A stretch of 64,000 bases of DNA, from positions 1 through 64,000 of the forward strand of contig JACPUC010000009.1 of assembly GCA_016192455.1 (NCBI GenBank), read 5' to 3'. A model generated the notes under the pieces. That model ran no database searches, was not told the DNA's origin, and saw only the letters and a program-made list of their open reading frames with translations. Made by a program: the position numbers and the translations under genes. Source of the DNA: Candidatus Tectimicrobiota bacterium (GTDB taxonomy: Bacteria; JACPUC01). Below, piece after piece: positions 1-64,000 of this stretch. Position 1 is the stretch's first letter, and every line of letters starts with the position of its first letter.

Positions 1-196
1 CACAGCGTCGGGGCAAGGTGCCGCCGCTGCTTGAGCCAGGGGCGGGGCAGCCATCTGCCTGGGCGTTGACGCAGACAGGCGCCTGCGGGCAGGCAGGCGT
101 CGTCCAGCTTCCTGAACCCGACGCACCAGGACGACGACCCCCGCACCCTGACCTATCACCCCTGCCGGTAACCATTACCCCGACAGGCTCCTAGGC
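1..196. other. 5' edge region, no recognisable gene
   Basis: I see no convincing coding sequence here. The frame that later encodes the small Cys-rich ORF is interrupted by stop codons at 32-34, 113-115 and 149-151. The DNA is GC-rich with short direct repeats such as gggcaggcaggc. It may be a decayed end of the accessory island. Confidence 0.4.
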
Positions 197-364
197 GTGG
201 AAGCATCGACGCCGCGTCCTGGTAGGCTTGGCCTCAGGGTTCGTGCTCGCAGTCACCTCATCTGTGACGGCTGCCAGACGGCGCTGTGCCGACCTTGCTT
301 GAAGGACCTTGCGCAACCACCGCGGGCAAAGCAGCAAAGGGGTGTTGGCTTCATCCAACCATGA
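197..364 (+). CDS. Possible small CxxC-x4-CxxC protein ahead of the helicase
   Basis: A 55-codon frame opens with GTG at 197 and ends in TGA at 362-364, overlapping the ATG of the helicase at 361 in an ATGA coupling. It encodes CDGC followed four residues later by CRPC, a spacing typical of small zinc-binding knuckles. The start is uncertain because the frame has been open since 152 and no good ribosome-binding site is visible. It could be the remnant C-terminus of a longer zinc-ribbon protein or simple chance. The translational overlap is the main argument for reality. Confidence 0.25.
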   Translation: MEASTPRPGRLGLRVRARSHLICDGCQTALCRPCLKDLAQPPRAKQQRGVGFIQP

Positions 365-3300
365 AACTGATTAAGAACACAGGCAGCGACCGCGTGATCG
401 ACGAACTTCGCCGGACCCTTGTGCCTATGTCGTCGCTCGATGTGGCCTCTCCGTCGTTTTCGCTCTTCGCCTTCGCGGAGCTGCGTGATCTGTTGGAAAA
501 ACTTGACGGCTGCCGCGTGGTGCTCCCGGCAATCAACGACAGCGGACTCGGACTGACCGGCTCGGATATGGACCGTGCCTTTCGGAATCGCCTTCAACTC
601 CGTTGGCTCGCGCGCGAGTGCGCTACATGGATCAAGAAGAAGGTGGAGCTGCGGGGTGCGCCGGCCTTGCTGCCGCAATCCATCATCATCGCGGGGAAGC
701 CGGAATCAGGTGTTCATCGGGTCATTACCGGCAATTGCGCTTTCACAACGGAAGGTTTGGGCATCACTCCCGGCAATCAGTTCAGTCTGATCCAGTGTTC
801 CGAGAATCCCGAGGAATCCACTATCCTTAGTTCTTGGTTCACGGGCCTTTGGAATACACTGCCAGCTTCCGATCAACAGAAAGCCCGATTCCTCTCGCGT
901 CTTCAGGAACTCGCCGATCCGAACCCCCCATCACTCATCTACTACCTGACCCTCTTCCACATTTTTAAAGAACACGGTGACGAACTGGACGAAGAGCGCA
1001 TCGTCAAGTCCGCCACCGGTATCCGCAACACAACCGTCTGGAAGAAGCTGTTTAAGTTCCAGCGGGACGGCGTCATCGGAGCCATCGATAAACTCGAGCG
1101 TTTGGGCGGCTGCATCATCGCGGACAGTGTGGGCCTCGGCAAGACCTTCGAGGCGCTCGCCATCATAAAATACTACGAGTTGCGCAATGACCGCGTTCTG
1201 GTGCTGGTGCCTAAGCGTCTGCGCGACAACTGGACACTTTACAAGGCCAACGACCGTCGTAACTTCCTCGCCTCTGACCGCTTCAATTACGACGTGCTCA
1301 ACCACACCGATCTCTCCCGCGATGGTGGCTCTTCAGGCGACATCGACCTCGCCCACGTCAATTGGGGCAACTACGACCTCGTGGTCATCGACGAGTCCCA
1401 CAACTTCCGCAACAAGGCCACCCACAATGACCGCGAGACCCGTTACGACCGCCTCATGCGGCGTATCATCAAGGAGGGCGTCAAGACCCGTGTGCTCATG
1501 CTCTCCGCCACGCCGGTTAACAACCGCCTCGCCGATCTCAAGAACCAGATCGCCTTCGTCACCGAGGCTGACGACATGGCTCTGGACGCTTATGGCATTT
1601 CCAGCGTCGAGGCGACGGTTCGCCAAGCGCAGCTTCAGTTCAATCGCTGGCTCGCCCTGGAAGACGCCGACCGCCGCCCCACCCGGCTCCTGGACATGCT
1701 CGGGTTCGACTACTTCAAGCTGCTCGACCTTCTGACCATCGCCCGCTCCCGCAAGCACATCGAGAAGTACTACGGCACCCGCGAGATGGGCCGGTTCCCG
1801 GAACGACTCAAGCCCATCAACATCAAGCCTGACGTGGACCTTGCCGGTGAGTTCCGCTCCATCCGCGACATCAACAACGAAATCCGCCGCCTCACTCTCG
1901 CGGCTTACGCGCCCCTCCGCTACGTCCTGCCGCATAAGCAGGGAACCTACGACGCCAAATACAGCACTCAGGTTCGCGGCGGCGAGAGCTTCTTTCGGCA
2001 GGTGGATCGGGAGGAGAGCCTAGTCCACTTGCTGCGGGTGAACGTCTTGAAACGGATGGAGAGTTCGGTCACCTCCTTTGCTCTCACGCTCCAGCGCCAA
2101 CTCGCCGACGTGGAAGCCACCCTGGCCAAGATCGAGGCCCACGCGGAGGGGGTGGAGGAGATCGACATCGAGGACGTGGACACGGACGACCCGGCTTTCG
2201 AGAGCCTCCTGGTCGGGCGCAAGGTCAAGGTGCTTCTCCAGGATGTGGACCGCGTTCGCTGGCAGCAGGACCTCATCGAGGATCGCAACCGCCTAGCCAC
2301 GCTCCTCTCCGCAGCGAAACAGGTGAGCGCGGCTCGTGACGCCAAGCTCAGCGCTCTCCGCAAGGTCATCGAGCGCAAGTGCCACCAACCGCTCAATGCC
2401 GGCAACCGAAAACTGCTCGTCTTCACTGCGTTCGCCGATACCGCCCACTATCTCTACCGCGAGCTTTCGGACTGGGCACGGAGTGACCTTGGCCTGCACT
2501 CGGCCCTTGTCACCGGCGCCGGTTACAACAAGACCACGCTGCCCCACCTCCGCAAGGACTTCGTCAGCATCATCACGTCGTTCTCGCCGCGTTCCACGGA
2601 GCGTCCCGAGGACCTCGCCGGCGAAGGCGAACTCGACCTACTCATCGCAACGGATTGCATCAGCGAAGGTCAGAACCTTCAGGACTGCGACACCGTCATC
2701 AACTACGACATCCATTGGAACCCGGTGCGCATCATCCAGCGTTTTGGCCGTATTGACCGGATCGGCTCGCCCAACGAGCGCATCCAGCTCATCAACTTCT
2801 GGCCCAATATGGAGCTGGATGAATACATCAACCTTGAACAGCGCGTTAGCGGCCGCATGATGCTCCTCGATATTTCCGCCACCGGTGAAGAAAACATCAT
2901 CGAGCACCAGTCCGGCAACCAGATGAACGATCTCGAATACCGCCGCAAGCAACTCCTTAAGCTCCAGGATGCCGTCATCGACCTCGAAGACCTCAGCAGC
3001 GGCGTCTCCATCGCCGACCTCACTCTCACTGACTTCCGCATTGATCTGGCAGGGTTCCTCAAGGAAAACGCCGGGAAGTTGGAGGGCCTGCCGTTTGGCA
3101 CGTTGGCCGTCACCACCGCGCTGGGCAGCGGCGAATCCGCCATCCCGCCGGGCATCATCTTCTGCCTGCGGGCCGTAGGCGCGGCGGCGTTGAAAGCCAT
3201 CGAGCCGGATTACCCTCTCGCCCCGCATTACATCGTGCAGGTGGGCGACGACGGGGTGATCCTACTGCCGTTCACTCAGGCCAAGCAGGCGCTCGACCGC

Positions 3301-3570
3301 CTCAAGCGGCTCTGCATCGGGCGCGACCTGCCCGACGCCGGAGCCTGCGCCAGCTTCGACAAGGTGACCAAGGACGGTAAGGACATGAGCACCGCCCGAG
3401 AGCTGCTCGCCAAGGCCGTTGCCTCCATCGAGGGCAAAAAGGAGGAGCGTGCCGTCGCCAGTCTTTTCACTCCCGGCGGCACCCATGCCATGAGGGGCGA
3501 GTTCCAGGGCTTGAACGACTTCGAGGTGGTGGCGTTCCTTGTGGTGTTACCGGAGGCGGCGAGCGCATGA
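361..3570 (+). CDS. SNF2/HepA-type DEAD-like helicase of a defence operon
   Basis: This is a 1069-residue superfamily 2 ATPase. Visible motifs in order are Walker A ADSVGLGKT (about residues 254-262), the DESH box in VIDESHNF (about 344), motif III LSATPVNNR (about 380) and the C-terminal motif VI IIQRFGRIDRIGS (about 788-800). This arrangement marks SNF2/RapA-like DNA translocases. I chose ATG 361 over the upstream GTG at 286 because the sequence from MKLIKN onward is protein-like and the start overlaps the preceding frame by ATGA. Its stop at 3570 overlaps the next gene by 4 bases. The role is inferred: an accessory remodeller or translocase for the downstream type III-like restriction-modification genes. 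The first 230 residues match no domain I recognise. Confidence 0.85.
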   Translation: MKLIKNTGSDRVIDELRRTLVPMSSLDVASPSFSLFAFAELRDLLEKLDGCRVVLPAINDSGLGLTGSDMDRAFRNRLQLRWLARECATWIKKKVELRGAPALLPQSIIIAGKPESGVHRVITGNCAFTTEGLGITPGNQFSLIQCSENPEESTILSSWFTGLWNTLPASDQQKARFLSRLQELADPNPPSLIYYLTLFHIFKEHGDELDEERIVKSATGIRNTTVWKKLFKFQRDGVIGAIDKLERLGGCIIADSVGLGKTFEALAIIKYYELRNDRVLVLVPKRLRDNWTLYKANDRRNFLASDRFNYDVLNHTDLSRDGGSSGDIDLAHVNWGNYDLVVIDESHNFRNKATHNDRETRYDRLMRRIIKEGVKTRVLMLSATPVNNRLADLKNQIAFVTEADDMALDAYGISSVEATVRQAQLQFNRWLALEDADRRPTRLLDMLGFDYFKLLDLLTIARSRKHIEKYYGTREMGRFPERLKPINIKPDVDLAGEFRSIRDINNEIRRLTLAAYAPLRYVLPHKQGTYDAKYSTQVRGGESFFRQVDREESLVHLLRVNVLKRMESSVTSFALTLQRQLADVEATLAKIEAHAEGVEEIDIEDVDTDDPAFESLLVGRKVKVLLQDVDRVRWQQDLIEDRNRLATLLSAAKQVSAARDAKLSALRKVIERKCHQPLNAGNRKLLVFTAFADTAHYLYRELSDWARSDLGLHSALVTGAGYNKTTLPHLRKDFVSIITSFSPRSTERPEDLAGEGELDLLIATDCISEGQNLQDCDTVINYDIHWNPVRIIQRFGRIDRIGSPNERIQLINFWPNMELDEYINLEQRVSGRMMLLDISATGEENIIEHQSGNQMNDLEYRRKQLLKLQDAVIDLEDLSSGVSIADLTLTDFRIDLAGFLKENAGKLEGLPFGTLAVTTALGSGESAIPPGIIFCLRAVGAAALKAIEPDYPLAPHYIVQVGDDGVILLPFTQAKQALDRLKRLCIGRDLPDAGACASFDKVTKDGKDMSTARELLAKAVASIEGKKEERAVASLFTPGGTHAMRGEFQGLNDFEVVAFLVVLPEAASA

Positions 3571-4340
3571 ATTTTGCCTTGGTCATCAACGCCTTGGCCA
3601 TGCCGCCCGACGCCCGCGTGGATCAGCGGGTGCCAAAGAGGTTGCTGCTGGAACATGGTGCTCCCACCGCCGCCGACAAGCGGCAGATTCAGGACGGCAT
3701 CGAGGAAACGCTCTGGGTGGCCGCACTCAAGCCCACCACTATCGGCGTGCCGATCTTCAGAGACGGGGTCCGCGAGTATCTGGAGATCGCCGTGCTCACC
3801 GTCACGCTTCGCGCGGCCGCGAAGCCGAGCCGCCTTGTCGAACTGCTTCATCGCGCCATACCCTATCCCCTCGTGCTCGTGGTGGCGCACGGCAGTACTG
3901 TCAGCCTTTCGCTGGCCCACAAACGTTGGTCGCAGAGTGAGACTGGCAAGGTGGTCATCGAGGACGTGCGCTGCACGGCTCCGTTTCGACCGGATGCGCC
4001 GACGGCGGAACAGGCTTCGTTTCTCGCCAGCCTAGCGCTCTCTGGGCTGCCGCGCCGTGATCTCTACGCGCTCTATCAGGGCTGGCTCGACCGCGTGGCC
4101 GCGCTGGAGGCAGCGCAGATCACCGGCGCGTTCGCCCCGCCGGATTCCCCAGAGCGCGCGGTGGCCTTGCGCGATGGTCTTGATACCCACGCGCGGCTCC
4201 AGCGTGATATTACTGTCCTGCGCGCCCAGGCGACGAAGGAGAAGCAGCTCAACCGCCGCGTGGAGCTGAACCTGGAGATCAAGCGGCTGGAAGCCGAACT
4301 GGACGCGGTCGGCCAATTATTGCGAGAGGAAACCCCGTGA
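3567..4340 (+). CDS. DUF4391 domain protein
   Basis: This 257-residue protein starts in an ATGA overlap with the helicase and ends in a GTGA-type overlap with the next gene, so it is translationally coupled on both sides. The sequence (VPKRLLLEHG, IEETLWVAALKPTTIGVP, then YPLVLVV) matches my memory of DUF4391, a family commonly encoded between helicases and DNA methyltransferases of restriction-modification loci. The C-terminal 60 residues are charged and probably coiled-coil (repeated K/R/E with heptad-spaced Leu). No catalytic motif is visible. The biochemical role is unknown; context implies a structural partner of the helicase or Mod complex. Confidence 0.75.
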   Translation: MNFALVINALAMPPDARVDQRVPKRLLLEHGAPTAADKRQIQDGIEETLWVAALKPTTIGVPIFRDGVREYLEIAVLTVTLRAAAKPSRLVELLHRAIPYPLVLVVAHGSTVSLSLAHKRWSQSETGKVVIEDVRCTAPFRPDAPTAEQASFLASLALSGLPRRDLYALYQGWLDRVAALEAAQITGAFAPPDSPERAVALRDGLDTHARLQRDITVLRAQATKEKQLNRRVELNLEIKRLEAELDAVGQLLREETP

Positions 4341-4936
4341 AGGTTTCAACCATCCTTGATCACATCGACAATGGGCACATCGCGTTGCCCGAATTTCAGC
4401 GCGGCTATGTCTGGAACCGTGATCAGGTGCGCGCGCTGTTCAGTTCGCTCTACCGCAGGCATCCTGTCGGCGGGTTGCTGGTGTGGGTTACGGAGTCGAA
4501 GACGGCGACCCATCGCTGCGACGGCCCGCTGTCGGCGGGGGTGGTGAAGCTGCTGCTCGACGGCCAGCAGCGCATGACCTCGCTCTATGGTGTCGCGCGC
4601 GGCAAGCCGCCGAAGTTTTTCGATGGCAACGCGGCGGCCTTCACCGGGCTACGATTCCACCTCGAAACGGAGACATTCGCCTACTACCAGCCGCTAAAGA
4701 TGCAGGGCGATTCGCTGTGGATCGATGTCACTGATCTCATGAGCAATGGACAAGCCGGCCATGAAGCACTGGTTGAAGGCCTGTCCGAGAACCCGGCGAT
4801 TGGAATAAAGGCGGTCAAGTATTCGGGACGAATCGCGCGTAAGAACTACGTGCAGAAAAAGATTCTGGCCAACGAGGATGGCCAGAATGCCCCGACCGCG
4901 GTGATCGAAAGCGTTCAAGGCTGGTTTGCGAGGTAG
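4337..4936 (+). CDS. Truncated DUF262 (GmrS-like) protein
   Basis: The first 140 or so residues are a clear DUF262 domain, a ParB/sulfiredoxin-fold nucleotide-binding module. It has PEFQR at residues 18-22 with YVWN following, and the hallmark DGQQR at 75-79. Family members I recall run to about 550-700 residues and carry a C-terminal HNH nuclease (DUF1524) or further helical domains. This protein ends at residue 199, and its last 55 residues do not look like that family. The start overlaps the DUF4391 stop, so the gene is placed inside the operon. It is probably a truncated or deletion-fused derivative; an intact standalone regulator is less likely. Confidence 0.75.
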   Translation: MKVSTILDHIDNGHIALPEFQRGYVWNRDQVRALFSSLYRRHPVGGLLVWVTESKTATHRCDGPLSAGVVKLLLDGQQRMTSLYGVARGKPPKFFDGNAAAFTGLRFHLETETFAYYQPLKMQGDSLWIDVTDLMSNGQAGHEALVEGLSENPAIGIKAVKYSGRIARKNYVQKKILANEDGQNAPTAVIESVQGWFAR

Positions 4937-4944
4937 CATGAGGA

Positions 4945-6867
4945 ATGAGAAACATGAAGAAACTTACCCACGCGGACCCCGAAATCAAGTCCCCCGACCT
5001 CGTGGCGGAGAACATCGAGCAGCTCCAGGCGCTGTTCCCAGAAGCCATTACCGAGGGCAAGGTGGATTTCGAGGTGCTGAAACAGCTCCTCGGCGGCGCG
5101 GTGGAGGAGCGCGAGGAGAAGTACGGACTCAATTGGAACGGCAAGCGCCGCGCCCGCCAGCTCGCTCTCACCCCCTCCACTGGCACCCTGCGCCCCTGCC
5201 CGGAGGAGAGCGTGGATTGGGACACCACCCAGAACCTGATGATCGAGGGCGACAACCTTGAAGTCCTCAAGCTGCTCCAAAAATCCTACGCTGGGAAAGT
5301 GAAGCTCATCTACATCGACCCGCCCTATAACACCGGCAAGGACTTCGTCTATCCCGACAACTTCCGGGACAACATCCGCAACTACCTCGAACTCACCGGC
5401 CAAGTGGATGGCGAAGGCCGCAAGCTCTCCTCCAACACTGAAGCCTCCGGCCGCTTCCACACCGACTGGCTTAACATGATGTATCCGCGGCTGAAGCTGG
5501 CGAGGAATCTGTTGCAGGAGGACGGGGTACTTTTTATTTCGATTGATGACGGTGAAGTTAGCCATCTACGAAGCATTTGTGATGAGGTGTTCGGCCCGGA
5601 AAACTTCATAGCATTATTCGTCTGGGAGAAAAGGACAACGCGTGAGAACCGACGTGTTTTTTCATTCAACCACGAGTATGTGATGTGCGTCGCAAAGAAC
5701 AAACCAGAGTTTGAACAAACTCGCAATCTTCTGCCGACTACCGATGAAGTGCGCGAGCGCTACTCAAATCCGGACAATGATCCGCGAGGACCGTGGCAGT
5801 CTGTTTCTCTTAATGCTCAAGCCGGTCATGCCACGAAAGAACAGTTCTATTCCTTAACGACTCCAGGAGGCCGTGTTCTGCAACCACCGTCAGGCCGTTG
5901 CTGGGCGGTTACGAAACCCAAATTGGAAGAGCTTATTGCGGCCAACCGCGTTTGGTTCGGTGAAACGGGTCACAACGTTCCGCGCCGCAAACTTTTCCTT
6001 TCAGAGGCAAAGGACGGACTAACCCCCCACACTCTTTGGACTGCATCTGAGGTTGGAACAAATGATACGGCGAAGAAAGAACTCATCGAATTATTCGATG
6101 GCATAGAAGTGTTCGATACTCCTAAGCCGCTCGGTTTGATCGAGAGGATGATTGAACTCACTACAGACAAGTCGGACTTGGTTCTAGATTTTTTTGCTGG
6201 TGCAGGGCCAGCTGGCGAAGCAGTGTTCCGCAAAAATAGAGCAGACAGCAGCAACCGCCGCTACATCCTCGTCCAACTTCCCGAACCGCTTGATCCTGAC
6301 AACAAAGACCAGAAAACAGCCGCCGATTTCTGCGACAAACTTGGCAAGCCCCGCACCATCGCTGAACTGACCAAAGAGCGGCTGCGTCGGGCCGGAAAGA
6401 AGATTCGAGAGAAATATCCGCTGTTCGCGGGCGATCTTGGTTTCCGCGTCTTCAAGCTCGCCTCCAGTAACATCCACGCCTGGGAGCCGGACCGGGACAA
6501 CCTGCCGAAGACCCTTCAGGAGTCCATCGAGCACCTGAAGGCCGACCGCACCGAGGCGGACATCCTTTTCGAGGTGCTGCTCAAGCTCGGCCTCGATCTG
6601 ACGGTGCCGATTGAAGAGAAGGCCATCTCGGGCAAGACCGTCCATGGCATCGGCGCGGGAACGCTTCTGGTATGCCTCGCCGAACACATTGCCACCGCCG
6701 AAGTGGAGCCGCTTGCGCTGGGTATTGTGGGCTGGCGCAAGGCAATGGCCCCGGCGGGCGAAAGCACCGTGGTTTTCCGTGACAGCGCCTTTGCCGACGA
6801 CGTGGCGAAAACGAACCTCACCGCCATTCTCCAGCAGCACGGCCTGGAAAACGTGAGGAGCCTGTGA
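4945..6867 (+). CDS. Type III restriction-modification Mod subunit (N6-adenine DNA methyltransferase)
   Basis: This 640-residue beta-class methyltransferase transfers methyl groups from S-adenosylmethionine to adenine and normally also supplies sequence recognition to the Res subunit. The catalytic DPPYNTG motif sits at about 124-130, followed by motif V/VI-like TDWLNMMYPRL and VLFISIDD. The SAM-binding motif comes late, at about 411, and reads LDFFAGAGPAG instead of the usual FAGSGTTA. Between them (about 5490-6260) lies a conspicuously A/T-richer stretch, the expected target-recognition domain. ATG 4945 is used; ATG 4954 four codons in is an alternative. The stop overlaps the next ATG by one base (TGATG). 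Confidence 0.9.
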   Translation: MRNMKKLTHADPEIKSPDLVAENIEQLQALFPEAITEGKVDFEVLKQLLGGAVEEREEKYGLNWNGKRRARQLALTPSTGTLRPCPEESVDWDTTQNLMIEGDNLEVLKLLQKSYAGKVKLIYIDPPYNTGKDFVYPDNFRDNIRNYLELTGQVDGEGRKLSSNTEASGRFHTDWLNMMYPRLKLARNLLQEDGVLFISIDDGEVSHLRSICDEVFGPENFIALFVWEKRTTRENRRVFSFNHEYVMCVAKNKPEFEQTRNLLPTTDEVRERYSNPDNDPRGPWQSVSLNAQAGHATKEQFYSLTTPGGRVLQPPSGRCWAVTKPKLEELIAANRVWFGETGHNVPRRKLFLSEAKDGLTPHTLWTASEVGTNDTAKKELIELFDGIEVFDTPKPLGLIERMIELTTDKSDLVLDFFAGAGPAGEAVFRKNRADSSNRRYILVQLPEPLDPDNKDQKTAADFCDKLGKPRTIAELTKERLRRAGKKIREKYPLFAGDLGFRVFKLASSNIHAWEPDRDNLPKTLQESIEHLKADRTEADILFEVLLKLGLDLTVPIEEKAISGKTVHGIGAGTLLVCLAEHIATAEVEPLALGIVGWRKAMAPAGESTVVFRDSAFADDVAKTNLTAILQQHGLENVRSL

Positions 6868-7961
6868 TGGCCCGGCGGACGCGCAATGGCGAACGCGGCG
6901 TGGGCGGGTCGGCTGGAGAGATTCTGCTCTACGAGACCGAAGATGGGCGCACGCGGGTGGAGTGCCGCTTCGCGGCAGAGAGCCTCTGGATGACGCAGGC
7001 GCTCATGGCGGAGTTGTTCCAGACAACCCCGCAGAACATCACCCTGCACCTGAAGGCGCTGTACCAGGAAGGTGAAATCAGCGAGGCGGCAACTTGTAAG
7101 GATTACTTACAAGTTCGCACCGAAGGCGGGCGCGAGGTGCGCCGCGCCGTGAAGCACTACAACCTGGACGCGATTCTGGCCGTGGGCTACCGGGTGCGCT
7201 CGCCGCGCGGCGCCCAGTTCCGCCAGTGGGCCACGGAGCGGTTGCGGGAGTATCTCGTCAAGGGCTTCACGCTGGATGACGAGCGGCTGAAGCACCCGCC
7301 GGTCGAGGGTTCGGGCGTACCGGACTACTTCGATGAGTTGCTGGAGCGCATCCGTGACATTCGCGCTAGTGAGGCGCGGATGTACCTGCGGGTACGCGAA
7401 ATCTTCGCCCTGGCCGCCGACTATGACCCGTCGCGGAAGGACACCACGACCTTCTTCCAGATCATGCAGAACAAGCTGCACTTCGCCGTGACAGGTCAGA
7501 CGGCCGCCGAGCTGATCGCCGCCCGCGCGGACCACGCGCAACCGAATATGGGTTTGACCAACTGGAAGGGCGGCCGGGTGAGCAAGGCCGATGTGACGGT
7601 GGCCAAGAACTACCTTGCGGGCGAGGAAATCAGCGAGCTTAACCGCATCGTGACCATGTGGCTGGACTTCGCCGAAGACCAGGCGCGGCGCCGGAAGCAA
7701 ATCTTCCTGAAGGCCTGGGAAACCAAGCTCAACGAGTTTCTCCGCTTCAGCGACCGCGTGGTGCTCGACGCCGCCGGCACCGTCAGCCACCAGCAGGCCG
7801 CGAGCAAGGCCGAAGCGGAATACGAGCAGTTCGCTGCACGGCGGCGCGGATTGCTGGAAGCGCAGGGCGAACAGGACAACATCGAGGCGCTGGAAGCAGC
7901 GGCAAAACAACTGGAGGCACCCAAGAAGCCGTCGACAGGGAAGCGGGGGAAGCACGAATGA
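6867..7961 (+). CDS. RhuM-family protein
   Basis: This 364-residue protein has the RhuM layout. An N-terminal segment resembles a winged helix (SLWMTQALMAELFQTTPQNI) and is followed by the conserved VRTEGGREVRRAVKHYNLD and YRVRSPRGAQFRQWA blocks. RhuM proteins are frequent in pathogenicity and defence islands and are thought to be DNA-associated, but no reaction is established. ATG 6867 overlaps the Mod stop (TGATG), and its own TGA overlaps the Res ATG at 7958 (ATGA), so it is co-translated with the restriction subunits. That placement argues for a functional link with the type III enzyme. The last 90 residues are helical and charged. Confidence 0.85.
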   Translation: MARRTRNGERGVGGSAGEILLYETEDGRTRVECRFAAESLWMTQALMAELFQTTPQNITLHLKALYQEGEISEAATCKDYLQVRTEGGREVRRAVKHYNLDAILAVGYRVRSPRGAQFRQWATERLREYLVKGFTLDDERLKHPPVEGSGVPDYFDELLERIRDIRASEARMYLRVREIFALAADYDPSRKDTTTFFQIMQNKLHFAVTGQTAAELIAARADHAQPNMGLTNWKGGRVSKADVTVAKNYLAGEEISELNRIVTMWLDFAEDQARRRKQIFLKAWETKLNEFLRFSDRVVLDAAGTVSHQQAASKAEAEYEQFAARRRGLLEAQGEQDNIEALEAAAKQLEAPKKPSTGKRGKHE

Positions 7962-10927
7962 AGCTCCATTTTGAACCCAACCTGGACTATCAGCACGCCG
8001 CCATTGAGTCCGTCTGCGGCCTGTTCCGCGGGCAGGAAACCTGCCGCACCGAGTTCACGGTCACCCGTGGTGCGCTCGCGGCACAGCAACCCCTGCCCTT
8101 TGCCCAGAACGACCTCGGCATCGGCAACCGCCTGCACCTGCTGGATGATGAACTGCTGACCAACCTGAACGACATCCAGCTCCGCAACGGGCTGCGGCCT
8201 TCGGCCTCGCTGGCCTCGGGCGATTTCACGGTGGAGATGGAGACCGGCACGGGGAAGACCTACGTCTATCTGCGCACCATCGTCGAGTTGAACCGGCGTT
8301 ACGGCTTCACCAAGTTCGTCATCGTGGTCCCGTCCGTGGCGATCAAGGAGGGGGTATATAAGACCCTCCAGATCACCAAAGAGCACTTCCAGGCCCTCTA
8401 CGCCAATATCCCCTACGAGTTCTTCCTGTACGATTCGTCCAAGCTCGGCCAGGTGCGCAACTTTGCCACCAGCCCTCACATCCAGATCATGGTGGTGACG
8501 GTTGGGGCGATCAACAAGAAGGATGTGAACAACCTCTACAAGGACAGCGAGAAGACCGGCGGCGAGAAGCCCATTGACCTCATCAAGGCCACCCGCCCCA
8601 TCCTCATCGTAGACGAGCCGCAGAGCGTGGACGGCGGACTGGAAGGACGGGGCAAGGAAGCGCTCGGTGCAATGAACCCGCTGTGCACGCTGCGCTACTC
8701 CGCCACCCATGCCGACAAGCATCATATGGTCTCTCGCCTTGACGCGGTGGACGCGTATGAGCGCAAGCTGGTGAAGCAGATCGAGGTGGCCTCCCTGGAA
8801 GTGGAAGGCGGGCACAACAAGGCTTACGTCAAGCTGCTCTCCACGAGTAACAGGAAGGGCGTGTTCGGCGCCAGGGTCGAACTCGACGTGCAGCGCGGCA
8901 CGAGCGTGAGCCGGGAGCCGGTCACCGTGAAGCCGGGCGATGACCTCCAGCAGGTCACGAACGGACGCGCCGTCTATGCCGATTGCATGGTGCAAAGCAT
9001 CGGCTGCAAGGCCGGCGAGGAGTATCTCGAACTGAGCAATTTGGAACAACCGCTACGCGTCGGCGAAACGGTCGGGGACATTGACAACGATGCTCTTAAG
9101 CGGCTCATGATCCGGCGCACCATCGAAGAGCATCTGGACAAGGAGCTGCGCCTTGCCCCGCAGGGCATCAAGGTCCTGAGCCTGTTTTTCATCGACGCCG
9201 TCGAACACTACCGTGGCTACACCGCGGACGGCGCCCAGGTGAAGGGAAAGTATGCGGTGATGTTCGAGGAAGAGTACCGCAAGGCTGCCGCCAAGCCGAA
9301 GTACCAGAGCTTGTTCAAGGAGGTTGACTTGGAATCCGAGGCCACGGACGTGCACGACGGATATTTCTCCATCGACAGGAAGGGGACGTGGACGGACACT
9401 GCCGAGAACACCCAAGGCAACCGCGACAACGCCGAACGCGCCTACAACCTCATCATGCGAGACAAGGAGAAGCTGCTGAGCTTTGAGACGAAGCTGAAGT
9501 TCATCTTCTCCCACTCCGCCTTGCGCGAGGGCTGGGACAACCCGAATGTACTCCAGATTTGTGCCATCAGGGAAATCGGCACCGAGATCGAGCGCCGCCA
9601 GACCATTGGTCGCGGGCTGCGGCTCTGCGTGAATCAGCGGGGCCAACGCCTGCGGGGTTTCGACATCAACACGCTGACGGTTATTGCCAACGAGAGCTAC
9701 GAGCAGTTCGCCGAAAACTTGCAGAAGGAGATCGAGGCCGATACTGGCCTCCGTTTTGGCATCGTCGAGAAGCACCAGTTTGCCGCCATCCCGGTGACAG
9801 ACGCAGCGGGGCGGACCACAGCCCTGGGCGTGCCGCAGTCGGAAGCTATCTGGATGCACCTCAAGGAGGCGGGTTACATTGACGCCAAGGGGAAGGTACA
9901 TGACCACCTGCGAAAGGCGCTTAAGGATGACACGCTACAACTCCCGGAGCCGTTCCAGGCTCAGCTCCCGCAGGTGAAGGAAGTCCTCCGCAAGCTCGCG
10001 GGGAAATTAGACATCAAGAACGCCGATGAGCGCAGGTCGATCAAGACCCGGCAGGCGGTGCTGCACAGCGAGGAGTTTCAGGCGCTCTGGAACCGCATCA
10101 AGCACAAGACCACGTACCGCGTGCAGTTTGATAACGAGAAGCTGATGACGGAGTGCGCCAAGGCTATTGGGGAATGCCCTCCCATCAGCATGACCCGCGT
10201 GCAGATTCGGAAAGCCGATCTGGCCATCGGTCGAGGCGGCGTCTCTTCGGAGGAAACCGCCGCAGCCGCTCCGACCACGATTGAAGAAACCGATATCGAA
10301 TTGCCCGATTTACTGACCGACCTCCAGGACAAGACCCAGCTCACCCGCCGCAGCCTGGTGCGCATTCTGATTGATAGCGGCCGCCTCGATGACTTCAAGC
10401 TGAACCCGCAACAATTCATCGAGCGGACGACCGAATCCATAAACCGCACCAAGCGCCTTGCCCTGGTGGACGGCATCAAATACCAGCGCATCGGCGACGA
10501 GTACTATTACGCCCAGGAACTCTTTGAGCATGAGGAACTGACAGGTTACCTTAAGAACATGCTGGCCGCGAATAAGTCCGTCCACGAGCATATTGTGTAT
10601 GACTCTGGAGTAGAAGCAACATTTGCCGAGCAACTGGAAAAGAACGAAGCCGTGAAGGTCTATGCCAAGCTCCCCGGCTGGTTCAAAGTCCCGACGCCGC
10701 TTGGCGCCTACAACCCAGACTGGGCCGTGCTGGTTGAGAAAGACGGTGCGGAACGCCTCTACTTTGTGGTCGAAACCAAGGGCGGCCTCTTCCCTGACGA
10801 GCTGCGCGACAAGGAGAGAGCCAAGATCGAGTGTGGCAAAGAGCACTTCAAGGCACTGGCCGCCGGTGAAAGACCCGTAGAGTTCATCCAGGCCAGGAAC
10901 ATCGACGACCTGATGGCACACTGCTAG
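7958..10927 (+). CDS. Type III restriction-modification Res subunit (helicase-endonuclease)
   Basis: This 989-residue restriction subunit has an SF2 helicase core followed by a C-terminal nuclease. Visible are Walker A METGTGKT (about 94-101), a DEPQ motif II in IVDEPQS (about 218) and motif VI RRQTIGRGLRLC (about 546-557). The C-terminal PD-(D/E)xK signature is NPDWAV then VVETKGG (about 919-943). It would use ATP to translocate and cut DNA in complex with Mod. ATG 7958 is preferred over the longer upstream frame because it begins MKLHFEPNLDYQ, a family-typical N-terminus, and overlaps the RhuM stop (ATGA). All core motifs are present, so the enzyme looks intact. Confidence 0.92.
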   Translation: MKLHFEPNLDYQHAAIESVCGLFRGQETCRTEFTVTRGALAAQQPLPFAQNDLGIGNRLHLLDDELLTNLNDIQLRNGLRPSASLASGDFTVEMETGTGKTYVYLRTIVELNRRYGFTKFVIVVPSVAIKEGVYKTLQITKEHFQALYANIPYEFFLYDSSKLGQVRNFATSPHIQIMVVTVGAINKKDVNNLYKDSEKTGGEKPIDLIKATRPILIVDEPQSVDGGLEGRGKEALGAMNPLCTLRYSATHADKHHMVSRLDAVDAYERKLVKQIEVASLEVEGGHNKAYVKLLSTSNRKGVFGARVELDVQRGTSVSREPVTVKPGDDLQQVTNGRAVYADCMVQSIGCKAGEEYLELSNLEQPLRVGETVGDIDNDALKRLMIRRTIEEHLDKELRLAPQGIKVLSLFFIDAVEHYRGYTADGAQVKGKYAVMFEEEYRKAAAKPKYQSLFKEVDLESEATDVHDGYFSIDRKGTWTDTAENTQGNRDNAERAYNLIMRDKEKLLSFETKLKFIFSHSALREGWDNPNVLQICAIREIGTEIERRQTIGRGLRLCVNQRGQRLRGFDINTLTVIANESYEQFAENLQKEIEADTGLRFGIVEKHQFAAIPVTDAAGRTTALGVPQSEAIWMHLKEAGYIDAKGKVHDHLRKALKDDTLQLPEPFQAQLPQVKEVLRKLAGKLDIKNADERRSIKTRQAVLHSEEFQALWNRIKHKTTYRVQFDNEKLMTECAKAIGECPPISMTRVQIRKADLAIGRGGVSSEETAAAAPTTIEETDIELPDLLTDLQDKTQLTRRSLVRILIDSGRLDDFKLNPQQFIERTTESINRTKRLALVDGIKYQRIGDEYYYAQELFEHEELTGYLKNMLAANKSVHEHIVYDSGVEATFAEQLEKNEAVKVYAKLPGWFKVPTPLGAYNPDWAVLVEKDGAERLYFVVETKGGLFPDELRDKERAKIECGKEHFKALAAGERPVEFIQARNIDDLMAHC

Positions 10928-11097
10928 AGCAGGTATACCGCTCCTCATCGACTGGATACTGGAGTAGAGGAAGAAGAGGTAACAGGTAGAAGAGGAGGTG
11001 TCCGGCAGGCAAGGGGATGTGATACAACCTTGAGGTCTATCAGATGGGCAGGAAGGGCGCGCGGCAGGAAGCTCTTGTGTGAGTGAGGCGTGGGGCT

Positions 11098-11387
11098 ATG
11101 AACGTCGGTGAACTGTTGCAAGGAAAACGAGAGGAAATCCTCCGCATTGCCGCCAGGCACGGCGCGCGCAATGTGCGCGTCTTCGCTCCGCCGCTCGGGG
11201 CGAGGCGGACGACGAAAGCGATATCGACCTGCTCGTGGATATCGAGGAGACCACCTCCCCCTGGTTTCCCGCCGGGCTGGCTCAGGAACTTGAGGAGTTG
11301 CTCGGACGACGTGTGGATGTGGTTACCGAAGGGGGGATTTACTGGCTGTTGCGCCGGCGCATCCTGAATGAGGCCAGGCCGCGATGA
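11098..11387 (+). pseudogene. Frameshifted MntA-like nucleotidyltransferase
   Basis: The frame beginning MNVGELLQGKREEIL at 11098 runs into nonsense after NVRVF. Adding one G near 11185 restores FGSAARGEADDESDID, the GS-x-ARG-x-D-x-D nucleotidyltransferase motif. The frame then continues cleanly to TGA at 11385-11387. The corrected product is about 97 residues, typical of the antitoxin/AMPylator half of HepT-MntA modules. The stop overlaps the next ATG by 4 bases, as in intact operons. A real one-base deletion and a sequencing indel cannot be told apart from this sequence. Confidence 0.75.
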
Positions 11388-11475
11388 AGAAGGATGCGCG
11401 CGTGTACCTGGCCCATATCCTGGAGTGCGCCGAACGAATCGAGCGGTACGTCTCCAGCGGCGAGGAGGCGCCGGG
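11384..11475 (+). pseudogene. HepT-like HEPN toxin remnant
   Basis: The N-terminal 30 residues (MKKDARVYLAHILECAERI then ERYVSSGEEA) are typical of HepT HEPN ribonucleases, which are normally about 115 residues. After residue 30 the frame turns into low-complexity Arg/Gly sequence and stops at 11593, inside the next gene. The RNase core (R-x4-6-H) is absent. The ATGA overlap with the broken MntA-like gene shows this was once a toxin-antitoxin pair. It is now decayed. Confidence 0.65.
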
Positions 11476-11534
11476 CATGAGAGCAGGCGCATGGCGTTCA
11501 GGGGCACGCCGGGAACGTTGTTTGAGGAAGGCCG

Positions 11535-11864
11535 ATGAACATGGACCAAGCGAAGATCGTGGCAGTGATTCGGGCATATCGGGAAGGACTTGAGAGGCTG
11601 TTTGGAAACCAGCTTGTCAGCGTGACCCTCTACGGTTCCTTCGCCCGGGGAGAGGGACGCGAGGATTCAGACATCGACATCTTGTGTGTGCTACGCTCAC
11701 CCTTCGACTACGGCGATGCGATCCGGAAATCATCCGAGCTGACCGCGGAGCTGAGTCTTGCGCATGATGTGGTTCTCTCGCGTGTCTTCGTTTCCGAGGA
11801 GGATATGAAAACCAGCAATCTCCCATTCTTCAGGAACATCCGCCGCGAGGGCGTTCCCACATGA
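11535..11864 (+). CDS. Minimal nucleotidyltransferase (MNT) domain protein
   Basis: A 109-residue protein with the polymerase-beta-like motif GSFARGEGREDSDID at about residues 34-48; both catalytic Asp residues are present. It pairs with the HEPN gene that starts inside its stop codon (ATGA at 11861-11864). MNT/HEPN pairs act as toxin-antitoxin or abortive-defence modules in which the MNT partner modifies and silences the HEPN RNase. Here the nucleotidyltransferase motif is intact, unlike the upstream copy. Confidence 0.85.
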   Translation: MNMDQAKIVAVIRAYREGLERLFGNQLVSVTLYGSFARGEGREDSDIDILCVLRSPFDYGDAIRKSSELTAELSLAHDVVLSRVFVSEEDMKTSNLPFFRNIRREGVPT

Positions 11865-12259
11865 AGGAGGAAATCGACGCCCTGTTCGAGAAAGCCGAAT
11901 CGAGTCTTTCCGCCGCAAGGCTGCTCGTTGAGGAAGGCTACCCCGGCTTCGCCGCCTCGCGGGCTTATTACGCGATGTTCTATGTCGCCGAGGCGCTCCT
12001 GTCTTCTCTCGGGCATTCCTACAGCACCCATGGAGGGGTAATCGGAGCCTTCGGGCGGGAATTTGCCAAGAAAGCAAAACTGGACGCCAAGTTCCATCGT
12101 TGGTTGATCGACAGCCAGGACATACGGAATGCCGGTGATTACGGGGTTGGCACGGCGGTGTCCAAGGAGCAGGCGGTTGACCTGATCGCCCAGGCCGGAG
12201 CGTTTATTGAGGCCGGCAGAGATTATCTGCAATCGGAGGGAGGAACCAAGGATAGTTGA
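11861..12259 (+). CDS. HEPN domain protein (MNT partner)
   Basis: A 132-residue all-helical protein of the HEPN family (PF05168-like). The diagnostic SRAYYAMFYVAEALL segment lies at about 36-50 and the RNAGDYG motif at about 90-96. The second motif is of the R-x-x-x-DY type, not the R-x4-6-H type of classic HepT toxins, so RNase activity is not assured. Translation is coupled to the preceding nucleotidyltransferase. It is likely the effector or structural half of a toxin-antitoxin-like pair that stabilises the defence island. Confidence 0.85.
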   Translation: MKEEIDALFEKAESSLSAARLLVEEGYPGFAASRAYYAMFYVAEALLSSLGHSYSTHGGVIGAFGREFAKKAKLDAKFHRWLIDSQDIRNAGDYGVGTAVSKEQAVDLIAQAGAFIEAGRDYLQSEGGTKDS

Positions 12260-12318
12260 TCGTAAGCCCTGGTGTGCTATGGTCGCACCTCGCAGGTTTG
12301 GACCTCTGCCGCTCATAT

Positions 12319-12948
12319 TCACCCACCCTGCCCATTCCTATTGCCCTCATGGCGCGCAAGGATGCTGTACACCGTCTTGCGCGAGATGCCGACGGCGCGG
12401 GCGATATGGGCCTTGGGGGCGCCCTTGGCGAGGAGGTCGAGGATGACGGGTATCTTCGCTTGGGTGCTTCGGTAGCGCCAGCCGTTGCGGCTGCCGCCCC
12501 AGGTCTTGCCCTTGGCCTTGGCGGCGGCCTGGCTGGCGCGCACGCGCTCGGCGCGCACCTCGGTCTCGAACTCGGCCATGGAAGCGAGGATGTTGGCGGT
12601 GAGGCGGCCGGCTGCGGTGGAGAGGGTGAAGCCGTCGCGCAGGCTGACGAGGTCGATCTTGCGCTGGCGCAGCTCGGCGAAGAGCTGGGTGAGCCCCTTG
12701 GCGGTGCGGCCCAGGCGGTCAAGGCGCCAGATGACGACCTTCGAGACGCCGCCGGCACGGACCGCTTCCATGAGCTTCTCGAAGCCGGGGCGGTCCATGG
12801 TGCGCCCGGTGAAGGTGTCGCGGAAGCAGGTGACCGGCTCGTCCGCCTTCTCCACCCAGCGCTTCAGCTCCGGCTCCTGGCTGGCGTGCTTTTGGCCGGC
12901 GCTGGAGACGCGCACGTAGATGGCCGCGTGTTTCTCCCCCTGTGGCAT
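12319..12948 (-). CDS. Serine recombinase (resolvase/invertase family)
   Basis: This 209-residue site-specific recombinase has the catalytic domain first: IYVRVSSAGQ with the nucleophilic Ser, then VIWRLDRLGR containing the conserved Arg residues. A C-terminal helix-turn-helix follows (APKAHIARAVGISRKTVYSI). ATG 12948 is used; an upstream TTG at 12972 would add eight residues. The gene converges on the MNT-HEPN pair and lies at the end of the restriction island, so it may have mobilised or resolved the island. No transposase accompanies it and I found no resolution site by eye. Confidence 0.88.
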   Translation of the reverse strand: MPQGEKHAAIYVRVSSAGQKHASQEPELKRWVEKADEPVTCFRDTFTGRTMDRPGFEKLMEAVRAGGVSKVVIWRLDRLGRTAKGLTQLFAELRQRKIDLVSLRDGFTLSTAAGRLTANILASMAEFETEVRAERVRASQAAAKAKGKTWGGSRNGWRYRSTQAKIPVILDLLAKGAPKAHIARAVGISRKTVYSILARHEGNRNGQGG

Positions 12949-13471
12949 GCTCTGCCATGAATGCTCAGTCAATCTAAAAGTGAGGCTCAGGTGAAAAATT
13001 GGTGCGGAGTTCTTTGCGCATGGGCAAGGTGAGCAGGGGAGAGCAGGTGGCGCAGGTGCGGAACCTCGCTGGGCAGGAGGGGGGGAGCGCTGCCATCAGA
13101 ATGATGCTGCGGAGCAGCGGAAGCGTGGTAGAATAAGGTGGCGAGGTGCTCCGGCGAGGGATGCTGCTATCAGTTTGATGTGATGAGGCGGTGCGTGCGA
13201 GGGAAGGAAGGATGAGAAAAAGCACCCGAAGTAGGTAGCCCCCAGGGCGGTAGGAGGGGCCACCCCCTTGCGCCGGTAAGGAGTTGAAATTGGTTGGTGC
13301 GCGCAATTTTGTTTTTCTTGGTCCCGCAGACAGCTTAGGTCGCTTCGTCCAGCCAGCAAGATACCGCACCTTCCTCAGTTCAGCCGTATACCAGTTTCGA
13401 GTATAGCTCATCATAAAGGCTCAGTTCTGGTCAAAGAATTAGAGGTATGCTGATCGCTCAGGGGGGATGTC
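12949..13471. other. Intergenic region between recombinase and dehydrogenase
   Basis: About 520 bases without a credible gene. An antisense 146-codon frame exists but is rich in Pro, Ser and Arg and has no family look. The stretch is less GC-rich than its surroundings. It holds divergent promoters by position, but I cannot name a clear promoter. A GGGGGGA ribosome-binding site precedes the dehydrogenase ATG. Confidence 0.5.
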
Positions 13472-14890
13472 ATGGCACAGGTCAAAGAAGTTTCATTTCT
13501 GGAAAGCGTCAACCTGATGTTCGATCGCGCTGCGGCCCACGTCGATTTACCTCCAGGGCTGACGGATCAGATCAAGGCCTGCAACTCTGTTTACCAGGTG
13601 CGCTTTCCGGTGAAGTTTCGCGACAGCTTCCGCATCTTTACAGGTTGGCGCGCCGTGCATAGTGAGCACCGGTTGCCTGCGAAGGGTGGCATTCGCTACG
13701 CAAGCATTGTTGATCAGGAGGAGATCGAAGCCCTCGCCGCGTTGATGTCGTACAAGTGTGCCGTCGTGAATGTGCCGTTCGGTGGCTCCAAGGGCGGATT
13801 GCGGATAGAGCCGCGCGAGTACGACGAGTACGAACTTGAACGCATCACGCGGCGTTTTACCCGAGAACTCATCAGCAAAGGCTTCATTAGTCCCAGCTTG
13901 AATGTGCCGGCTCCTGACGTGGGGACTGGACCTCGCGAAATGACCTGGATCGCCGATACGTACCGCTCGATGTTCCCCGGAGATATCAACGCGATAGCCT
14001 GTGTCACCGGCAAGCCCGTGACCCAGGGCGGTATCGCCGGCCGCGTCGAGGCCACGGGACGCGGCGTCCAATACGTCCTGCGGGAGATGTTCCGCACTCC
14101 AGAGGATGTGAATCGCGCCAATTTGGAGGGCGACCTCGCAGGCAAACGCATCATCATCCAGGGTTTAGGGAATGTGGGCTATCATACGGCCAAATTTCTC
14201 TCCGAGGAGGATGGGGCAATCATCATCGGCATCATCGAGCGGGATGGCGCGCTGCTCTCGGACAAAGGCCTCAACGTCGAAGAAGTGGCAATGTATAACC
14301 GAGCCCACGGCGGCATCAAGGGATACGCGGACGCGCGCTACATCGAGGATGGCCACTCCGTGCTGGAGGCAGAATGCGACATCTTGATCCCCGCGGCCCT
14401 CGAACGTCAGATTACCGCGGAGAATGCGCCGAGAATCCGGGCGCCCCTCATTGCCGAGGCGGCCAACGGCCCGGTCACCTTCGCCGCGGACGAATACCTC
14501 CGCACGCACGGCAAGGTGCTTATCCCCGACGTCTTTCTCAATGCCGGCGGGGTTACCGTCTCCTATTTCGAGTGGATCAAGAACCTTTCCCACATCCGCT
14601 TCGGACGAATGGACCGCCGCTTCGACGAGACGCGCGGCCACCACCTGATCGAGACCATCGAGACGATGCTGGGTCGTCCCGTCCCTGCAACTCAGCGTGC
14701 TCGGCTCATGCACGGCGCGGAGGAGCTGGACCTGGTGCGCTCCGGCCTTGACGACACCATGCGCCAAGCCTACCACGACGTCCGCGAAGTCTTCCTTTCC
14801 CGCAACAACATCCCGGACCTGCGGACCGCCGCCTTCATCGTGGCGATTGAGAAAATTGCCCTCACGTACCTTGAAATGGGTTCCTACTAA
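13472..14890 (+). CDS. gdhA: Glu/Leu/Phe/Val dehydrogenase (glutamate dehydrogenase)
   Basis: This 472-residue cytoplasmic oxidoreductase interconverts glutamate and 2-oxoglutarate plus ammonia. The substrate-binding and catalytic lysines are in LPAKGGIRY (about 70) and MSYKCAVVNVPFGGSKGG (about 91-108). The Rossmann NAD(P) motif GLGNVG is at about 231-236. The C-terminus carries AEAANGP and NAGGVTVSYFEWIKN, both typical of glutamate dehydrogenase. The length slightly exceeds the usual 420-450 residues. The ATG is preceded by a strong GGGGGGA. It is transcribed alone. NAD versus NADP preference cannot be read with confidence. Confidence 0.92.
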   Translation: MAQVKEVSFLESVNLMFDRAAAHVDLPPGLTDQIKACNSVYQVRFPVKFRDSFRIFTGWRAVHSEHRLPAKGGIRYASIVDQEEIEALAALMSYKCAVVNVPFGGSKGGLRIEPREYDEYELERITRRFTRELISKGFISPSLNVPAPDVGTGPREMTWIADTYRSMFPGDINAIACVTGKPVTQGGIAGRVEATGRGVQYVLREMFRTPEDVNRANLEGDLAGKRIIIQGLGNVGYHTAKFLSEEDGAIIIGIIERDGALLSDKGLNVEEVAMYNRAHGGIKGYADARYIEDGHSVLEAECDILIPAALERQITAENAPRIRAPLIAEAANGPVTFAADEYLRTHGKVLIPDVFLNAGGVTVSYFEWIKNLSHIRFGRMDRRFDETRGHHLIETIETMLGRPVPATQRARLMHGAEELDLVRSGLDDTMRQAYHDVREVFLSRNNIPDLRTAAFIVAIEKIALTYLEMGSY

Positions 14891-14974
14891 GGACGAGTGA
14901 TGTTACACCTAGTGGTGCGTCCCACAAGTTCGCTTACCTATTTGCGGCGTTGCTGGCTGGATTGGCAAGGAGCT

Positions 14975-15160
14975 TATGAGGGACGCATGCTCCCCCATAC
15001 CCCCATCCCGTAGGGGCGGTTCGCGAACCGCCCCTACAAGGCGGGGTGCGCGAGGGGACAAGGTTCCCTCGCAGACGTAGGCGCCGGGCGGGGCAAGCCC
15101 CGCCCCCTACGATCCGCTCCTACGGAGTGCGCGGAGGAGACAAGGTCCCCTATCAGAATT
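14975..15160. repeat. Dispersed repeat cluster with nested palindromes
   Basis: This non-coding stretch contains three palindromic elements in a row: a perfect 28-bp palindrome at 15010-15037, a gcgagggga/ttccctcgc hairpin at 15050-15072, and a gggcggggc/gccccgccc hairpin at 15086-15105. A diverged copy of the second unit follows at about 15128-15153. The flanks match, in reverse complement, the repeat at 25230-25300, except that the 28-bp palindrome is missing there. Confidence 0.75.
15010..15037. repeat. Perfect 28-bp palindrome (REP-like)
   Basis: The sequence gtaggggcggttcg is followed directly by its reverse complement. A 26-bp copy of the same core lies at 19871-19896 and a degenerate one at 20076-20103. 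It is intergenic in every case. It looks like a REP-type mobile palindrome. Confidence 0.8.
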
Positions 15161-15296
15161 AGGTGTTGGAACTTATGGGACACGATACTAGTCTGCAATG
15201 ACTGCCTACTCATAGGTCGGACAATTAAAGCAAAACACAAGCTGGGTTAAGCAGATGAAATTTTGCCCCTATTCTGGCAACCCCGTGAATTCAAGC

Positions 15297-15393
15297 TGGC
15301 GGAAACGCGTGGGAGTCGAACCCACCGCGGACGTGGTTAGCGCCCGCCATTGGATTTGAAGTCCAAGAGGGACACCCGCCCCTATGCGCTTCC
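15297..15393 (-). tRNA. selC: tRNA-Sec (TCA), selenocysteine
   Basis: Read on the minus strand this is a 94-base tRNA plus an encoded CCA (15297-15299). An 8-bp acceptor stem pairs GGAAGCGC with GCGTTTCC. The anticodon loop is CTTCAAA with anticodon TCA, there is a long variable arm, and the T arm reads GGTGGGTTCGACTCCCAC. The extended acceptor, long variable arm and UGA-reading anticodon identify tRNA-Sec. The organism should therefore make selenoproteins. selA, selB and selD are not in this window, and I saw no obvious in-frame-TGA selenoprotein gene. Confidence 0.95.
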
Positions 15394-15690
15394 GCTGCTC
15401 ACTCTGTGTTGCGCAGGCCCTGCCACGCGTCGTGCGAGAGGCGATCCGCGGCGGGCAGATGGAGGGAGGTGAGGTGCTTCTGCTGACTTTACTATAAGCC
15501 CCTCATCACGTGAATCGCAACTCCTTCCGCCGGCGAAGGCGCCCGGGCAGGAGAGGCCCGGGGCGGCGGCGGGAGTGTGGGGCAGGCATCCCCTCGCCCA
15601 ACCCTGGGAGAGACCCTGGGGGAGGGGGCCGAGCCGCCGGGGAGCGGCAACGCGTTCCCGCCACCGCGCCCTGGCTGTCGGCGGCACGCC
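15394..15690. other. Intergenic region
   Basis: Nearly 300 bases between the tRNA-Sec gene and the stop codon of the CoA-ligase-like gene. It is very GC-rich and contains gggcaggcatcccctcgccc-like runs. No gene, terminator hairpin with a T tract, or recognised repeat was found. Confidence 0.4.
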
Positions 15691-17160
15691 TCAACTCGCC
15701 GGCTTGCTGCGCAGGTCTTTCACGCGCACCGCTTTGGCGTCGAGGTCGCCGCGCTGGAAACGCGGCAGGACGCCGGCCTCGCAGAGCTCCACGTCAACCC
15801 CGAGGCCGAGGACGAAGCGGAACTCTGTCGACAGGCGCTTCTGCAGCTCCGGCCAGGCGGCGCGGGCGATCTCGGGCCGCGGCTCGACGCGGATGGTGAC
15901 GCGCTCCCGATCGCCGACGCTGTCGGCGACGATCTGGAACTCGTCGTCCAGCTCGTTGAAGCCGCGCACCACCTCCTCGACGGCGCCGGGGATGATCCAG
16001 ACGCCGCGCACCCGCAGGGTGTGATCGGCGCGCCCCTGCAGGCCCCCATCGGCCTGGGCGAAGGTGCGCCCGCAGGAGCAGGGCTCGCTGCTGTAGACCA
16101 TGTAGTCGCCCATCAGGTAGCGCAGCGCCGGGATGCCTTCGCTCCAGAGGTTGGTGACCACCAGGACGCCGCGCGTGCCCGGCGGCACCGGCTCGAAGGT
16201 CTCCGGGTCGACGATCTCGACGATGCCGATGTCTTCGGAGAGGTGGTCGCGCATGGGCCGGCCGCGCGCCGCGTTCTCCTCGGCGCAGGACCAGCCGAGG
16301 GGGATGGGGAAGCACTCGGTGTGGCCGACGATGTCGTGCAGGCGCGCCCCTCCCCAAGCCGCCTCGATGCGCTGCTTGCTCGACGGCACGCACGGCCCCG
16401 GCTCGGCCATGGTGACGAGGTCGGTCACCTTGGTGTCCTTGGCCGGATCGATGCCGTGCTCGCTCTTCGCCACTTGGCCGAGGTGGAGCACGTAGGAGGG
16501 CACGCCGATGACGCAGGTGACGTTCGTCTCTTTGATGAAGAAGAGGCGGCGACGGGAATCCATGCCGCCGCCGGGGATGATCGGGCAGCGCATCAGGTGG
16601 GCGCCGTACTGCGAGCCCCACATGCCGGGGAAGGGGCCGTAGACGGAGGTGTTGAAGAACACCGTGCCGGGCCGCAGGCCGAAGGACCAGAAGGCGCGCG
16701 CCCAGGCCCAGGCCCAAATGTCGCGGTCGTGCAGGGTGAAGGTGAAGAAGCGCGGCTTGGCGGTGGTGCCGCCGGTGGAGTAGAGCATCCAGCCGTCCTC
16801 GGCCCACTCCTGCGGCGAGACGCAGTGGAAATCGCCGAACGGCGGCTTCTCCATCTGGTTCTGTGACCAGTCCTCCTTCGTCGTCAGGGGGAGCTTGGGG
16901 AGGTCCTGCAACCCCTTCAGGTCGCCAGGCTGGAAGCCCGCCTTCTTGAAGTGCCGCTGGTACCAGGGAGAGTTGTCGTTGAGGTAGCGCACCAGGGCCT
17001 TCAGCTTCGTCTCCTGGATGTGGCGCAGCTCGTCGCGGGAGACGGTCTCGATCTTCTCGTCCCAGTACTTGCTCGAGGGGTCGGGACGGGTCTTTTGGTA
17101 GCGGAAGGAATCGACCAGGGTTTTCCAGTCCTCGCGGGTGAACTTCTTCTTCTCAGCCAC
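15691..17160 (-). CDS. Phenylacetate-CoA ligase (PaaK)-like adenylate-forming enzyme
   Basis: This 489-residue member of the AMP-binding superfamily resembles PaaK. The phosphate-binding loop is YSTGGTTAKPRFF (about 125-137), a Tyr/Asp-rich A5-like block is GHTECFP, and the hinge region LQGRADHTLRVRG is followed by the C-terminal IPGAVEEV. Such enzymes activate aromatic or other carboxylic acids as acyl-CoA. GTG 17160 is chosen because AGGAGGTGGAGC immediately precedes it, although the frame is open further upstream. It begins a series of same-strand genes, with a 122-base gap after the luciferase-like gene. The substrate cannot be deduced. Confidence 0.85.
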   Translation of the reverse strand: MAEKKKFTREDWKTLVDSFRYQKTRPDPSSKYWDEKIETVSRDELRHIQETKLKALVRYLNDNSPWYQRHFKKAGFQPGDLKGLQDLPKLPLTTKEDWSQNQMEKPPFGDFHCVSPQEWAEDGWMLYSTGGTTAKPRFFTFTLHDRDIWAWAWARAFWSFGLRPGTVFFNTSVYGPFPGMWGSQYGAHLMRCPIIPGGGMDSRRRLFFIKETNVTCVIGVPSYVLHLGQVAKSEHGIDPAKDTKVTDLVTMAEPGPCVPSSKQRIEAAWGGARLHDIVGHTECFPIPLGWSCAEENAARGRPMRDHLSEDIGIVEIVDPETFEPVPPGTRGVLVVTNLWSEGIPALRYLMGDYMVYSSEPCSCGRTFAQADGGLQGRADHTLRVRGVWIIPGAVEEVVRGFNELDDEFQIVADSVGDRERVTIRVEPRPEIARAAWPELQKRLSTEFRFVLGLGVDVELCEAGVLPRFQRGDLDAKAVRVKDLRSKPAS

Positions 17161-17282
17161 GCTCCACCTCCTCTGTCTCAACGCCGGGACCGTTGGGCCG
17201 CTCGGCAGCCCGCCTGCGCGCGCCCCGGCCGGCCGGCGCGTCGGTGTACGCCGCCGCACGGACCGACCTTGAACGCCGCTGC

Positions 17283-18284
17283 TCACCCCTTGGCGCACTC
17301 GGCCGCCAGCTCGAGGCAGGAGAGGTGATCCTGGAAGCACATGCCGTGGCGCTCCTGGGGGTAGATGAGCGGCTCGATGCCGGCCTTCATGTATCCCTTC
17401 AGCTTGTCGCGCATGTGATCCTTGCTGAGGCCCAGGGTGAAGGTGTTCACCATCTCGTCGGTGACTTCCTGCAGCGCCGCTTCATGCTTGTTCTGATCCC
17501 ACAGTCCTTTCACCTTCTGCGCCTTGTCCAGGAAGCCCTCGCTCTTGGCGATGAAGTGGTAGTGCTCGGTAGCGCAGTAGAAGGCCACCTTCTTCTTGGT
17601 GGTCTTCACCGCCTCGGGTTCGCCGAGCTCGGGACAGGTCATCGACAGGGTGCTGATCTTCACCGCGTCGGGGTCGCGTCCGGCCCGCTTGGCGCCGATG
17701 GCGAGGTTCTCCTTGATGGTGGCGACGTGGCGGTGATTGAGGAAGTTGACCACGATGCCGTCGGCGACCTCGCCGGCAAGCTGGGTCATCTTCGGCCCCA
17801 GGGCGGAGAGGTAGATCGGCATCGGCTCCTTCAGGGGGCGCTCGCGCAGGTAGAACTTGGTGATCTTGAAGAACTCGCCGTCGTGGCTGACGCGCTCGCC
17901 GGTGAGGAGCTTGCGCATGATGACCACCGTCTCGCGCACGCGCGCCAGGGGCCGCTCGATGGGGATGCCGTGGCCGCGCACCATGAAGCCCTCGCCGCCG
18001 GTGCCCAGCCCGATGCGCACCCGCCCGCCGGTCCAGACGTTGAGGCCGTTAAAGGCCATGGCGAGGAGGGTGGGGGTGCGGGAGTAGACGTTGACGATGC
18101 TCGTCCCCAGGGTCAGCGCGCGGGTGAGCGGCGCCACCGCGGCCAGCACCGCGAAGCTGTCCTTGCCGGAGTTCTCGGCCGGGGTGAAGGCGTCGTAGCC
18201 GAGCTCCTCGCAGCGCTTCGCCATGGTGATGATCTCGTCCATGGTGATGTCGCCGGTGTAGAAGACCGTTCCCAGTTTGACCAT
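17283..18284 (-). CDS. Luciferase-like (LLM class) flavin-dependent oxidoreductase
   Basis: This 333-residue TIM-barrel protein of the bacterial luciferase/F420-dependent family contains GTSIVNVYSRTP, GLNVWTGGRVRIGLGTG (about 83-99) and the IYLSALGPKMTQLAGEVADG block (about 152-171). These match F420- or FMN-dependent monooxygenases and reductases. ATG 18284 follows a GAGGGG ribosome-binding site; the frame is open further upstream but that sequence is not protein-like. Neighbouring CoA-ligase-like and nitroreductase genes on the same strand suggest degradation of an aromatic or xenobiotic compound. F420 versus FMN cannot be decided here. Confidence 0.85.
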   Translation of the reverse strand: MVKLGTVFYTGDITMDEIITMAKRCEELGYDAFTPAENSGKDSFAVLAAVAPLTRALTLGTSIVNVYSRTPTLLAMAFNGLNVWTGGRVRIGLGTGGEGFMVRGHGIPIERPLARVRETVVIMRKLLTGERVSHDGEFFKITKFYLRERPLKEPMPIYLSALGPKMTQLAGEVADGIVVNFLNHRHVATIKENLAIGAKRAGRDPDAVKISTLSMTCPELGEPEAVKTTKKKVAFYCATEHYHFIAKSEGFLDKAQKVKGLWDQNKHEAALQEVTDEMVNTFTLGLSKDHMRDKLKGYMKAGIEPLIYPQERHGMCFQDHLSCLELAAECAKG

Positions 18285-18472
18285 GCCGTTGCTCCCCTCT
18301 GATGGGCCCGCGCGACGGCATTCCGTGCCGACTCCCGGCGCCCGCCGCTCCACCCCCCGACCTTACCACTCCGCAGACCGCCCCGTCCCACCCTCCATCA
18401 TGACCCCGGCACGACGACCCCGGCACACCATCCAGGGCGCCGCGCGGCACCCTCGTCCCCACAGGGGCCGTC

Positions 18473-19270
18473 TCAGCGCTTCCCGCGATCCTCGATCGAC
18501 TCGACGGTATACCCCAGCTTCTCCAAGGGCTTGTCGCCGAAGCCGAGGGTGCTCGGCGTCTCGCCCGAGATCTCGCGGTCGAGGCGGCGCACACCGCGCG
18601 TCGCGGTGACGCGGGCGCTGGCCGCCGCCTCGCTGCGGGCGCGGGATGGGTCGAAACTCTCGTAGTGCACAATCTCGGCGAGAGGCCGGCGCTCCCGCAC
18701 CTCGCGCCGCAGATCGGGCCAGCCGATGGCGAGGATGGTCTCGATCCGGTAGCCGGGCGGAATCTCGAACAGCGCCAGAAGCTCCTGCTCGAAGTGCCGG
18801 CCCATCGACAACCACGTGGCGCCCAGGCCTTGCGCCGCCGCCGCCAGGAACATGTTCTGGATGCAGGCCGCCATGGACTGCTGGTAGATGTCGTAGCGGT
18901 AGTAGAGCATCGGGTAGGTGCGGTTCAGGCGGCGATCCCCCGCCACGACGATGAACACCGGCACGTTGAAGAGGTACGACAGGTCGGGCCAGGGAAAGCC
19001 CTCCGGCCCCGCATCGCGCTCCTCGGAGAACTTGCGCTGCTGCGAGTAGATTTCGGAGAAGCGCCGGCGGCGCTCGGCATCGCGCACGACGATGAACTCC
19101 CACGGCTCCGAGCTGCAGCCGGAGGGCGCCCAGCGACCGGCCTCGAGGATATTCGTGATCATCTCCTCGGGCACCGGGTCCGGCTCGAAGAGGCGGCAGC
19201 TCCGGCGTTTCCGCATGATCTCCAGGAGATCGTCAATGGTCGCGGACGTATCGAGCACGATGCGGCCCAT
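18473..19270 (-). CDS. Nitroreductase family protein
   Basis: This 265-residue FMN-dependent oxidoreductase has the family N-terminal MRKRRSCRLFEPDPVPEE, then GRWAPSGCSSEPWEFIVV, and a later AAAAQGLGATWLSMG before the C-terminal ILAIGWP motif. The C-terminal 60 residues (after about 205) extend beyond the usual 190-220-residue fold and look unstructured. It sits between the luciferase-like gene and a TPR gene, all minus strand. Reduction of nitroaromatics, quinones or a dehalogenation-type reaction are all possible. Confidence 0.87.
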   Translation of the reverse strand: MGRIVLDTSATIDDLLEIMRKRRSCRLFEPDPVPEEMITNILEAGRWAPSGCSSEPWEFIVVRDAERRRRFSEIYSQQRKFSEERDAGPEGFPWPDLSYLFNVPVFIVVAGDRRLNRTYPMLYYRYDIYQQSMAACIQNMFLAAAAQGLGATWLSMGRHFEQELLALFEIPPGYRIETILAIGWPDLRREVRERRPLAEIVHYESFDPSRARSEAAASARVTATRGVRRLDREISGETPSTLGFGDKPLEKLGYTVESIEDRGKR

Positions 19271-19448
19271 GGTTGCCCTCCTCTCTGCGGAACCCTGCCC
19301 GCCTGGCGCGATTCGGCACGGCGCTGCCGAGCGCTGGTTTCCGCCTTGCGTTACGCCGGCCTCCGGCGCTTTCCGCCGTGGCGACCGCGCAGGCCGTTGC
19401 CCGTGGGGTGGACCGGGCGCGGCGGCGAAGCAAAGGCGTGCGGCGCGC

Positions 19449-19775
19449 TCAGCACTCCGCCAGGCGGCGCAGGAAGACCTCCATCTCCTTCACGGTCTGC
19501 AGGTCGCCGTTCTTTTTGGCGACCTCGATGCCCTTGATGAAGGTCTCGCGCGCCTTGTCGATCTGCTGCGTGTCGCGGTAGGCGCAGCCCAGGCCGCGGT
19601 AGGCCACGGAGTAGTCCGGCTTCAGCTCCAGCACCCGCGCGAAGGCGGCCGCCGCTTCGGCGTGGCGCCCTGCCTTCTGCAGCTCGGTCGCCAGGCCGAA
19701 GAAGACCAGCTCGTCATTGGGGTCGAGCTCCGCGAGCTGCTTGAACTGCTCAATGCGCTCGTCGTTCGCTGCCAT
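19449..19775 (-). CDS. Small TPR-repeat protein
   Basis: This 108-residue protein is built almost entirely of tetratricopeptide repeats: DPNDELVFFGLATELQKAGR, then AEAAAAFARVLELKPDYSVA, then YRGLGCAYRDTQQIDKARE. It has no signal peptide, so it is probably a cytoplasmic adaptor. ATG 19775 gives the plausible start MAANDERIEQ; an upstream extension is Arg/Ala-rich and unlikely. The partner is unknown. Confidence 0.82.
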   Translation of the reverse strand: MAANDERIEQFKQLAELDPNDELVFFGLATELQKAGRHAEAAAAFARVLELKPDYSVAYRGLGCAYRDTQQIDKARETFIKGIEVAKKNGDLQTVKEMEVFLRRLAEC

Positions 19776-20146
19776 GGGGATGGACCGTCCTGCGCGGGTC
19801 TGCGAGACGTTGGCAGACGCCGCAGCCCTGCACGGTTTCACGTCGGCTGCCCCGGAAGCCGACGAGGTGCTAGGGGCGGTTCGCGAACCGCCCCTACGGT
19901 CGATGGGCTGGATGCCAGTCCCACCATCTCTGCGCTCTCAGCGTCTCCGCGGTTAAATGGATGGCGCCGCCGAGACGCAGAGGACGCGGAGGAAGGATGA
20001 ACCACGGATAGACACGGATGCACACAAATATCAGTGTCCATCGGTGTTCATCCGTGGTTCCTTGCATACCGATGGCAGGTGCGCTTCGCGAACCACCCCT
20101 ACGGTCGTCCGCCATTGCCTGCCCCGTGCCGCCTGGGGAGCGTGGC
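19776..20146. repeat. Intergenic repeat island (REP palindrome plus accacggat-type repeats)
   Basis: About 370 bases without a gene. It contains a 26-bp palindrome at 19871-19896, a cgccgagacgcagaggacgcgg unit near 19966-19990, and a long imperfect inverted pair in which gaaccacggatagacacgga (about 19998) faces tgttcatccgtggttcc (about 20045-20061). A degenerate copy of the palindrome follows at 20076-20103. Relatives of the second and third units recur at 51.4-54.4 kb and 57.26 kb. Confidence 0.75.
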
Positions 20147-20803
20147 TCACGGCGCCGCCAGGCGACGGCTGCCGTCACCCTGGTAAACGTACTCGATGGT
20201 CACGCAGCCGCCATCCTTGCGGTTGCAGTAGTAGTTCAGGATGCGGAACTTGGCGTAGCGCCCGTCCGCCGTGCGCACCGCATAGGTGTGGTTCTTCGAC
20301 TTCAGGGTGAAGCCGAGGGGGTTGTAATCGTACCACTTCTGCGGCAGAGGGTTCTCCGTGCCCATGCGGTCGCTGCTCTTCACGTCCAGCGCGTAGCCGC
20401 CGGCCGGCGCTTCGGTGACGCGTGCGAAGTCCACCGGCCCCAGGTCGATGAGGCCGGCCTGAGCGCGCGGGTTCGTGGCGCCCCCATTCGTCTTGATCTT
20501 GTTCCTGCGGAAGGCGATATCCCAGTCGAGGCCCTCCTCATCGCCGGCGACGACGCTGCCGCGCGAGAAGTCGAAGTGCGTCCACAGGGTCTTCGAGCGC
20601 GCATCAACGGTGTAGACGAGCGGCCCGACGAGCTGCGCGCCGGCCTCCCGCGGCGGCCGCGAGGTGGGCTGGTAATCGCCGCGGTCCTCGCTGCTGATGG
20701 TGGGTCCGCAGCCCGCCGCCAGGAGCAGCACGCCGCACAGCAGCACGCCGAGCAGGCGCCGCGCCCCGGCGCGCCCGCGCTGGAAACCTCGCCCCGCAGC
20801 CAC
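20147..20803 (-). CDS. HmuY-like lipoprotein
   Basis: This 218-residue predicted lipoprotein has a hydrophobic signal segment ending in lipobox LAAGC (Cys32 from GTG 20803). The body contains TLWTHFDFSRGSVV, LDWDIAFRRNKIKTNGG and YYCNRKDGG, the pattern of HmuY-type haem-binding surface proteins as I remember them. GTG 20803 gives a normal-length signal peptide. ATG 20851 is an alternative that would overlap the upstream gene by 23 bases. Haem binding is a family inference; the axial His pair of HmuY is not evident. Confidence 0.7.
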   Translation of the reverse strand: MAAGRGFQRGRAGARRLLGVLLCGVLLLAAGCGPTISSEDRGDYQPTSRPPREAGAQLVGPLVYTVDARSKTLWTHFDFSRGSVVAGDEEGLDWDIAFRRNKIKTNGGATNPRAQAGLIDLGPVDFARVTEAPAGGYALDVKSSDRMGTENPLPQKWYDYNPLGFTLKSKNHTYAVRTADGRYAKFRILNYYCNRKDGGCVTIEYVYQGDGSRRLAAP

Positions 20804-20828
20804 GCGCCGCGCTCCGCCCCCCGCCGCG

Positions 20829-21941
20829 TCAGCCAACCAGTTCTTGGGCATAGGAAAAGGATGTCGCCACCGCCTCGACCATGGCCGCCAGGTAGTCCTG
20901 GGGACTGCGGCGCGCGGCTTGCTGGGCGCCCTTCGAGAGGCCGCAGATGCGCAGGAAGACCTCGAGGTACGCGCGCAGTCCCGCGAGGTAGAGCGCGGCG
21001 GCGTGGGCGCCATCATCCGCCGCCCGCAGGATGCTCTCCGCGGCGACACGCCCCGTGTACAGCGAGCCGCCGATCCCCTCGCCGATGATCGGCAGCATGA
21101 GGCCGCCGGCATCGCCGATGAGCAGGGCATTCCCCTTCGCCGGCTGGAAGCTCCCCTTCAGGTAGGCGAAGTAGAGGAGCGCCGTGCCGCACCCGAGGCG
21201 ATGCGTGCTCTCCTTCGGCAGCGACAGACCAAAGACCTCCTCGACGAACTGCATCGTCCAACGATCGACCTCTTCCTGCTGGCCGCGGCGGAAGCCGATC
21301 TCATAGACGAGCGTGCCATCCTTGATGATGACGTCGCTGTAGAGCGGCGCCATGCCGGGGTGGGTGAGGCAGTGGAACCAGCGCGGCGCCACCCGTCCGA
21401 CTTCGGGGTACCATTTCTCCAGGCCGTGGCTGTACCGCACCTGGAGGTCGGGCCAGAGACACTTGCGCACGTGCGAGGAGGCGCCGTCCGCGCCGACGAC
21501 GTAGCGGCAGCGCAAGGTCTCCTCGGCGCGCGGCGTCTTCACCCGCACCGCATATCCATCGCCGTCCTGCTCCACGTGGCGCAGCGTCGTCTCGTCGCGC
21601 ACCGTGGCGCCGGCCTCAACGGCGCGCTGCGCGCACCAGGCATCGAGGTCGCGCCGCCAGGATTGGTAGGTCTCGTGCTCGACCGGCGCGCTGCCCGCGC
21701 CGGGGACGTGCACCATCCAGCCGCGCACCTCGGCCGGCTCCGCCAGGACCTCCCGCGGGAAGCGGCCGAAGATGCGCCGCAGCTCGCTGATCCCCACGCA
21801 CATGAGCATGCCGGTGCAGGTTTTGTCCCGCGGCAGTTTCTCCCGCTCCAGGAGTAGCACGCGCAGCCCCGCCTTGGCGCAGAGATAGGCAGCCGCCGCG
21901 CCGCCCGGGCCTGCCCCGGCAACGATCACGTCGTAGCTCAT
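20829..21941 (-). CDS. FAD-dependent oxidoreductase (geranylgeranyl-reductase-like)
   Basis: This 370-residue flavoprotein has an N-terminal Rossmann fingerprint DVIVAGAGPGGAAAAYLCAK, the CTGMLMC block and VVGADGASSHVRK. The C-terminal GDAGGLMLPIIGEGIG is the second FAD-contacting motif. This set defines the GR2/geranylgeranyl reductase family, whose members reduce prenyl chains or halogenate or hydroxylate secondary metabolites. ATG 21941 places the GxGxxG motif 9 residues in, the usual position; ATG-like starts up to 21974 are possible. It is coupled to the HmuY-like gene by a short gap or overlap. Confidence 0.87.
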   Translation of the reverse strand: MSYDVIVAGAGPGGAAAAYLCAKAGLRVLLLEREKLPRDKTCTGMLMCVGISELRRIFGRFPREVLAEPAEVRGWMVHVPGAGSAPVEHETYQSWRRDLDAWCAQRAVEAGATVRDETTLRHVEQDGDGYAVRVKTPRAEETLRCRYVVGADGASSHVRKCLWPDLQVRYSHGLEKWYPEVGRVAPRWFHCLTHPGMAPLYSDVIIKDGTLVYEIGFRRGQQEEVDRWTMQFVEEVFGLSLPKESTHRLGCGTALLYFAYLKGSFQPAKGNALLIGDAGGLMLPIIGEGIGGSLYTGRVAAESILRAADDGAHAAALYLAGLRAYLEVFLRICGLSKGAQQAARRSPQDYLAAMVEAVATSFSYAQELVG

Positions 21942-22061
21942 CGGGATCACAGAGCTTCCTCTTCCCCCCGGCAACGAAGATGTCCTGACGCTCCTCTTTC
22001 ACCACGCTGAAGCGCCGCGCCGCATCTCGCGGCAGAGGGGTCGAGCGAGCGGCGTACCACC

Positions 22062-22973
22062 TCAACGAAAGTATTCGGCGCGCGTCGTGGGGCAAACCTG
22101 GATGCTCCGCAACTCCTTTTCGCGCAGGACGAGCAGCTCAAAGGGCTCCCCTGGGTTGCGGCGCCAGAGGTGCTCGTAGTAGGCCGAGCGGCTGCTGATC
22201 TCCTGGTGATCGAGCTCCATCACCACATCCCCCGCCTCGAGGCCGGCGGTCTCAGCAGGGCTGGCCGGGGCCACCCCAAAGATGACGATGCCGTTGGCGT
22301 GCGGCTGGACATAGGTGCCGAGCCAGGGACGCAGGCGCTTGCGGCGAGTGGCCCCATACTTCTGCATTTCCTCGCTGATGGCGCGGTAGCAGTTGATGGG
22401 GATGGCCAGGGTGCTGCCGCGCACTTCGTTGAGGTTCAGCGACACGACGCCGATCATCTCCCCGTGATAGTTCACCAAGGCCCCACCCCCGAGACCTGGA
22501 TTGACGGCCGTGGTGCGGATCGCCTTCTCGAGCTTGTACTCCCAGTACGCCTCGAAGCCGCCAAGGTCGGTGATGAAGCCGGTGTTGATCTTGCGCTGGG
22601 CCTCGCCCGCGCTGGCCACGGCAAGGGTCTCCTGGCCGATCGCCGTGGCATCCGAATCACCTAGGGGCAGCGCGGGGAGGCCGCGCTCGCCGACGCGCAC
22701 CACCGAGATGCCGCTGTCGAAGTCATGGTCCACAAGCTCAGCGCTGAGCTGCTGCTTCTTCGCCAGCGTCACGCTGATGCGGCTGGCGCCCAGGACGATA
22801 TAGCCGGCGGTGAGGATATAGCCCTCGGGATGCACGATAGTGCCGGTGCCCATGCGCTCGTTGCCGAGAATCTGGCTCGAGGGGTTGCTGGCCGGGATGC
22901 TCGTATGGAGCGTCACGATGGTTGGCAGGACGTTCTCGACGAAGCGCAGATAGCCGTTCACCGGGGGCTCCAA
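22062..22973 (-). CDS. HtrA/DegP-like protein lacking the catalytic triad (pseudoprotease) with PDZ domain
   Basis: This 303-residue protein has a trypsin-like fold (about 15-200) followed by a PDZ domain (about 215-295, GIVIFGVAPASPAETAGLEA). The frame of an HtrA protease is clear: GTGTIVHPEGYILT, then NPGLGGGALVN. All three catalytic positions are replaced: the His of the TxxHVV motif is Tyr58, the Asp of DLAVL is Gly88, and the Ser of GNSGGP is Gly162. No signal peptide is visible, unlike periplasmic HtrA. It is probably a binding or scaffold protein. The gene is otherwise intact, which argues against simple decay. Confidence 0.85.
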   Translation of the reverse strand: MEPPVNGYLRFVENVLPTIVTLHTSIPASNPSSQILGNERMGTGTIVHPEGYILTAGYIVLGASRISVTLAKKQQLSAELVDHDFDSGISVVRVGERGLPALPLGDSDATAIGQETLAVASAGEAQRKINTGFITDLGGFEAYWEYKLEKAIRTTAVNPGLGGGALVNYHGEMIGVVSLNLNEVRGSTLAIPINCYRAISEEMQKYGATRRKRLRPWLGTYVQPHANGIVIFGVAPASPAETAGLEAGDVVMELDHQEISSRSAYYEHLWRRNPGEPFELLVLREKELRSIQVCPTTRAEYFR

Positions 22974-23493
22974 GTTTCATGCTCGCCGGCTCGTCCGCCG
23001 AGCCGGGCTGCCCATGGCGCAGCTTTCCTTCTCGGACCCTCTCTCCACGCGCTGCCGGCGCGCCGTCCCCAGCGTTCAGGCCGCAGGCGCGCCCCTGCGG
23101 TTCGGCCGCCGGCGTGGAGCAGTAGCGGAGTTCTGAATGTAACAAACCACCGCCGGCGATTCAAGGAGCCCCCCGTTCGGCGTCCTCGTCAGGCTGTGCC
23201 GCGGAAACGCCCCAAGCCGGATTCTCCCACGCGCTGGCGCCGGGCGTGATGCGGACAACCACCGCTAGAGCCCGCCAGCGGGCTATGGTAGTGTTCCTGA
23301 TCCAGGCGCCCCTTGGTGCGCCCGCTTCGTTGCCGCCTGCCGCAGCCGGGATGGAGCGGAGGGACCCCTCCCTCGCGCCGCCGTCGCCGCCGGCTCGCTC
23401 CCTGGAACAAGGCGCGGAGGGTGGGGGAGGCGGAGGGATCACCGTTCCCCTGCGAAATGCGCCCCAGCACGACTGCGGCGCGGGAGATCGACC
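22974..23493. other. Divergent intergenic region
   Basis: About 520 bases between the minus-strand HtrA-like gene and the plus-strand gamma-glutamyltransferase. Several overlapping short frames exist but all are Arg/Pro/Gly-rich noise. No recognised promoter, riboswitch or repeat was found, though both promoters should be here by position. Confidence 0.4.
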
Positions 23494-25092
23494 ATGAGCG
23501 CCGGCCTTCCTCAAACAGTGCGGGCTCGGCACGGGATGGCCGCATCGATTCATCCCCTGGCCTCGGAGACGGGGGTCGCCATCCTGCGCCGCGGCGGCAA
23601 CGCCTTCGACGCGGCGGTTGCGATGGCGGCGCTGCTCAACGTCGTCGATCCGCACATGACCGGCATCGGCGGCGACGCCTTCATGCTGACCTACCACGCC
23701 GCCGGCGGCAAGGTGGAAGCCCTCAACGCTTCCGGCCGGTCCCCCTACGACTGCTCCCTGGAGTACTACGCCGGCCTTGGCTGGCAGCAGATTCCCGTCA
23801 CCGGCATCCACGCCGTCAGCACGCCGGGCGCCCTCGACGGCTGGCTGCGGCTCCTTGAGCGCCACGGCAGCATGGCGCTCGCCGACCTCCTGGAGCCGGC
23901 GATCCGGGCCGCCTTCGACGGCTTCGTGGTGAACCGCTACCTGGCGGGGTGGTACCGCCATCCTCTGTTCGGCATGAGCCGCTGGGCGCGGTTCCCCGCC
24001 ACGGCGGCGACGTACCTGACCGACGGCCAGCCTCCCGAGGCGGGGCAGCGCCTGCGCCAGCCAGCCCTTGCCGGGACCTTGCAACGCCTCGCCAGGCACG
24101 GCGCCCGCGACTTCTACGAAGGTGAGCTGGCGGAGCGCATCGAGCGCTTCTGCCGGCAGCAAGGGGGGTTCTTGACCCGCCGCGACTTGCGCGATCACCA
24201 GAGCGACTGGGTGGAGCCGATCAGCACGATCTACCGCGGCTACACCATCTACGAGTTCCCGCCCAACACCCAGGGGATCGCCCTGCTCGAGCAGCTCAAC
24301 ATTCTCGAGGGCTTCGATCTGGCGGCGCTCGGCCCCAACAGCGCCGAGGCGATCCACCTGCAGATCGAAGCCAAGAAGCTGGCCTTCGCGGACCTCGAGC
24401 GCTACATCACCGATCCGGACGCCGCCGCCATTCCCGTCGCCGGCCTCCTTGCGAAGGCCTACGCGGCGCGCCAGCGCGAGACGATCCGGCGCGACCAGGC
24501 CGCCGCCAGCACGCCTCGCCTCGATCCCGCGCTGAGCACGCTGGAGAACACCACCTACTTCTGCGTCGTGGACGCGCAGCGCAACGCCGTCTCCTTCATC
24601 AACAGCCTGCGCTCGCCCTGGGGCTGCGGCCTGGTCGCGGCCGACACCGGCATCCTGCTGCAGAACCGGGGCAAGGATTTCTCCCTCAACCCGCGACATG
24701 TCAATCGCCTGGCGCCGCACAAGCGCACCTTCCATACCCTCAACCCGGCCATGGTCTTGCGCGATGGTCAGCTCGTCCTCGTGCTCGGCTGCGCCGGCGC
24801 CGAGCAGCAGACCCAAGCCTTGCAGCAGCTCCTCGTCAACGTCATCGACTTCGGCATGGAGCCGCAGGAGGCCATCGCCGCGCCCCGCTGGTCGAGCGCC
24901 AGCGGTCTGGAGATCGGGCTGGAGGCGGGGATTGAGGCGCAGGCGCGCGGGCGGCTCGCAGCCAAGGGGCACCGCCTGGTGGAGACCATCTCCACCTTCG
25001 GGCAGGCCCAGATGATTGCCGTGGAGGCGCAGGGCGGGGGCTTGCGAGGCGGCACCGAATCGCGCGCGGAGGGTCTCGTCGCGGGGTACTGA
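23494..25092 (+). CDS. Gamma-glutamyltransferase family protein
   Basis: This 532-residue Ntn-hydrolase-family protein begins with the typical ARHGMAASIHPLASETGVAI and GGNAFDAAVAMAALLNVV, then GIGGDAF. The autoprocessing nucleophile is the Thr in ENTTYFCVVD (about 351-360), and RSPWGCG follows where the family usually has N-x-F-G. There is no signal peptide, so it is probably cytoplasmic, unlike periplasmic GGT. Members cleave gamma-glutamyl bonds, but cephalosporin-acylase-like and hydrolase subfamilies are equally compatible. ATG 23494 follows GGGAGA at good spacing. Confidence 0.88.
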   Translation: MSAGLPQTVRARHGMAASIHPLASETGVAILRRGGNAFDAAVAMAALLNVVDPHMTGIGGDAFMLTYHAAGGKVEALNASGRSPYDCSLEYYAGLGWQQIPVTGIHAVSTPGALDGWLRLLERHGSMALADLLEPAIRAAFDGFVVNRYLAGWYRHPLFGMSRWARFPATAATYLTDGQPPEAGQRLRQPALAGTLQRLARHGARDFYEGELAERIERFCRQQGGFLTRRDLRDHQSDWVEPISTIYRGYTIYEFPPNTQGIALLEQLNILEGFDLAALGPNSAEAIHLQIEAKKLAFADLERYITDPDAAAIPVAGLLAKAYAARQRETIRRDQAAASTPRLDPALSTLENTTYFCVVDAQRNAVSFINSLRSPWGCGLVAADTGILLQNRGKDFSLNPRHVNRLAPHKRTFHTLNPAMVLRDGQLVLVLGCAGAEQQTQALQQLLVNVIDFGMEPQEAIAAPRWSSASGLEIGLEAGIEAQARGRLAAKGHRLVETISTFGQAQMIAVEAQGGGLRGGTESRAEGLVAGY

Positions 25093-25227
25093 TCTCGTCT
25101 GCTGGAAAAGCCGTGCGGGAGGGGGGGGCAGCGCGGCGACCTCGGCGCGGAGACTGCCGTGGGGGACCCTCGATCCCCCACCCGCCGCCGTCACGCCCGT
25201 GTCGTCTCCCCTAAATTCCATCAGGTA

Positions 25228-25305
25228 ATTTTGCGAGGGGACCTTGTCCCCTCGCGCAGCTCGCGGGGAATGAGGGTATGGGGGAGCATGGTCCCCCGCG
25301 TCTCC
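25228..25305. repeat. Dispersed repeat, inverted partner of the 14975 element
   Basis: A 10-bp-stem hairpin gcgaggggac-ctt-gtcccctcgc lies at 25233-25255. It is followed by a gggtatgggggagcatggtc unit and the inverted repeat ggggga/tccccc. In reverse complement this reads like 14975-15075 but without the 28-bp palindrome. The rest of the 25093-25378 gap shows nothing. Confidence 0.7.
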
Positions 25306-25378
25306 TTCCAATGCAGCGTGCGACGTCGCGCCTTGGTTAGCGAACTTGTGAGCAACACGAGGCGCCGCCGCGGGGCGA

Positions 25379-26761
25379 TCAGCCCGGCAGGGGCAGCGCC
25401 TGTTCGTTCCAGGCGTTCATGCCGTTCATGACGTTGGTGACGTTGTCATAGCCGCGCTGGAGGAGGATGCTCGAGGCCAGGCTGGAACGGTAGCCGGCGG
25501 CGCAGATGACGGCGACGGGGCCGTCGTTCGGCACCTCGCGGTAGCGCTGCGGCAGGGAGCCGACCGGGATGTGCAGGGCAGCCTCGATGTGGCCCGCGTT
25601 CCATTCGCTGTCGTTGCGCACATCTACCACGTGCGCGATCTCACGCCGCCGCAACCGCTGGCGCAGCTCGTCGGCGCTGATCTGGGGGAGGTGACGGAGC
25701 GGCAGGCCGGCGCCGGCCCAGGCGTCAATGCCCCCGGCCAGGTAGCCCTCCAGCCGGTCGCACCCCACCCGCACGAGCTGCCGCACCAGGATCGGGATTT
25801 GGTCGTCCTGCTCCGCCAGGAGGAGGACCGCGGTCTCCTCGCCAAGCACCGACCCCGCCCACGTCGAGAAGCCGCCCCCGGCGCCGATGCTGTAAGCTCC
25901 CGGCACATGGGCGGCGGCGAAGCGCGCCTGCGGGCGCGTATCCACCAGCACGGCGCCGGCCGCCAGCCGCGCCTGCACCTGCCGCGCCGACAGCGCCGGC
26001 GGCTGGGGAATGCCCCCCAGCACCCTCGGCCCTTGCCGGTTCTGGCGCACCATGCGGATGAAATACGCCGGCGTCTCGGGAACGTTCTCCACCATGGATC
26101 GTATGAAGGCGTCTTGGCTCGGGAAGTTCAGAGCGTAGTTCTCGCGCCGCTGGCGGCCGAGGGTCGAGGAACGCTCATCGCAGATGACGCGGGCGCAGAG
26201 CGAGCCGGCGCCGTGGCCAGGGTAGACCTCGACCTCGTCGGGGAGCTTCAGGAGCTTGTTGAAGAGGCTGTCGTGGAGCTGCCGGGCAAGGTTTTCGGCA
26301 TGCTGGGGACCAAGGAGGTCGACGCGCCCCACATCGCCGATGAAGAGGGTATCGCCGGTGAGGAGGCGGGTGGGGACGGTGGCGCTGGCGGAATCGTAGA
26401 CGGCCAGGGTCATGCTCTCCGGGGTGTGCCCCGGCGTGGCGAGGGCCTGGATCACCACGCTCCCGATGGCGATGCGCCTGGCGTCGTCGAGGGGCAGGTG
26501 CTCGAACTGGGCGTTCGCCGCGCGCGCGATGCAGATGGCCGCGCCGGTCCGGGCAGCCAGTTCGCAGTGGCCGGCGACGTAGTCGGCGTGCAGGTGGGTG
26601 AGAAAGGTATGGGTGATGGTGAGTCCGAGACGCTGGGCTTCGTCGAGGTAGAGGTCGATGTCGCGCTGCGGGTCAACCACCGCGCAACATCGCGCCGTCT
26701 CGCAGCCGACCAGGTACGAGGCATGCGCCAACCCTTCCAAAAAGAACTGGTGAAACAGCAT
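25379..26761 (-). CDS. Metallo-beta-lactamase/rhodanese fusion (persulfide dioxygenase-sulfurtransferase type)
   Basis: This 460-residue cytoplasmic protein starts with an ETHE1-like metallo-beta-lactamase domain: THLHADYVAGH with His56, His58 and Asp60, then TPGHTPESM and LLTGDTLFIGDVGR. Two rhodanese domains follow. The first lacks a catalytic Cys; the second has VICAAGYRSS with Cys420. Such fusions oxidise or transfer persulfide sulfur in sulfide and thiosulfate metabolism. ATG 26761 follows a GAGGAGG site at good distance, so the long upstream open frame is not used. Tyr61 replaces the second-site His, as is common in this subgroup. Confidence 0.88.
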   Translation of the reverse strand: MLFHQFFLEGLAHASYLVGCETARCCAVVDPQRDIDLYLDEAQRLGLTITHTFLTHLHADYVAGHCELAARTGAAICIARAANAQFEHLPLDDARRIAIGSVVIQALATPGHTPESMTLAVYDSASATVPTRLLTGDTLFIGDVGRVDLLGPQHAENLARQLHDSLFNKLLKLPDEVEVYPGHGAGSLCARVICDERSSTLGRQRRENYALNFPSQDAFIRSMVENVPETPAYFIRMVRQNRQGPRVLGGIPQPPALSARQVQARLAAGAVLVDTRPQARFAAAHVPGAYSIGAGGGFSTWAGSVLGEETAVLLLAEQDDQIPILVRQLVRVGCDRLEGYLAGGIDAWAGAGLPLRHLPQISADELRQRLRRREIAHVVDVRNDSEWNAGHIEAALHIPVGSLPQRYREVPNDGPVAVICAAGYRSSLASSILLQRGYDNVTNVMNGMNAWNEQALPLPG

Positions 26762-27071
26762 CCGGTGCCTCCTCAAGGCCAGCGCGCGCCGCCAGGTGGC
26801 CGACCGTTGCGCACCCGCCGAGAGGCGATGCGCGGCGCGGGCCGGGCGCAGGAATTGCCGCGGAGGCCGCACCGCTCGCCGCTCTCCCAGCCACGGCGCC
26901 ACCTCCTGTTGGGAGGTTCTTTGGCAGGCGGGCGAGGGAATACGCCGGCGGCGTCATGCAAATTGTCACTGGAACAATTGTACCCGGCTGGCTCACCTCT
27001 TTTCAAGGGATTCCCCGCCGCGTGTCTCCGCACGCGCGGGACGCCCCGGGAGCAATGCGGAAGAGGCGCCC

Positions 27072-28103
27072 TCACACCGCCAGGCGGCGCAGTTTCTCAA
27101 CGCCCGCGCGCTCGCCCAGGACGACGAGGACCTGCCCGTCCCGGAGCTGCAACGTTGACGGTGGGTTGTAGGTGAAGTGCGGCTCGCCGGGATCGCGCAC
27201 GGCCAGCACCTGGAGGCCGGTCTTCGTGGGGATGTCCGCATCGTTGAGGCTCTGCCCAAGGAGGGACGAGGAGGCGGTGAGCTGCACCTCCTCGATGCGG
27301 TAGGTGCCGGTTGGTCGGCGCAACATCGTATCGAGGAAGGTCACCACCGCGGGGCGCACCATCTCGCTGGCCATGCGCAGGCCGGCAATCATGTAGGGAG
27401 AGACAGTGGCGTCGGCGCCGGCGCTGAGGAGCTTGCGCCGCGAGTGCGCGTCGACGCACTTCGCCACGATGCGCAGCTTCGGGTTCAGGCCGCGCGCCGT
27501 GATGGTGATGAAGAGGTTATCCTTATCCTCCGGCAGCGCGGCGACGAGCCCCGCGGCCCGCTGCACCCCCGCCTCCAGGAGCGCCTCGTCGTCGGTGGCG
27601 TCGCCAACGACAATGAGCGCCTCCGGCAGGGCCTCGCGCACGTGCTCGATGATGCCAGGATCGCGCTCGATGACCACGGTATCGTGGCCGGTCTGCAACA
27701 ACTCCTCGATGACCGCGCGCCCATTCTTGCCGCCGCCGCAAACGAGGTAGTGGCCGTGCAGCCGTTCGATCTCCTTGCGCATCTTGTTTCTCCACAGGAC
27801 GTTCGACAGCTCACCCTCGACGATGAAGGCGGTGGTTGAGCTGAGGACAACGAGGAGCACCCCGGCGCCGAAGAAGATGAGGAAGATCGTGAAGATGCGG
27901 GCGGGGACGTTCTTCTCTAGGCTGTGGACCTCTCCGTAGCCGACCGAGGAGAGGGTGATGACCGTCATGTAGGCGGCGTCGAGGAGCGTCCACGAGGCGC
28001 CGCCGATGAGCTTGTACCCCGCCGTCCCCACAATGAGAATGCAGAGGAGCATGATGAGGGCGTAGCGAATCTGCCGCGGCAGGTTGGTTGCTCGTTTAGG
28101 CAC
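27072..28103 (-). CDS. Two-TM potassium channel with RCK (TrkA-N/TrkA-C) domains
   Basis: This 343-residue inner-membrane channel resembles MthK and Kch. TM1 is at about 14-34, followed by a pore helix and selectivity filter SVGYG (residues 53-57), TM2 at about 69-92, and a cytoplasmic RCK_N Rossmann domain from about 115 ([14 protein letters not shown]). RCK_C is at about 260-340. Ligand-gated K+ flux is the family role; the RCK ligand (Ca2+, NAD or nucleotide) cannot be read. GTG 28103 is chosen because it gives a short N-terminus before TM1. Confidence 0.9.
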
Positions 28104-28240
28104 GATGATGCTCGCACAGCCTGAGCTAGGTGGATGCCTGGCGCCGCGGCGGACACGGCGCGCCCCCCCCCACCCCGCTTCCCCGGCCCGGCGCCGGCGC
28201 GGGAGAACCAGCACTCCGTCCCCGGCGAAGCGGGACGCGG

Positions 28241-28268
28241 TTGCCCTTGCCCGCCCAGGTGCTAGAAT
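28241..28268 (+). promoter_or_regulatory. Likely sigma-70 promoter of asnS
   Basis: TTGCCC (28241-28246) and TAGAAT (28263-28268) are separated by 16 bases and lie about 125 bases upstream of the asnS ATG. The elements fit the vegetative consensus moderately well. The remaining leader shows no T-box or attenuator that I recognise. Confidence 0.45.
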
Positions 28269-28392
28269 AGCGCACCGGTGCTGGAGGGACCGATGCGAAC
28301 CACCCTGTCGCTCCAGCCGCTTACGCGCCGCCGCCGGTGTCGGAGAGACTCACGAGAGAACGGCTCTCAGCGCGCCACCCGAGGGATCGATC

Positions 28393-29703
28393 ATGCCCAA
28401 CCCAGAGCAGGCGCCGCGCGCCTGGGTGCACACCATCGGCCGGCAGGTGGGCGAGGAGGTCACCATGCACGGCTGGCTCTACAACAAGCGCTCCAGCGGC
28501 AAGGTTCAGTTCCTGCAACTGCGCGATGGAACCGGCATCGTGCAGTGCGTCGTCGTCAAGAACGAGGTGACGCCGGAGGTCTTCGCGCTCTGCGACTCGC
28601 TGCAACAGGAGAGCGCCATCTCGGTGACGGGCGAGGTGCGCGTGGACAGCCGCTCGCCCCTCGGCTACGAGCTTGGCGCGCGCAACGTCGTGCTGCACCA
28701 CGCCGCCGACGACTACCCCATCTCGCCGAAGGAGCACGGCGTCGCCTTCCTCATGGACCACCGCCACCTCTGGCTGCGCTCCAGCCGCCAGCACGCCATC
28801 CTGCGCATCCGCGCCGGGCTGGCGCGCGCCTGCCGCGACTTCTTTGACAGCCGCAACTTCACCCTGCTTGACGCCCCCATCTTCACCCCCGCGGCCTGCG
28901 AGGGCACCACGACGCTCTTCGAGACCGACTACTTCGGCGGCAAAGCCTTCCTGAGTCAGAGCGGCCAGCTCTACATGGAAGCCGGCGCCATGGCGTTCGG
29001 CAAAGTCTACTGCTTCGGGCCGACCTTCCGCGCCGAGAAGTCGAAGACGCGCCGGCACCTCACGGAATTCTGGATGATCGAGCCGGAGGTGGCGTACTTC
29101 GACCTCGAGGCCGACATGGACCTTGCCGAGGAGTTTGTTGTGGAGATCGCGCAGCGGATGCGGCGCGAGTTCGAGCCGGAGCTGACCCTCATCGGCCGCG
29201 ACCTCGCGGTGCTCGACCGGGTGCGGAAGCCCCTGCCGCGCATCCGCTACGACGAGGCGATCGAGCTGCTGCGCGCCAAGGGGTGCGCGGTGGCGTGGGG
29301 CGACGATTTCGGCGGCGACGAGGAGACCCTCATCTCGCAGGAGTTCGACCGCCCCGTCATCATCCATCGCTACCCCATCCACCGCAAGGCGTTCTACATG
29401 AAGCAGGACCCGGCTGATGCGCGCCTGGCCCTGTGCATGGACATGCTGGCCTCAGACGGCTACGGCGAGATCGTCGGCGGCGGCCAACGCGAGGATAACC
29501 TCGCGGCGCTGGAGCGGAAGATCGCCGCCCATGGCCTGCCGAAAGAGGCCTTCTCCTGGTACTTCGATCTGCGCCGCTACGGCTCCGTTCCCCATGCCGG
29601 CTTTGGCCTCGGCCTCGAGCGCACCTTGGCGTGGATTTGCGGCCTGCACCACGTCCGCGAAACGATCCCCTTCCCGCGCCTGATGGACCGTCTCTCCCCG
29701 TAA
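28393..29703 (+). CDS. asnS: Asparaginyl-tRNA synthetase
   Basis: This 436-residue class IIb synthetase charges tRNA-Asn with asparagine. It has an N-terminal OB-fold anticodon-binding domain ([20 protein letters not shown], about 26-45). The catalytic core has motif 2 [20 protein letters not shown] (about 218-237) and motif 3 [16 protein letters not shown] (about 410-425). [10 protein letters not shown] and [15 protein letters not shown] are diagnostic of AsnRS rather than AspRS. The length is normal. ATG 28393 gives the usual N-terminus. It is monocistronic. Confidence 0.95.
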
Positions 29704-29899
29704 GCGGCCGCCACGGCGCGGCTGCCTCCTACCCCCCCCTCGCCGAGGCAAAGCGTCTGTCCACGCCGTGAACCAGCTTCAGTCCGGCTTGGCCTCCCCA
29801 GCCGCGGGCCCAGCTCCCGGGCGCAAGTTTGCCCCGGGTCGCGTGGCGAGGCGCGCGCCTTTCACAGGCGGCGAGAGAGGTTCCGCCGCAGCCGCCGGA

Positions 29900-31297
29900 T
29901 TACTGGGTGCTGGGAAGGGCGCCGGCCGGCCTATCCGCAAGGAGGAGCTGGGCGCTTAAGATGTCCTTCAGGATCACGATGTACTGGTAGGGTCTCATGT
30001 AGTTGATGTCGTCTCCCAGGAGGTTCTTCTCGAAGTTGTAGAGGTAGATTTGCTGCTCTTTCTCGAAAATCTCGCGTCCCAGCGGCGAGCTGCGCCCGTC
30101 GGGCAGGAGCTCATCGGCGTCGGCTGGCAGGGAGACGCCGATCTCGCGGTACTTCGCGGTGAGGTACGCCTGCACGATCACCCAGAGGTTCTCGTTGGGA
30201 CGCACGCGATGCACGAAGTAACGCCCGCGGTGATCAACTCCCGGCTCGGCCTCGTCGAGAATCTCCTTGATGGTGCGCGCCCGCCGCGCGGCGCCCTGGG
30301 CGCCGCTCTCCCGACGTTCCGCCAGGCCGGCTGGCGAACCTTCCCCCTGTGATCCCGCGCCCCCGGCCGGAGCAGCCATCTGCCGCGGATGCGCCAGAAC
30401 CGTCCCCTCCGCATCCACGACCTCGGAGAGCTCGCCGCGCCAGGGGAGATAGCGCGCCGTCGTGCCGGGCCGCACCGGAGGCGCCCCAGGGGCGAGCGCC
30501 CCCGGCCGCTGCGGAAGAGCCGAGACGCGGGGTTCAACCCCGCCCGCGCCGGGCGACGGCGATCGAGGAAGGGGTGGAGCAGCGCCGCCGGCCGCCGCTC
30601 TGGCCGCGGCTCCACCCGACTCCAGCTTCTCCGGCGGCACCACGGCGCGCCTCAGCAACGCCGCCGTCGCCGCGGGCCGGGGCGGAACCGGCGGCAGGGT
30701 GACGTTGGGGAGGGGCGCGCTCGCCGCCAGGGGAACCCGCGGCACGAGGCTCACCGGCTTCGGCGCGGGGGAGCGCGGCGCATCGCCGCGTGGCGACGGG
30801 GAGGTGGCCGCGCGGGGTGGGCTCGGAGGCTCCTCGGAGGCCGATCCTGGGGCGCCCGCCGCTGCCGCCGCCAGGCTCTCCCCAGACCCTTTCGCAGGTG
30901 GGGCGGTTTCTGGGCCGGCAATGATGATCGGGGTGTCGGCGGGAACGAGCCGATCGATGGGATCGAGGCGTGCCGCCCCCTCCGCTGCCGGGCCGGAGCC
31001 GGATGCCGGCGACTCCCCTGTCGGGTAGGGCCGCAGCACGATCGGGCCGCCTGACGAACCGGGCGCCTCGCTCAACGACGCGCCAGGGGCTCGCTCGCCG
31101 CAGGAGAGGCCGCCGCAACCCTCCAGGGTTGTCGCGTCGCCGGGGACTGCCTCCGGCGCTGCTTCCCCCGCGTGACGTTCGAAGCTCGGCCCCGTCCCCT
31201 TCGTGGCGCCGTCCTCGCCGCCGCCCCGGAACAGGATCGCGGCGGTGACCAGCGCTCCGGCGCCGACCAACGCGGCAACGAGCAGGAACTTCTTCAT
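29900..31297 (-). CDS. Membrane-anchored Pro/Ala-rich protein with C-terminal LysM-like domain
   Basis: This 465-residue protein has a single N-terminal transmembrane anchor (KKFLLVAALVGAGALVTAA). A long low-complexity Pro/Ala/Gly/Ser linker covers about 30-340. The structured C-terminal end contains VHRVRPNENLWVIVQAYL, reminiscent of LysM (V-x-x-GDNLWxIAxxY). ATG 31297 gives the anchor directly. A periplasm-spanning cell-wall-binding role is plausible, since dacB is divergently encoded next to it. The linker composition makes homology weak, so function is not assigned. Confidence 0.65.
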   Translation of the reverse strand: MKKFLLVAALVGAGALVTAAILFRGGGEDGATKGTGPSFERHAGEAAPEAVPGDATTLEGCGGLSCGERAPGASLSEAPGSSGGPIVLRPYPTGESPASGSGPAAEGAARLDPIDRLVPADTPIIIAGPETAPPAKGSGESLAAAAAGAPGSASEEPPSPPRAATSPSPRGDAPRSPAPKPVSLVPRVPLAASAPLPNVTLPPVPPRPAATAALLRRAVVPPEKLESGGAAARAAAGGAAPPLPRSPSPGAGGVEPRVSALPQRPGALAPGAPPVRPGTTARYLPWRGELSEVVDAEGTVLAHPRQMAAPAGGAGSQGEGSPAGLAERRESGAQGAARRARTIKEILDEAEPGVDHRGRYFVHRVRPNENLWVIVQAYLTAKYREIGVSLPADADELLPDGRSSPLGREIFEKEQQIYLYNFEKNLLGDDINYMRPYQYIVILKDILSAQLLLADRPAGALPSTQ

Positions 31298-31374
31298 GGC
31301 GGACCCACCCTCCGCCCCCTCGCCCTTCCGGGTGGCTGAGCGGACATGCACCCAGGAGACGCGACAACTTCTGC

Positions 31375-31402
31375 TTGCAGCCTTGCACTGTTACTCTACA
31401 AT
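31375..31402 (+). promoter_or_regulatory. Probable sigma-70 promoter of dacB
   Basis: TTGCAG (31375-31380) and TACAAT (31397-31402), spaced by 16 bases, precede the dacB ATG by about 60 bases. The A/T-rich minus-10 stands out in GC-rich surroundings. Confidence 0.55.
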
Positions 31403-31464
31403 AAGGACGGGAGAACCCCAAGCAGAATTCACCGCAATGCACTGCGTCCTCTTCCACTCCTCCT

Positions 31465-32961
31465 ATGCAGAGCGCCTTCGGCTGCACAACCTCCGCCCCT
31501 TGCCCCTCCACCCTCCGCCGCGGCCGCGGCGCGTGGCCAACGCTGCTTGGTCTGTTGCTCGCCCTCCTCATCGCCACCCCGGCGTCCGGGGCCGCGCCGC
31601 TTGAGGAGTTCCAGGCCAACCTCCGAAGCTTCCTCAAGCAGCGCTGCCTGAAGGAGGCCGACGTCGGCTTGATGATCACCTCGCTGCAGCGCGGCGACGT
31701 GCTCTTCGAAGCCAACGCCGGGAAGCTGCTGATCCCCGCCTCGAACATCAAGATCCTGACCGCGGCGGCGGCCCTCGACCGCTTGCATAGCGACTACACC
31801 TTCAAGACCTGGCTGGCCACCGACGGCGTGAAGAACGGACGGGTGCTGCAGGGGAACCTCTACCTGGTCGGCGGCGGCGACCCGTCGCTGGTGCCGGAAC
31901 AGCTCTGGCTGCTGGCCCAGAAGGTGCGCACCCTCGGCATTGATATGATTACGGGCGGCCTCTACTACGACGACTCGTACTTCGACGACACGCCCTACGT
32001 TCGCGGCTGGGACGGCGCCAGCGCGGAGGCCTACCACGCGCCGATCAACGCCCTGTCGCTGAACTTCAACATCATCACCCTGCACGCCTATCCAGCGGAT
32101 CAGCCGCGGCGCCTGGCTCGGGTCATCCTGGAGCCGGAATCGCGCTACGTGGAGATTCTCAACTCCGTCACCACGGGGCCTGCCGGCGGCACGCCGAACA
32201 TCGTGGTGTCGAGCCGACGCAACGGCGACCAGGAGATCCTGGAGGTGAGCGGCAGCCTCCCCTTGGGCAGCCCATCCTACCAGCTCCGCAGGGCGATCAT
32301 CGACCCGGCCCGCTTTACCGCCGCGACGTTCCGCGAGTACCTGCTGCTGCAAGGCACGCGCATCTTCGGGGAGACCAGCCGCAGGACGCTGCCGAAGCAC
32401 GTCGCCGTCCTCGTCCGTCACGACTCGAAGCCGCTCTCCACCATCATCGCCGACCTCAACAAGTTCAGTAACAACTTCGTCGCCGAGCAGCTCCTCAAGA
32501 ACCTCGGGGCTGAGCAGTTCGGCCCCCCCGGCAGCACGGCGAAGGGGGTGCGCGCCGTCGCCGCGTTCCTGGCGCGGCTGGGCTTGGCGGAAACGGAGTT
32601 CAGGATCGCCGACGGCTCCGGCCTGTCCACCTTCAATCGCCTCTCCGCCCGCGTCCTGGTGCGCGTCCTGCGAACTATGTTCAACGATTTCGAGGTGCTG
32701 CCGGAGTTCATGGGCTCCCTGGGCATCGTGGGAGCCGATGGTCTCGTCCAGCGTCGCCTGCAGGGGACGGAGGCGGAGCGCAACCTGCGCGTCAAGACTG
32801 GCACGCTGGCGGGCGCTTCCAGTTTGTCGGGTTACGCGCGCGCCGCGAACAAGGAGCTGCTGGCTTTCGCCTACATCGTCAATGGGGGACCCTGCGGCCA
32901 CGCGCAGCTCCGCCAGCTCCAGAACCGTCTTAGCCTCATGCTCGTGAAGTTCAGCCGTTGA
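31465..32961 (+). CDS. dacB: D-Ala-D-Ala carboxypeptidase/endopeptidase (PBP4 class)
   Basis: This 498-residue class C penicillin-binding protein is exported through an N-terminal signal sequence (LLGLLLALLIATPASGA, about 27-43). The active-site triad is intact: SxxK as Ser93-N-I-Lys96 in PASNIKILT, SxN as SNN at about 333 in KFSNNFVAEQ, and KTG at about 443 in RVKTGTLAG. It trims or cleaves peptidoglycan cross-links in the periplasm. The length and large insert between SxxK and SxN match PBP4. It is divergent from the LysM-like gene, suggesting shared envelope biology. Confidence 0.92.
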   Translation: MQSAFGCTTSAPCPSTLRRGRGAWPTLLGLLLALLIATPASGAAPLEEFQANLRSFLKQRCLKEADVGLMITSLQRGDVLFEANAGKLLIPASNIKILTAAAALDRLHSDYTFKTWLATDGVKNGRVLQGNLYLVGGGDPSLVPEQLWLLAQKVRTLGIDMITGGLYYDDSYFDDTPYVRGWDGASAEAYHAPINALSLNFNIITLHAYPADQPRRLARVILEPESRYVEILNSVTTGPAGGTPNIVVSSRRNGDQEILEVSGSLPLGSPSYQLRRAIIDPARFTAATFREYLLLQGTRIFGETSRRTLPKHVAVLVRHDSKPLSTIIADLNKFSNNFVAEQLLKNLGAEQFGPPGSTAKGVRAVAAFLARLGLAETEFRIADGSGLSTFNRLSARVLVRVLRTMFNDFEVLPEFMGSLGIVGADGLVQRRLQGTEAERNLRVKTGTLAGASSLSGYARAANKELLAFAYIVNGGPCGHAQLRQLQNRLSLMLVKFSR

Positions 32962-33325
32962 GGGCCAACGCGCCCGGCACCCCCGCGCCCAGGACCGCAG
33001 ACCGGGGGGAGCGGCGTGCGGGACCGCCAGCCGGTGCGGGCATTTGACCGCCTGGAGCGGAACCATTACCATACCGCCAGCCTCGGCGTGACCTGCTCGG
33101 CGCGGGGAGGGCACAAGGGGGAAGCTGGGGATTTGCTTGAAGGCAGCCCCGTGACCGTGCCGGCCCGCTCGAGTGCCGAGGGAGCGGGCCCGGGCGCTCG
33201 TCCCAGGCATGCTCCAGCGGAGAGGCCGGTGCCCTGCGAGGCGCGCGTCAAGGCACCCGCCGCGGGTGCGAGCCTCGCCTCGACGGATCGTCCCTGACCA
33301 TCGTGTGAACGAGAGGGAGAGGGGT
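32962..33325. other. Intergenic region with leader of the liv operon
   Basis: Some 360 bases without a gene. A promoter-like pair lies at 33044-33072. The transcript leader to the first liv gene would then be about 250 bases and is GC-rich with possible stem-loops, but I recognise no riboswitch class. Confidence 0.4.
33044..33072 (+). promoter_or_regulatory. Probable sigma-70 promoter of the liv operon
   Basis: TTGACC (33044-33049) and TACCAT (33067-33072) are separated by the optimal 17 bases. They lie upstream of the substrate-binding-protein gene. Confidence 0.5.
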
Positions 33326-34465
33326 ATGAAAAGCAGTCTCTGCGTGCGCGCTGGAACCGTGGTGCTGGTGGCGATGCTGCTCCTCATCGGGCGCGGCCAT
33401 CCCGCCGCCGCCCAGAACGAGATTCGCATCGGCTTGATCGGTCCCCTGACGGGCCTGCTGGCGGTGGCGGGGAGCGGCATGAAGCAGGGGGCGGAGCTGG
33501 CCGTCGAGGAGATCAACGCCGCCGGGGGCATCAACGGACGCAAGGTGGTGCTGTATCCCGAGGACGACCAGGCCAACCCCGCCGAGTCCGTGAGCGCGCT
33601 CAAGCGCCTCATTGAAGAGAAAGGGGTGCTCGCCGTGATCGGCCCCATCACGGCCACGGCGATGCTCGCCATGTCGAAGATCAACAAGGAGGCCGGCGTG
33701 GTGCTCCTGTCGCCGACCGCCTCGGCCCCCATCATCACGAAGCAGGGGAATCCCTACATGTTCCGCAATTGCCCCACCGCGCCGGTGCTCTCCGGCAACG
33801 TGGCGAAGTACGCGGTGCAGACCCTGGGGTTGAAGCGCTTCGCCATTGTGACCCAGAACGACGATTTCGGGCGCACGAATGGCGACGCTTTCGCCGCCGC
33901 GGCCAAGGAGCTTGGCGCCACGGTGGTGGCGAACGAGTCGCACCTGCCGGATGACAAGGATTTCAAGGGGCAGCTCATCAAGATCAAGGCGCAGCGTCCC
34001 GATGCGCTGTTCCTCACCGGTTTCTACGCCCCCGGCGCCCTGGTGGCCAAGCAGGCGCGGGAGATCGGCCTGAACGTGCAGCTTTTGGCCACGAATCCCA
34101 TGGCCGCCCCGCCCTACCGCACCATCGGCGGCAAGGCGGTGGAGGGGACGATCTTCAGCGCCTTCTACTTCCCCGGCGCCTTCACGAACAAGGAAGCGGC
34201 GGACTTCGTGACGAAGTGGAAGAAGCGCTTCGGGGCGGAGCCGAACGTCTACCACGGCCCGGCCTACGACGACATGCTGCTCATCGCCGAGGCCATCCGG
34301 CGCAAGGGAGCCACTCGCCAGGGCATCCGTGACGGCCTGGCCTCGATCAAGGACTTTCCCGGCGTCTCCGGCTATACCTCCTTCGACGAGTACGGCGACG
34401 TGATCAAGAAGATCATCATCCTCAAGGTGGAAGGGAACGAGGTCAAGCCGATCACGACGATGTAG
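33326..34465 (+). CDS. Branched-chain amino-acid ABC transporter substrate-binding protein (LivJ/LivK-like)
   Basis: This 379-residue periplasmic binding protein has a Sec signal peptide (VLVAMLLLIGRGHPAAAQ, cleavage near residue 30). The mature part begins IRIGLIGPLTGLLAVAG, followed by GMKQGAELAVEEINAAGGIN and VIGPITATAMLA, all typical of type I Leu/Ile/Val-binding proteins. It captures the ligand for the permease and ATPases encoded immediately downstream. ATG 33326 follows GGGAGAGGGG. In environmental bacteria such proteins may bind aromatics, amides or urea as well as amino acids, so the substrate is open. Confidence 0.92.
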   Translation: MKSSLCVRAGTVVLVAMLLLIGRGHPAAAQNEIRIGLIGPLTGLLAVAGSGMKQGAELAVEEINAAGGINGRKVVLYPEDDQANPAESVSALKRLIEEKGVLAVIGPITATAMLAMSKINKEAGVVLLSPTASAPIITKQGNPYMFRNCPTAPVLSGNVAKYAVQTLGLKRFAIVTQNDDFGRTNGDAFAAAAKELGATVVANESHLPDDKDFKGQLIKIKAQRPDALFLTGFYAPGALVAKQAREIGLNVQLLATNPMAAPPYRTIGGKAVEGTIFSAFYFPGAFTNKEAADFVTKWKKRFGAEPNVYHGPAYDDMLLIAEAIRRKGATRQGIRDGLASIKDFPGVSGYTSFDEYGDVIKKIIILKVEGNEVKPITTM

Positions 34466-34579
34466 CGGCGTCCCCATGTCGTGCGGCACGCGAGTGGGCC
34501 GGTTTGCCGCGGCGCGCCGGCCCGCCGTGGTCATGCCGCCGCCGAGCCGCGCGCACCCCCCGCACCGGCCACCTGCAGC

Positions 34580-36505
34580 ATGGAAGTTTTCTTCTTTCAA
34601 CTCCTCAGCGGGCTGGCGATCGGCTGCATCTACGGGCTCATCGCTCTCGGCTTCAGCATGATCTACCGGGCGATGAACCTCCTGAATTTCGCTCAGGGGG
34701 AGATCGTCACCATCGGCGGGTTAATCGGCTACACCTGCCTCGCCAGTTTGCGCCTTTCCTACAGCCTCACCTTCCTCGTCACCTTCGGCGTCTGCGCCCT
34801 GCTCGGCGTCGTCATGGAGCTCACCGCCTTCCGCCCCTTGCGCCGCCGCCAGGCGGGAAGCGCCAACCTCGTCATCGCGTCCATCGGGGTGGCGATCATC
34901 CTCAGCAACCTTGGCCTGCTCCTCTGGGGCGCGGAGCCCCTGGCCTATCCGCCGGTGCTGGGAAGCAGCGGCTTCCTGGTCGGCGCGTTTTACATCGATC
35001 TGAAGCTTCTCCTCGTGCTCTTCCTCGGTCTGGCGTTCATGGCGGCCCTGCAGCTCTTCCTGAAGCAGACCATGGTCGGCATCGCCATGCGCGCCGCGGC
35101 CCAGATTCCGCTCACCGCGCGTCTCCACGGCATCGCCCTGGATCGCATGATCATGCTGAACTTCGCCATCAGCGGCGTGCTCGGCGCCGCCGCCGGGCTG
35201 CTCTTCTCGCCGCTCTACTTCGCCAGCTCGGAGATGGGGAGCGTCGGCATCAAGGCGTTCGCCGCCGCCGTCTTCGGCGGTCTCGGCAACCTGCCGGGAG
35301 CGATCCTCGGCGGCTTGTTCCTGGGACTCATGGAGACCTTCGGCACCGTCTACGTCTCCTCGGGCTACAAGGACGCCCTTGCCTACGGGCTGATGATCGT
35401 CATCCTCCTCTTCTTTCCGTCCGGCTTGCTCGGTCGGCGGGGTCGGTCCAAGGAGCAAGGCGAGGGAGGGGCGGCGACGCTCCCGCAGGGGGGCGAAGTC
35501 GCCGGGGCGCTGCGCGGGGGCATTGCCGCCCTGGCGGTGCTGATTCTCCTCCTCCTGCCGCAGCTCACGGGGCGCACCTACTTCCTCCACATCACCAACC
35601 TCGCCATGATCTACGCCATTGTCGCCCTCGGCTTGCAGCTCATCTGCGGCTTTGCCGGGCTGGTCTCCCTGGGGCAGGCGGCCTTCCTCGGCGCCGGCGC
35701 CTACACCTCCGCCCTGGTCAGCCTGCACCTCACCTCCTCCTACCCGTTGGCCTTCCTCGCCGCCATGCTCTGCTCCGGCCTCCTGGGCGCCGTCATGAGC
35801 TTCACCGCCCGGCTGCGCGGCCACTACTTCGCCGTCGCCACCCTGGCGTTCGGCATCATCCTGCAGATCGTCTTCCGCAACTGGATGAGCCTGACGCGCG
35901 GTCCCATGGGCCTGCCCAACGTGCCCCACCCGCGTCTCTTCGGCATGGAGGTGCGCAGCGAGGCGGGGTTCTTCTACCTCATCCTCGCCGTGCTCCTCGC
36001 CACCTACATCGCCTTCGAGCTCCTCGTGCACTCGCGTTTCGGCCGCACCCTGCGGGCCATCAACGAGAACCCCCTCGCCGCCGAGGTGATGGGCGTCCAC
36101 CTGATGCGCTACAAGTGCAAGGTGATCATCGCCGGCTCGCTGGCCGCCGGCGCCGCGGGCAGCCTCTTCGGCCACTTCCACAACTACGTCAGCCCCGAGC
36201 CGTTCTCGTTCTGGCAGTCGGTGCTGTTGCTGACGATGATCGTCGTGGGCGGGCTGGGGAGCCTCCCCGGCGCCATCGCCGGCTCCTTCATCGTCGTCTA
36301 CCTCTCCGAGTTCCTGCGCGAGCTCTACGCGCTGCGCATGATCCTCTACGGCGTGGCGCTGGTGCTCCTGATGATCTACCTCCCCGGCGGCGTCTCCGGC
36401 CTGGCGAGCCGCCTGCCGCGCCTGCTCAACCCGGCAGGGCGGCGGCAGGCCCAAACGGAAGGGGCGAGGGCCGCCACGGCCAAGGCGATGATTGAACCAT
36501 CATGA
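34580..36505 (+). CDS. Fused LivH-LivM branched-chain amino-acid ABC permease
   Basis: This single 641-residue polytopic protein combines both permeases of the HAAT family. Residues about 1-285 are LivH-like (GLAIGCIYGLIALGFSMIYR, MNLLNFAQGE, FGGLGNLPGAILGG). Residues about 320-620 are LivM-like (LAMIYAIVALGLQLICGFAG, LVSLGQAAFLGAGAY, GGLGSLPGAIAGS). A charged cytoplasmic linker (RRGRSKEQGEGGAATL) joins them. The start is ATG 34580; the region before it is not protein-like. The stop overlaps livG by 4 bases. Separate livH and livM genes are the norm, so this fusion is notable but not unprecedented. Confidence 0.92.
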   Translation: MEVFFFQLLSGLAIGCIYGLIALGFSMIYRAMNLLNFAQGEIVTIGGLIGYTCLASLRLSYSLTFLVTFGVCALLGVVMELTAFRPLRRRQAGSANLVIASIGVAIILSNLGLLLWGAEPLAYPPVLGSSGFLVGAFYIDLKLLLVLFLGLAFMAALQLFLKQTMVGIAMRAAAQIPLTARLHGIALDRMIMLNFAISGVLGAAAGLLFSPLYFASSEMGSVGIKAFAAAVFGGLGNLPGAILGGLFLGLMETFGTVYVSSGYKDALAYGLMIVILLFFPSGLLGRRGRSKEQGEGGAATLPQGGEVAGALRGGIAALAVLILLLLPQLTGRTYFLHITNLAMIYAIVALGLQLICGFAGLVSLGQAAFLGAGAYTSALVSLHLTSSYPLAFLAAMLCSGLLGAVMSFTARLRGHYFAVATLAFGIILQIVFRNWMSLTRGPMGLPNVPHPRLFGMEVRSEAGFFYLILAVLLATYIAFELLVHSRFGRTLRAINENPLAAEVMGVHLMRYKCKVIIAGSLAAGAAGSLFGHFHNYVSPEPFSFWQSVLLLTMIVVGGLGSLPGAIAGSFIVVYLSEFLRELYALRMILYGVALVLLMIYLPGGVSGLASRLPRLLNPAGRRQAQTEGARAATAKAMIEPS

Positions 36506-37335
36506 CGGCACGTGCAGGCGACGCAAACCCCACCCCGGCGGGGCGCGGCATCCTCCTGGCGGTGGAGGGGATCAGCAAGCGCTTCGGCGGCGTCACCGCC
36601 ATCGGCGACCTCTCCTTGCAGGTGCGGGAGGGCGCCATCCACGGCCTCATCGGCCCCAACGGCGCCGGCAAGACGACGCTCTTCAACGTCCTGAGCAGCC
36701 TCGAGCGCCCCGACGCCGGCCGCATCCTCTTTCGCGGCCGCGTCATCACCGGCCTGCCGGCGCACCGCCTGGCAAGCCTCGGCATCATGCGCACCTTTCA
36801 GAACCTGCAGCTCTTTCGGGGCCTGACCGTGCTGGAGAATGTCCTCCTCGGCGGCCACGCCCATCTGCGCAGCGATATGCTCGAGGCCCTCCTGCGCCTG
36901 CCGTCGGCCGCCGCGGAGGAGCGGCGGGCCGCCGAGCGCGCCGAGGAGATCCTCGCCTTCATGGAGCTCGACCACCTCAGCCGGGCCGTCGCCGGCAGCC
37001 TGCCGTACGGCCACCAGCGGCTCCTGGAGATCGCCCGGGCGCTGGCCGGCGCACCGCGCCTGCTGCTCCTCGACGAGCCCGCGGCCGGCATGAACCCAGC
37101 CGAGAAGCGCACCCTCATCACCCTCCTGCGCCGCATCCACGCCCGCGGCACGACGCTGCTCATCGTCGAGCACAACATGCGGCTGGTGATGGAGCTGAGC
37201 ACCCACATCACCGTGCTCAATTTCGGCCGGAAGCTCTGCGACGGCCCGCCCGAGGTGGTGCGCAACGATCCGGCCGTCATCGCGGCCTACCTGGGGACCA
37301 AGGGGGAGCAGGCCAGGGGGGCCCCCCATGCTTGA
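36502..37335 (+). CDS. livG: Branched-chain amino-acid ABC transporter ATP-binding protein LivG
   Basis: This 277-residue ATPase has Walker A GPNGAGKTT (about 51-59), the Q-loop in MRTFQNLQLFRGLTVLENV, and a signature LPYGHQRLLEIARAL (LSGGQ-type, about 168-182). Walker B LLLLDEPAAGMNP and H-loop LLIVEHNM follow. The LivG-type H-x-M-x-x-V after the H-loop separates it from LivF. It starts in an ATGA overlap with the permease fusion, and its end overlaps the livF start by 8 bases. It energises transport together with LivF. Confidence 0.94.
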   Translation: MTARAGDANPTPAGRGILLAVEGISKRFGGVTAIGDLSLQVREGAIHGLIGPNGAGKTTLFNVLSSLERPDAGRILFRGRVITGLPAHRLASLGIMRTFQNLQLFRGLTVLENVLLGGHAHLRSDMLEALLRLPSAAAEERRAAERAEEILAFMELDHLSRAVAGSLPYGHQRLLEIARALAGAPRLLLLDEPAAGMNPAEKRTLITLLRRIHARGTTLLIVEHNMRLVMELSTHITVLNFGRKLCDGPPEVVRNDPAVIAAYLGTKGEQARGAPHA

Positions 37336-38032
37336 GCTGCGCGACGTCCACGTGCGCTACGGGCACATCGCGGCCTTGCAGGGCATCGACCTCGAGGTGC
37401 GGCGCGGCGAGATCGTGGCGCTCATCGGCGCCAACGGCGCCGGCAAGACGACGACGCTCATGGCGATCTCCGGGGTGCGGCCCCTCAGCCGCGGCAGCAT
37501 CACCTTCGACGGCCTCGAGCTGCGCCGCCGCCCGCCGGAAGCCATGATGGGGCTGGGGATCGGCCACATCCCCGAAGGCCGCAGCATCTTCCCCGAGCTG
37601 AGCGTGCGGGAGAACCTCCTCGTCGGCGCGCGCGGCCTGCGCGGCCGCCACCTGCGTCGGCAGCGCCTGGCGGCGATGTACACCCTTTTTCCGCGCCTCG
37701 AAGAGCGCAAGCAGCAGGCGGGCGGCACCCTCAGCGGCGGCGAGCAGCAGATGCTCGCCATCGCCCGCGCCTTGATCGCCTCGCCTCGCCTCCTCCTCAT
37801 GGACGAACCCTCCATGGGCCTGTCGCCCGTCCTCGTCGAGGAGGTGGCCGACCTCATCGCGCGCATCAACGGCGACGGCGTGACCATCCTCCTCGTCGAG
37901 CAGAACGCCAACGTCGCCCTGTCCATCGCGCACCGCGTCTACCTCCTGGAGACGGGACGGGTGGTGCTCAGCGGCGCCCCAGCCGAGCTGCGCGACCTCG
38001 CCAAGGTAAAGGACGCGTACTTGGGTGGGTGA
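37328..38032 (+). CDS. livF: Branched-chain amino-acid ABC transporter ATP-binding protein LivF
   Basis: This 234-residue ATPase has Walker A GANGAGKTTTL, the LivF-typical GIGHIPEGRSIFPELSVREN, and signature GGTLSGGEQQMLAIARAL. Walker B LLLMDEPSMGLSP and LLVEQN complete the set. The start overlaps livG, so stoichiometric co-translation is likely. It is the last gene of the liv operon. The next gene, a restriction-modification enzyme, begins only 64 bases later with no visible terminator between. Confidence 0.94.
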   Translation: MLELRDVHVRYGHIAALQGIDLEVRRGEIVALIGANGAGKTTTLMAISGVRPLSRGSITFDGLELRRRPPEAMMGLGIGHIPEGRSIFPELSVRENLLVGARGLRGRHLRRQRLAAMYTLFPRLEERKQQAGGTLSGGEQQMLAIARALIASPRLLLMDEPSMGLSPVLVEEVADLIARINGDGVTILLVEQNANVALSIAHRVYLLETGRVVLSGAPAELRDLAKVKDAYLGG

Positions 38033-38096
38033 GGGGCGAGGCGGGCGAGCGGCGCGTGGGCAAATCGTCTAGAACGGAGAATGGGAACCTGCAGCC

Positions 38097-41000
38097 ATGA
38101 CCACGAAAGAGGACATGTTCACCGCTCTCCAAGGTTTTGCCCAGGACGTTACGGCCAAGATGAGCCAACTGACGACCGGCGAGCCGGAAGACCAGTTGCG
38201 CGCGCCCTTCGAGAACTTCGTGGCCGACGCCGCCCGCGCCCTGGGCTGGAACGTTGTCTGCACCGGCGAAACGCCGCTCCCCGGCCGTCTTGGCCGCCCC
38301 GATTACGCCGTCCACCTCAACCGCCTCCTGGTCGGGTACGTCGAACTCAAGGCCCCCGGCGTTGGCGTGAATCCCCACCGCTTCACCGGTCACAACCGCG
38401 ACCAGTGGAAGCGCTTCCAGGCCATCCCGAATCTGCTTTACTGCGATGGCAACGCATGGGCGCTGTACCGCGCCGGGCAACTCACGGACAAGATATTCCG
38501 GCTCTCCGGCGACGTCGCCGCCGAGGGCAAGAAGGCAGTGGGCCGCGACGATGCTCACGCGGTCGAGCGCCTGCTGCGCGAATTTCTCTCCTGGCAGCCC
38601 TTCATCCCCACGGACCGCACGGGCAAGATCGACCTTAGGGGCTTCGCCGCCCTGCTCGCGCCGCTCTGCCGGATGTTGCGCGACGACGTAACCGACGCCC
38701 TTCGGGACCCGACCTCACCCCTTGCCCAACTCGCCAAGGACTGGCGGCAACTCCTCTTTCCCGACGCGTCAGATGAGCGGTTCGCCGACGCTTACGCCCA
38801 GACCGTCGCTTTCGCCCTGCTGTTGGGCCGCAGTGAAGGGGCCGACCCGCTGACGCTCGACAGCGCCGAGACCGCCCTGGCCGCGCAGCACACCCTCCTC
38901 GCGCGCGCCCTCCAGGTGCTGACCGACCCCCGCGCGCAGGTCGAGATGGAAACTTCGCTCAATCTTCTCCTGCGTGTCATTGCCGTCGTGCCGCCTGCGT
39001 CACTCAGCCAGCCGGAGGACCCCTGGCTTTACTTCTACGAGGATTTCCTTGCCGCCTATGATCCCAAGCTACGCAAGGACACGGGGGCCTACTATACCCC
39101 CGTCGAGGTGGTGCGCGCCCAGGTGCGGCTGATCGACGACCTGCTCGTGAACCGTCTCGGCAAACGGCTGGGCTTCGCCGATCCTGGCGTCGTCACGCTT
39201 GATCCCGCCGCCGGCACCGGCACCTACCTGCTCGGCGTCATTGAACACGCCCTCGGCAAGATCGAGGCCGAACAAGGCGCCGGCGCCGTGCCGGGCCAGG
39301 CGACCGCCCTGGCCGCCAATCTCTACGGGTTCGAACTCATGGTCGGCCCCTACGCCGTGGCGGAACTGCGCGCCAGCCGCGCCCTGCGCGACCGCGGGGC
39401 GACCCCGCCGCGGGACGGTACGCGCGTTTACCTGACCGACACGCTGGAAAGCCCCCACACCGTGCCGCCGCAACTTCCCCTCTTCTTCCGGCCCATCGCC
39501 GAGCAGCACGCCAGGGCGCTGAAGGTGAAGAGCAAGGTTCCGGTCATTGTCTGCCTCGGTAATCCCCCTTACGACCGCCACGAGGCGGCTGGCGGCGGCA
39601 ACCACGCCCGCACCGGCGGCTGGGTGCGCTGGGGCGACGACGGCAAGGGAGGGGGCGCGATCTTGCGTGACTTTCTCGACCCCGCCACGGCCGCCGGTCA
39701 CGGCGTCCACGTCAAGAACCTCTACAATCTCTATGTCTATTTCTGGCGCTGGGCACTCTGGAAGGTCTTCGAACACACGACGGCCTCCGGGCCGGGCGTC
39801 GTCAGCTTCATCAGCGCCGCGAGCTACCTCGACGGCGACGCCTTCTGCGGCATGCGCGAGCACCTGCGCCGCCTGTGCGACGACGTCTGGATTCTCGACC
39901 TGGGCGGCGAGAGGCGCGGCACGCGCAGGAGCGATAACGTCTTTGCGATCCAAACGCCCGTAGCCATCGCCGTCGCTGTCCGTGCGGGCAAGGCGAAGAA
40001 CGACGAGCCAGCCGCGGTCCATTACGCCCGTTTTGAAGGAACGCGCCAGGCCAAGCTCGCGGCCCTCGACGCCGTCAGCAGCTTCGCCGCTGTACCATGG
40101 GTTGACTGCCCCGACGGCTGGCAGGCCCCGTTCCGCCCTGGGGGAGACGGCCGATACTTCGGCTGGCCGCTCCTCACCGACCTCATGCCGTGGCAGCATT
40201 CGGGATGCCAAATGAAACGAACTTGGCCGATCTCTCACGATCCCGATACGTTGAAAGCCCGTTGGCGCGCGCTGCTTACCGCTCACGATCGGGCCCTCGC
40301 ATTCAAGGAAACCCGTGATAGAAAAATCACCTCGGATTGTCCGCCGCTCATCTTGGGAGGCAAGAGCGAGCCGCCCCTCACGCAACTGCGCCGCAACGCT
40401 CCCGCCCCTTCCATCGTCCGTTACGCATACCGTTCCTTTGACAGGCAATGGGTGTTCGCCGACGGCAGATTGGGTGACTACTTTCGCCCCGTTCTTTGGC
40501 GAGCCCATGGCGAACCGCAAGTATATTTGACAAGCCTTTTGAATCATCCGCTTGGCCAAGGTGTAGCGTGTACGGCTACCGCGCTGATTCCCGACCTAGA
40601 CCACTTTCGCGGCTCTTATGGGGCGAAGGCCGCGATTCCCCTCTACCGCAACGCCGAGGGAAGCGATTCCAACCTCCTGCCCGGCCTGCTCGACCTGCTG
40701 GGTAAGGCGTACCAGCGCAAGGTGACGCCGGAGGATGCCCTAGCCTACGTGTATGGCGCGCTGGCGCAGCCGGCCTTCACGGCGCGCTACGCGAAGGAGC
40801 TGGAGACGCGCGAGCTGCGTGTGCCAATCACCAAAGACGCCGCCCTCTTCGCCAAGGTGCGCGATGCCGGCGCGCGGCTGCTCTGGCTGCACACGTATGG
40901 CGAGCGCTTCATTCCGAAAGGCAGGCAGCGCGGGCATGTTCCGAGCGGCGAGGCGAAATGCGTCAAGCCCGTCCCTGGCGACCCGGACGGCTATCCCGAG

Positions 41001-41402
41001 AGGTTCAACTACAACGACGTAACGCGCGCGCTCCACGTCGGCGAAGGGGAGTTCCGTCCCGTCGCGCCGGAGGTCTTCGAGTTCGAGGTCTCGGGTCTGA
41101 AGGTGGTGCAGTCGTGGTTGAAGTATCGTAGAAAGCAGGGAGCGGGCAAGAAATCCTCGCCCCTCGACGACATCCGCCCCGAACGCTGGACCAGCCAGTT
41201 CACGACGGAGCTGCTCGAACTGCTCTGGGTGTTGGAGGCGACCATTGTGGGCTATCCCGCGCAAGCGAAGCTGCTGGAAGCCGTCCTTGCCGGGCCGTGC
41301 TTCGAGGCGGGGGAACTTCCTTCCATTCCCGAGGAGATGCGCAAGGCTCCCACACCTCGCCCCACGGACGGCGACCTGTTCGCCGGGCATGAGGACGATT
41401 AG
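38097..41402 (+). CDS. Type ISP/IIG-like restriction-modification enzyme (nuclease plus N6-adenine methyltransferase)
   Basis: This 1101-residue single-chain enzyme has an N-terminal PD-(D/E)xK-type nuclease: RPDY with Asp69, then VELKAPG with Glu83 and Lys85. A helical spacer is followed by the methyltransferase. YFYEDFLAAYDPKLRKDTGA and YYTPVEVV precede motif I LDPAAGTGTYLLG (about 366-378) and motif IV NPPYDRH (about 488-494). The C-terminal 400 residues would be the target-recognition (type ISP C-terminal) domain. Unlike long LlaBIII-type enzymes it has no helicase domain. It sits 64 bases behind livF on the same strand, so it may be read through from the liv operon. It looks intact. Confidence 0.88.
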   Translation: MTTKEDMFTALQGFAQDVTAKMSQLTTGEPEDQLRAPFENFVADAARALGWNVVCTGETPLPGRLGRPDYAVHLNRLLVGYVELKAPGVGVNPHRFTGHNRDQWKRFQAIPNLLYCDGNAWALYRAGQLTDKIFRLSGDVAAEGKKAVGRDDAHAVERLLREFLSWQPFIPTDRTGKIDLRGFAALLAPLCRMLRDDVTDALRDPTSPLAQLAKDWRQLLFPDASDERFADAYAQTVAFALLLGRSEGADPLTLDSAETALAAQHTLLARALQVLTDPRAQVEMETSLNLLLRVIAVVPPASLSQPEDPWLYFYEDFLAAYDPKLRKDTGAYYTPVEVVRAQVRLIDDLLVNRLGKRLGFADPGVVTLDPAAGTGTYLLGVIEHALGKIEAEQGAGAVPGQATALAANLYGFELMVGPYAVAELRASRALRDRGATPPRDGTRVYLTDTLESPHTVPPQLPLFFRPIAEQHARALKVKSKVPVIVCLGNPPYDRHEAAGGGNHARTGGWVRWGDDGKGGGAILRDFLDPATAAGHGVHVKNLYNLYVYFWRWALWKVFEHTTASGPGVVSFISAASYLDGDAFCGMREHLRRLCDDVWILDLGGERRGTRRSDNVFAIQTPVAIAVAVRAGKAKNDEPAAVHYARFEGTRQAKLAALDAVSSFAAVPWVDCPDGWQAPFRPGGDGRYFGWPLLTDLMPWQHSGCQMKRTWPISHDPDTLKARWRALLTAHDRALAFKETRDRKITSDCPPLILGGKSEPPLTQLRRNAPAPSIVRYAYRSFDRQWVFADGRLGDYFRPVLWRAHGEPQVYLTSLLNHPLGQGVACTATALIPDLDHFRGSYGAKAAIPLYRNAEGSDSNLLPGLLDLLGKAYQRKVTPEDALAYVYGALAQPAFTARYAKELETRELRVPITKDAALFAKVRDAGARLLWLHTYGERFIPKGRQRGHVPSGEAKCVKPVPGDPDGYPERFNYNDVTRALHVGEGEFRPVAPEVFEFEVSGLKVVQSWLKYRRKQGAGKKSSPLDDIRPERWTSQFTTELLELLWVLEATIVGYPAQAKLLEAVLAGPCFEAGELPSIPEEMRKAPTPRPTDGDLFAGHEDD

Positions 41403-41448
41403 GGTGCGGTCTGCCGCGCGGAAGGGAGAACAGGGGAAGCATCCACCT

Positions 41449-42288
41449 TCAGTCTTCGGGCTGGCAGGTGGGGCAGAAGAAGGAGAGGCGGGCGCTGACG
41501 CCGTGGCGGCGGCGCTGGATGGGCGTCTGGCAACGCAGGCAGGCGGCCCCCGCCAGCCCATACACGTAGTGCCGGCGCACCTCGGTGGCGGCGGCGATCG
41601 CTCCGAGGAGGGCCAGGTCGTCGTCGGTTAGCGTACGGCCCGCCTGGCGGTAGGCGCGTTGACTGACGAGCGAGAGCGACCAGCCGAGGCGCCGCTGTTC
41701 GCCGTCATCGAGGCGGCCGGCGAGACGGAAGGGAGAGATGCCGGCCTCGAAGAGCGACTCGCTCTTCAGACAGTTGCCGATGCCCGCCACCACCTCGCGA
41801 TCAAAGAGAACATCGGCGATCTCGCGCAGGAGGTGGCGCTTGTGGGTGAGGCGCCGCGCGAAGAGCGCCGCGTCGAAGGGCAGCGCCAACACGCAGGGGC
41901 CAAGACGACTGAGAAACGCATGGCTGGCCAGGGCCCGTTCCTCGAGGACCTCGAAGATCGGTCCGTGGTAGAGCACGGCCCGGCAGCGCTCCAGGGTCAG
42001 CGACACTTTCACCCGGGGATCGCGGCGGGCTGACCACGGTCCCCGAGGCAGGAGCTCCCACCGCCCGCCACGACTGAGATGGGTGAAGAGAACAACGCCC
42101 CCCTCGAGGTGAAAGAGCAGGTTCTTGCCGATGCTGGCGACCTCGACGAGCCGCAGCCCCGCCACAACCTCCGGCCAGGACGAGCACTGGAGTCTTCTCC
42201 ACGCCGTATGGAAGCGCAGGATGCGCTGCCCCGCGAGAGCGACACGCAGGGCATCAGCCAAGCGCTTCACCGCAGGTGCGTCAAGCAT
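41449..42288 (-). CDS. Fpg/Nei-family DNA glycosylase-like protein with altered N-terminus
   Basis: This 279-residue protein has the formamidopyrimidine glycosylase fold. Seen are IGKNLLFHLEGG with the conserved Lys, THLSRGGRWEL (family LxxxGRW), the helix-two-turn-helix block VLFDREVVAGIGN, and a C-terminal zinc finger with Cys250, Cys253, Cys272 and Cys275. The start is fixed by GGAGGAGCGCC immediately before ATG 42288, which gives MLDAPAVKRL. Fpg and Nei normally begin MPE, where Pro2 is the Schiff-base nucleophile and Glu3 the acid. Here they are Leu2 and Asp3. Lyase chemistry is therefore doubtful; the fold and zinc finger remain. Confidence 0.85.
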   Translation of the reverse strand: MLDAPAVKRLADALRVALAGQRILRFHTAWRRLQCSSWPEVVAGLRLVEVASIGKNLLFHLEGGVVLFTHLSRGGRWELLPRGPWSARRDPRVKVSLTLERCRAVLYHGPIFEVLEERALASHAFLSRLGPCVLALPFDAALFARRLTHKRHLLREIADVLFDREVVAGIGNCLKSESLFEAGISPFRLAGRLDDGEQRRLGWSLSLVSQRAYRQAGRTLTDDDLALLGAIAAATEVRRHYVYGLAGAACLRCQTPIQRRRHGVSARLSFFCPTCQPED

Positions 42289-42884
42289 GGCGCTCCTCCG
42301 TCCCCCCAACGCTTGCTTTGGCCCCGCGGGTCTCCCCTCCGCCGGCAGGCGCGCCGATGTCCCCGCGAGCGAGACGCTAGGCCTCGGGCATTGACGCGGG
42401 TTACGGCTTCCGGAAGGTTCGCATGGGACTGAAGAAGGAGAAGGTTGAGCCGAGCGCACCCCGCCCGAGGCGGCGCGGGAAGGGCGCTGGAGTGAGGCTG
42501 CAGCCGGGTCCGCGAGAGACACCTGCGGGGCGCGATCATCACACAGGGCGGGAGCGGGGTGGCGCCTCCCGCCCATCCCTGTGGAGAGAGTGTAGCGCGT
42601 CCACCATGGAATGCCAACGAAAACGGAGAGCCGCTGGTGCGGCTCGGCTTTCGCGGCAGGGGTCGCGCGGCGGGCGCGTGCTGGTTTCGGCGGGGAGCGG
42701 GGGTGACTTCGGAACGGGGATCGAAACGGAGAAGCTGTAACCCACGGTTCGGCAGGGGAGCCGGGGAAGGTCCCGCACGCGCGTGGGGACCTCCGGGGGG
42801 CTAACGGAACGCCAGCGCCATCGCGCGCAGCGTCAAGGGAGGGCCGCGCGTCGGCGGCCCTCCGCAGACAAGGGAGTCGCCGCC
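42289..42884. other. Intergenic region
   Basis: Almost 600 bases between the glycosylase-like gene (minus) and a small plus-strand gene. Only short Arg-rich shadow frames are present. I recognise no repeat, RNA gene or terminator. Confidence 0.4.
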
Positions 42885-43130
42885 ATGGATCGCCCATCGA
42901 AGCCTGGCGCTGAAAGCAAAGCCATGGCAGAACGCCTCAGCCTCCTCTGCAAGCGGGGAGTGCCGGGCCTGCCTGAAGATCTACGCTACACGTACACCAA
43001 GGCCGGATTCGTGCTGAGCTGGGGACACCAGCAGCCGGAGCCGAAGAGCCATCTCTTCTCCTTCGAGGAGCTGCGGACTCTTGATGACGAAGGGATTCGC
43101 CGCGCCCTTCGGACAAGTGCGCAGCAGTGA
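42885..43130 (+). CDS. Small hypothetical protein (81 aa)
   Basis: An 81-residue protein starts at ATG 42885, nine bases after AGGGAG. It contains LLCKRGVPGLPEDLRYTY and SHLFSFEELRTLDDEGIRRA, a normal globular composition that differs from the Arg/Ala noise around it. No signal peptide, membrane segment or Cys motif is present. I do not recognise the family. It stands alone between two long non-coding stretches. Confidence 0.6.
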   Translation: MDRPSKPGAESKAMAERLSLLCKRGVPGLPEDLRYTYTKAGFVLSWGHQQPEPKSHLFSFEELRTLDDEGIRRALRTSAQQ

Positions 43131-43524
43131 TCCGAAGCGGAGCGCGCGCGCCGAGGCGGCTCGAGCGAGGCCGCGCCCCGGAGAGGCGCGCTGGGCCGCT
43201 GAGCATCGTTCCAGGCCATCGACCTCCTGGAGCGGCGCGTTCAGCCGCGGGCGCGCCGCCTCAGGTTGGCGTTCTCGGCCCGCGCGGTCGCCGGGGGGGC
43301 CTCCGCGACAAGGGGGTGGGAGAGACGGGATGGCACGGCAGCTCGCCGACAGGGCGGCGAAACGGCGCCTCGGTTCGGTGCGCGGGCAGCCTCGCCTGCG
43401 CCGAGAGGAGAAGTGAGCAAAAATTTTCTCTGAACCGAAAGGAAAATGGCGGAACCATCCACGGCGGGTGGTGTCGAAACAAACAGCATCCCAAGCCAAC
43501 TGTCTTCTCGCGGTTTCTCCCCCA

Positions 43525-43557
43525 AACCACCGTACCTCACCCCAGGGTACGGTGGTT
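43525..43557 (+). terminator. 12-bp stem-loop upstream of trxB
   Basis: AACCACCGTACC and its exact complement GGTACGGTGGTT flank a 9-base loop. They are followed by gccttttggg, a weak T tract. It could terminate upstream transcription or serve as a protein-binding palindrome. Confidence 0.5.
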
Positions 43558-43630
43558 GCCTTTTGGGCCCGTGATCCTCGCCAGCGCGAGAGTGCGTCGC
43601 ACAGGGTGCTTTTCGCACCGGCGGGGCGGG

Positions 43631-43659
43631 TTGCAACCTCGCGGGGATGACCCTATAGT
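43631..43659 (+). promoter_or_regulatory. Sigma-70 promoter of trxB
   Basis: TTGCAA (43631-43636) and TATAGT (43654-43659) have the optimal 17-base spacing, about 100 bases before the trxB ATG. This is one of the best consensus promoters in the window. Confidence 0.65.
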
Positions 43660-43761
43660 TCCTTCTGGAGAAGGCGCGGCGCTGTCGGCGGGGCGCTCTC
43701 CGCCGCGCCACCACGACGAGGTTCCGTGCGCCGCGCGACCACGGATGAATTGGAGATTGCG

Positions 43762-44685
43762 ATGCGCAACGTCATCATCATCGGTTCGGGCGCCGCCGGG
43801 CTGACCGCGGCGATCTACACCTCCCGCGCCAATCTCTCCCCCCTCCTCATTGAAGGAAAAGAGCCGGGCGGCCAGTTGACCCTCACCACCGATGTCGAGA
43901 ACTTCCCCGGCTTCCCCAACGGCATCATGGGACCGGAGCTTATGGATACGATCCGCAAGCAGGCGGAGCGCTTCGGCACCGAGTTCGTCTTCGGCGAGGT
44001 GACGAAGGTGGACCTGGGCACGCGCCCCTTCAGCGTCCATTTCGGCGAGCAGAGCGAGCAATGCGGCGCGCTCATCATCTCCACCGGCGCCTCGGCGAGG
44101 CTCCTGGGGCTGGACGCGGAGCGTCGCCTGATGGGGCACGGGGTAAGCGTCTGCGCGACGTGCGACGGGTTTTTCTTCAAGGATCAGGAGATCGCCGTCG
44201 TCGGCGGGGGAGACTCGGCGATGGAGGAGGCCCTCTTCCTCACCAAGTATGCCCGGAAAGTGAGCGTCATCCACCGCCGCGACAAGCTGCGCGCCTCGAA
44301 GATCATGCAGGACAAGGCGTTTCGGAACGAGAAGGTCGACTTCATTTGGGATTCGACGGTCGTCGACCTGCATGAGAACGGCACCAACGAGCTGGCGGGT
44401 ATCTCCATTCAAAACCTGAAGACGAAGAAGACAGAGCGCCGGGATGTCACCGGCCTGTTCGTGGCAATCGGCCACACGCCGAACACGCAGCTCTTTCAAG
44501 GTCAGTTGGAGCTGGATGTCGCCGGCTACATCGTCACCAAGGGCGGCAACACGCAGACCAGCGTACCCGGCGTCTTCGCCGCCGGCGACGTTGCCGACCA
44601 CGTCTACCGGCAGGCGATCACCGCCGCCGGCACCGGCTGCATGGCCGCTATCGACGCCGAGCGCTGGCTGGAGTCGCAGGAGTAG
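43762..44685 (+). CDS. trxB: Thioredoxin reductase
   Basis: This 307-residue FAD/NADPH enzyme reduces thioredoxin. It begins RNVIIIGSGAAGLTAAIYTS (FAD fingerprint). The redox pair CATC is at Cys131 and Cys134 followed by DGFF, then the NADPH motif VVGGGDSAMEEALFL and the closing GVFAAGDVADHVYRQ. ATG 43762 places the GxGxxG at the usual distance. The length matches low-molecular-weight bacterial TrxB. The active site uses two cysteines, not selenocysteine. It converges on korB across a bidirectional terminator. Confidence 0.93.
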   Translation: MRNVIIIGSGAAGLTAAIYTSRANLSPLLIEGKEPGGQLTLTTDVENFPGFPNGIMGPELMDTIRKQAERFGTEFVFGEVTKVDLGTRPFSVHFGEQSEQCGALIISTGASARLLGLDAERRLMGHGVSVCATCDGFFFKDQEIAVVGGGDSAMEEALFLTKYARKVSVIHRRDKLRASKIMQDKAFRNEKVDFIWDSTVVDLHENGTNELAGISIQNLKTKKTERRDVTGLFVAIGHTPNTQLFQGQLELDVAGYIVTKGGNTQTSVPGVFAAGDVADHVYRQAITAAGTGCMAAIDAERWLESQE

Positions 44686-44835
44686 CTCCCCGGCGAGCCA
44701 CCGCGGGCGCGTGGACGGCGTGGGATGATTCCCCCTCGTTGCCGCCGCGGTCGAAAGGAGGACCTGATCCTCCTTGCCCCGTTGTTTCAAGCAAAGTTCC
44801 CCAGCCGAACGCTCCCCTCGCAGCTTTCAGATGAA

Positions 44836-44868
44836 AAAAGGAGGCGCCACCCCGGGACGCCTCCTTTT
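44836..44868. terminator. Bidirectional rho-independent terminator between trxB and korB
   Basis: An 11-bp stem, AAAAGGAGGCG with CGCCTCCTTTT, encloses an 11-base loop. A run of A on one side and T on the other would serve both converging transcripts. Confidence 0.85.
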
Positions 44869-44914
44869 CGTTGAGCTACCTTCTCACAGATACCCGTGGC
44901 CTACGCCACGACCG

Positions 44915-45958
44915 CTACTGCACAACCCAGGTGTCGCCCTCGTGGAGGAGCGCCTCGAGGTCTCCCTCGCCCTGCGTCTCGATGGCGACATCGATCTGGC
45001 GCTGCATGAGGTTCTCGTAGGTCGGCTTCTCAACCGCCCGGAACACGCCGATCGGCACGGGGAGCTGCGGCATATCAAAGCGGCTGAGCATGTAGGCGAG
45101 GGTCGTATCGTCCAGCTTTTCGTCGTGGCTCAGCAGGTCATCCTTCGCCACGGCGTCGAGCGCCACCACCTCGGGCCGCAGGCCGTGCAGGCGGATGCCC
45201 TTTTCGTTCTCCTTGCCGAACACCAGCGGCTTGCCATGCTCCAGCGTTAGGACATGATCGGACCGCGTCGCCTTGTCGGTGAGCGACTCCCAGGCGCCGT
45301 CATTGAAGACCGGGCAGTTCTGATAAATCTCCACGAAGGAGGTGCCTTTGTGCTGCTGCGCGCGCTCGAGCATCTGCTGCAGATGCTTGATCTCGGTGTC
45401 GATGGTGCGGGCCACAAAGGTCGCCCCCGCGGCCAGCGCAACCGCCACGGGATTGAGCGGCTGCTCGAGCGAGCCCATGGGGGTGGATTTCGTCTTCTTG
45501 CCGAGCTCCGAGGTGGGCGAGTACTGCCCCTTCGTCAGCCCATAGATGCGATTGTTGAACAGGAGAACGTTCAGATCAATGTTGCGGCGCATCAGGTGGA
45601 TGAAGTGGTTGCCGCCGATCGACAGGGCGTCGCCGTCGCCGGTGATGACCCACACCGAGAGGTCGGGACGCACGCATTTGAGGCCCGAAGCGACGGCGGG
45701 CGCCCGGCCATGAATGGTATGGAAGCCGTACGTCTTCATGTAGTAGGGGAAGCGGCTGGAGCAGCCGATGCCGGAGATGAAGACGTACTTCTCGCGCGGC
45801 AGGTGGAACGTGGGAAGCACCTTCTGCACCTGCGCCAGGATGGAGTAGTCGCCGCACCCCGGGCACCACCTCACCTCTTGATCGGAGGCGAAATCCTTCC
45901 GGGTGAGGGAGAGGACCTCGGTTTGTCCGCGTTCCTTGTCGCCGTTGCTCTCGTTCAC
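44915..45958 (-). CDS. korB: 2-oxoacid:ferredoxin oxidoreductase, beta subunit
   Basis: This 347-residue thiamine-diphosphate subunit has an N-terminal [11 protein letters not shown] (Cys32, Cys35), GIGCSSRFP and NCPVFNDG, which provide ligands for a 4Fe-4S cluster. The TPP-binding [20 protein letters not shown] is at about 112-131. With KorA it would interconvert 2-oxoglutarate (or another 2-oxoacid) and acyl-CoA with ferredoxin. The GTG start at 45958 overlaps the korA stop (GTGA), so the two are co-translated. The 2-oxoglutarate versus pyruvate preference is inferred from overall likeness to KorB. Confidence 0.92.
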
Positions 45959-47817
45959 GCTCTCTCCCCCTTCTCAAGAAGCTCGTGGATCTTTGCCAGG
46001 ATTTCGGAGATCATGAAGGGACGCCCCTTCACCTTATTAAGCCCCACCACGTCCTTCAAGTACCGAGCCCTGATGAGCATGCGGCATTGCCCCATGTTCA
46101 TCTCGGGAAGAAGCACGCGGTCAAAGCGGCCAAGAACCTCGCCGAGGTTCCTGGGGAAGGGGCTGAGGTAGCGCAGGTGCGCCGAGGAGACCTTCAAGCC
46201 CTCGTGCTGCGCCTGCTCGACCGCCGCGGTGATGGGGCCATACGTGCTGCCCCAGCCGAGCACCAGGAGATCGCCTTCCGGCTGGCCCTTCACCTGCAGG
46301 AGTGGGATATCGTTGGCGATGCGCTCCACCTTCTCGGCCCGCAACTTCACCATGGCGGCGTGGTTGTCGGGATCATAGCTGACGTTGCCGGAGAGGTTCG
46401 CCTTCTCGATGCCGCCGATGCGGTGCTCCAGCCCAGGCGTCCCCGGCAAGGCCCACGGCCGCGCCAGCGTCTCCTCGTCTCGGCTGTAGGGCTGGAACGT
46501 CTCGCCGCCGTTCGCGGACGCATGGCGGATGGCGAAGCTGGGCAGCTCGCTCAGCGCGGGAATCTTCCACGGCTCGGCGCCGTTCGCCAGGAACCCATCG
46601 GAGAGGAAAAAGACCGGCAGCATATACTTGGTGGCGATGCGGCAAGCCTCGATGGCCATGGCGAAGCAGTCCGCCGGCGTGGCCGGCGCCACGACCGCCA
46701 CGGGGGACTCGCTGTTGCGCCCCAGCACGGCTTGGAAAAGGTCCGCTTGCTCCGTCTTCGTCGGCATGCCGGTGCTCGGCCCGGCGCGTTGCACATTGGC
46801 GATGACAATCGGCAGCTCCACCATCACCGCCAGGCCGATCGCCTCCGACTTCAAGGCCACCCCAGGGCCGCTGGTGCCGGTCACCGCCAGCGCCCCGCCA
46901 TAGGCCGCACCGATGACCGCGGTGACCGCGGCAATCTCATCCTCGGCCTGAAACGTCTTCACGCCATAGTTCTTGAACCGCGCCAGCTCGTGCAGAATGT
47001 CGCTGGCCGGCGTGATCGGGTAGCTGCCGTAGAAGAGCGGCGTCTTGGCCAACCTCGAGGCCGCCACGAACCCCAGCGCGGCCGCCTCGTTGCCGGTGAT
47101 CTTGCGGTACTTGCCGGGCTCGATGGGGGCTTTCTTCACCTGATAGTGCTTCGGGAAGAGTTCGGTGGTCTCGGCGAAGTAGTACCCAGCCTTGATGGCC
47201 GTGCTGTTCGCTTCGGCTATCTCCGGCAGCTTGCCGAAGCGCTCCTCGATCCAGCGCAGGGTCGGCTCGATCGGCCGGTCGTAGAGCCAGCACAGGAGGC
47301 CCAGCGCGAAGAAGTTCTTGCAGCGCTCCGCCGTGCTCTTGGGAAGGCCAAGCTCTTTCAACCCCTGCATGGTAAGGAAGGTGACCGGCACCTTGATGAG
47401 CTGGTAACCGTTCAGCGAACCGTCTTCCAGGGGATTGCTGGCGTACCCGGCCTTCTTCAGGTTCTGCGCCGTGAAGGCGTCCTCATTCGCGATGAGCGTG
47501 CCGCCCCGCGCCAGATCGCGCAGGTTTACCTTCAGGGCCGCCGGATTCATCGCCACCAGCACATCCGGCGAATCCCCCGGCGTGAGGATGCGCCGGCTGC
47601 CAAAGTTCAACTGAAAACCACTTACCCCCGGCAACGTCCCCGCCGGCGCGCGAATCTCGGCGGGGAAGTCGGGGAATGTACTGATATCGTTGCCCAGCAA
47701 AGCCGTCGTGTTGGTGAACTGGGTGCCGGTCAACTGCATGCCGTCGCCGGAGTCGCCAGCAAAACGGATAATCACCGATTCCAATTCCTCGATCGGTTTC
47801 TCGACGGTCTCAGACAT
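45955..47817 (-). CDS. korA: 2-oxoacid:ferredoxin oxidoreductase, fused gamma-alpha subunit
   Basis: This 620-residue protein joins a gamma domain ([20 protein letters not shown], about 15-34) to the alpha/pyrimidine-binding domain. The latter includes [18 protein letters not shown] (about 285-302), [20 protein letters not shown] and [11 protein letters not shown]-type [18 protein letters not shown]. This gamma-alpha order is standard for two-subunit KorAB. ATG 47817 is selected because the upstream open frame is Arg-rich; AGGGGAG precedes it by about 13 bases. It supports reductive or oxidative TCA reactions with low-potential ferredoxin. Confidence 0.92.
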
Positions 47818-48421
47818 GGCTGACGTCGGCTCCCCTTGTGGTAACCGCCAACACACCCGCGGCCTCGCCGGGCGAAGCCTGGCGGCACGTGCGACATCCC
47901 GGCTGCACAAGGCTCCACGCCGAAGCTTCGCATGGCGGAGCCGTGCACCCAACACGCTTTCACGCAAGAATCCGCAAGGCGCAAGGAGTGATGACATGCC
48001 GGCGCCCTCGGCGCGTCACTCCGCCCCCTGGCGCGCAGGCACACCACCACACCTAGAAAGTACGAACTTCCATGCTCCCAAGTATATTCTCACGAGCGCG
48101 GAAAATCCATACCAGCGGCAGCGGACGGGGTGCTTTTTTCGCACTTTTGCAAGGACTCGGCGCGGCGTGAGCATGCCATGGGGAGAGGATGGGGATGACG
48201 CCGCCGCTGCGCCCGTCGCGGTCAGCCTGCCTCCCTCGATCCAGGTTGTGGGCGCACACTTCCCCGGCCGGGGGCGTGTGGGATGGAGCGCCCCGGCCGC
48301 CATGCGTCACCCCGGCAGGCAGGCGCCGCCCCGCCGAGGGGAGAATATGTCCCGGCACAACTCCTGCCGCCAGGAACCGAACCGTACGCAGGCGTTGAGT
48401 TTCCTGGCCAGGAGGCGAAAT
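47818..48421. other. Intergenic region upstream of korA
   Basis: About 600 bases without a gene. An A/T-rich patch near 48060-48110 includes, on the minus strand, TATACT and is a likely promoter area for korAB. A gtgcttttttcgcac motif at about 48129-48143 resembles ggtgcttttcgcacc at 43606-43620; no function is known. Confidence 0.4.
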
Positions 48422-48733
48422 TCAGCTACCCTGGGACTGGCTCGAGGAGGGTCCAGGAGGCGCTGCTGGCGAGGGCGACGCCGTGCCGCTCGCCTCGCTC
48501 TGGGAGGCCCCAGCCGCCGCCCGCTGCTCCTCTGCTTGCGCCGCCTCCTCCTCCCGCTCCCACTCGCGGTTGGTCTTGATCTCATCGATCCCGGCCCAGA
48601 TGGCGATCAGCCCGCCGAGGGCCACCACCACCGGAACGAGGCCGCGCAACATGAGCAGGAAATCGCCCCACCATGCCACAATGCCGAGAATCCCAAGAAT
48701 TGCAGCCAGGACGCCGCCGATAATGATAAACAT
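48422..48733 (-). CDS. Small two-helix membrane protein (MamI-like topology)
   Basis: This 103-residue protein has two transmembrane segments (FIIIGGVLAAILGILGIVAW and LLRGLVPVVVALGGLIAIWA) joined by a short loop. A charged coiled region (REWEREEEAAQAEEQ) and a Ser/Pro/Ala tail follow. ATG 48733 follows GAGGTGAGGGG. The hairpin with a WW in the loop recalls MamI-like small membrane proteins that also occur in non-magnetotactic bacteria; this is a weak resemblance from memory. No function is assigned. Confidence 0.6.
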   Translation of the reverse strand: MFIIIGGVLAAILGILGIVAWWGDFLLMLRGLVPVVVALGGLIAIWAGIDEIKTNREWEREEEAAQAEEQRAAAGASQSEASGTASPSPAAPPGPSSSQSQGS

Positions 48734-50622
<1,889 letters not shown>

Positions 50623-50808
50623 GCGCCGGCCCGCCGCCGCCGCGGCCAAGGGCAGACCACCCCGCGGCGCGAGCGGCGTCGGGGCAGGCGAGTCCCCCCC
50701 CCGGCGTTGGGAGCGCGGGCGCCCCCTCCGCAACGGCAACGTCATCGCCCGTCGGCCGCCCCGGAGGAGGACTTCCCACCCCACCTTCAGCGCCCATGCA
50801 GACTGGCC

Positions 50809-50837
50809 TTGACCTCACGCCGCGCAGGCCGCATAAT
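50809..50837 (+). promoter_or_regulatory. Promoter of tRNA-Thr
   Basis: TTGACC (50809-50814) and CATAAT (50832-50837) with exactly 17 bases between them lie 47 bases before the tRNA. This is an excellent match to a housekeeping promoter. Confidence 0.6.
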
Positions 50838-50884
50838 GCCCCCCGAAGCCAGAGCGCTTCATCCCGCCATCTCGTCTCACCGTG

Positions 50885-50959
<75 letters not shown>

Positions 50960-51100
50960 GGTTTTCAATTCTTCTGAAAAACTTCGTCGACCTAGGGGTG
51001 CGGAACAGCGCGTCCGCGGAGAGCATAGAGCATAGAGAAGAGAGGAATCACATCGACACGTAGACTTCGAAAGATCGGCTCATCCCCCCCTCTCACGCCC

Positions 51101-53851
51101 TCACACCGCGTACACCTTCAATACCTCGTCGCCGTAATGGTTGATGACCTTGATGGCGATCTTGCCGGTCTCCGGGGGGTCGAAGGGGCGGCTGGTGGTG
51201 CTGTAGAGGCTGGCCCAGGCGGCCTCGTCGATCTCCGCGCGCAGGGCGCGTTTCAGCTTGTCGTACGGCTCCTCGGCGCCGGTGAAGTAGGCGTGCCGCA
51301 CGAAGAAGCTCTCCTCGTCGTAGTTGGTGTCGATGAACCAGCAGGCGATGTCGTCGGTCGAGGAGGTGCGAATCTGCCCCGTGGTCGGGTCGTAGACATC
51401 CAGGCCCTTGATCGCAACGACGAACTGATCCGCGGATTTCACAGATTCGCGCAGATTTCTCTTATCTGTGGTCATCTGCGTCATCTGTGGATGAATTCTC
51501 CGAATTTCCACGTCCGGCTCGCCGAAGACCATGAAGAGGTTGGCGGCGCCGCTCTTCTTCAGCAGCTCCTCCCCCATCATCAGGTCGGGGTTCATGCGCG
51601 TCACCAGCACCGTCAGGTCGCCGTAGCGTTTCGCCTCCTCGGAGACGTGCGGGTCGAAGGCGAAGCCGCACACCACCAGCACGTCGAATCGCACCCCCTG
51701 CAGCGCCTCCTTCGCCGCCTCGTGGATGTGCTCCGCTCCCACCGTGCCGTGCTCGGGGCCGATGGAGACGGCCACGCGCTTGCTGGCGCCGTCACTGCCG
51801 GCGTACTCCCCGGCGGCCTGCAGCCAGCGGCCGGCGAACGGCTCCAGGCGCTCGAAGCGCAGGCGCTCGGCCTTGCGGGTGTTCTGCACGCCGGCCTTCT
51901 TGAGGTTGTCCAGGATCATAACGGCGAAATCATCCACGGATTTCACAGATGAACGCCGATAATTCTTAGGGGTATCCGCAGATTGCACAGATGAACACAG
52001 ATGGGTTGAACCCTTCTTCTTCTCATCGGTGTCCTCCGTGGATAACGTTCTGTGCGGCGACAGGCTCTCGACGGTGAACGGCCCGGCGACGCGCGCCCGC
52101 GAGCTGTCTGGGTACGGCTGGTCGTAGAGGGTCTCCTGATCGGCGTGGCGGGTAATGGCGGCGTCGATCTCGGCGCGCGTCATCCCCTCGCGGATGTCGG
52201 GGTTGTTGGCGATGGATTTCAGCGTCACGTGCGGCACGCGCTTGTAGACGAACCCCTTGCGGATGTCGGGAAGGGAGCTATCCACAGAGGACACAGAAGG
52301 CACAGATTTTCGCAGATAGTTTTTGATCTCTTCATCTGTGTTCATCGGTGTAATCTGTGGATAGGCATCGGCGAGGTAATAGTAGGGATATTTAGCGGCC
52401 ATCAGGCGCGTGCGCGCCAGGGCCAGGGCCACGCGGCTGGTGTCGATGGTGATCCAGCGCCGCCCCCATTGCTCGGCGACGTAGGCCGTCGTGCCGCTGC
52501 CGCAGGTGGGGTCCAACACGAGGTCGCCGGGGTCGGTGGTCATGAGGAGGCAGCGGGAAACGACATCGGTATTTGTTTGAACTGCATAAATCTTCGCCTC
52601 TCCGAAACCGCCTGCACGCACATCATCCCAGTAATTCGATATTCTTACTACCGGATAGTCATCCGCAAACATTTTGTAACGAAGATACTTGCCAGAGACA
52701 ATAAGCCTATTTGCAGTTTCTAACTTTCGCATTCCCTCTTTAGTAGTTCGCCAGTAATATCCAGGTAACGGGCTAAACTTGTACCCTTGAAATTCGTAGA
52801 TAAAATGTGTTGTCTTTCCACCACTGTCAGAATATATACTGCTTGGCATAAATCGCTTGCCTATAAGTTGATTTGATTCGAGGTTTTCTGAACGTGTTAG
52901 CCTTCTACATGATCCATCAATTGATTCGATCATTGTGTAAGCTGCTTCTATAGTGGTTGACTTCCGAAGGATATAAAGTGAACGAACCTTAGTATGTTCT
53001 GTAGACTTAGAATACCAAATAAGGTAATCACCCGAAGAATCTATATGACCACTGCCCTTACCAGTGGTTTTAAGAAAGAAAATCAGCCCGCAGAAATTCT
53101 CACTCCCAAACACCTCATCCATCAAACACCGCACGAGGTGCACATTCTCATCCCCAATCTGCACGAAGACGCTGCCCGTCTCCGTCAGCAGCTCGCGCGC
53201 CGCCACCAGCCTATCCCGCAGGTAGGCCAGGTAGGAGTGAATCCCCAGCTTCCAGGTGTCGCGGAAGGCCCTGATCTGTTCCGGCTCGCGGCTGGCGTCC
53301 TCGGCCTTGCCGTCTTTCACGTCGCGCTTGCGGGTGCTCACCTGCCAGTTGGAGCCGAACTTGATGCCGTAGGGGGGGTCGAGGTAGATCGTCTGCACCT
53401 TCCCCTTCAGCCCCTCCTTCTCCGCCAGGCTGGTCATGACGAGGAGCGAGTCGCCGAGGATCATGCGGTTCGACCAGTTGGCGTCGTACTGGTAGAACTC
53501 CACCTTCTTGTCGAACCCGTCGATGCCGTTGAAGTCGGCGAAGAGGTCGAGCTGCTCCTGTTTCGGTTTGCCGCCGCGCCGCCGCAGGTCCTCGATGAGC
53601 GCCTGGGGGTGAATCTTCTCCTGGATGTAGACCGGCGCCACCGGCACGGCGAGGTCTTCGCGGTCCTGCTCGTCTTTCCCCTTCCAGACGAGCTGCGGGT
53701 CAAGCGACGGGTCGCGCGGGTAGAGCATGGTTCGCGGCGCCGCCTCCTCCTCGGCCACGAAGCCGCGCAGCTCCTCGGTGGGGATGTTGCGCCGCTTGTC
53801 CTTGTGGCGCAGGGACTCGACACTGGTCATCCTGGTGTTCTTTTTGGCCAT
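51101..53851 (-). CDS. Restriction-modification DNA methyltransferase (Mod-like) with in-frame repeat insertions
   Basis: This 916-residue N6-adenine methyltransferase has DPPYGIKFG at about 157-165 and the SAM motif LDPTCGSGTTAYVAEQ at about 440-455. Between them (about 52560-53070, residues 260-430) lies a strikingly A/T-rich target-recognition domain. A C-terminal region of about 400 residues carries the partner interface. Three hydrophilic segments are translated copies of an intergenic repeat: near residues 495-525, 602-640 and 785-808. The ATG at 53851 lies in one copy of a 78-bp tandem duplication; the other copy offers a start leading only to a 24-residue dead end. It pairs with the broken Res gene upstream. 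Confidence 0.9.
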   Translation of the reverse strand: MAKKNTRMTSVESLRHKDKRRNIPTEELRGFVAEEEAAPRTMLYPRDPSLDPQLVWKGKDEQDREDLAVPVAPVYIQEKIHPQALIEDLRRRGGKPKQEQLDLFADFNGIDGFDKKVEFYQYDANWSNRMILGDSLLVMTSLAEKEGLKGKVQTIYLDPPYGIKFGSNWQVSTRKRDVKDGKAEDASREPEQIRAFRDTWKLGIHSYLAYLRDRLVAARELLTETGSVFVQIGDENVHLVRCLMDEVFGSENFCGLIFFLKTTGKGSGHIDSSGDYLIWYSKSTEHTKVRSLYILRKSTTIEAAYTMIESIDGSCRRLTRSENLESNQLIGKRFMPSSIYSDSGGKTTHFIYEFQGYKFSPLPGYYWRTTKEGMRKLETANRLIVSGKYLRYKMFADDYPVVRISNYWDDVRAGGFGEAKIYAVQTNTDVVSRCLLMTTDPGDLVLDPTCGSGTTAYVAEQWGRRWITIDTSRVALALARTRLMAAKYPYYYLADAYPQITPMNTDEEIKNYLRKSVPSVSSVDSSLPDIRKGFVYKRVPHVTLKSIANNPDIREGMTRAEIDAAITRHADQETLYDQPYPDSSRARVAGPFTVESLSPHRTLSTEDTDEKKKGSTHLCSSVQSADTPKNYRRSSVKSVDDFAVMILDNLKKAGVQNTRKAERLRFERLEPFAGRWLQAAGEYAGSDGASKRVAVSIGPEHGTVGAEHIHEAAKEALQGVRFDVLVVCGFAFDPHVSEEAKRYGDLTVLVTRMNPDLMMGEELLKKSGAANLFMVFGEPDVEIRRIHPQMTQMTTDKRNLRESVKSADQFVVAIKGLDVYDPTTGQIRTSSTDDIACWFIDTNYDEESFFVRHAYFTGAEEPYDKLKRALRAEIDEAAWASLYSTTSRPFDPPETGKIAIKVINHYGDEVLKVYAV
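51428..51497. repeat. Intergenic-type repeat inside the methyltransferase gene (copy C)
   Basis: Units such as gcggatttcacagatt and gtcatctgcgtcatctgtgg face each other as an imperfect inverted pair. The minus-strand translation is in frame and adds IHPQMTQMTTDKRNLRESV to the enzyme. Confidence 0.75.
51932..52045. repeat. Intergenic-type repeat inside the methyltransferase gene (copy B)
   Basis: This is the longest copy. ccacggatttcacagatgaa and gcagattgcacagatgaaca occur on one side and ctcatcggtgtcctccgtgg on the other. It is translated in frame as a Ser/Lys/Asp-rich segment that includes STEDTDEKKKG and SSVKSVDDF. Confidence 0.8.
52276..52366. repeat. Intergenic-type repeat inside the methyltransferase gene (copy A)
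   Basis: ctatccacagaggacacaga and ttcatctgtgttcatcggtg flank a cgcagatagtttttg centre. The minus-strand reading stays open and adds MNTDEEIKNYLRKSVPSVSS. Confidence 0.8.
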
Positions 53852-53967
53852 GATTCAATCCGCCGATTGCGCCGATTTGCGCAGATTCAGGGACTCGACT
53901 TTGGTCGTCCTGGTGTTCTTTTTGGCCATGATTCAATCCGCCGATTGCGCAGATTTGCGCAGATTGG
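53812..53967. repeat. 78-bp tandem duplication covering the methyltransferase start codon
   Basis: Units 53812-53889 and 53890-53967 are near-identical, with a handful of substitutions. Each contains, on the minus strand, atggccaaaaagaacaccag followed by the repeat-derived aatctgcgcaaatcggcgca region. Only the downstream copy opens the full-length gene. Confidence 0.85.
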
Positions 53968-54361
53968 AGAATACAAAACGCCTAAATTCAAGACTCGGGC
54001 GGCCGAAGTTCAGCAGCAACCCGCGCTCCAGGCGTGTTGCCTTGAGGTAGTTCAAGAGCTGTGCTTCCTCGACGCCAGTGATGGCGTGCAGCGCCTTCAA
54101 CTCGATGATAACGCTTTCATAGCAGACAAAATCCGCCCGGTACGAGCAGGCCAGCGGCTGCTCCTTATAATACACCGGCAACTCCACTTCGCGCGCGAAC
54201 GGAATGGCTCGGACCGCGAATTCAATCGCGAGCGCCTGCTGGTAGACAGCCTCCAGGAATCCCGGGCCAAGTTCTCGATGAACCTCCATCGCCGCGCCGA
54301 TGACGGCGTGTGTTTGTTGGTCCTTTGAATCTGCGTCAATCTGCGAAATCCGCGGATTCAT
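53933..54361 (-). CDS. GxxExxY family protein
   Basis: This 142-residue protein has the name-giving motif G34-F-L-E37-A-V-Y40 within ELGPGFLEAVYQQAL. It also has YRADFVCYESVIIELKAL, a PD-(D/E)xK-like D...E-x-K arrangement, and LLNFGRPSLEFRR. GxxExxY proteins resemble small nucleases but no activity is established. Both termini (MNPRISQIDADSKDQQ and NLRKSAQSAD) read as translated copies of the dispersed repeat that also invades the methyltransferase. ATG 54361 overlaps the Res stop (ATGA). Such genes often insert into repeat arrays, so it may be a passenger. Confidence 0.85.
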   Translation of the reverse strand: MNPRISQIDADSKDQQTHAVIGAAMEVHRELGPGFLEAVYQQALAIEFAVRAIPFAREVELPVYYKEQPLACSYRADFVCYESVIIELKALHAITGVEEAQLLNYLKATRLERGLLLNFGRPSLEFRRFVFSNLRKSAQSAD

Positions 54362-57256
54362 TTTTGCTCACCGATAAAGCCGCGGATGAGAGTTTGCGCG
54401 TTCCACGGGTCGGTGATCTCGATGAACGCCCAGCGCCCGAAGCCGCCGTGGTTGTTGACCGCCGGCGCCCACAGGTTGCGCGCCGTACTCACCTTCGCCT
54501 CCTTCTCGGCCCTTCGCTCACCCGTCACCTCGATGATGAGGTTCAGCAGGTCGTCCGGCCCGCGGCCGTCGTCGACGCGGGCGATGAAATCGGGATGGTA
54601 CTGCTTCTCCTCGTTGAAGAGCGTGTAGGGGATCGTGAAGCCGAGGTTCTGGTTCTTCACGTAGGCGGCGACCTCCTCCATCTCCTCCAGGCTCTCGGCC
54701 ATCTTCTGCTCCCAGGAGCCGGTGTCGGCCACCACGTGCGACACATGGCATTTGTCGGGGCGGGTGTCGTAGGTGCTGCGCCGCGTGGTGAAATCGACGT
54801 AGCGGGTCGAGCCGAGGGTGTCGTAGGGGTGCAGGATCGGCTTCAGGCGCGGCTCGCCGCCGGAGGAGGCAACGATGGCCCGGTAGACGCGGTCGGCGGC
54901 GTCGTGCGCCCACTCGACGAGCAGGAGGAGCTGCGGGAAGGTGTTGTCATGGCAGGTGACGCATTCATCCAGCCAACGCTTGGTGATGCCGAGCACCTGC
55001 GGGAAGAGCCAGGGCTTGTCGTTGCCGTCATCGTCGCGAAAGTATTTCTCCAGCGTCAGCTTTCCCAGAAGGAAGGCGACCTCGTTCATGCGCCTGCGCT
55101 TCAGGTCGTCCAGGGTGAGGATGACGGTCTCCCCCACGATAGGGGCGTTCTCGGTCTTCGTCGGCAGGTCGTGCGTGCTCAGGGTGAGGTTCGAGTCCTC
55201 CGTGAACATGGCGCTGAGGCGCTGCGTGGGCAGATCGTAGCGGTACCCGAGCAGGCGCGGGAAGGTGATCTCGCAGGCGATGCGCTCCTCCAGGGCGCGC
55301 ACGCGGGTGGTCTGCCGCCCCGGCTGCGGTCCCTTCGTTGAGCCGGAGCAGGGGATGAAATCGAAGGGGACGCCGTAGACCTCGGCATACTCCGGCTCGA
55401 AGCAGCCGTCGTCGTTCAGGGCGTAATCCATGCGGCGCAGCGCCCGGCCCACCACCTGCTCGCAGAGGAGCTGCGTGCCGAAGGCGCGCACGCCGAGGAT
55501 GTGGGTCACGGTGTTCGCGTCCCAGCCCTCGGTGAGCATGGAGACGCTGACCACGCAGCTTCTCGGGGTCGCGCCCCGGAAAGCGCTGGCGGTACTCCGC
55601 CTTGAACTCCTCGATCTCCCTGGCGGCGATCTTCTTGAACTCGGCGCTCATGCCCTCGCCGGATTCAAGCTGCTGGCTGTCCACGAGGATGGTGTTGGGA
55701 CGGCGCAGCCAGCCGCCGCGGCCGTCGTCGTTGCGGAAGAACTTCAGGTTGCCGGCTTGCACCAACGTCGTGTCCCCGAGCGGCTTTTCCCAGCCGGCGA
55801 TGTAGTCGAACACCAACTTCGAGACGTTCGTGTTGTTGCAGACGACGATGAAGACAGGCGGGGTGAGGTTCGTAGCCGTGGCCGTCGAGCTTGCTTCCCA
55901 CAGGCGGTAGTACTGCTCATAGTTGCCGTAGAGGCTTTGCAGCGCCCCTTCCAGCTCCTTGGGAAGCTGCGGTTCGCCCACCACCGCCTCGGTCTTGCGG
56001 CCTTTGCGAGGCAGGTGTTCGCGGATCCGCGGCCAGAGGTTGCGGTAGGTGGGCTGCTCGCCAATCATGGAGTCATCCGCCACCGGCACGCGCGGCACCT
56101 TGACGATGCCTGATTCGATGGCGTCGATGAGGGAAAAGTCCGAAACCACCCAGGGAAAGAGCGTCCCCTCCTTGTAGCCGGAGCCGCGCAGGAAGAAGGG
56201 GGTGGCCGAGAGGTCGTAGATGACCTTGGCGCCGAGTTTCGCCTTCACCGCCTCAAGGCCGGAAATCCAGACGCGCGCCTCCTCGTTGCGCGTCTCCGCT
56301 TCCCTGCGTTCGTCGCTGCTCAGTTTCTCCTCATCGGTTTCGGGACGGCGCCGGTAGCAATGGTGCGCCTCATCGTTGAGAACGACGATGTTCTTTTTGC
56401 CGCCGAGCTCGCGGCAGGCGCGCCGCACCATCTGCTGAGGCGTTTCGGTGAACGCTCCATCGGCGCCCTGGGCGAGAATCGCCTTGGTGAGTTTGCCGGC
56501 GGCGACCTTCTCCCGCGGTTGGAAGGCGTGGAAGTTCGTGATGATGATCTTGGCCTGCTCCAGCCGTTCCATCTGGTGAGCCGGCAGGAGGTCCCACTGG
56601 CGGTAGTAGTTGTTGGGGTCGTTCGGCAGCAACACGCGCAGGCGGTCGCGCACGGTGATGCCGGGGGTGACGATGAGGAAGGTGTCGGAGAAGAGCTTAC
56701 CCTGGCGATCGGCCAGCTTGTTCAGCATGTGCCAGGCGATGAGCATGGCCATGACGACGGTCTTTCCGGTGCCGGTGGCCATCTTCATGGCGAGGCGCGG
56801 CAGGCCGGGGTTGGCCGCGTCGTTGGCGTCGCGCAGGTGGTTCGCAAGCCATTCGTCGCCGCACTTCGCCGCCGCCTCGGTGAGGTAGATGACCGTCTCA
56901 ACCGCCTCAATCTGGCAGAAGAAGAGCTTTGTATCGCGCTCGGGGTTGGTCCAGTACTTCAGCAGCTCGCGGGTCGTCGAGGTGATGCCGTGGTACTTCC
57001 CCCGCCGCCACAGGGCGACGCGCTCAGGGATGCGGTTGACGGTCTGGTTCTCTTCAAGACGGTCTTTCGTCCATTCGCCGTAGAGGTCGAGCTGCTTGCC
57101 GCGCTTCCTGGGCCGCGGCACCGGCACGAAGTAGGCGCTGCTGCGCCGTTCCTCGATGATCTCGTCGGTAATGCCGTCGTCGTCGAACTTGAAGTGGCGC
57201 CGCGGCTCCGCAAAGGGAGAGTTGAGGATGGGGTTTTCGATGACGACTGGAGGCAT
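54358..57256 (-). pseudogene. Res-type restriction helicase (BPTD_3080-like), disrupted by an internal deletion/frameshift
   Basis: The frame from ATG 57256 (MPPVVIENPILNSPF) carries Walker A MATGTGKT, motif II LNDEAHH and motif III DLSATPFF. It runs in correct sequence to FPGRDPEKL near 55562, after which it becomes Arg/His-rich noise. The continuation lies in another frame from VVSVSMLTEGWDANTVTHIL (55554) with motif VI EQVVGRALRR, to the stop at 54358 after VEIT..IGEQK-type sequence. From memory, homologues of about 990 residues carry roughly 24 more residues at the junction. A deletion of about 70 bases therefore shifted the frame. Restriction activity is probably lost while methylation could persist. 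Confidence 0.8.
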
Positions 57257-57348
57257 GGGGTGGGCTCCGTCTCTCCGCGTCCTCCGCGTCTCCGCGGTGC
57301 GTTACTGCTCGTAGTGGGCGGGCCCGCGGCGCCTTACCGTTTCCTGTT

Positions 57349-57561
57349 TCAACGAGCTTGCGGAACCGATTCGAACAGCAGCCGCCGGATGTCGATCTCC
57401 GGCGCTCGCTTCGAGAGGTACAGCATCTCGATGCCGACGACGCGGCCGTGCTCGTCGTAATCCACGATGATGCCGGGCGAGACTTCCTCGGAATTGCTGG
57501 CGGGCGCTTCGCCCAAGGTCAAGTGCAGGGCGTCGGCCTGTTGATCCACTTTGAGCTTCAT
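57349..57561 (-). CDS. DUF2283 domain protein
   Basis: This 70-residue protein starts MKLKVDQQADALHLTL and contains SEEVSPGIIVDYDEHGRVVG and IEMLYLSKRA, the classic DUF2283 pattern. ATG 57561 is chosen over 57591 because GGAGG stands 8-10 bases before it and DUF2283 proteins begin exactly there. These small proteins often accompany DUF4258 toxins as putative antitoxins. No partner is recognisable here, though a short open stretch ending at about 57600 (IESLKVMDLCERA) might be its remains. It is upstream of the Res gene on the same strand. Confidence 0.85.
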   Translation of the reverse strand: MKLKVDQQADALHLTLGEAPASNSEEVSPGIIVDYDEHGRVVGIEMLYLSKRAPEIDIRRLLFESVPQAR

Positions 57562-57881
57562 GGGATGATCCTCCTTCACGACGTACTCCATCTCACGCCC
57601 GCTCGCAAAGGTCCATCACTTTCAGGCTCTCGATGCCCGAGTGGCCCGCGCCGCCCGCGGCGTCTTACCGTTCCGTACCGTGTCGCCCCTTTCTATACCA
57701 TTTCCACGGGATGGTGAGCAAAGGAATAACCCGCACACAAAACGGTCTAGCTCGCCGGCTCAACGCTCCCCTCATCGCCCTGCTCGGGATCCAACTTCTC
57801 GCCTTGGCTCACGCTGAAAGCAGCAGGGGGGAAGCAGGAGGGGGCGGGTGGAGGGGATAGGGGGGCGCTCAAGCAGATGCG
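57562..57881. other. Intergenic region upstream of the second restriction module
   Basis: About 320 bases with a candidate promoter at 57692-57721. A motif cccgcggcgtcttaccgtt (about 57653-57671) echoes cccgcggcgccttaccgtt at about 57323-57341, on the other side of the DUF2283 gene. No gene was recognised. Confidence 0.4.
57692..57721 (-). promoter_or_regulatory. Candidate promoter of the DUF2283-Res-Mod module
   Basis: On the minus strand TTGCTC (57721-57716) and TATAGA (57697-57692) are 18 bases apart. They lie about 130 bases upstream of the DUF2283 start. Confidence 0.4.
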
Positions 57882-58156
57882 TTACGAGTCGATGCTCTGC
57901 TCGATGCGGACATCGAGAAGCGTCGGCCCGCCGTGCGCCAGCGCTTTTTCCAGGGCCGGCCCATCGTTTTGGCATAGCCGTCGGCCATGGAAACGGCGCA
58001 GACCTCATGCGGCGCCAGAACATAGGCCGGCTTGCCGCTCTTCATCACGGCGTCGGTAAGCCCCATGCCGCTGGCGCCGGGCACGGCGAAGAGATGCTCC
58101 ACACCCGCCGCCGTCAAGGCGGCGGCGCGGGCCTCGCCGCCAGTCATCCGAGCCAC
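57882..58156 (-). pseudogene. Collapsed thiamine-diphosphate enzyme (acetolactate-synthase-like N and C ends only)
   Basis: From GTG 58156 the frame reads MTGGEARAAALTAAGVEHLF, then AVPGASGMGL and LAPHEVCAVSMADGYAK, the N-terminal pyrimidine-binding end of an acetolactate-synthase-type enzyme, including the catalytic Glu region. After about residue 67 the frame is wrong. A second frame supplies LEKALAHGGPTLLDVRIEQ to a TAA at 57882-57884, the typical extreme C-terminus. Enzymes of this family have about 540 residues, so most of the gene has been deleted, leaving both ends fused out of frame. Confidence 0.75.
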
Positions 58157-58220
58157 GCCTCACTCCCTTGCCGGCATCGTTCCCATGCAACCTTCAGCGC
58201 CGCGGCGCAAGCCCTTTCCC

Positions 58221-59237
58221 TCAACGGATGAAGGAGAGGTCCAGATATTTTTCGATCTCGATCTTCTGATCGATGAAGCCAAGGGTCTTGAGGAGGTCCA
58301 GGTCTTTCTGCAAAGCCTTTACATCAGGAACCGCCTCGGTATTCTGGTAGAAATCGGCCTTCTGGAAGGCGTACGGCTTCAAGCTCTGTTTGGGTCTCTT
58401 GGTGAAACGCGCGGTGATATCAAGAGCCTCATCCAGGTTGGCGGGATCGCGGAACCATTTCAGCGCCGTCTTGTAATCGGCGTAGAACTCTTTTACGGCG
58501 GCGCTATTCTTTTGCAGGAATTCCGTGCGCGCCACGTGGACCAACATTTGGCTCGGGCCGATAGCGTCGAGGGAAGAGAAGAGAACCCGCAGGCCCCCCT
58601 TCGCCTTGGCGCGGTAGAAGAAGGCCGGTATCAGCACCGCCATATCAATCTTCTTCTCCCTAAGCATGGCCTCCTGGTTTGGGAAGGTGACCTCGACGAA
58701 CGAATAGTCTTTCGGATAATGGAGGCCAGACTTCAAAAGCATTGCCCTGGCGGCGAAGTCGATCCCTGTTCCAAGGGCGTTCGTGCCGAGTACTTTTCCG
58801 CGCAGGTCTTCAACCTTCTTGATGCTTGAGTCTTCAAGAACGACCCAGTAGGGCGAGCCATAGCCTGGCGCGTACCCAGCTAAGCCAGAGACCACCTTCA
58901 AATCCAATTTCGCCCGAAGGAGGGCGGAGGCCAGGGCAGGGAAGGACATGTAGCTCAAATCGAGCTCTTTCGCGGCGAGGGCAGGGATGGGAGCGGAGCC
59001 GCCACGGAACTGAACCAATTCTACGGTGTACGTCTTCCCATAGTTCTTGAGGATATCTTTTTTTTCAAACAACAGAGGCGTAGGGTCAGTGGGGAGTTCT
59101 CCGTAGCCGATCTTTATCTTGACTGGAGCCTGTGCCCCGGCCTCGGCGCCAAGCAGCGATGAGACCAGGAGCATGGCGATCAACAGCAAGCTGAAGCAGA
59201 GCGCGGCGGTCTTGGTCGTGCGTGCAGTGCGAGTCAT
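58221..59237 (-). CDS. NMT1/THI5-like ABC transporter substrate-binding protein
   Basis: This 338-residue exported protein has a Sec signal (ALCFSLLLIAMLLVSSLLGA, cleavage after about GAEAGAQA). The mature part starts KIKIGYGELPTDPTPLLFEK. The body has LAAKELDLSYMSFPALASAL, DLRGKVLGTNALGTGIDFAA and KKIDMAVLIPAFF, the pattern of SsuA/TauA/THI5-type binding proteins. ATG 59237 follows GAGGGAGC. No permease or ATPase gene is adjacent. Its ligand is likely related to the neighbouring nitrilase and the lost thiamine enzyme: a nitrile, amide, sulfonate or aromatic. Confidence 0.85.
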   Translation of the reverse strand: MTRTARTTKTAALCFSLLLIAMLLVSSLLGAEAGAQAPVKIKIGYGELPTDPTPLLFEKKDILKNYGKTYTVELVQFRGGSAPIPALAAKELDLSYMSFPALASALLRAKLDLKVVSGLAGYAPGYGSPYWVVLEDSSIKKVEDLRGKVLGTNALGTGIDFAARAMLLKSGLHYPKDYSFVEVTFPNQEAMLREKKIDMAVLIPAFFYRAKAKGGLRVLFSSLDAIGPSQMLVHVARTEFLQKNSAAVKEFYADYKTALKWFRDPANLDEALDITARFTKRPKQSLKPYAFQKADFYQNTEAVPDVKALQKDLDLLKTLGFIDQKIEIEKYLDLSFIR

Positions 59238-59346
59238 CTGGTGCTCCCTCTCTCCATCCGAGTGATAGCGCTCCCCCAACTATCCATGAAGCCTCTAAGA
59301 GTTTCAGGACCCGCAACCTCCTTGGGCGCCCCTTTCGTAAGGCGTG

Positions 59347-60408
59347 CTACCCCTTTCTTTTCGTAGGAGTATAGATACCTCGTTGCTTCAACGCCTCGAT
59401 GCTGCGTCGGTAAATCGCGATCCTCTCCGGCCTCTTCCCTGGCGGCTCGTTCAGGTAGAGATTCTTGGGGTAGATCGGCTGGTCATACATCAGCCGATAC
59501 TGCTCCATGCGCAGGTCCTTCAACCAGTTACCGAAGAGAACCTTCTCACGATACTCGCGCAGCGCTTCGATGTCGATCAGGCCGACGACGTAGGAGGGAC
59601 CGCCGGTGGAGCGCTTCGAGCGTACATCGCCCATGTAGTCCACGACCATGGAATGACCATGCACGTCAAGCGGCTCATCGGCATCCCCCATCTGATAGCG
59701 GCCCGCGATGGAGGGGGCGATGACATAGCAGGAGTTATCCAGGGCCCGCGCTCGGTTCTGTACCTCCCACCAGCCGAAGCCTACCCAAGGTTCCGGATAG
59801 GTGGAACGGTAGATGATCTCGGCGCCGTTCAACGCCAGTCCGCGCGCCGTCTCTGGGTAACTGCCATCCATGCAAACGAGGGTGCCGATCTTGCCAATCT
59901 CGGTGTCGGCAACGGGGTAGAAGGCGTTGAGGTCCTGGCCATACAGCTCCACCCATTTGTCCCAAACGTCGTGAGGCGTCAGGGAGTGCTCGTACGGCCA
60001 CATCTGCAACTTGTGGTACTTGTGGATGATCTCCCCCTTCGGGTCGATGATGAAGGCAATGTTGAAGAACCGATCCTCGAACTCGGGCTCGCGCGCCCGC
60101 ACCTGGCCGATAATGTAGCACTGGAACTCCCTGGCCTTCTCAGCCAGGATGGCGGTCTCCTCGCCGGGGACGGTGGTGTGCAACTCGCGCGCCGCCTTGA
60201 CGTGATCCCAATCGAAGATGGAATCAGTGAAGCCTTGAATCGCGCCTTCGCCAAGGGTGATCAGCTTGACCGGGAACTCGAGCGACCCCATCATGTAGGC
60301 GCTCTTCATCACTTTGCAGATGTGGTCGAGGTTTCTTTTACAGTCAGCTCTCGTCTCGATATTTCGCGTCGTTGTCTGCAAGGCGATCGCCGAGTATTGT
60401 TCCACCAT
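59347..60408 (-). CDS. Nitrilase/aliphatic amidase-like carbon-nitrogen hydrolase
   Basis: This 353-residue nitrilase-superfamily enzyme has all three catalytic residues: Glu54 in ITLGEGAIQGF, Lys133 in HKYHKLQMW and Cys179 in LVCMDGSYPE. The later blocks GFGWWEVQNRARALDNSCYV and GRYQMGDADE also fit. The length and the C-terminal extension resemble aliphatic amidase (AmiE) and related ureidopropionase-like members. It would hydrolyse a nitrile or amide to a carboxylate plus ammonia. It lies 109 bases upstream of the binding-protein gene and 84 bases downstream of the decarboxylase-like gene on the same strand. Confidence 0.9.
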   Translation of the reverse strand: MVEQYSAIALQTTTRNIETRADCKRNLDHICKVMKSAYMMGSLEFPVKLITLGEGAIQGFTDSIFDWDHVKAARELHTTVPGEETAILAEKAREFQCYIIGQVRAREPEFEDRFFNIAFIIDPKGEIIHKYHKLQMWPYEHSLTPHDVWDKWVELYGQDLNAFYPVADTEIGKIGTLVCMDGSYPETARGLALNGAEIIYRSTYPEPWVGFGWWEVQNRARALDNSCYVIAPSIAGRYQMGDADEPLDVHGHSMVVDYMGDVRSKRSTGGPSYVVGLIDIEALREYREKVLFGNWLKDLRMEQYRLMYDQPIYPKNLYLNEPPGKRPERIAIYRRSIEALKQRGIYTPTKRKG

Positions 60409-60492
60409 GTTCCACTACTCCTTCACTGTTTCCCGCGCCGGAAGGCCATCCAGCTTCGCGCCTCTGAACGGCAACGGCCGAAGCGCCAGCCT

Positions 60493-60870
60493 TCAGGAAA
60501 ACTCCTTGCCCATGGCTTCCAACTCGTCGGCCAACGCTTCAATGCCGGCCCACAATGTCGGCAGGCCGGACGGGATGGTCGCCGTCTCGATGGCTTCCAG
60601 GACCTCCTTCGGCGTGGCGCCGCAGAGCAGCGCGCGCTTGATGTGCACGCGCGTGCCGCGGGCGCTCCCTTTCGCCGTGGTGACGGCGACCATGATGAGC
60701 TCCTTGATCTTCCGCGACAACGCCGCGTCCTCGCGCGCGAATGTCGCATCAGCATAGAAGCCCTTCAAGGCCTTGAAGTATTCGGGATCAAACTTGCTGA
60801 CCAGTTCGTATCCCCGATGATTGACGCCCATAGTGTCCTTCTGAAATTCCTGCAAGAGGTCCGTCGCCAT
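60493..60870 (-). CDS. Carboxymuconolactone-decarboxylase-like (AhpD-fold) protein
   Basis: This 125-residue all-helical protein has the CMD core LSRKIKELIMVAVTTAKGSA, then TRVHIKRALLCGATPKEVLE. His76 of the family motif is kept. The two Cys of the CxxC-x3-H peroxidase motif are Ser69 and Gly72, so it is a non-peroxidase CMD type. ATG 60870 gives MATDLLQEFQ; the longer upstream frame is Arg-rich. It is probably the first gene of the nitrilase group. Its function in these clusters is unknown. Confidence 0.87.
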   Translation of the reverse strand: MATDLLQEFQKDTMGVNHRGYELVSKFDPEYFKALKGFYADATFAREDAALSRKIKELIMVAVTTAKGSARGTRVHIKRALLCGATPKEVLEAIETATIPSGLPTLWAGIEALADELEAMGKEFS

Positions 60871-61471
60871 ACCTGATCTCCTCCTTTCGAGCCGGTGGCG
60901 CGAGAGGTGACGGGCGCGAGAACTAGCCACGTAAGGTTACACTGACCCTGATCTCGGGTTACGCTTGGGGTTCTGGGAGGGATCGATAACTCTACGACTG
61001 CCGGGGTCCACGCACCCCAGGGAAGCTTCGTGCGAAGAGACCGTCGTCTGCTCGATGCGGACCTGGGCCGGGTGCTTCCTCTCAAGAGAGAAAGCCACCC
61101 CTCGGGCGATGCTCTGGCCGGCAATAAGCCGCCCCACCGCCCGGCGCTTGCCTCGCGGAGCTTGCGGGGCGCAGCCTTCCGGCAATGACCCAGGTAGGTC
61201 TAAACATGGCACACCTTGCACGCCGGCGCAAGGGCCTCCGCCCGATCACCGACATGGGGCGGGAGGTACAAGCTTCGTGGACACAACTCAAGCTGATAGA
61301 AAGAGACAATCAATTCCTGTATGATTGCCAGGAGCAAGAGTGCGAGCGAATGCTGCCGGGAGAGTCGTCGGAGGTGGTGAGCCACGGCTCCCCGGATCGA
61401 ACCCTTGCCTGCCACGGGCAGCGCCACGCCCTGCCAGGCGCCAGGCGCGCCGCACGGCGGGAGCCAGTGTG
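60871..61471. other. Divergent intergenic region upstream of the sensor kinase
   Basis: About 600 bases. A 16-bp sequence tctgctcgatgcggac at 61047-61062 is identical to 57896-57911 in the thiamine-enzyme remnant. In the same minus-strand frame the surrounding reading is QVRIEQTT, so a second C-terminal remnant may lie here. No intact gene was recognised. Confidence 0.4.
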
Positions 61472-64000
61472 ATGGCCAGTCCCAGGCTCAATCTCTTCTC
61501 CCACCAGAGCAGGTTCTGTTGGCACGCCGCGACCGCGGGGGTGGTCGCCGCGCTCCTCCCCTTCCTTTTCCTTCTGCCTGCCTCCGCGGCCGAGAGACTC
61601 ACCCGTCAAGCGCGTGGGGCGGTCCTTTTCGAGCGACCGGGCCAGGAGCAGCGGCGAGGCATGCTGACGGCCCAGGCAAGGACGGCGGGAACCAGCCGGG
61701 CGCCGATCCGGGCAGCCGAAGGAGGGGCGGACCGGCCAGAAGTCCGCGTCGCCTCGCAAGCATCGGGCAACTGGCGCGCCCAGCGCTGGCGCTTGGTGCT
61801 TGAAACTGGAGGCGGCGTTCTCGGCGCGATCGCCCTCGGCTTCTGGGTACGCGTCTGGCGGCGGCGCCGCGCCGCTCCCACCCGCCCGCGGGAGCTTGGC
61901 GACGCCACGGCCTCCGCGGCGGTCCCCCAGCAGCGTCGGGAAGAGCCGGCGCCACAGCGCGCCCACCTTGAAGACTCTGTCCGAGCACGTACGGATGAGT
62001 TGCGGGAAGCGAATGAACAGTTCCGGCACGAGGTCGTCGAACGGCAGAAGATCGAGGAAACCTGGCGTGAAACGGAGGCCCGCTACCGCGATCTTTACGA
62101 TAACGCGCCAGACATGTACACCTCGGTAGACAGCTCCCTCACCCTGTTGATGTGCAACCTGACCTTCGCTCGCGCCCTGGGGTACAGCAGAGACGAACTT
62201 CTTGGCACGAGCTACTTCAGCTTGCTCGTGCCGGAAGAACGCGAGGCAGTATGGGCGAACTTGCAGCAGTTTCGAGCTGGGGGCGGAGAGCTGATCGTTG
62301 CCCGCACCCTGGTGTGTCGCGATGGCTCCACGCTGCCGGTGGAAGTGAACCTTCGCCCTCTCTACGACGCCACGGGCGAATTTGTCCGTCTGGATAGCTT
62401 CATTCGCGACATCCGCGATCGCAAGAAATGGGAGCGCGCCCTGCTGGAGAGCGAGCGCCGCTTCCGGACGCTCATCGAGAATGCCGCCGACGCGTTCTTT
62501 CTGCGAGATTTGCAGGGCAGGTTCGTCGATGTGAACCAGCAGGCCTGCAGCAGTTTGGGCTACACACGAGAGGAGCTGCTGCGGCTCTCGGTCACCGATC
62601 TTGACCCCGCGGTTACGCCAGAAAGGCTTGACGAGATTACCCGCCTGAGTGACTCTGGCAACCCACTTACCCTCCCCGGCCGCATCCGCCGCAAGGATGG
62701 CTCGACGTTTCCCGCCGAGGTGCGCCTGAACAAGATTTGCATCGATGACAAGCCCTTCATCCTGTCGCTTGTCCGAGACGTATCGAAGCAGAAAGAAGCC
62801 GAAGAGGCATTGCGGAGAAAGACTGAGCAGTTGAGCGTGATCACCGAGGCGATGAGTGTTGTCCTCGAGCGGCGAGACTGGCGGAAGGCGCTGCGCTTGG
62901 TCCTGCAAGCGCTCCTGCGTGAGACGTCCAGCAGCTACGGATTCGTTGGCGTGCGCATGGGCGGCTCGAATCTTCGCCTCCTCTGCTTTGAAGGGTTCGC
63001 CTGGGAGGCGGCGCGCCGCCCTGAGATCTACGAACAGATGATGAAGACCTATCAGGAGCAGGGCTACGTCGAGTTGAGCAACCCGCAGACCCTCTTCGGC
63101 GCGGTGATCGCCAGCGGCATGCCGGTGATCTCGAACGATCCACAATCAGACCCGCGCGCCGCGGACCTTCCAGCGGGCCATCCTCCTCTCGAGAACTTCC
63201 TCGGCGTGCCGATTTACATGGGCGAGCGCCTGGTTGGCATGATCGGCATTGCCAACCGCCCAGGGGGGTACGGCGCCGCGGAGCAGTCGATCGTGGAGGT
63301 CATGGCCCAGGCCGCCGCGGTGCTCTATGACTCCTACTTGCAGGAGCAGCACCAAGAAGAGATCGAACGGCATCTGCGCAGAAGCGAGAAACTTGCCAGT
63401 CTCGGAACCCTCGCCGCCGGCGCGGCGCATGAGATTCTGAACCCCGCCAACATCATCGGGCTGTACGCGCAGGGGCTTCTCGGGGGTGAAATCTCCGAGC
63501 GGACACGCCGCGCCTGCGGCATCTTTGTTCAGCAAGTGGAGCGCATCAGCACGATTTGCGGAGCGCTGCGCCGCATCTCTCGGGTAGATTCAGGGGATCG
63601 TTCGACGTTCCATCTGACGGCGCTCATCGAGGAGACGCTGCAGCTCCTCGAACCCGACCTGCGCTTCCACAACATCACGGTGGCGCTGCGGCTTGATGCG
63701 GAATCTGATGTCGTCGAGGCGAACCACGACGAGCTTACTCAGGTTCTCCTCAATCTCTGCAGTAATGCGAAGGATGCCATGCCGCAAGGCGGGCTCTTGA
63801 CGATCACCACGGAGACCATCCTCCGTGATGGGGAGACGTGCCTCCGGATTACTGTTGAAGACACCGGAGAGGGCATCCCGGAGGAATATATCGACCGCAT
63901 CTTTGATCCCTTCTTCACGACGAAGCCGCAGGATAAGGGTACCGGCCTTGGGTTATCGATCGCTCATGGCATCATCGAGAGCCACGGCGGCGCCATCCAG
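61472..64000 (+). CDS. Sensor histidine kinase with two PAS and one GAF domain (partial, runs off the window)
   Basis: An uninterrupted frame starts at ATG 61472 and is still open at 64000 (843 codons). A signal/TM segment is at about 24-40 and a second hydrophobic stretch (LETGGGVLGAIALGFWV) at about 112-128, so the N-terminus is probably periplasmic. A coiled coil leads to PAS1 (about 215-325), PAS2 (about 335-450) and GAF (about 470-620). HisKA has LASLGTLAAGAAHEILNPAN with the phospho-His. The ATPase boxes follow: QVLLNLCSNAKDAM (N), EDTGEGIPEE (G1), IFDPFFTTK (F) and GTGLGLSIAHG (G2). It should phosphorylate a response regulator; a receiver domain or partner gene may follow outside the window. 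Confidence 0.9.
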   Translation, partial: MASPRLNLFSHQSRFCWHAATAGVVAALLPFLFLLPASAAERLTRQARGAVLFERPGQEQRRGMLTAQARTAGTSRAPIRAAEGGADRPEVRVASQASGNWRAQRWRLVLETGGGVLGAIALGFWVRVWRRRRAAPTRPRELGDATASAAVPQQRREEPAPQRAHLEDSVRARTDELREANEQFRHEVVERQKIEETWRETEARYRDLYDNAPDMYTSVDSSLTLLMCNLTFARALGYSRDELLGTSYFSLLVPEEREAVWANLQQFRAGGGELIVARTLVCRDGSTLPVEVNLRPLYDATGEFVRLDSFIRDIRDRKKWERALLESERRFRTLIENAADAFFLRDLQGRFVDVNQQACSSLGYTREELLRLSVTDLDPAVTPERLDEITRLSDSGNPLTLPGRIRRKDGSTFPAEVRLNKICIDDKPFILSLVRDVSKQKEAEEALRRKTEQLSVITEAMSVVLERRDWRKALRLVLQALLRETSSSYGFVGVRMGGSNLRLLCFEGFAWEAARRPEIYEQMMKTYQEQGYVELSNPQTLFGAVIASGMPVISNDPQSDPRAADLPAGHPPLENFLGVPIYMGERLVGMIGIANRPGGYGAAEQSIVEVMAQAAAVLYDSYLQEQHQEEIERHLRRSEKLASLGTLAAGAAHEILNPANIIGLYAQGLLGGEISERTRRACGIFVQQVERISTICGALRRISRVDSGDRSTFHLTALIEETLQLLEPDLRFHNITVALRLDAESDVVEANHDELTQVLLNLCSNAKDAMPQGGLLTITTETILRDGETCLRITVEDTGEGIPEEYIDRIFDPFFTTKPQDKGTGLGLSIAHGIIESHGGAIQ

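What the first reader, a model, noticed from the sequence alone, without database searches (positions are those of the whole stretch)
51428..52366. Intergenic repeats translated in frame inside a DNA methyltransferase
Three copies of a repeat family that is otherwise intergenic (for example 19998-20061) lie in the C-terminal half of the gene, each preserving the frame and adding 20-40 polar residues. This is like the palindromic elements known inside Rickettsia genes and shows a repeat acting as a protein-linker generator.
Basis: seen in the sequence. Interest (0 to 1): 0.7.

Follow-up and report, generated by a model that had tools for sequence, protein, structure and literature searches.

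The report
Repeat palindromes translated inside methyltransferase loops
Short palindromic DNA repeats that litter this bacterial genome have been read in frame as extra loops inside a DNA-modifying enzyme, and the arms of these repeats also bracket the genes of a little-studied nuclease family (GxxExxY), which may be what spreads them.

Summary
Three degenerate palindromic elements (51428-51492, 51932-52043, 52280-52362) are translated inside the 916-aa Mod subunit of a type III restriction-modification system (minus strand, 51101-53851). Nearly 80 homologues lack these residues, while segments outside the inserts and the specificity region are 69-91% identical to near relatives. All three lie in hypervariable loops. 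In other phyla the same loops hold unrelated repeats (three genomes confirmed multi-copy beyond this one's sites, others weak or untested).

Of about 101 repeat clusters surveyed genome-wide, four are inside a coding frame: three in mod, one in a prophage-like glycosyltransferase. The family has two types, with 10-nt and 9-nt units; the mod copies are the 9-nt type, not the 20000-20059 type.

The larger finding is next door. A GxxExxY (PDDEXK_3) nuclease gene between res and mod is bracketed by arms of the same palindrome. All three GxxExxY genes of this genome are so flanked; of 100 GxxExxY loci sampled, nearly all from other genomes, 59 have terminal inverted repeats, against 0 of 179 shifted controls. 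I infer (untested) that the palindromes are non-autonomous derivatives of arm-GxxExxY-arm elements, tolerated in genes where they land in frame in loops.

The parts
51101..53851 (-). mod: type III restriction-modification methyltransferase subunit, 916 aa, with three element-coded segments
   Evidence: ORF; Pfam N6_N4_Mtase 1.2e-27; PADLOC MTase_III 1.3e-266; closest solved folds 6k0w and 4zcf EcoP15I Mod
52280..52362 (-). element at loop site 1 (aa 497-524), 83 nt, both arms present
   Evidence: repeat and fold z -4.3; loop 38 aa vs median 28 in homologues
51932..52043 (-). composite element at loop site 2 (aa 603-640), 112 nt
   Evidence: loop 44 aa vs median 27
51428..51492 (-). element at loop site 3 (aa 787-808), 65 nt, in a beta-hairpin turn of the model
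   Evidence: loop 28 aa vs median 9; model strands 780-786 and 809-820
53933..54361 (-). GxxExxY / PDDEXK_3 nuclease-like gene between res and mod
   Evidence: PF13366 4.1e-41; TIGR04256 6.4e-44; D77, E87, K89, Q101, Y105 conserved
54327..54357 (-). left arm of a 9-nt-type palindrome, at the 5' end of the GxxExxY frame
53936..53965 (-). right arm of the palindrome, read as the C-terminal tail of GxxExxY
   Evidence: inverted-repeat score 21 with the left arm (locus L217)
53810..53965 (-). 78-bp tandem duplication (74 of 78 identical) holding the right arm and the first codons of mod
54358..57256 (-). res (type III restriction subunit), split into two overlapping frames by an out-of-frame deletion

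Best explanation
Shown: a dispersed palindromic repeat family (arms of 9- or 10-nt units, core CRCNGAT) has landed three times in frame in naturally hypervariable, probably disordered loops of a conserved type III Mod protein, where it is tolerated. The same arm type brackets all three GxxExxY (PDDEXK_3) genes of this genome, and GxxExxY genes in many unrelated genomes carry comparable terminal inverted repeats. Inferred: the short palindromes are non-autonomous derivatives (arm-loop-arm) of arm-GxxExxY-arm elements. The GxxExxY nuclease recognises the hairpin or cruciform formed by the arms and cuts DNA, and repair copies an arm pair to a new place, often with loss or duplication of host bases. 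Most copies survive between genes; in-frame copies in loops survive because they do not disturb the fold. The copies in mod would be local spread from the GxxExxY element between res and mod.
For: Multi-copy family far above control. Homologues lack the residues at all three sites. Conserved protein on both sides of each insert: 69-91% identity outside the inserts and the specificity region, with coding signal on both flanks. Inserts are low-confidence loops in the model. Unrelated multi-copy repeats sit in the same loops elsewhere. A second gene, a glycosyltransferase, has the same kind of insert. All three GxxExxY genes of this genome are flanked by the family. Inverted repeats across 59 of 100 GxxExxY loci against 0 of 179 shifted controls, with 9/10-nt periodic arms. 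Nuclease residues conserved. Replaced codons, a composite copy and a 78-bp tandem duplication next to an arm fit break repair.
Against: No activity of any GxxExxY protein on any arm is shown here. No close relative was available, so no exact empty site and no dN/dS. About 41 of 100 GxxExxY loci show no strong inverted repeat with this method, and the loci are not all independent (many from one phylogenetic neighbourhood, several per genome). The GxxExxY model was too poor to use. The linked res gene is broken, so the biological role of this mod is uncertain. Whether the arms in other genomes are multi-copy there was not tested.
Confidence: 0.55

Rival explanations
1. The palindromes are moved by another enzyme (for example a RAYT-type or IS transposase), and GxxExxY is a passenger or a domesticated gene that merely uses the arms.
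For: REPINs with RAYT transposases are a known precedent for palindromes with a linked gene (PMC3116915). GxxExxY is low-copy like a domesticated gene (3 per genome here) while solo palindromes number about a hundred clusters.
Against: Arms bracket GxxExxY specifically and in unrelated genomes with different arm sequences. The flanked gene hits PDDEXK_3 only, no transposase family. A genome-wide search for RAYT genes was not run.
Confidence: 0.27
2. mod is a decaying orphan, and the elements accumulate because the protein no longer matters.
For: res has an out-of-frame deletion.
Against: The mod frame is open over 916 codons, the DPPY and FxGxG-type motifs are intact, and segments after each insert remain 69-84% identical to near relatives. 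Intact homologues in other phyla also carry repeats in the same loops.
Confidence: 0.14
3. The extra residues are ordinary loop expansion or an assembly artefact that only resembles the repeat.
For: The three loops vary in length among homologues.
Against: 180 motif hits against 4 in the control; arms keep inverted pairing and fold beyond shuffles; a fourth in-frame copy lies in an unrelated gene.
Confidence: 0.03

Closest known systems
Rickettsia palindromic elements (RPE; Ogata et al. 2000, as reviewed in PMC2229807 and PMC10969869)
   Same: Dispersed palindromes found both between genes and fused in frame inside conserved protein genes, with homologues lacking the residues.
   Different: RPEs are 105-150 bp and specific to Rickettsia, with many host genes; here the arms are 9/10-nt periodic, about 60 nt in all, nearly all copies are intergenic, and the arms bracket a nuclease gene.
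REPIN / RAYT system (PMC3116915)
   Same: Paired inverted repeats dispersed between genes, with a low-copy gene flanked by the same repeat; several types per genome, each with its own gene copy.
   Different: RAYT is an HUH tyrosine transposase; the gene here is a PD-(D/E)xK nuclease-like protein. REPINs are reported as extragenic.
MITEs with in-frame fusions (ERIC/RU-1, RU-2, RU-3; PMC2229807)
   Same: Short non-autonomous elements with inverted ends that fuse in frame to genes; derived from longer elements in the general model.
   Different: No TA ends or target duplication seen here; the candidate parent encodes a nuclease, not a DDE transposase.
Type III restriction-modification loci (EcoP15I type)
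   Same: Mod and Res families, DPPY-type adenine methyltransferase, res beside mod.
   Different: res precedes mod and is broken; a GxxExxY gene intervenes; Mod loops carry translated repeats.

Membership tests
Rickettsia palindromic elements | Palindromic repeat translated in frame inside conserved genes | tested here: met
Rickettsia palindromic elements | Length of 105-150 bp | tested here: not met
   Full copies are about 60 nt; mod copies 65, 83 and 112 nt. Filed as 'works like', not as a member.
Rickettsia palindromic elements | Sequence match to a described RPE family | not tested
   No RPE sequence set was on hand
REPIN / RAYT | Inverted repeat pairs dispersed between genes | tested here: met
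REPIN / RAYT | Linked HUH (Y1) tyrosine transposase | tested here: not met
   The bracketed gene hits only PDDEXK_3 / GxxExxY; RAYT elsewhere in the genome not searched
MITE | Terminal inverted repeats shared with a longer element that encodes its mobiliser | tested here: inconclusive
   Shared arms with GxxExxY elements shown; mobilising activity not shown
MITE | Target-site duplication | not testable with these tools
   No close relative with an empty site; homologues align at protein level only
Type III Mod | Mod profile and DPPY motif | tested here: met
Type III R-M system | Intact Res subunit with mod | tested here: not met
   res present but frameshifted by an internal deletion
GxxExxY (TIGR04256 / PF13366) | Profile match and PD-(D/E)xK residues | tested here: met

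The most novel reading that the evidence does not exclude
GxxExxY (PDDEXK_3) proteins, a widespread family of unassigned role, are the mobilising nucleases of a large superfamily of 9/10-nt-periodic palindromic repeats, a nuclease-based counterpart of REP/RAYT, and their non-autonomous copies repeatedly become protein loops.
Probability: 0.45. Interest if true: 0.88.

Novelty: new variant of a known kind. Interest (0 to 1): 0.72.

Why it matters
If right, it gives a role and a mechanism to a large unassigned nuclease family, explains where many of the palindromes that clutter environmental bacterial genomes come from, and provides natural replicates (one protein family, several unrelated repeats, the same loops) for measuring how selfish DNA becomes protein. 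The link between repeat and nuclease is directly testable.

Tried and rejected
Relatives of this genome in the held set are all distant, so there is no strain-level empty site and no dN/dS. GxxExxY was not found in viral contigs or phage records; the one viral locus, L249, was a false match. L102's loop repeat was not confirmed as multi-copy (2 hits); L073's site-1 repeat (3 vs 0) and L075's (7 vs 2) are weak; L130's and L071's site-1 repeats were not tested. I considered stop codons as the reason why the 10-nt type is absent from genes, but open frames are similar in both types, so that was dropped. Literature: no paper in the held library links GxxExxY to repeats, and none prints the arm sequences in this context; subscription papers are mostly missing from that library.

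Full report
Observation. The gene at 51101-53851 (minus strand) encodes a 916-aa protein without internal stop. It is a type III Mod (Pfam N6_N4_Mtase; PADLOC MTase_III, E 1.3e-266; closest solved folds 6k0w and EcoP15I Mod). The elements occupy aa 497-524, 603-640 and 787-808, keep inverted pairing and fold beyond dinucleotide shuffles. The motif is far above chance in the whole genome: 180 hits against 4 for the reversed pattern, and 32 against 0 for the sister pattern.

Family anatomy. There are two types. Type A (for example 20000-20059) is AACCACNGATNNACACNGATNNACACNGAT followed by its inverse, with a unit spacing of exactly 10 nt (82 of 82). Type B is ATCCGCAGATTNCGCAGATTNCGCAGATT followed by its inverse, with a spacing mostly of 9 nt (38 of 45). 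A 9-nt unit is three codons, which is why the translations read as tripeptide-like repeats (PQ-M/I-TQM..., NLR...). The mod copies are eroded, and the one at 51932-52043 is composite.

Coding versus intergenic. Of about 101 clusters, in stretches that cover 164 of the 180 hits of the type A motif, four lie within a coding frame with coding signal on both sides: three in mod and one in a glycosyltransferase at 304279-305373 of contig C23 of the same genome. Homologues of that glycosyltransferase lack both the internal insert and the element-coded C-terminal tail.

Homologues. A scan gave 80 loci with relatives of the Mod protein at 50-64% identity, from many phyla. Those whose gene can be read over the region (nearly 80) lack these three element-coded segments. 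Outside the inserts and the specificity region (251-420, about 32%), segments are 69-91% identical to ten near relatives, including the part after the last insert (74-84%). So the protein appears to have stayed under constraint around the inserts; a dN/dS test was not possible. The loops are naturally variable: site 1 is about 28 aa in most relatives and 6-8 aa in four; here it is 38. Each element replaced some native residues. In the structure model (mean pLDDT 66, so fine detail is not used) the three inserts are among the least confident segments, and site 3 is a turn between two strands.

Other repeats in the same loops. Several long loops in other lineages are palindromic too. Confirmed as multi-copy in their own genomes: CCCCCTTT..AAAGGGGG-type repeats at site 1 of L069 (Chloroflexota; 145 hits vs 0) and L103 (Oscillatoriales; 93 vs 2) and at site 3 of L073 (Nitrospinota; 148 vs 3), and GGGCGACC..GGTCGCCC at site 3 of L071 (Ca. 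Abyssobacteria; 20 vs 0). L078 (Planctomycetaceae) has a GGCACGGGCATC repeat elsewhere, near aa 686 (19 vs 0). Weak: L075 (7 vs 2) and L073 site 1 (3 vs 0). Not confirmed: L102 (2 hits). Not tested: L130 and L071 site 1. With the confirmed cases only, and leaving out this genome, 4 of 5 fall in loops that make up 7% of the protein (binomial 1e-4; note that the loops were chosen after seeing the data). Unrelated repeats become loops at the same places, which points to tolerance of the site rather than to a property of one repeat.

The neighbour. Between res and mod lies a 142-aa GxxExxY / PDDEXK_3 gene. Its start codon abuts the left arm of a type B palindrome, which it translates, and its C-terminal tail is the right arm: the gene sits inside the palindrome. 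The right arm with the first codons of mod is duplicated in tandem (78 bp, 74 of 78 identical). In many homologous loci (for example L061-L063, L075, L076, L081, L096, L127) res ends within about 30 bp of mod; in others further DNA intervenes. GxxExxY was detected there only in L078 and L124, both with arms of this kind. The res gene here carries an out-of-frame deletion, so mod is probably an orphan in this genome unless the assembly is wrong at that point.

Generality. All three GxxExxY genes in this genome (contigs C8, C27, C3) are flanked by the family, of type B, B and A respectively. Among 100 GxxExxY loci (from and the stretches; two of them, L217 and L229, are this genome's own), 59 have an inverted repeat across the gene scoring 15 or more, against 0 of 179 same-size intervals 1.2 kb away in the same stretches and 1 of 100 mismatched pairs (Fisher 1e-33). 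That p-value overstates the independence of the loci: many come from one phylogenetic neighbourhood and several genomes contribute more than one. Arm sequences differ between genomes (CACAGAG, CGCAAAG, CACGAAG, CACGGAT, ACAGGAT and so on) but share a 9/10-nt period (autocorrelation 0.45 and 0.35 against 0.29 and 0.24 in background). PD-(D/E)xK residues and a QxxxY motif are conserved. The family was absent from the phage records and viral contigs searched and rare on plasmids. Among named records, Bernardetia sp. Wsw4-3y2 shows the arms clearly (score 18), Treponema saccharophilum weakly (11), and two others do not reach the threshold.

Mechanism. Shown: in-frame presence, loop location, conserved protein around the inserts, a multi-copy family, and bracketing of GxxExxY by arms. 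Inferred: that the nuclease acts on the arms, that the short palindromes derive from arm-gene-arm elements, and that spread is by cutting and repair. The replaced codons, the composite copy and the tandem duplication are compatible with break repair but do not prove it.

Known context. In-frame palindromes are known from Rickettsia and from enterobacterial elements (PMC2229807; PMC10969869), and a partnership of palindromes with a linked gene from REPIN/RAYT (PMC3116915). Membership fails for both: length for RPE, the linked enzyme for RAYT. I found no paper in the held library that links GxxExxY to repeats, but that library leaves out most subscription journals, so priority is not established.

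Noticed in passing
window 54358-57256: The res gene is split into two overlapping frames; homologues have roughly 70 more bases at that point (real deletion or assembly error).
   Followed up: partly
window 53810-53965: 78-bp tandem duplication (74 of 78 identical) of a repeat arm together with the first codons of mod, giving a short false start upstream of mod.
   Followed up: partly
window 52560-53100: The presumed target-recognition region of mod has 40% G+C against 63-64% around it and only about 32% identity to near relatives, as if swapped in from elsewhere.
   Followed up: no
L172 (G000 contig C1 264957-265058): A second repeat, GTAGGGGCGGTTCGCGAACCGCCCCTGC, is nested in the loop of a type A palindrome; the same repeat occurs near window 19870-19900.
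   Followed up: no
L201 and L202 (G000 contig C23 284260-304962): An unusually dense run of type B palindromes in a prophage-like region; the glycosyltransferase there has an internal and a C-terminal element-coded segment, and its relatives are in viral contigs.
   Followed up: partly
L204 (G000 contig C26 30124-30744) and L205 (G000 contig C27 2878-3667): Type A arms in long tandem arrays of about 172 bp (C26) and about 240 bp (C27) units.
   Followed up: no
window 15297-15393: A selenocysteine tRNA gene is predicted.
   Followed up: no
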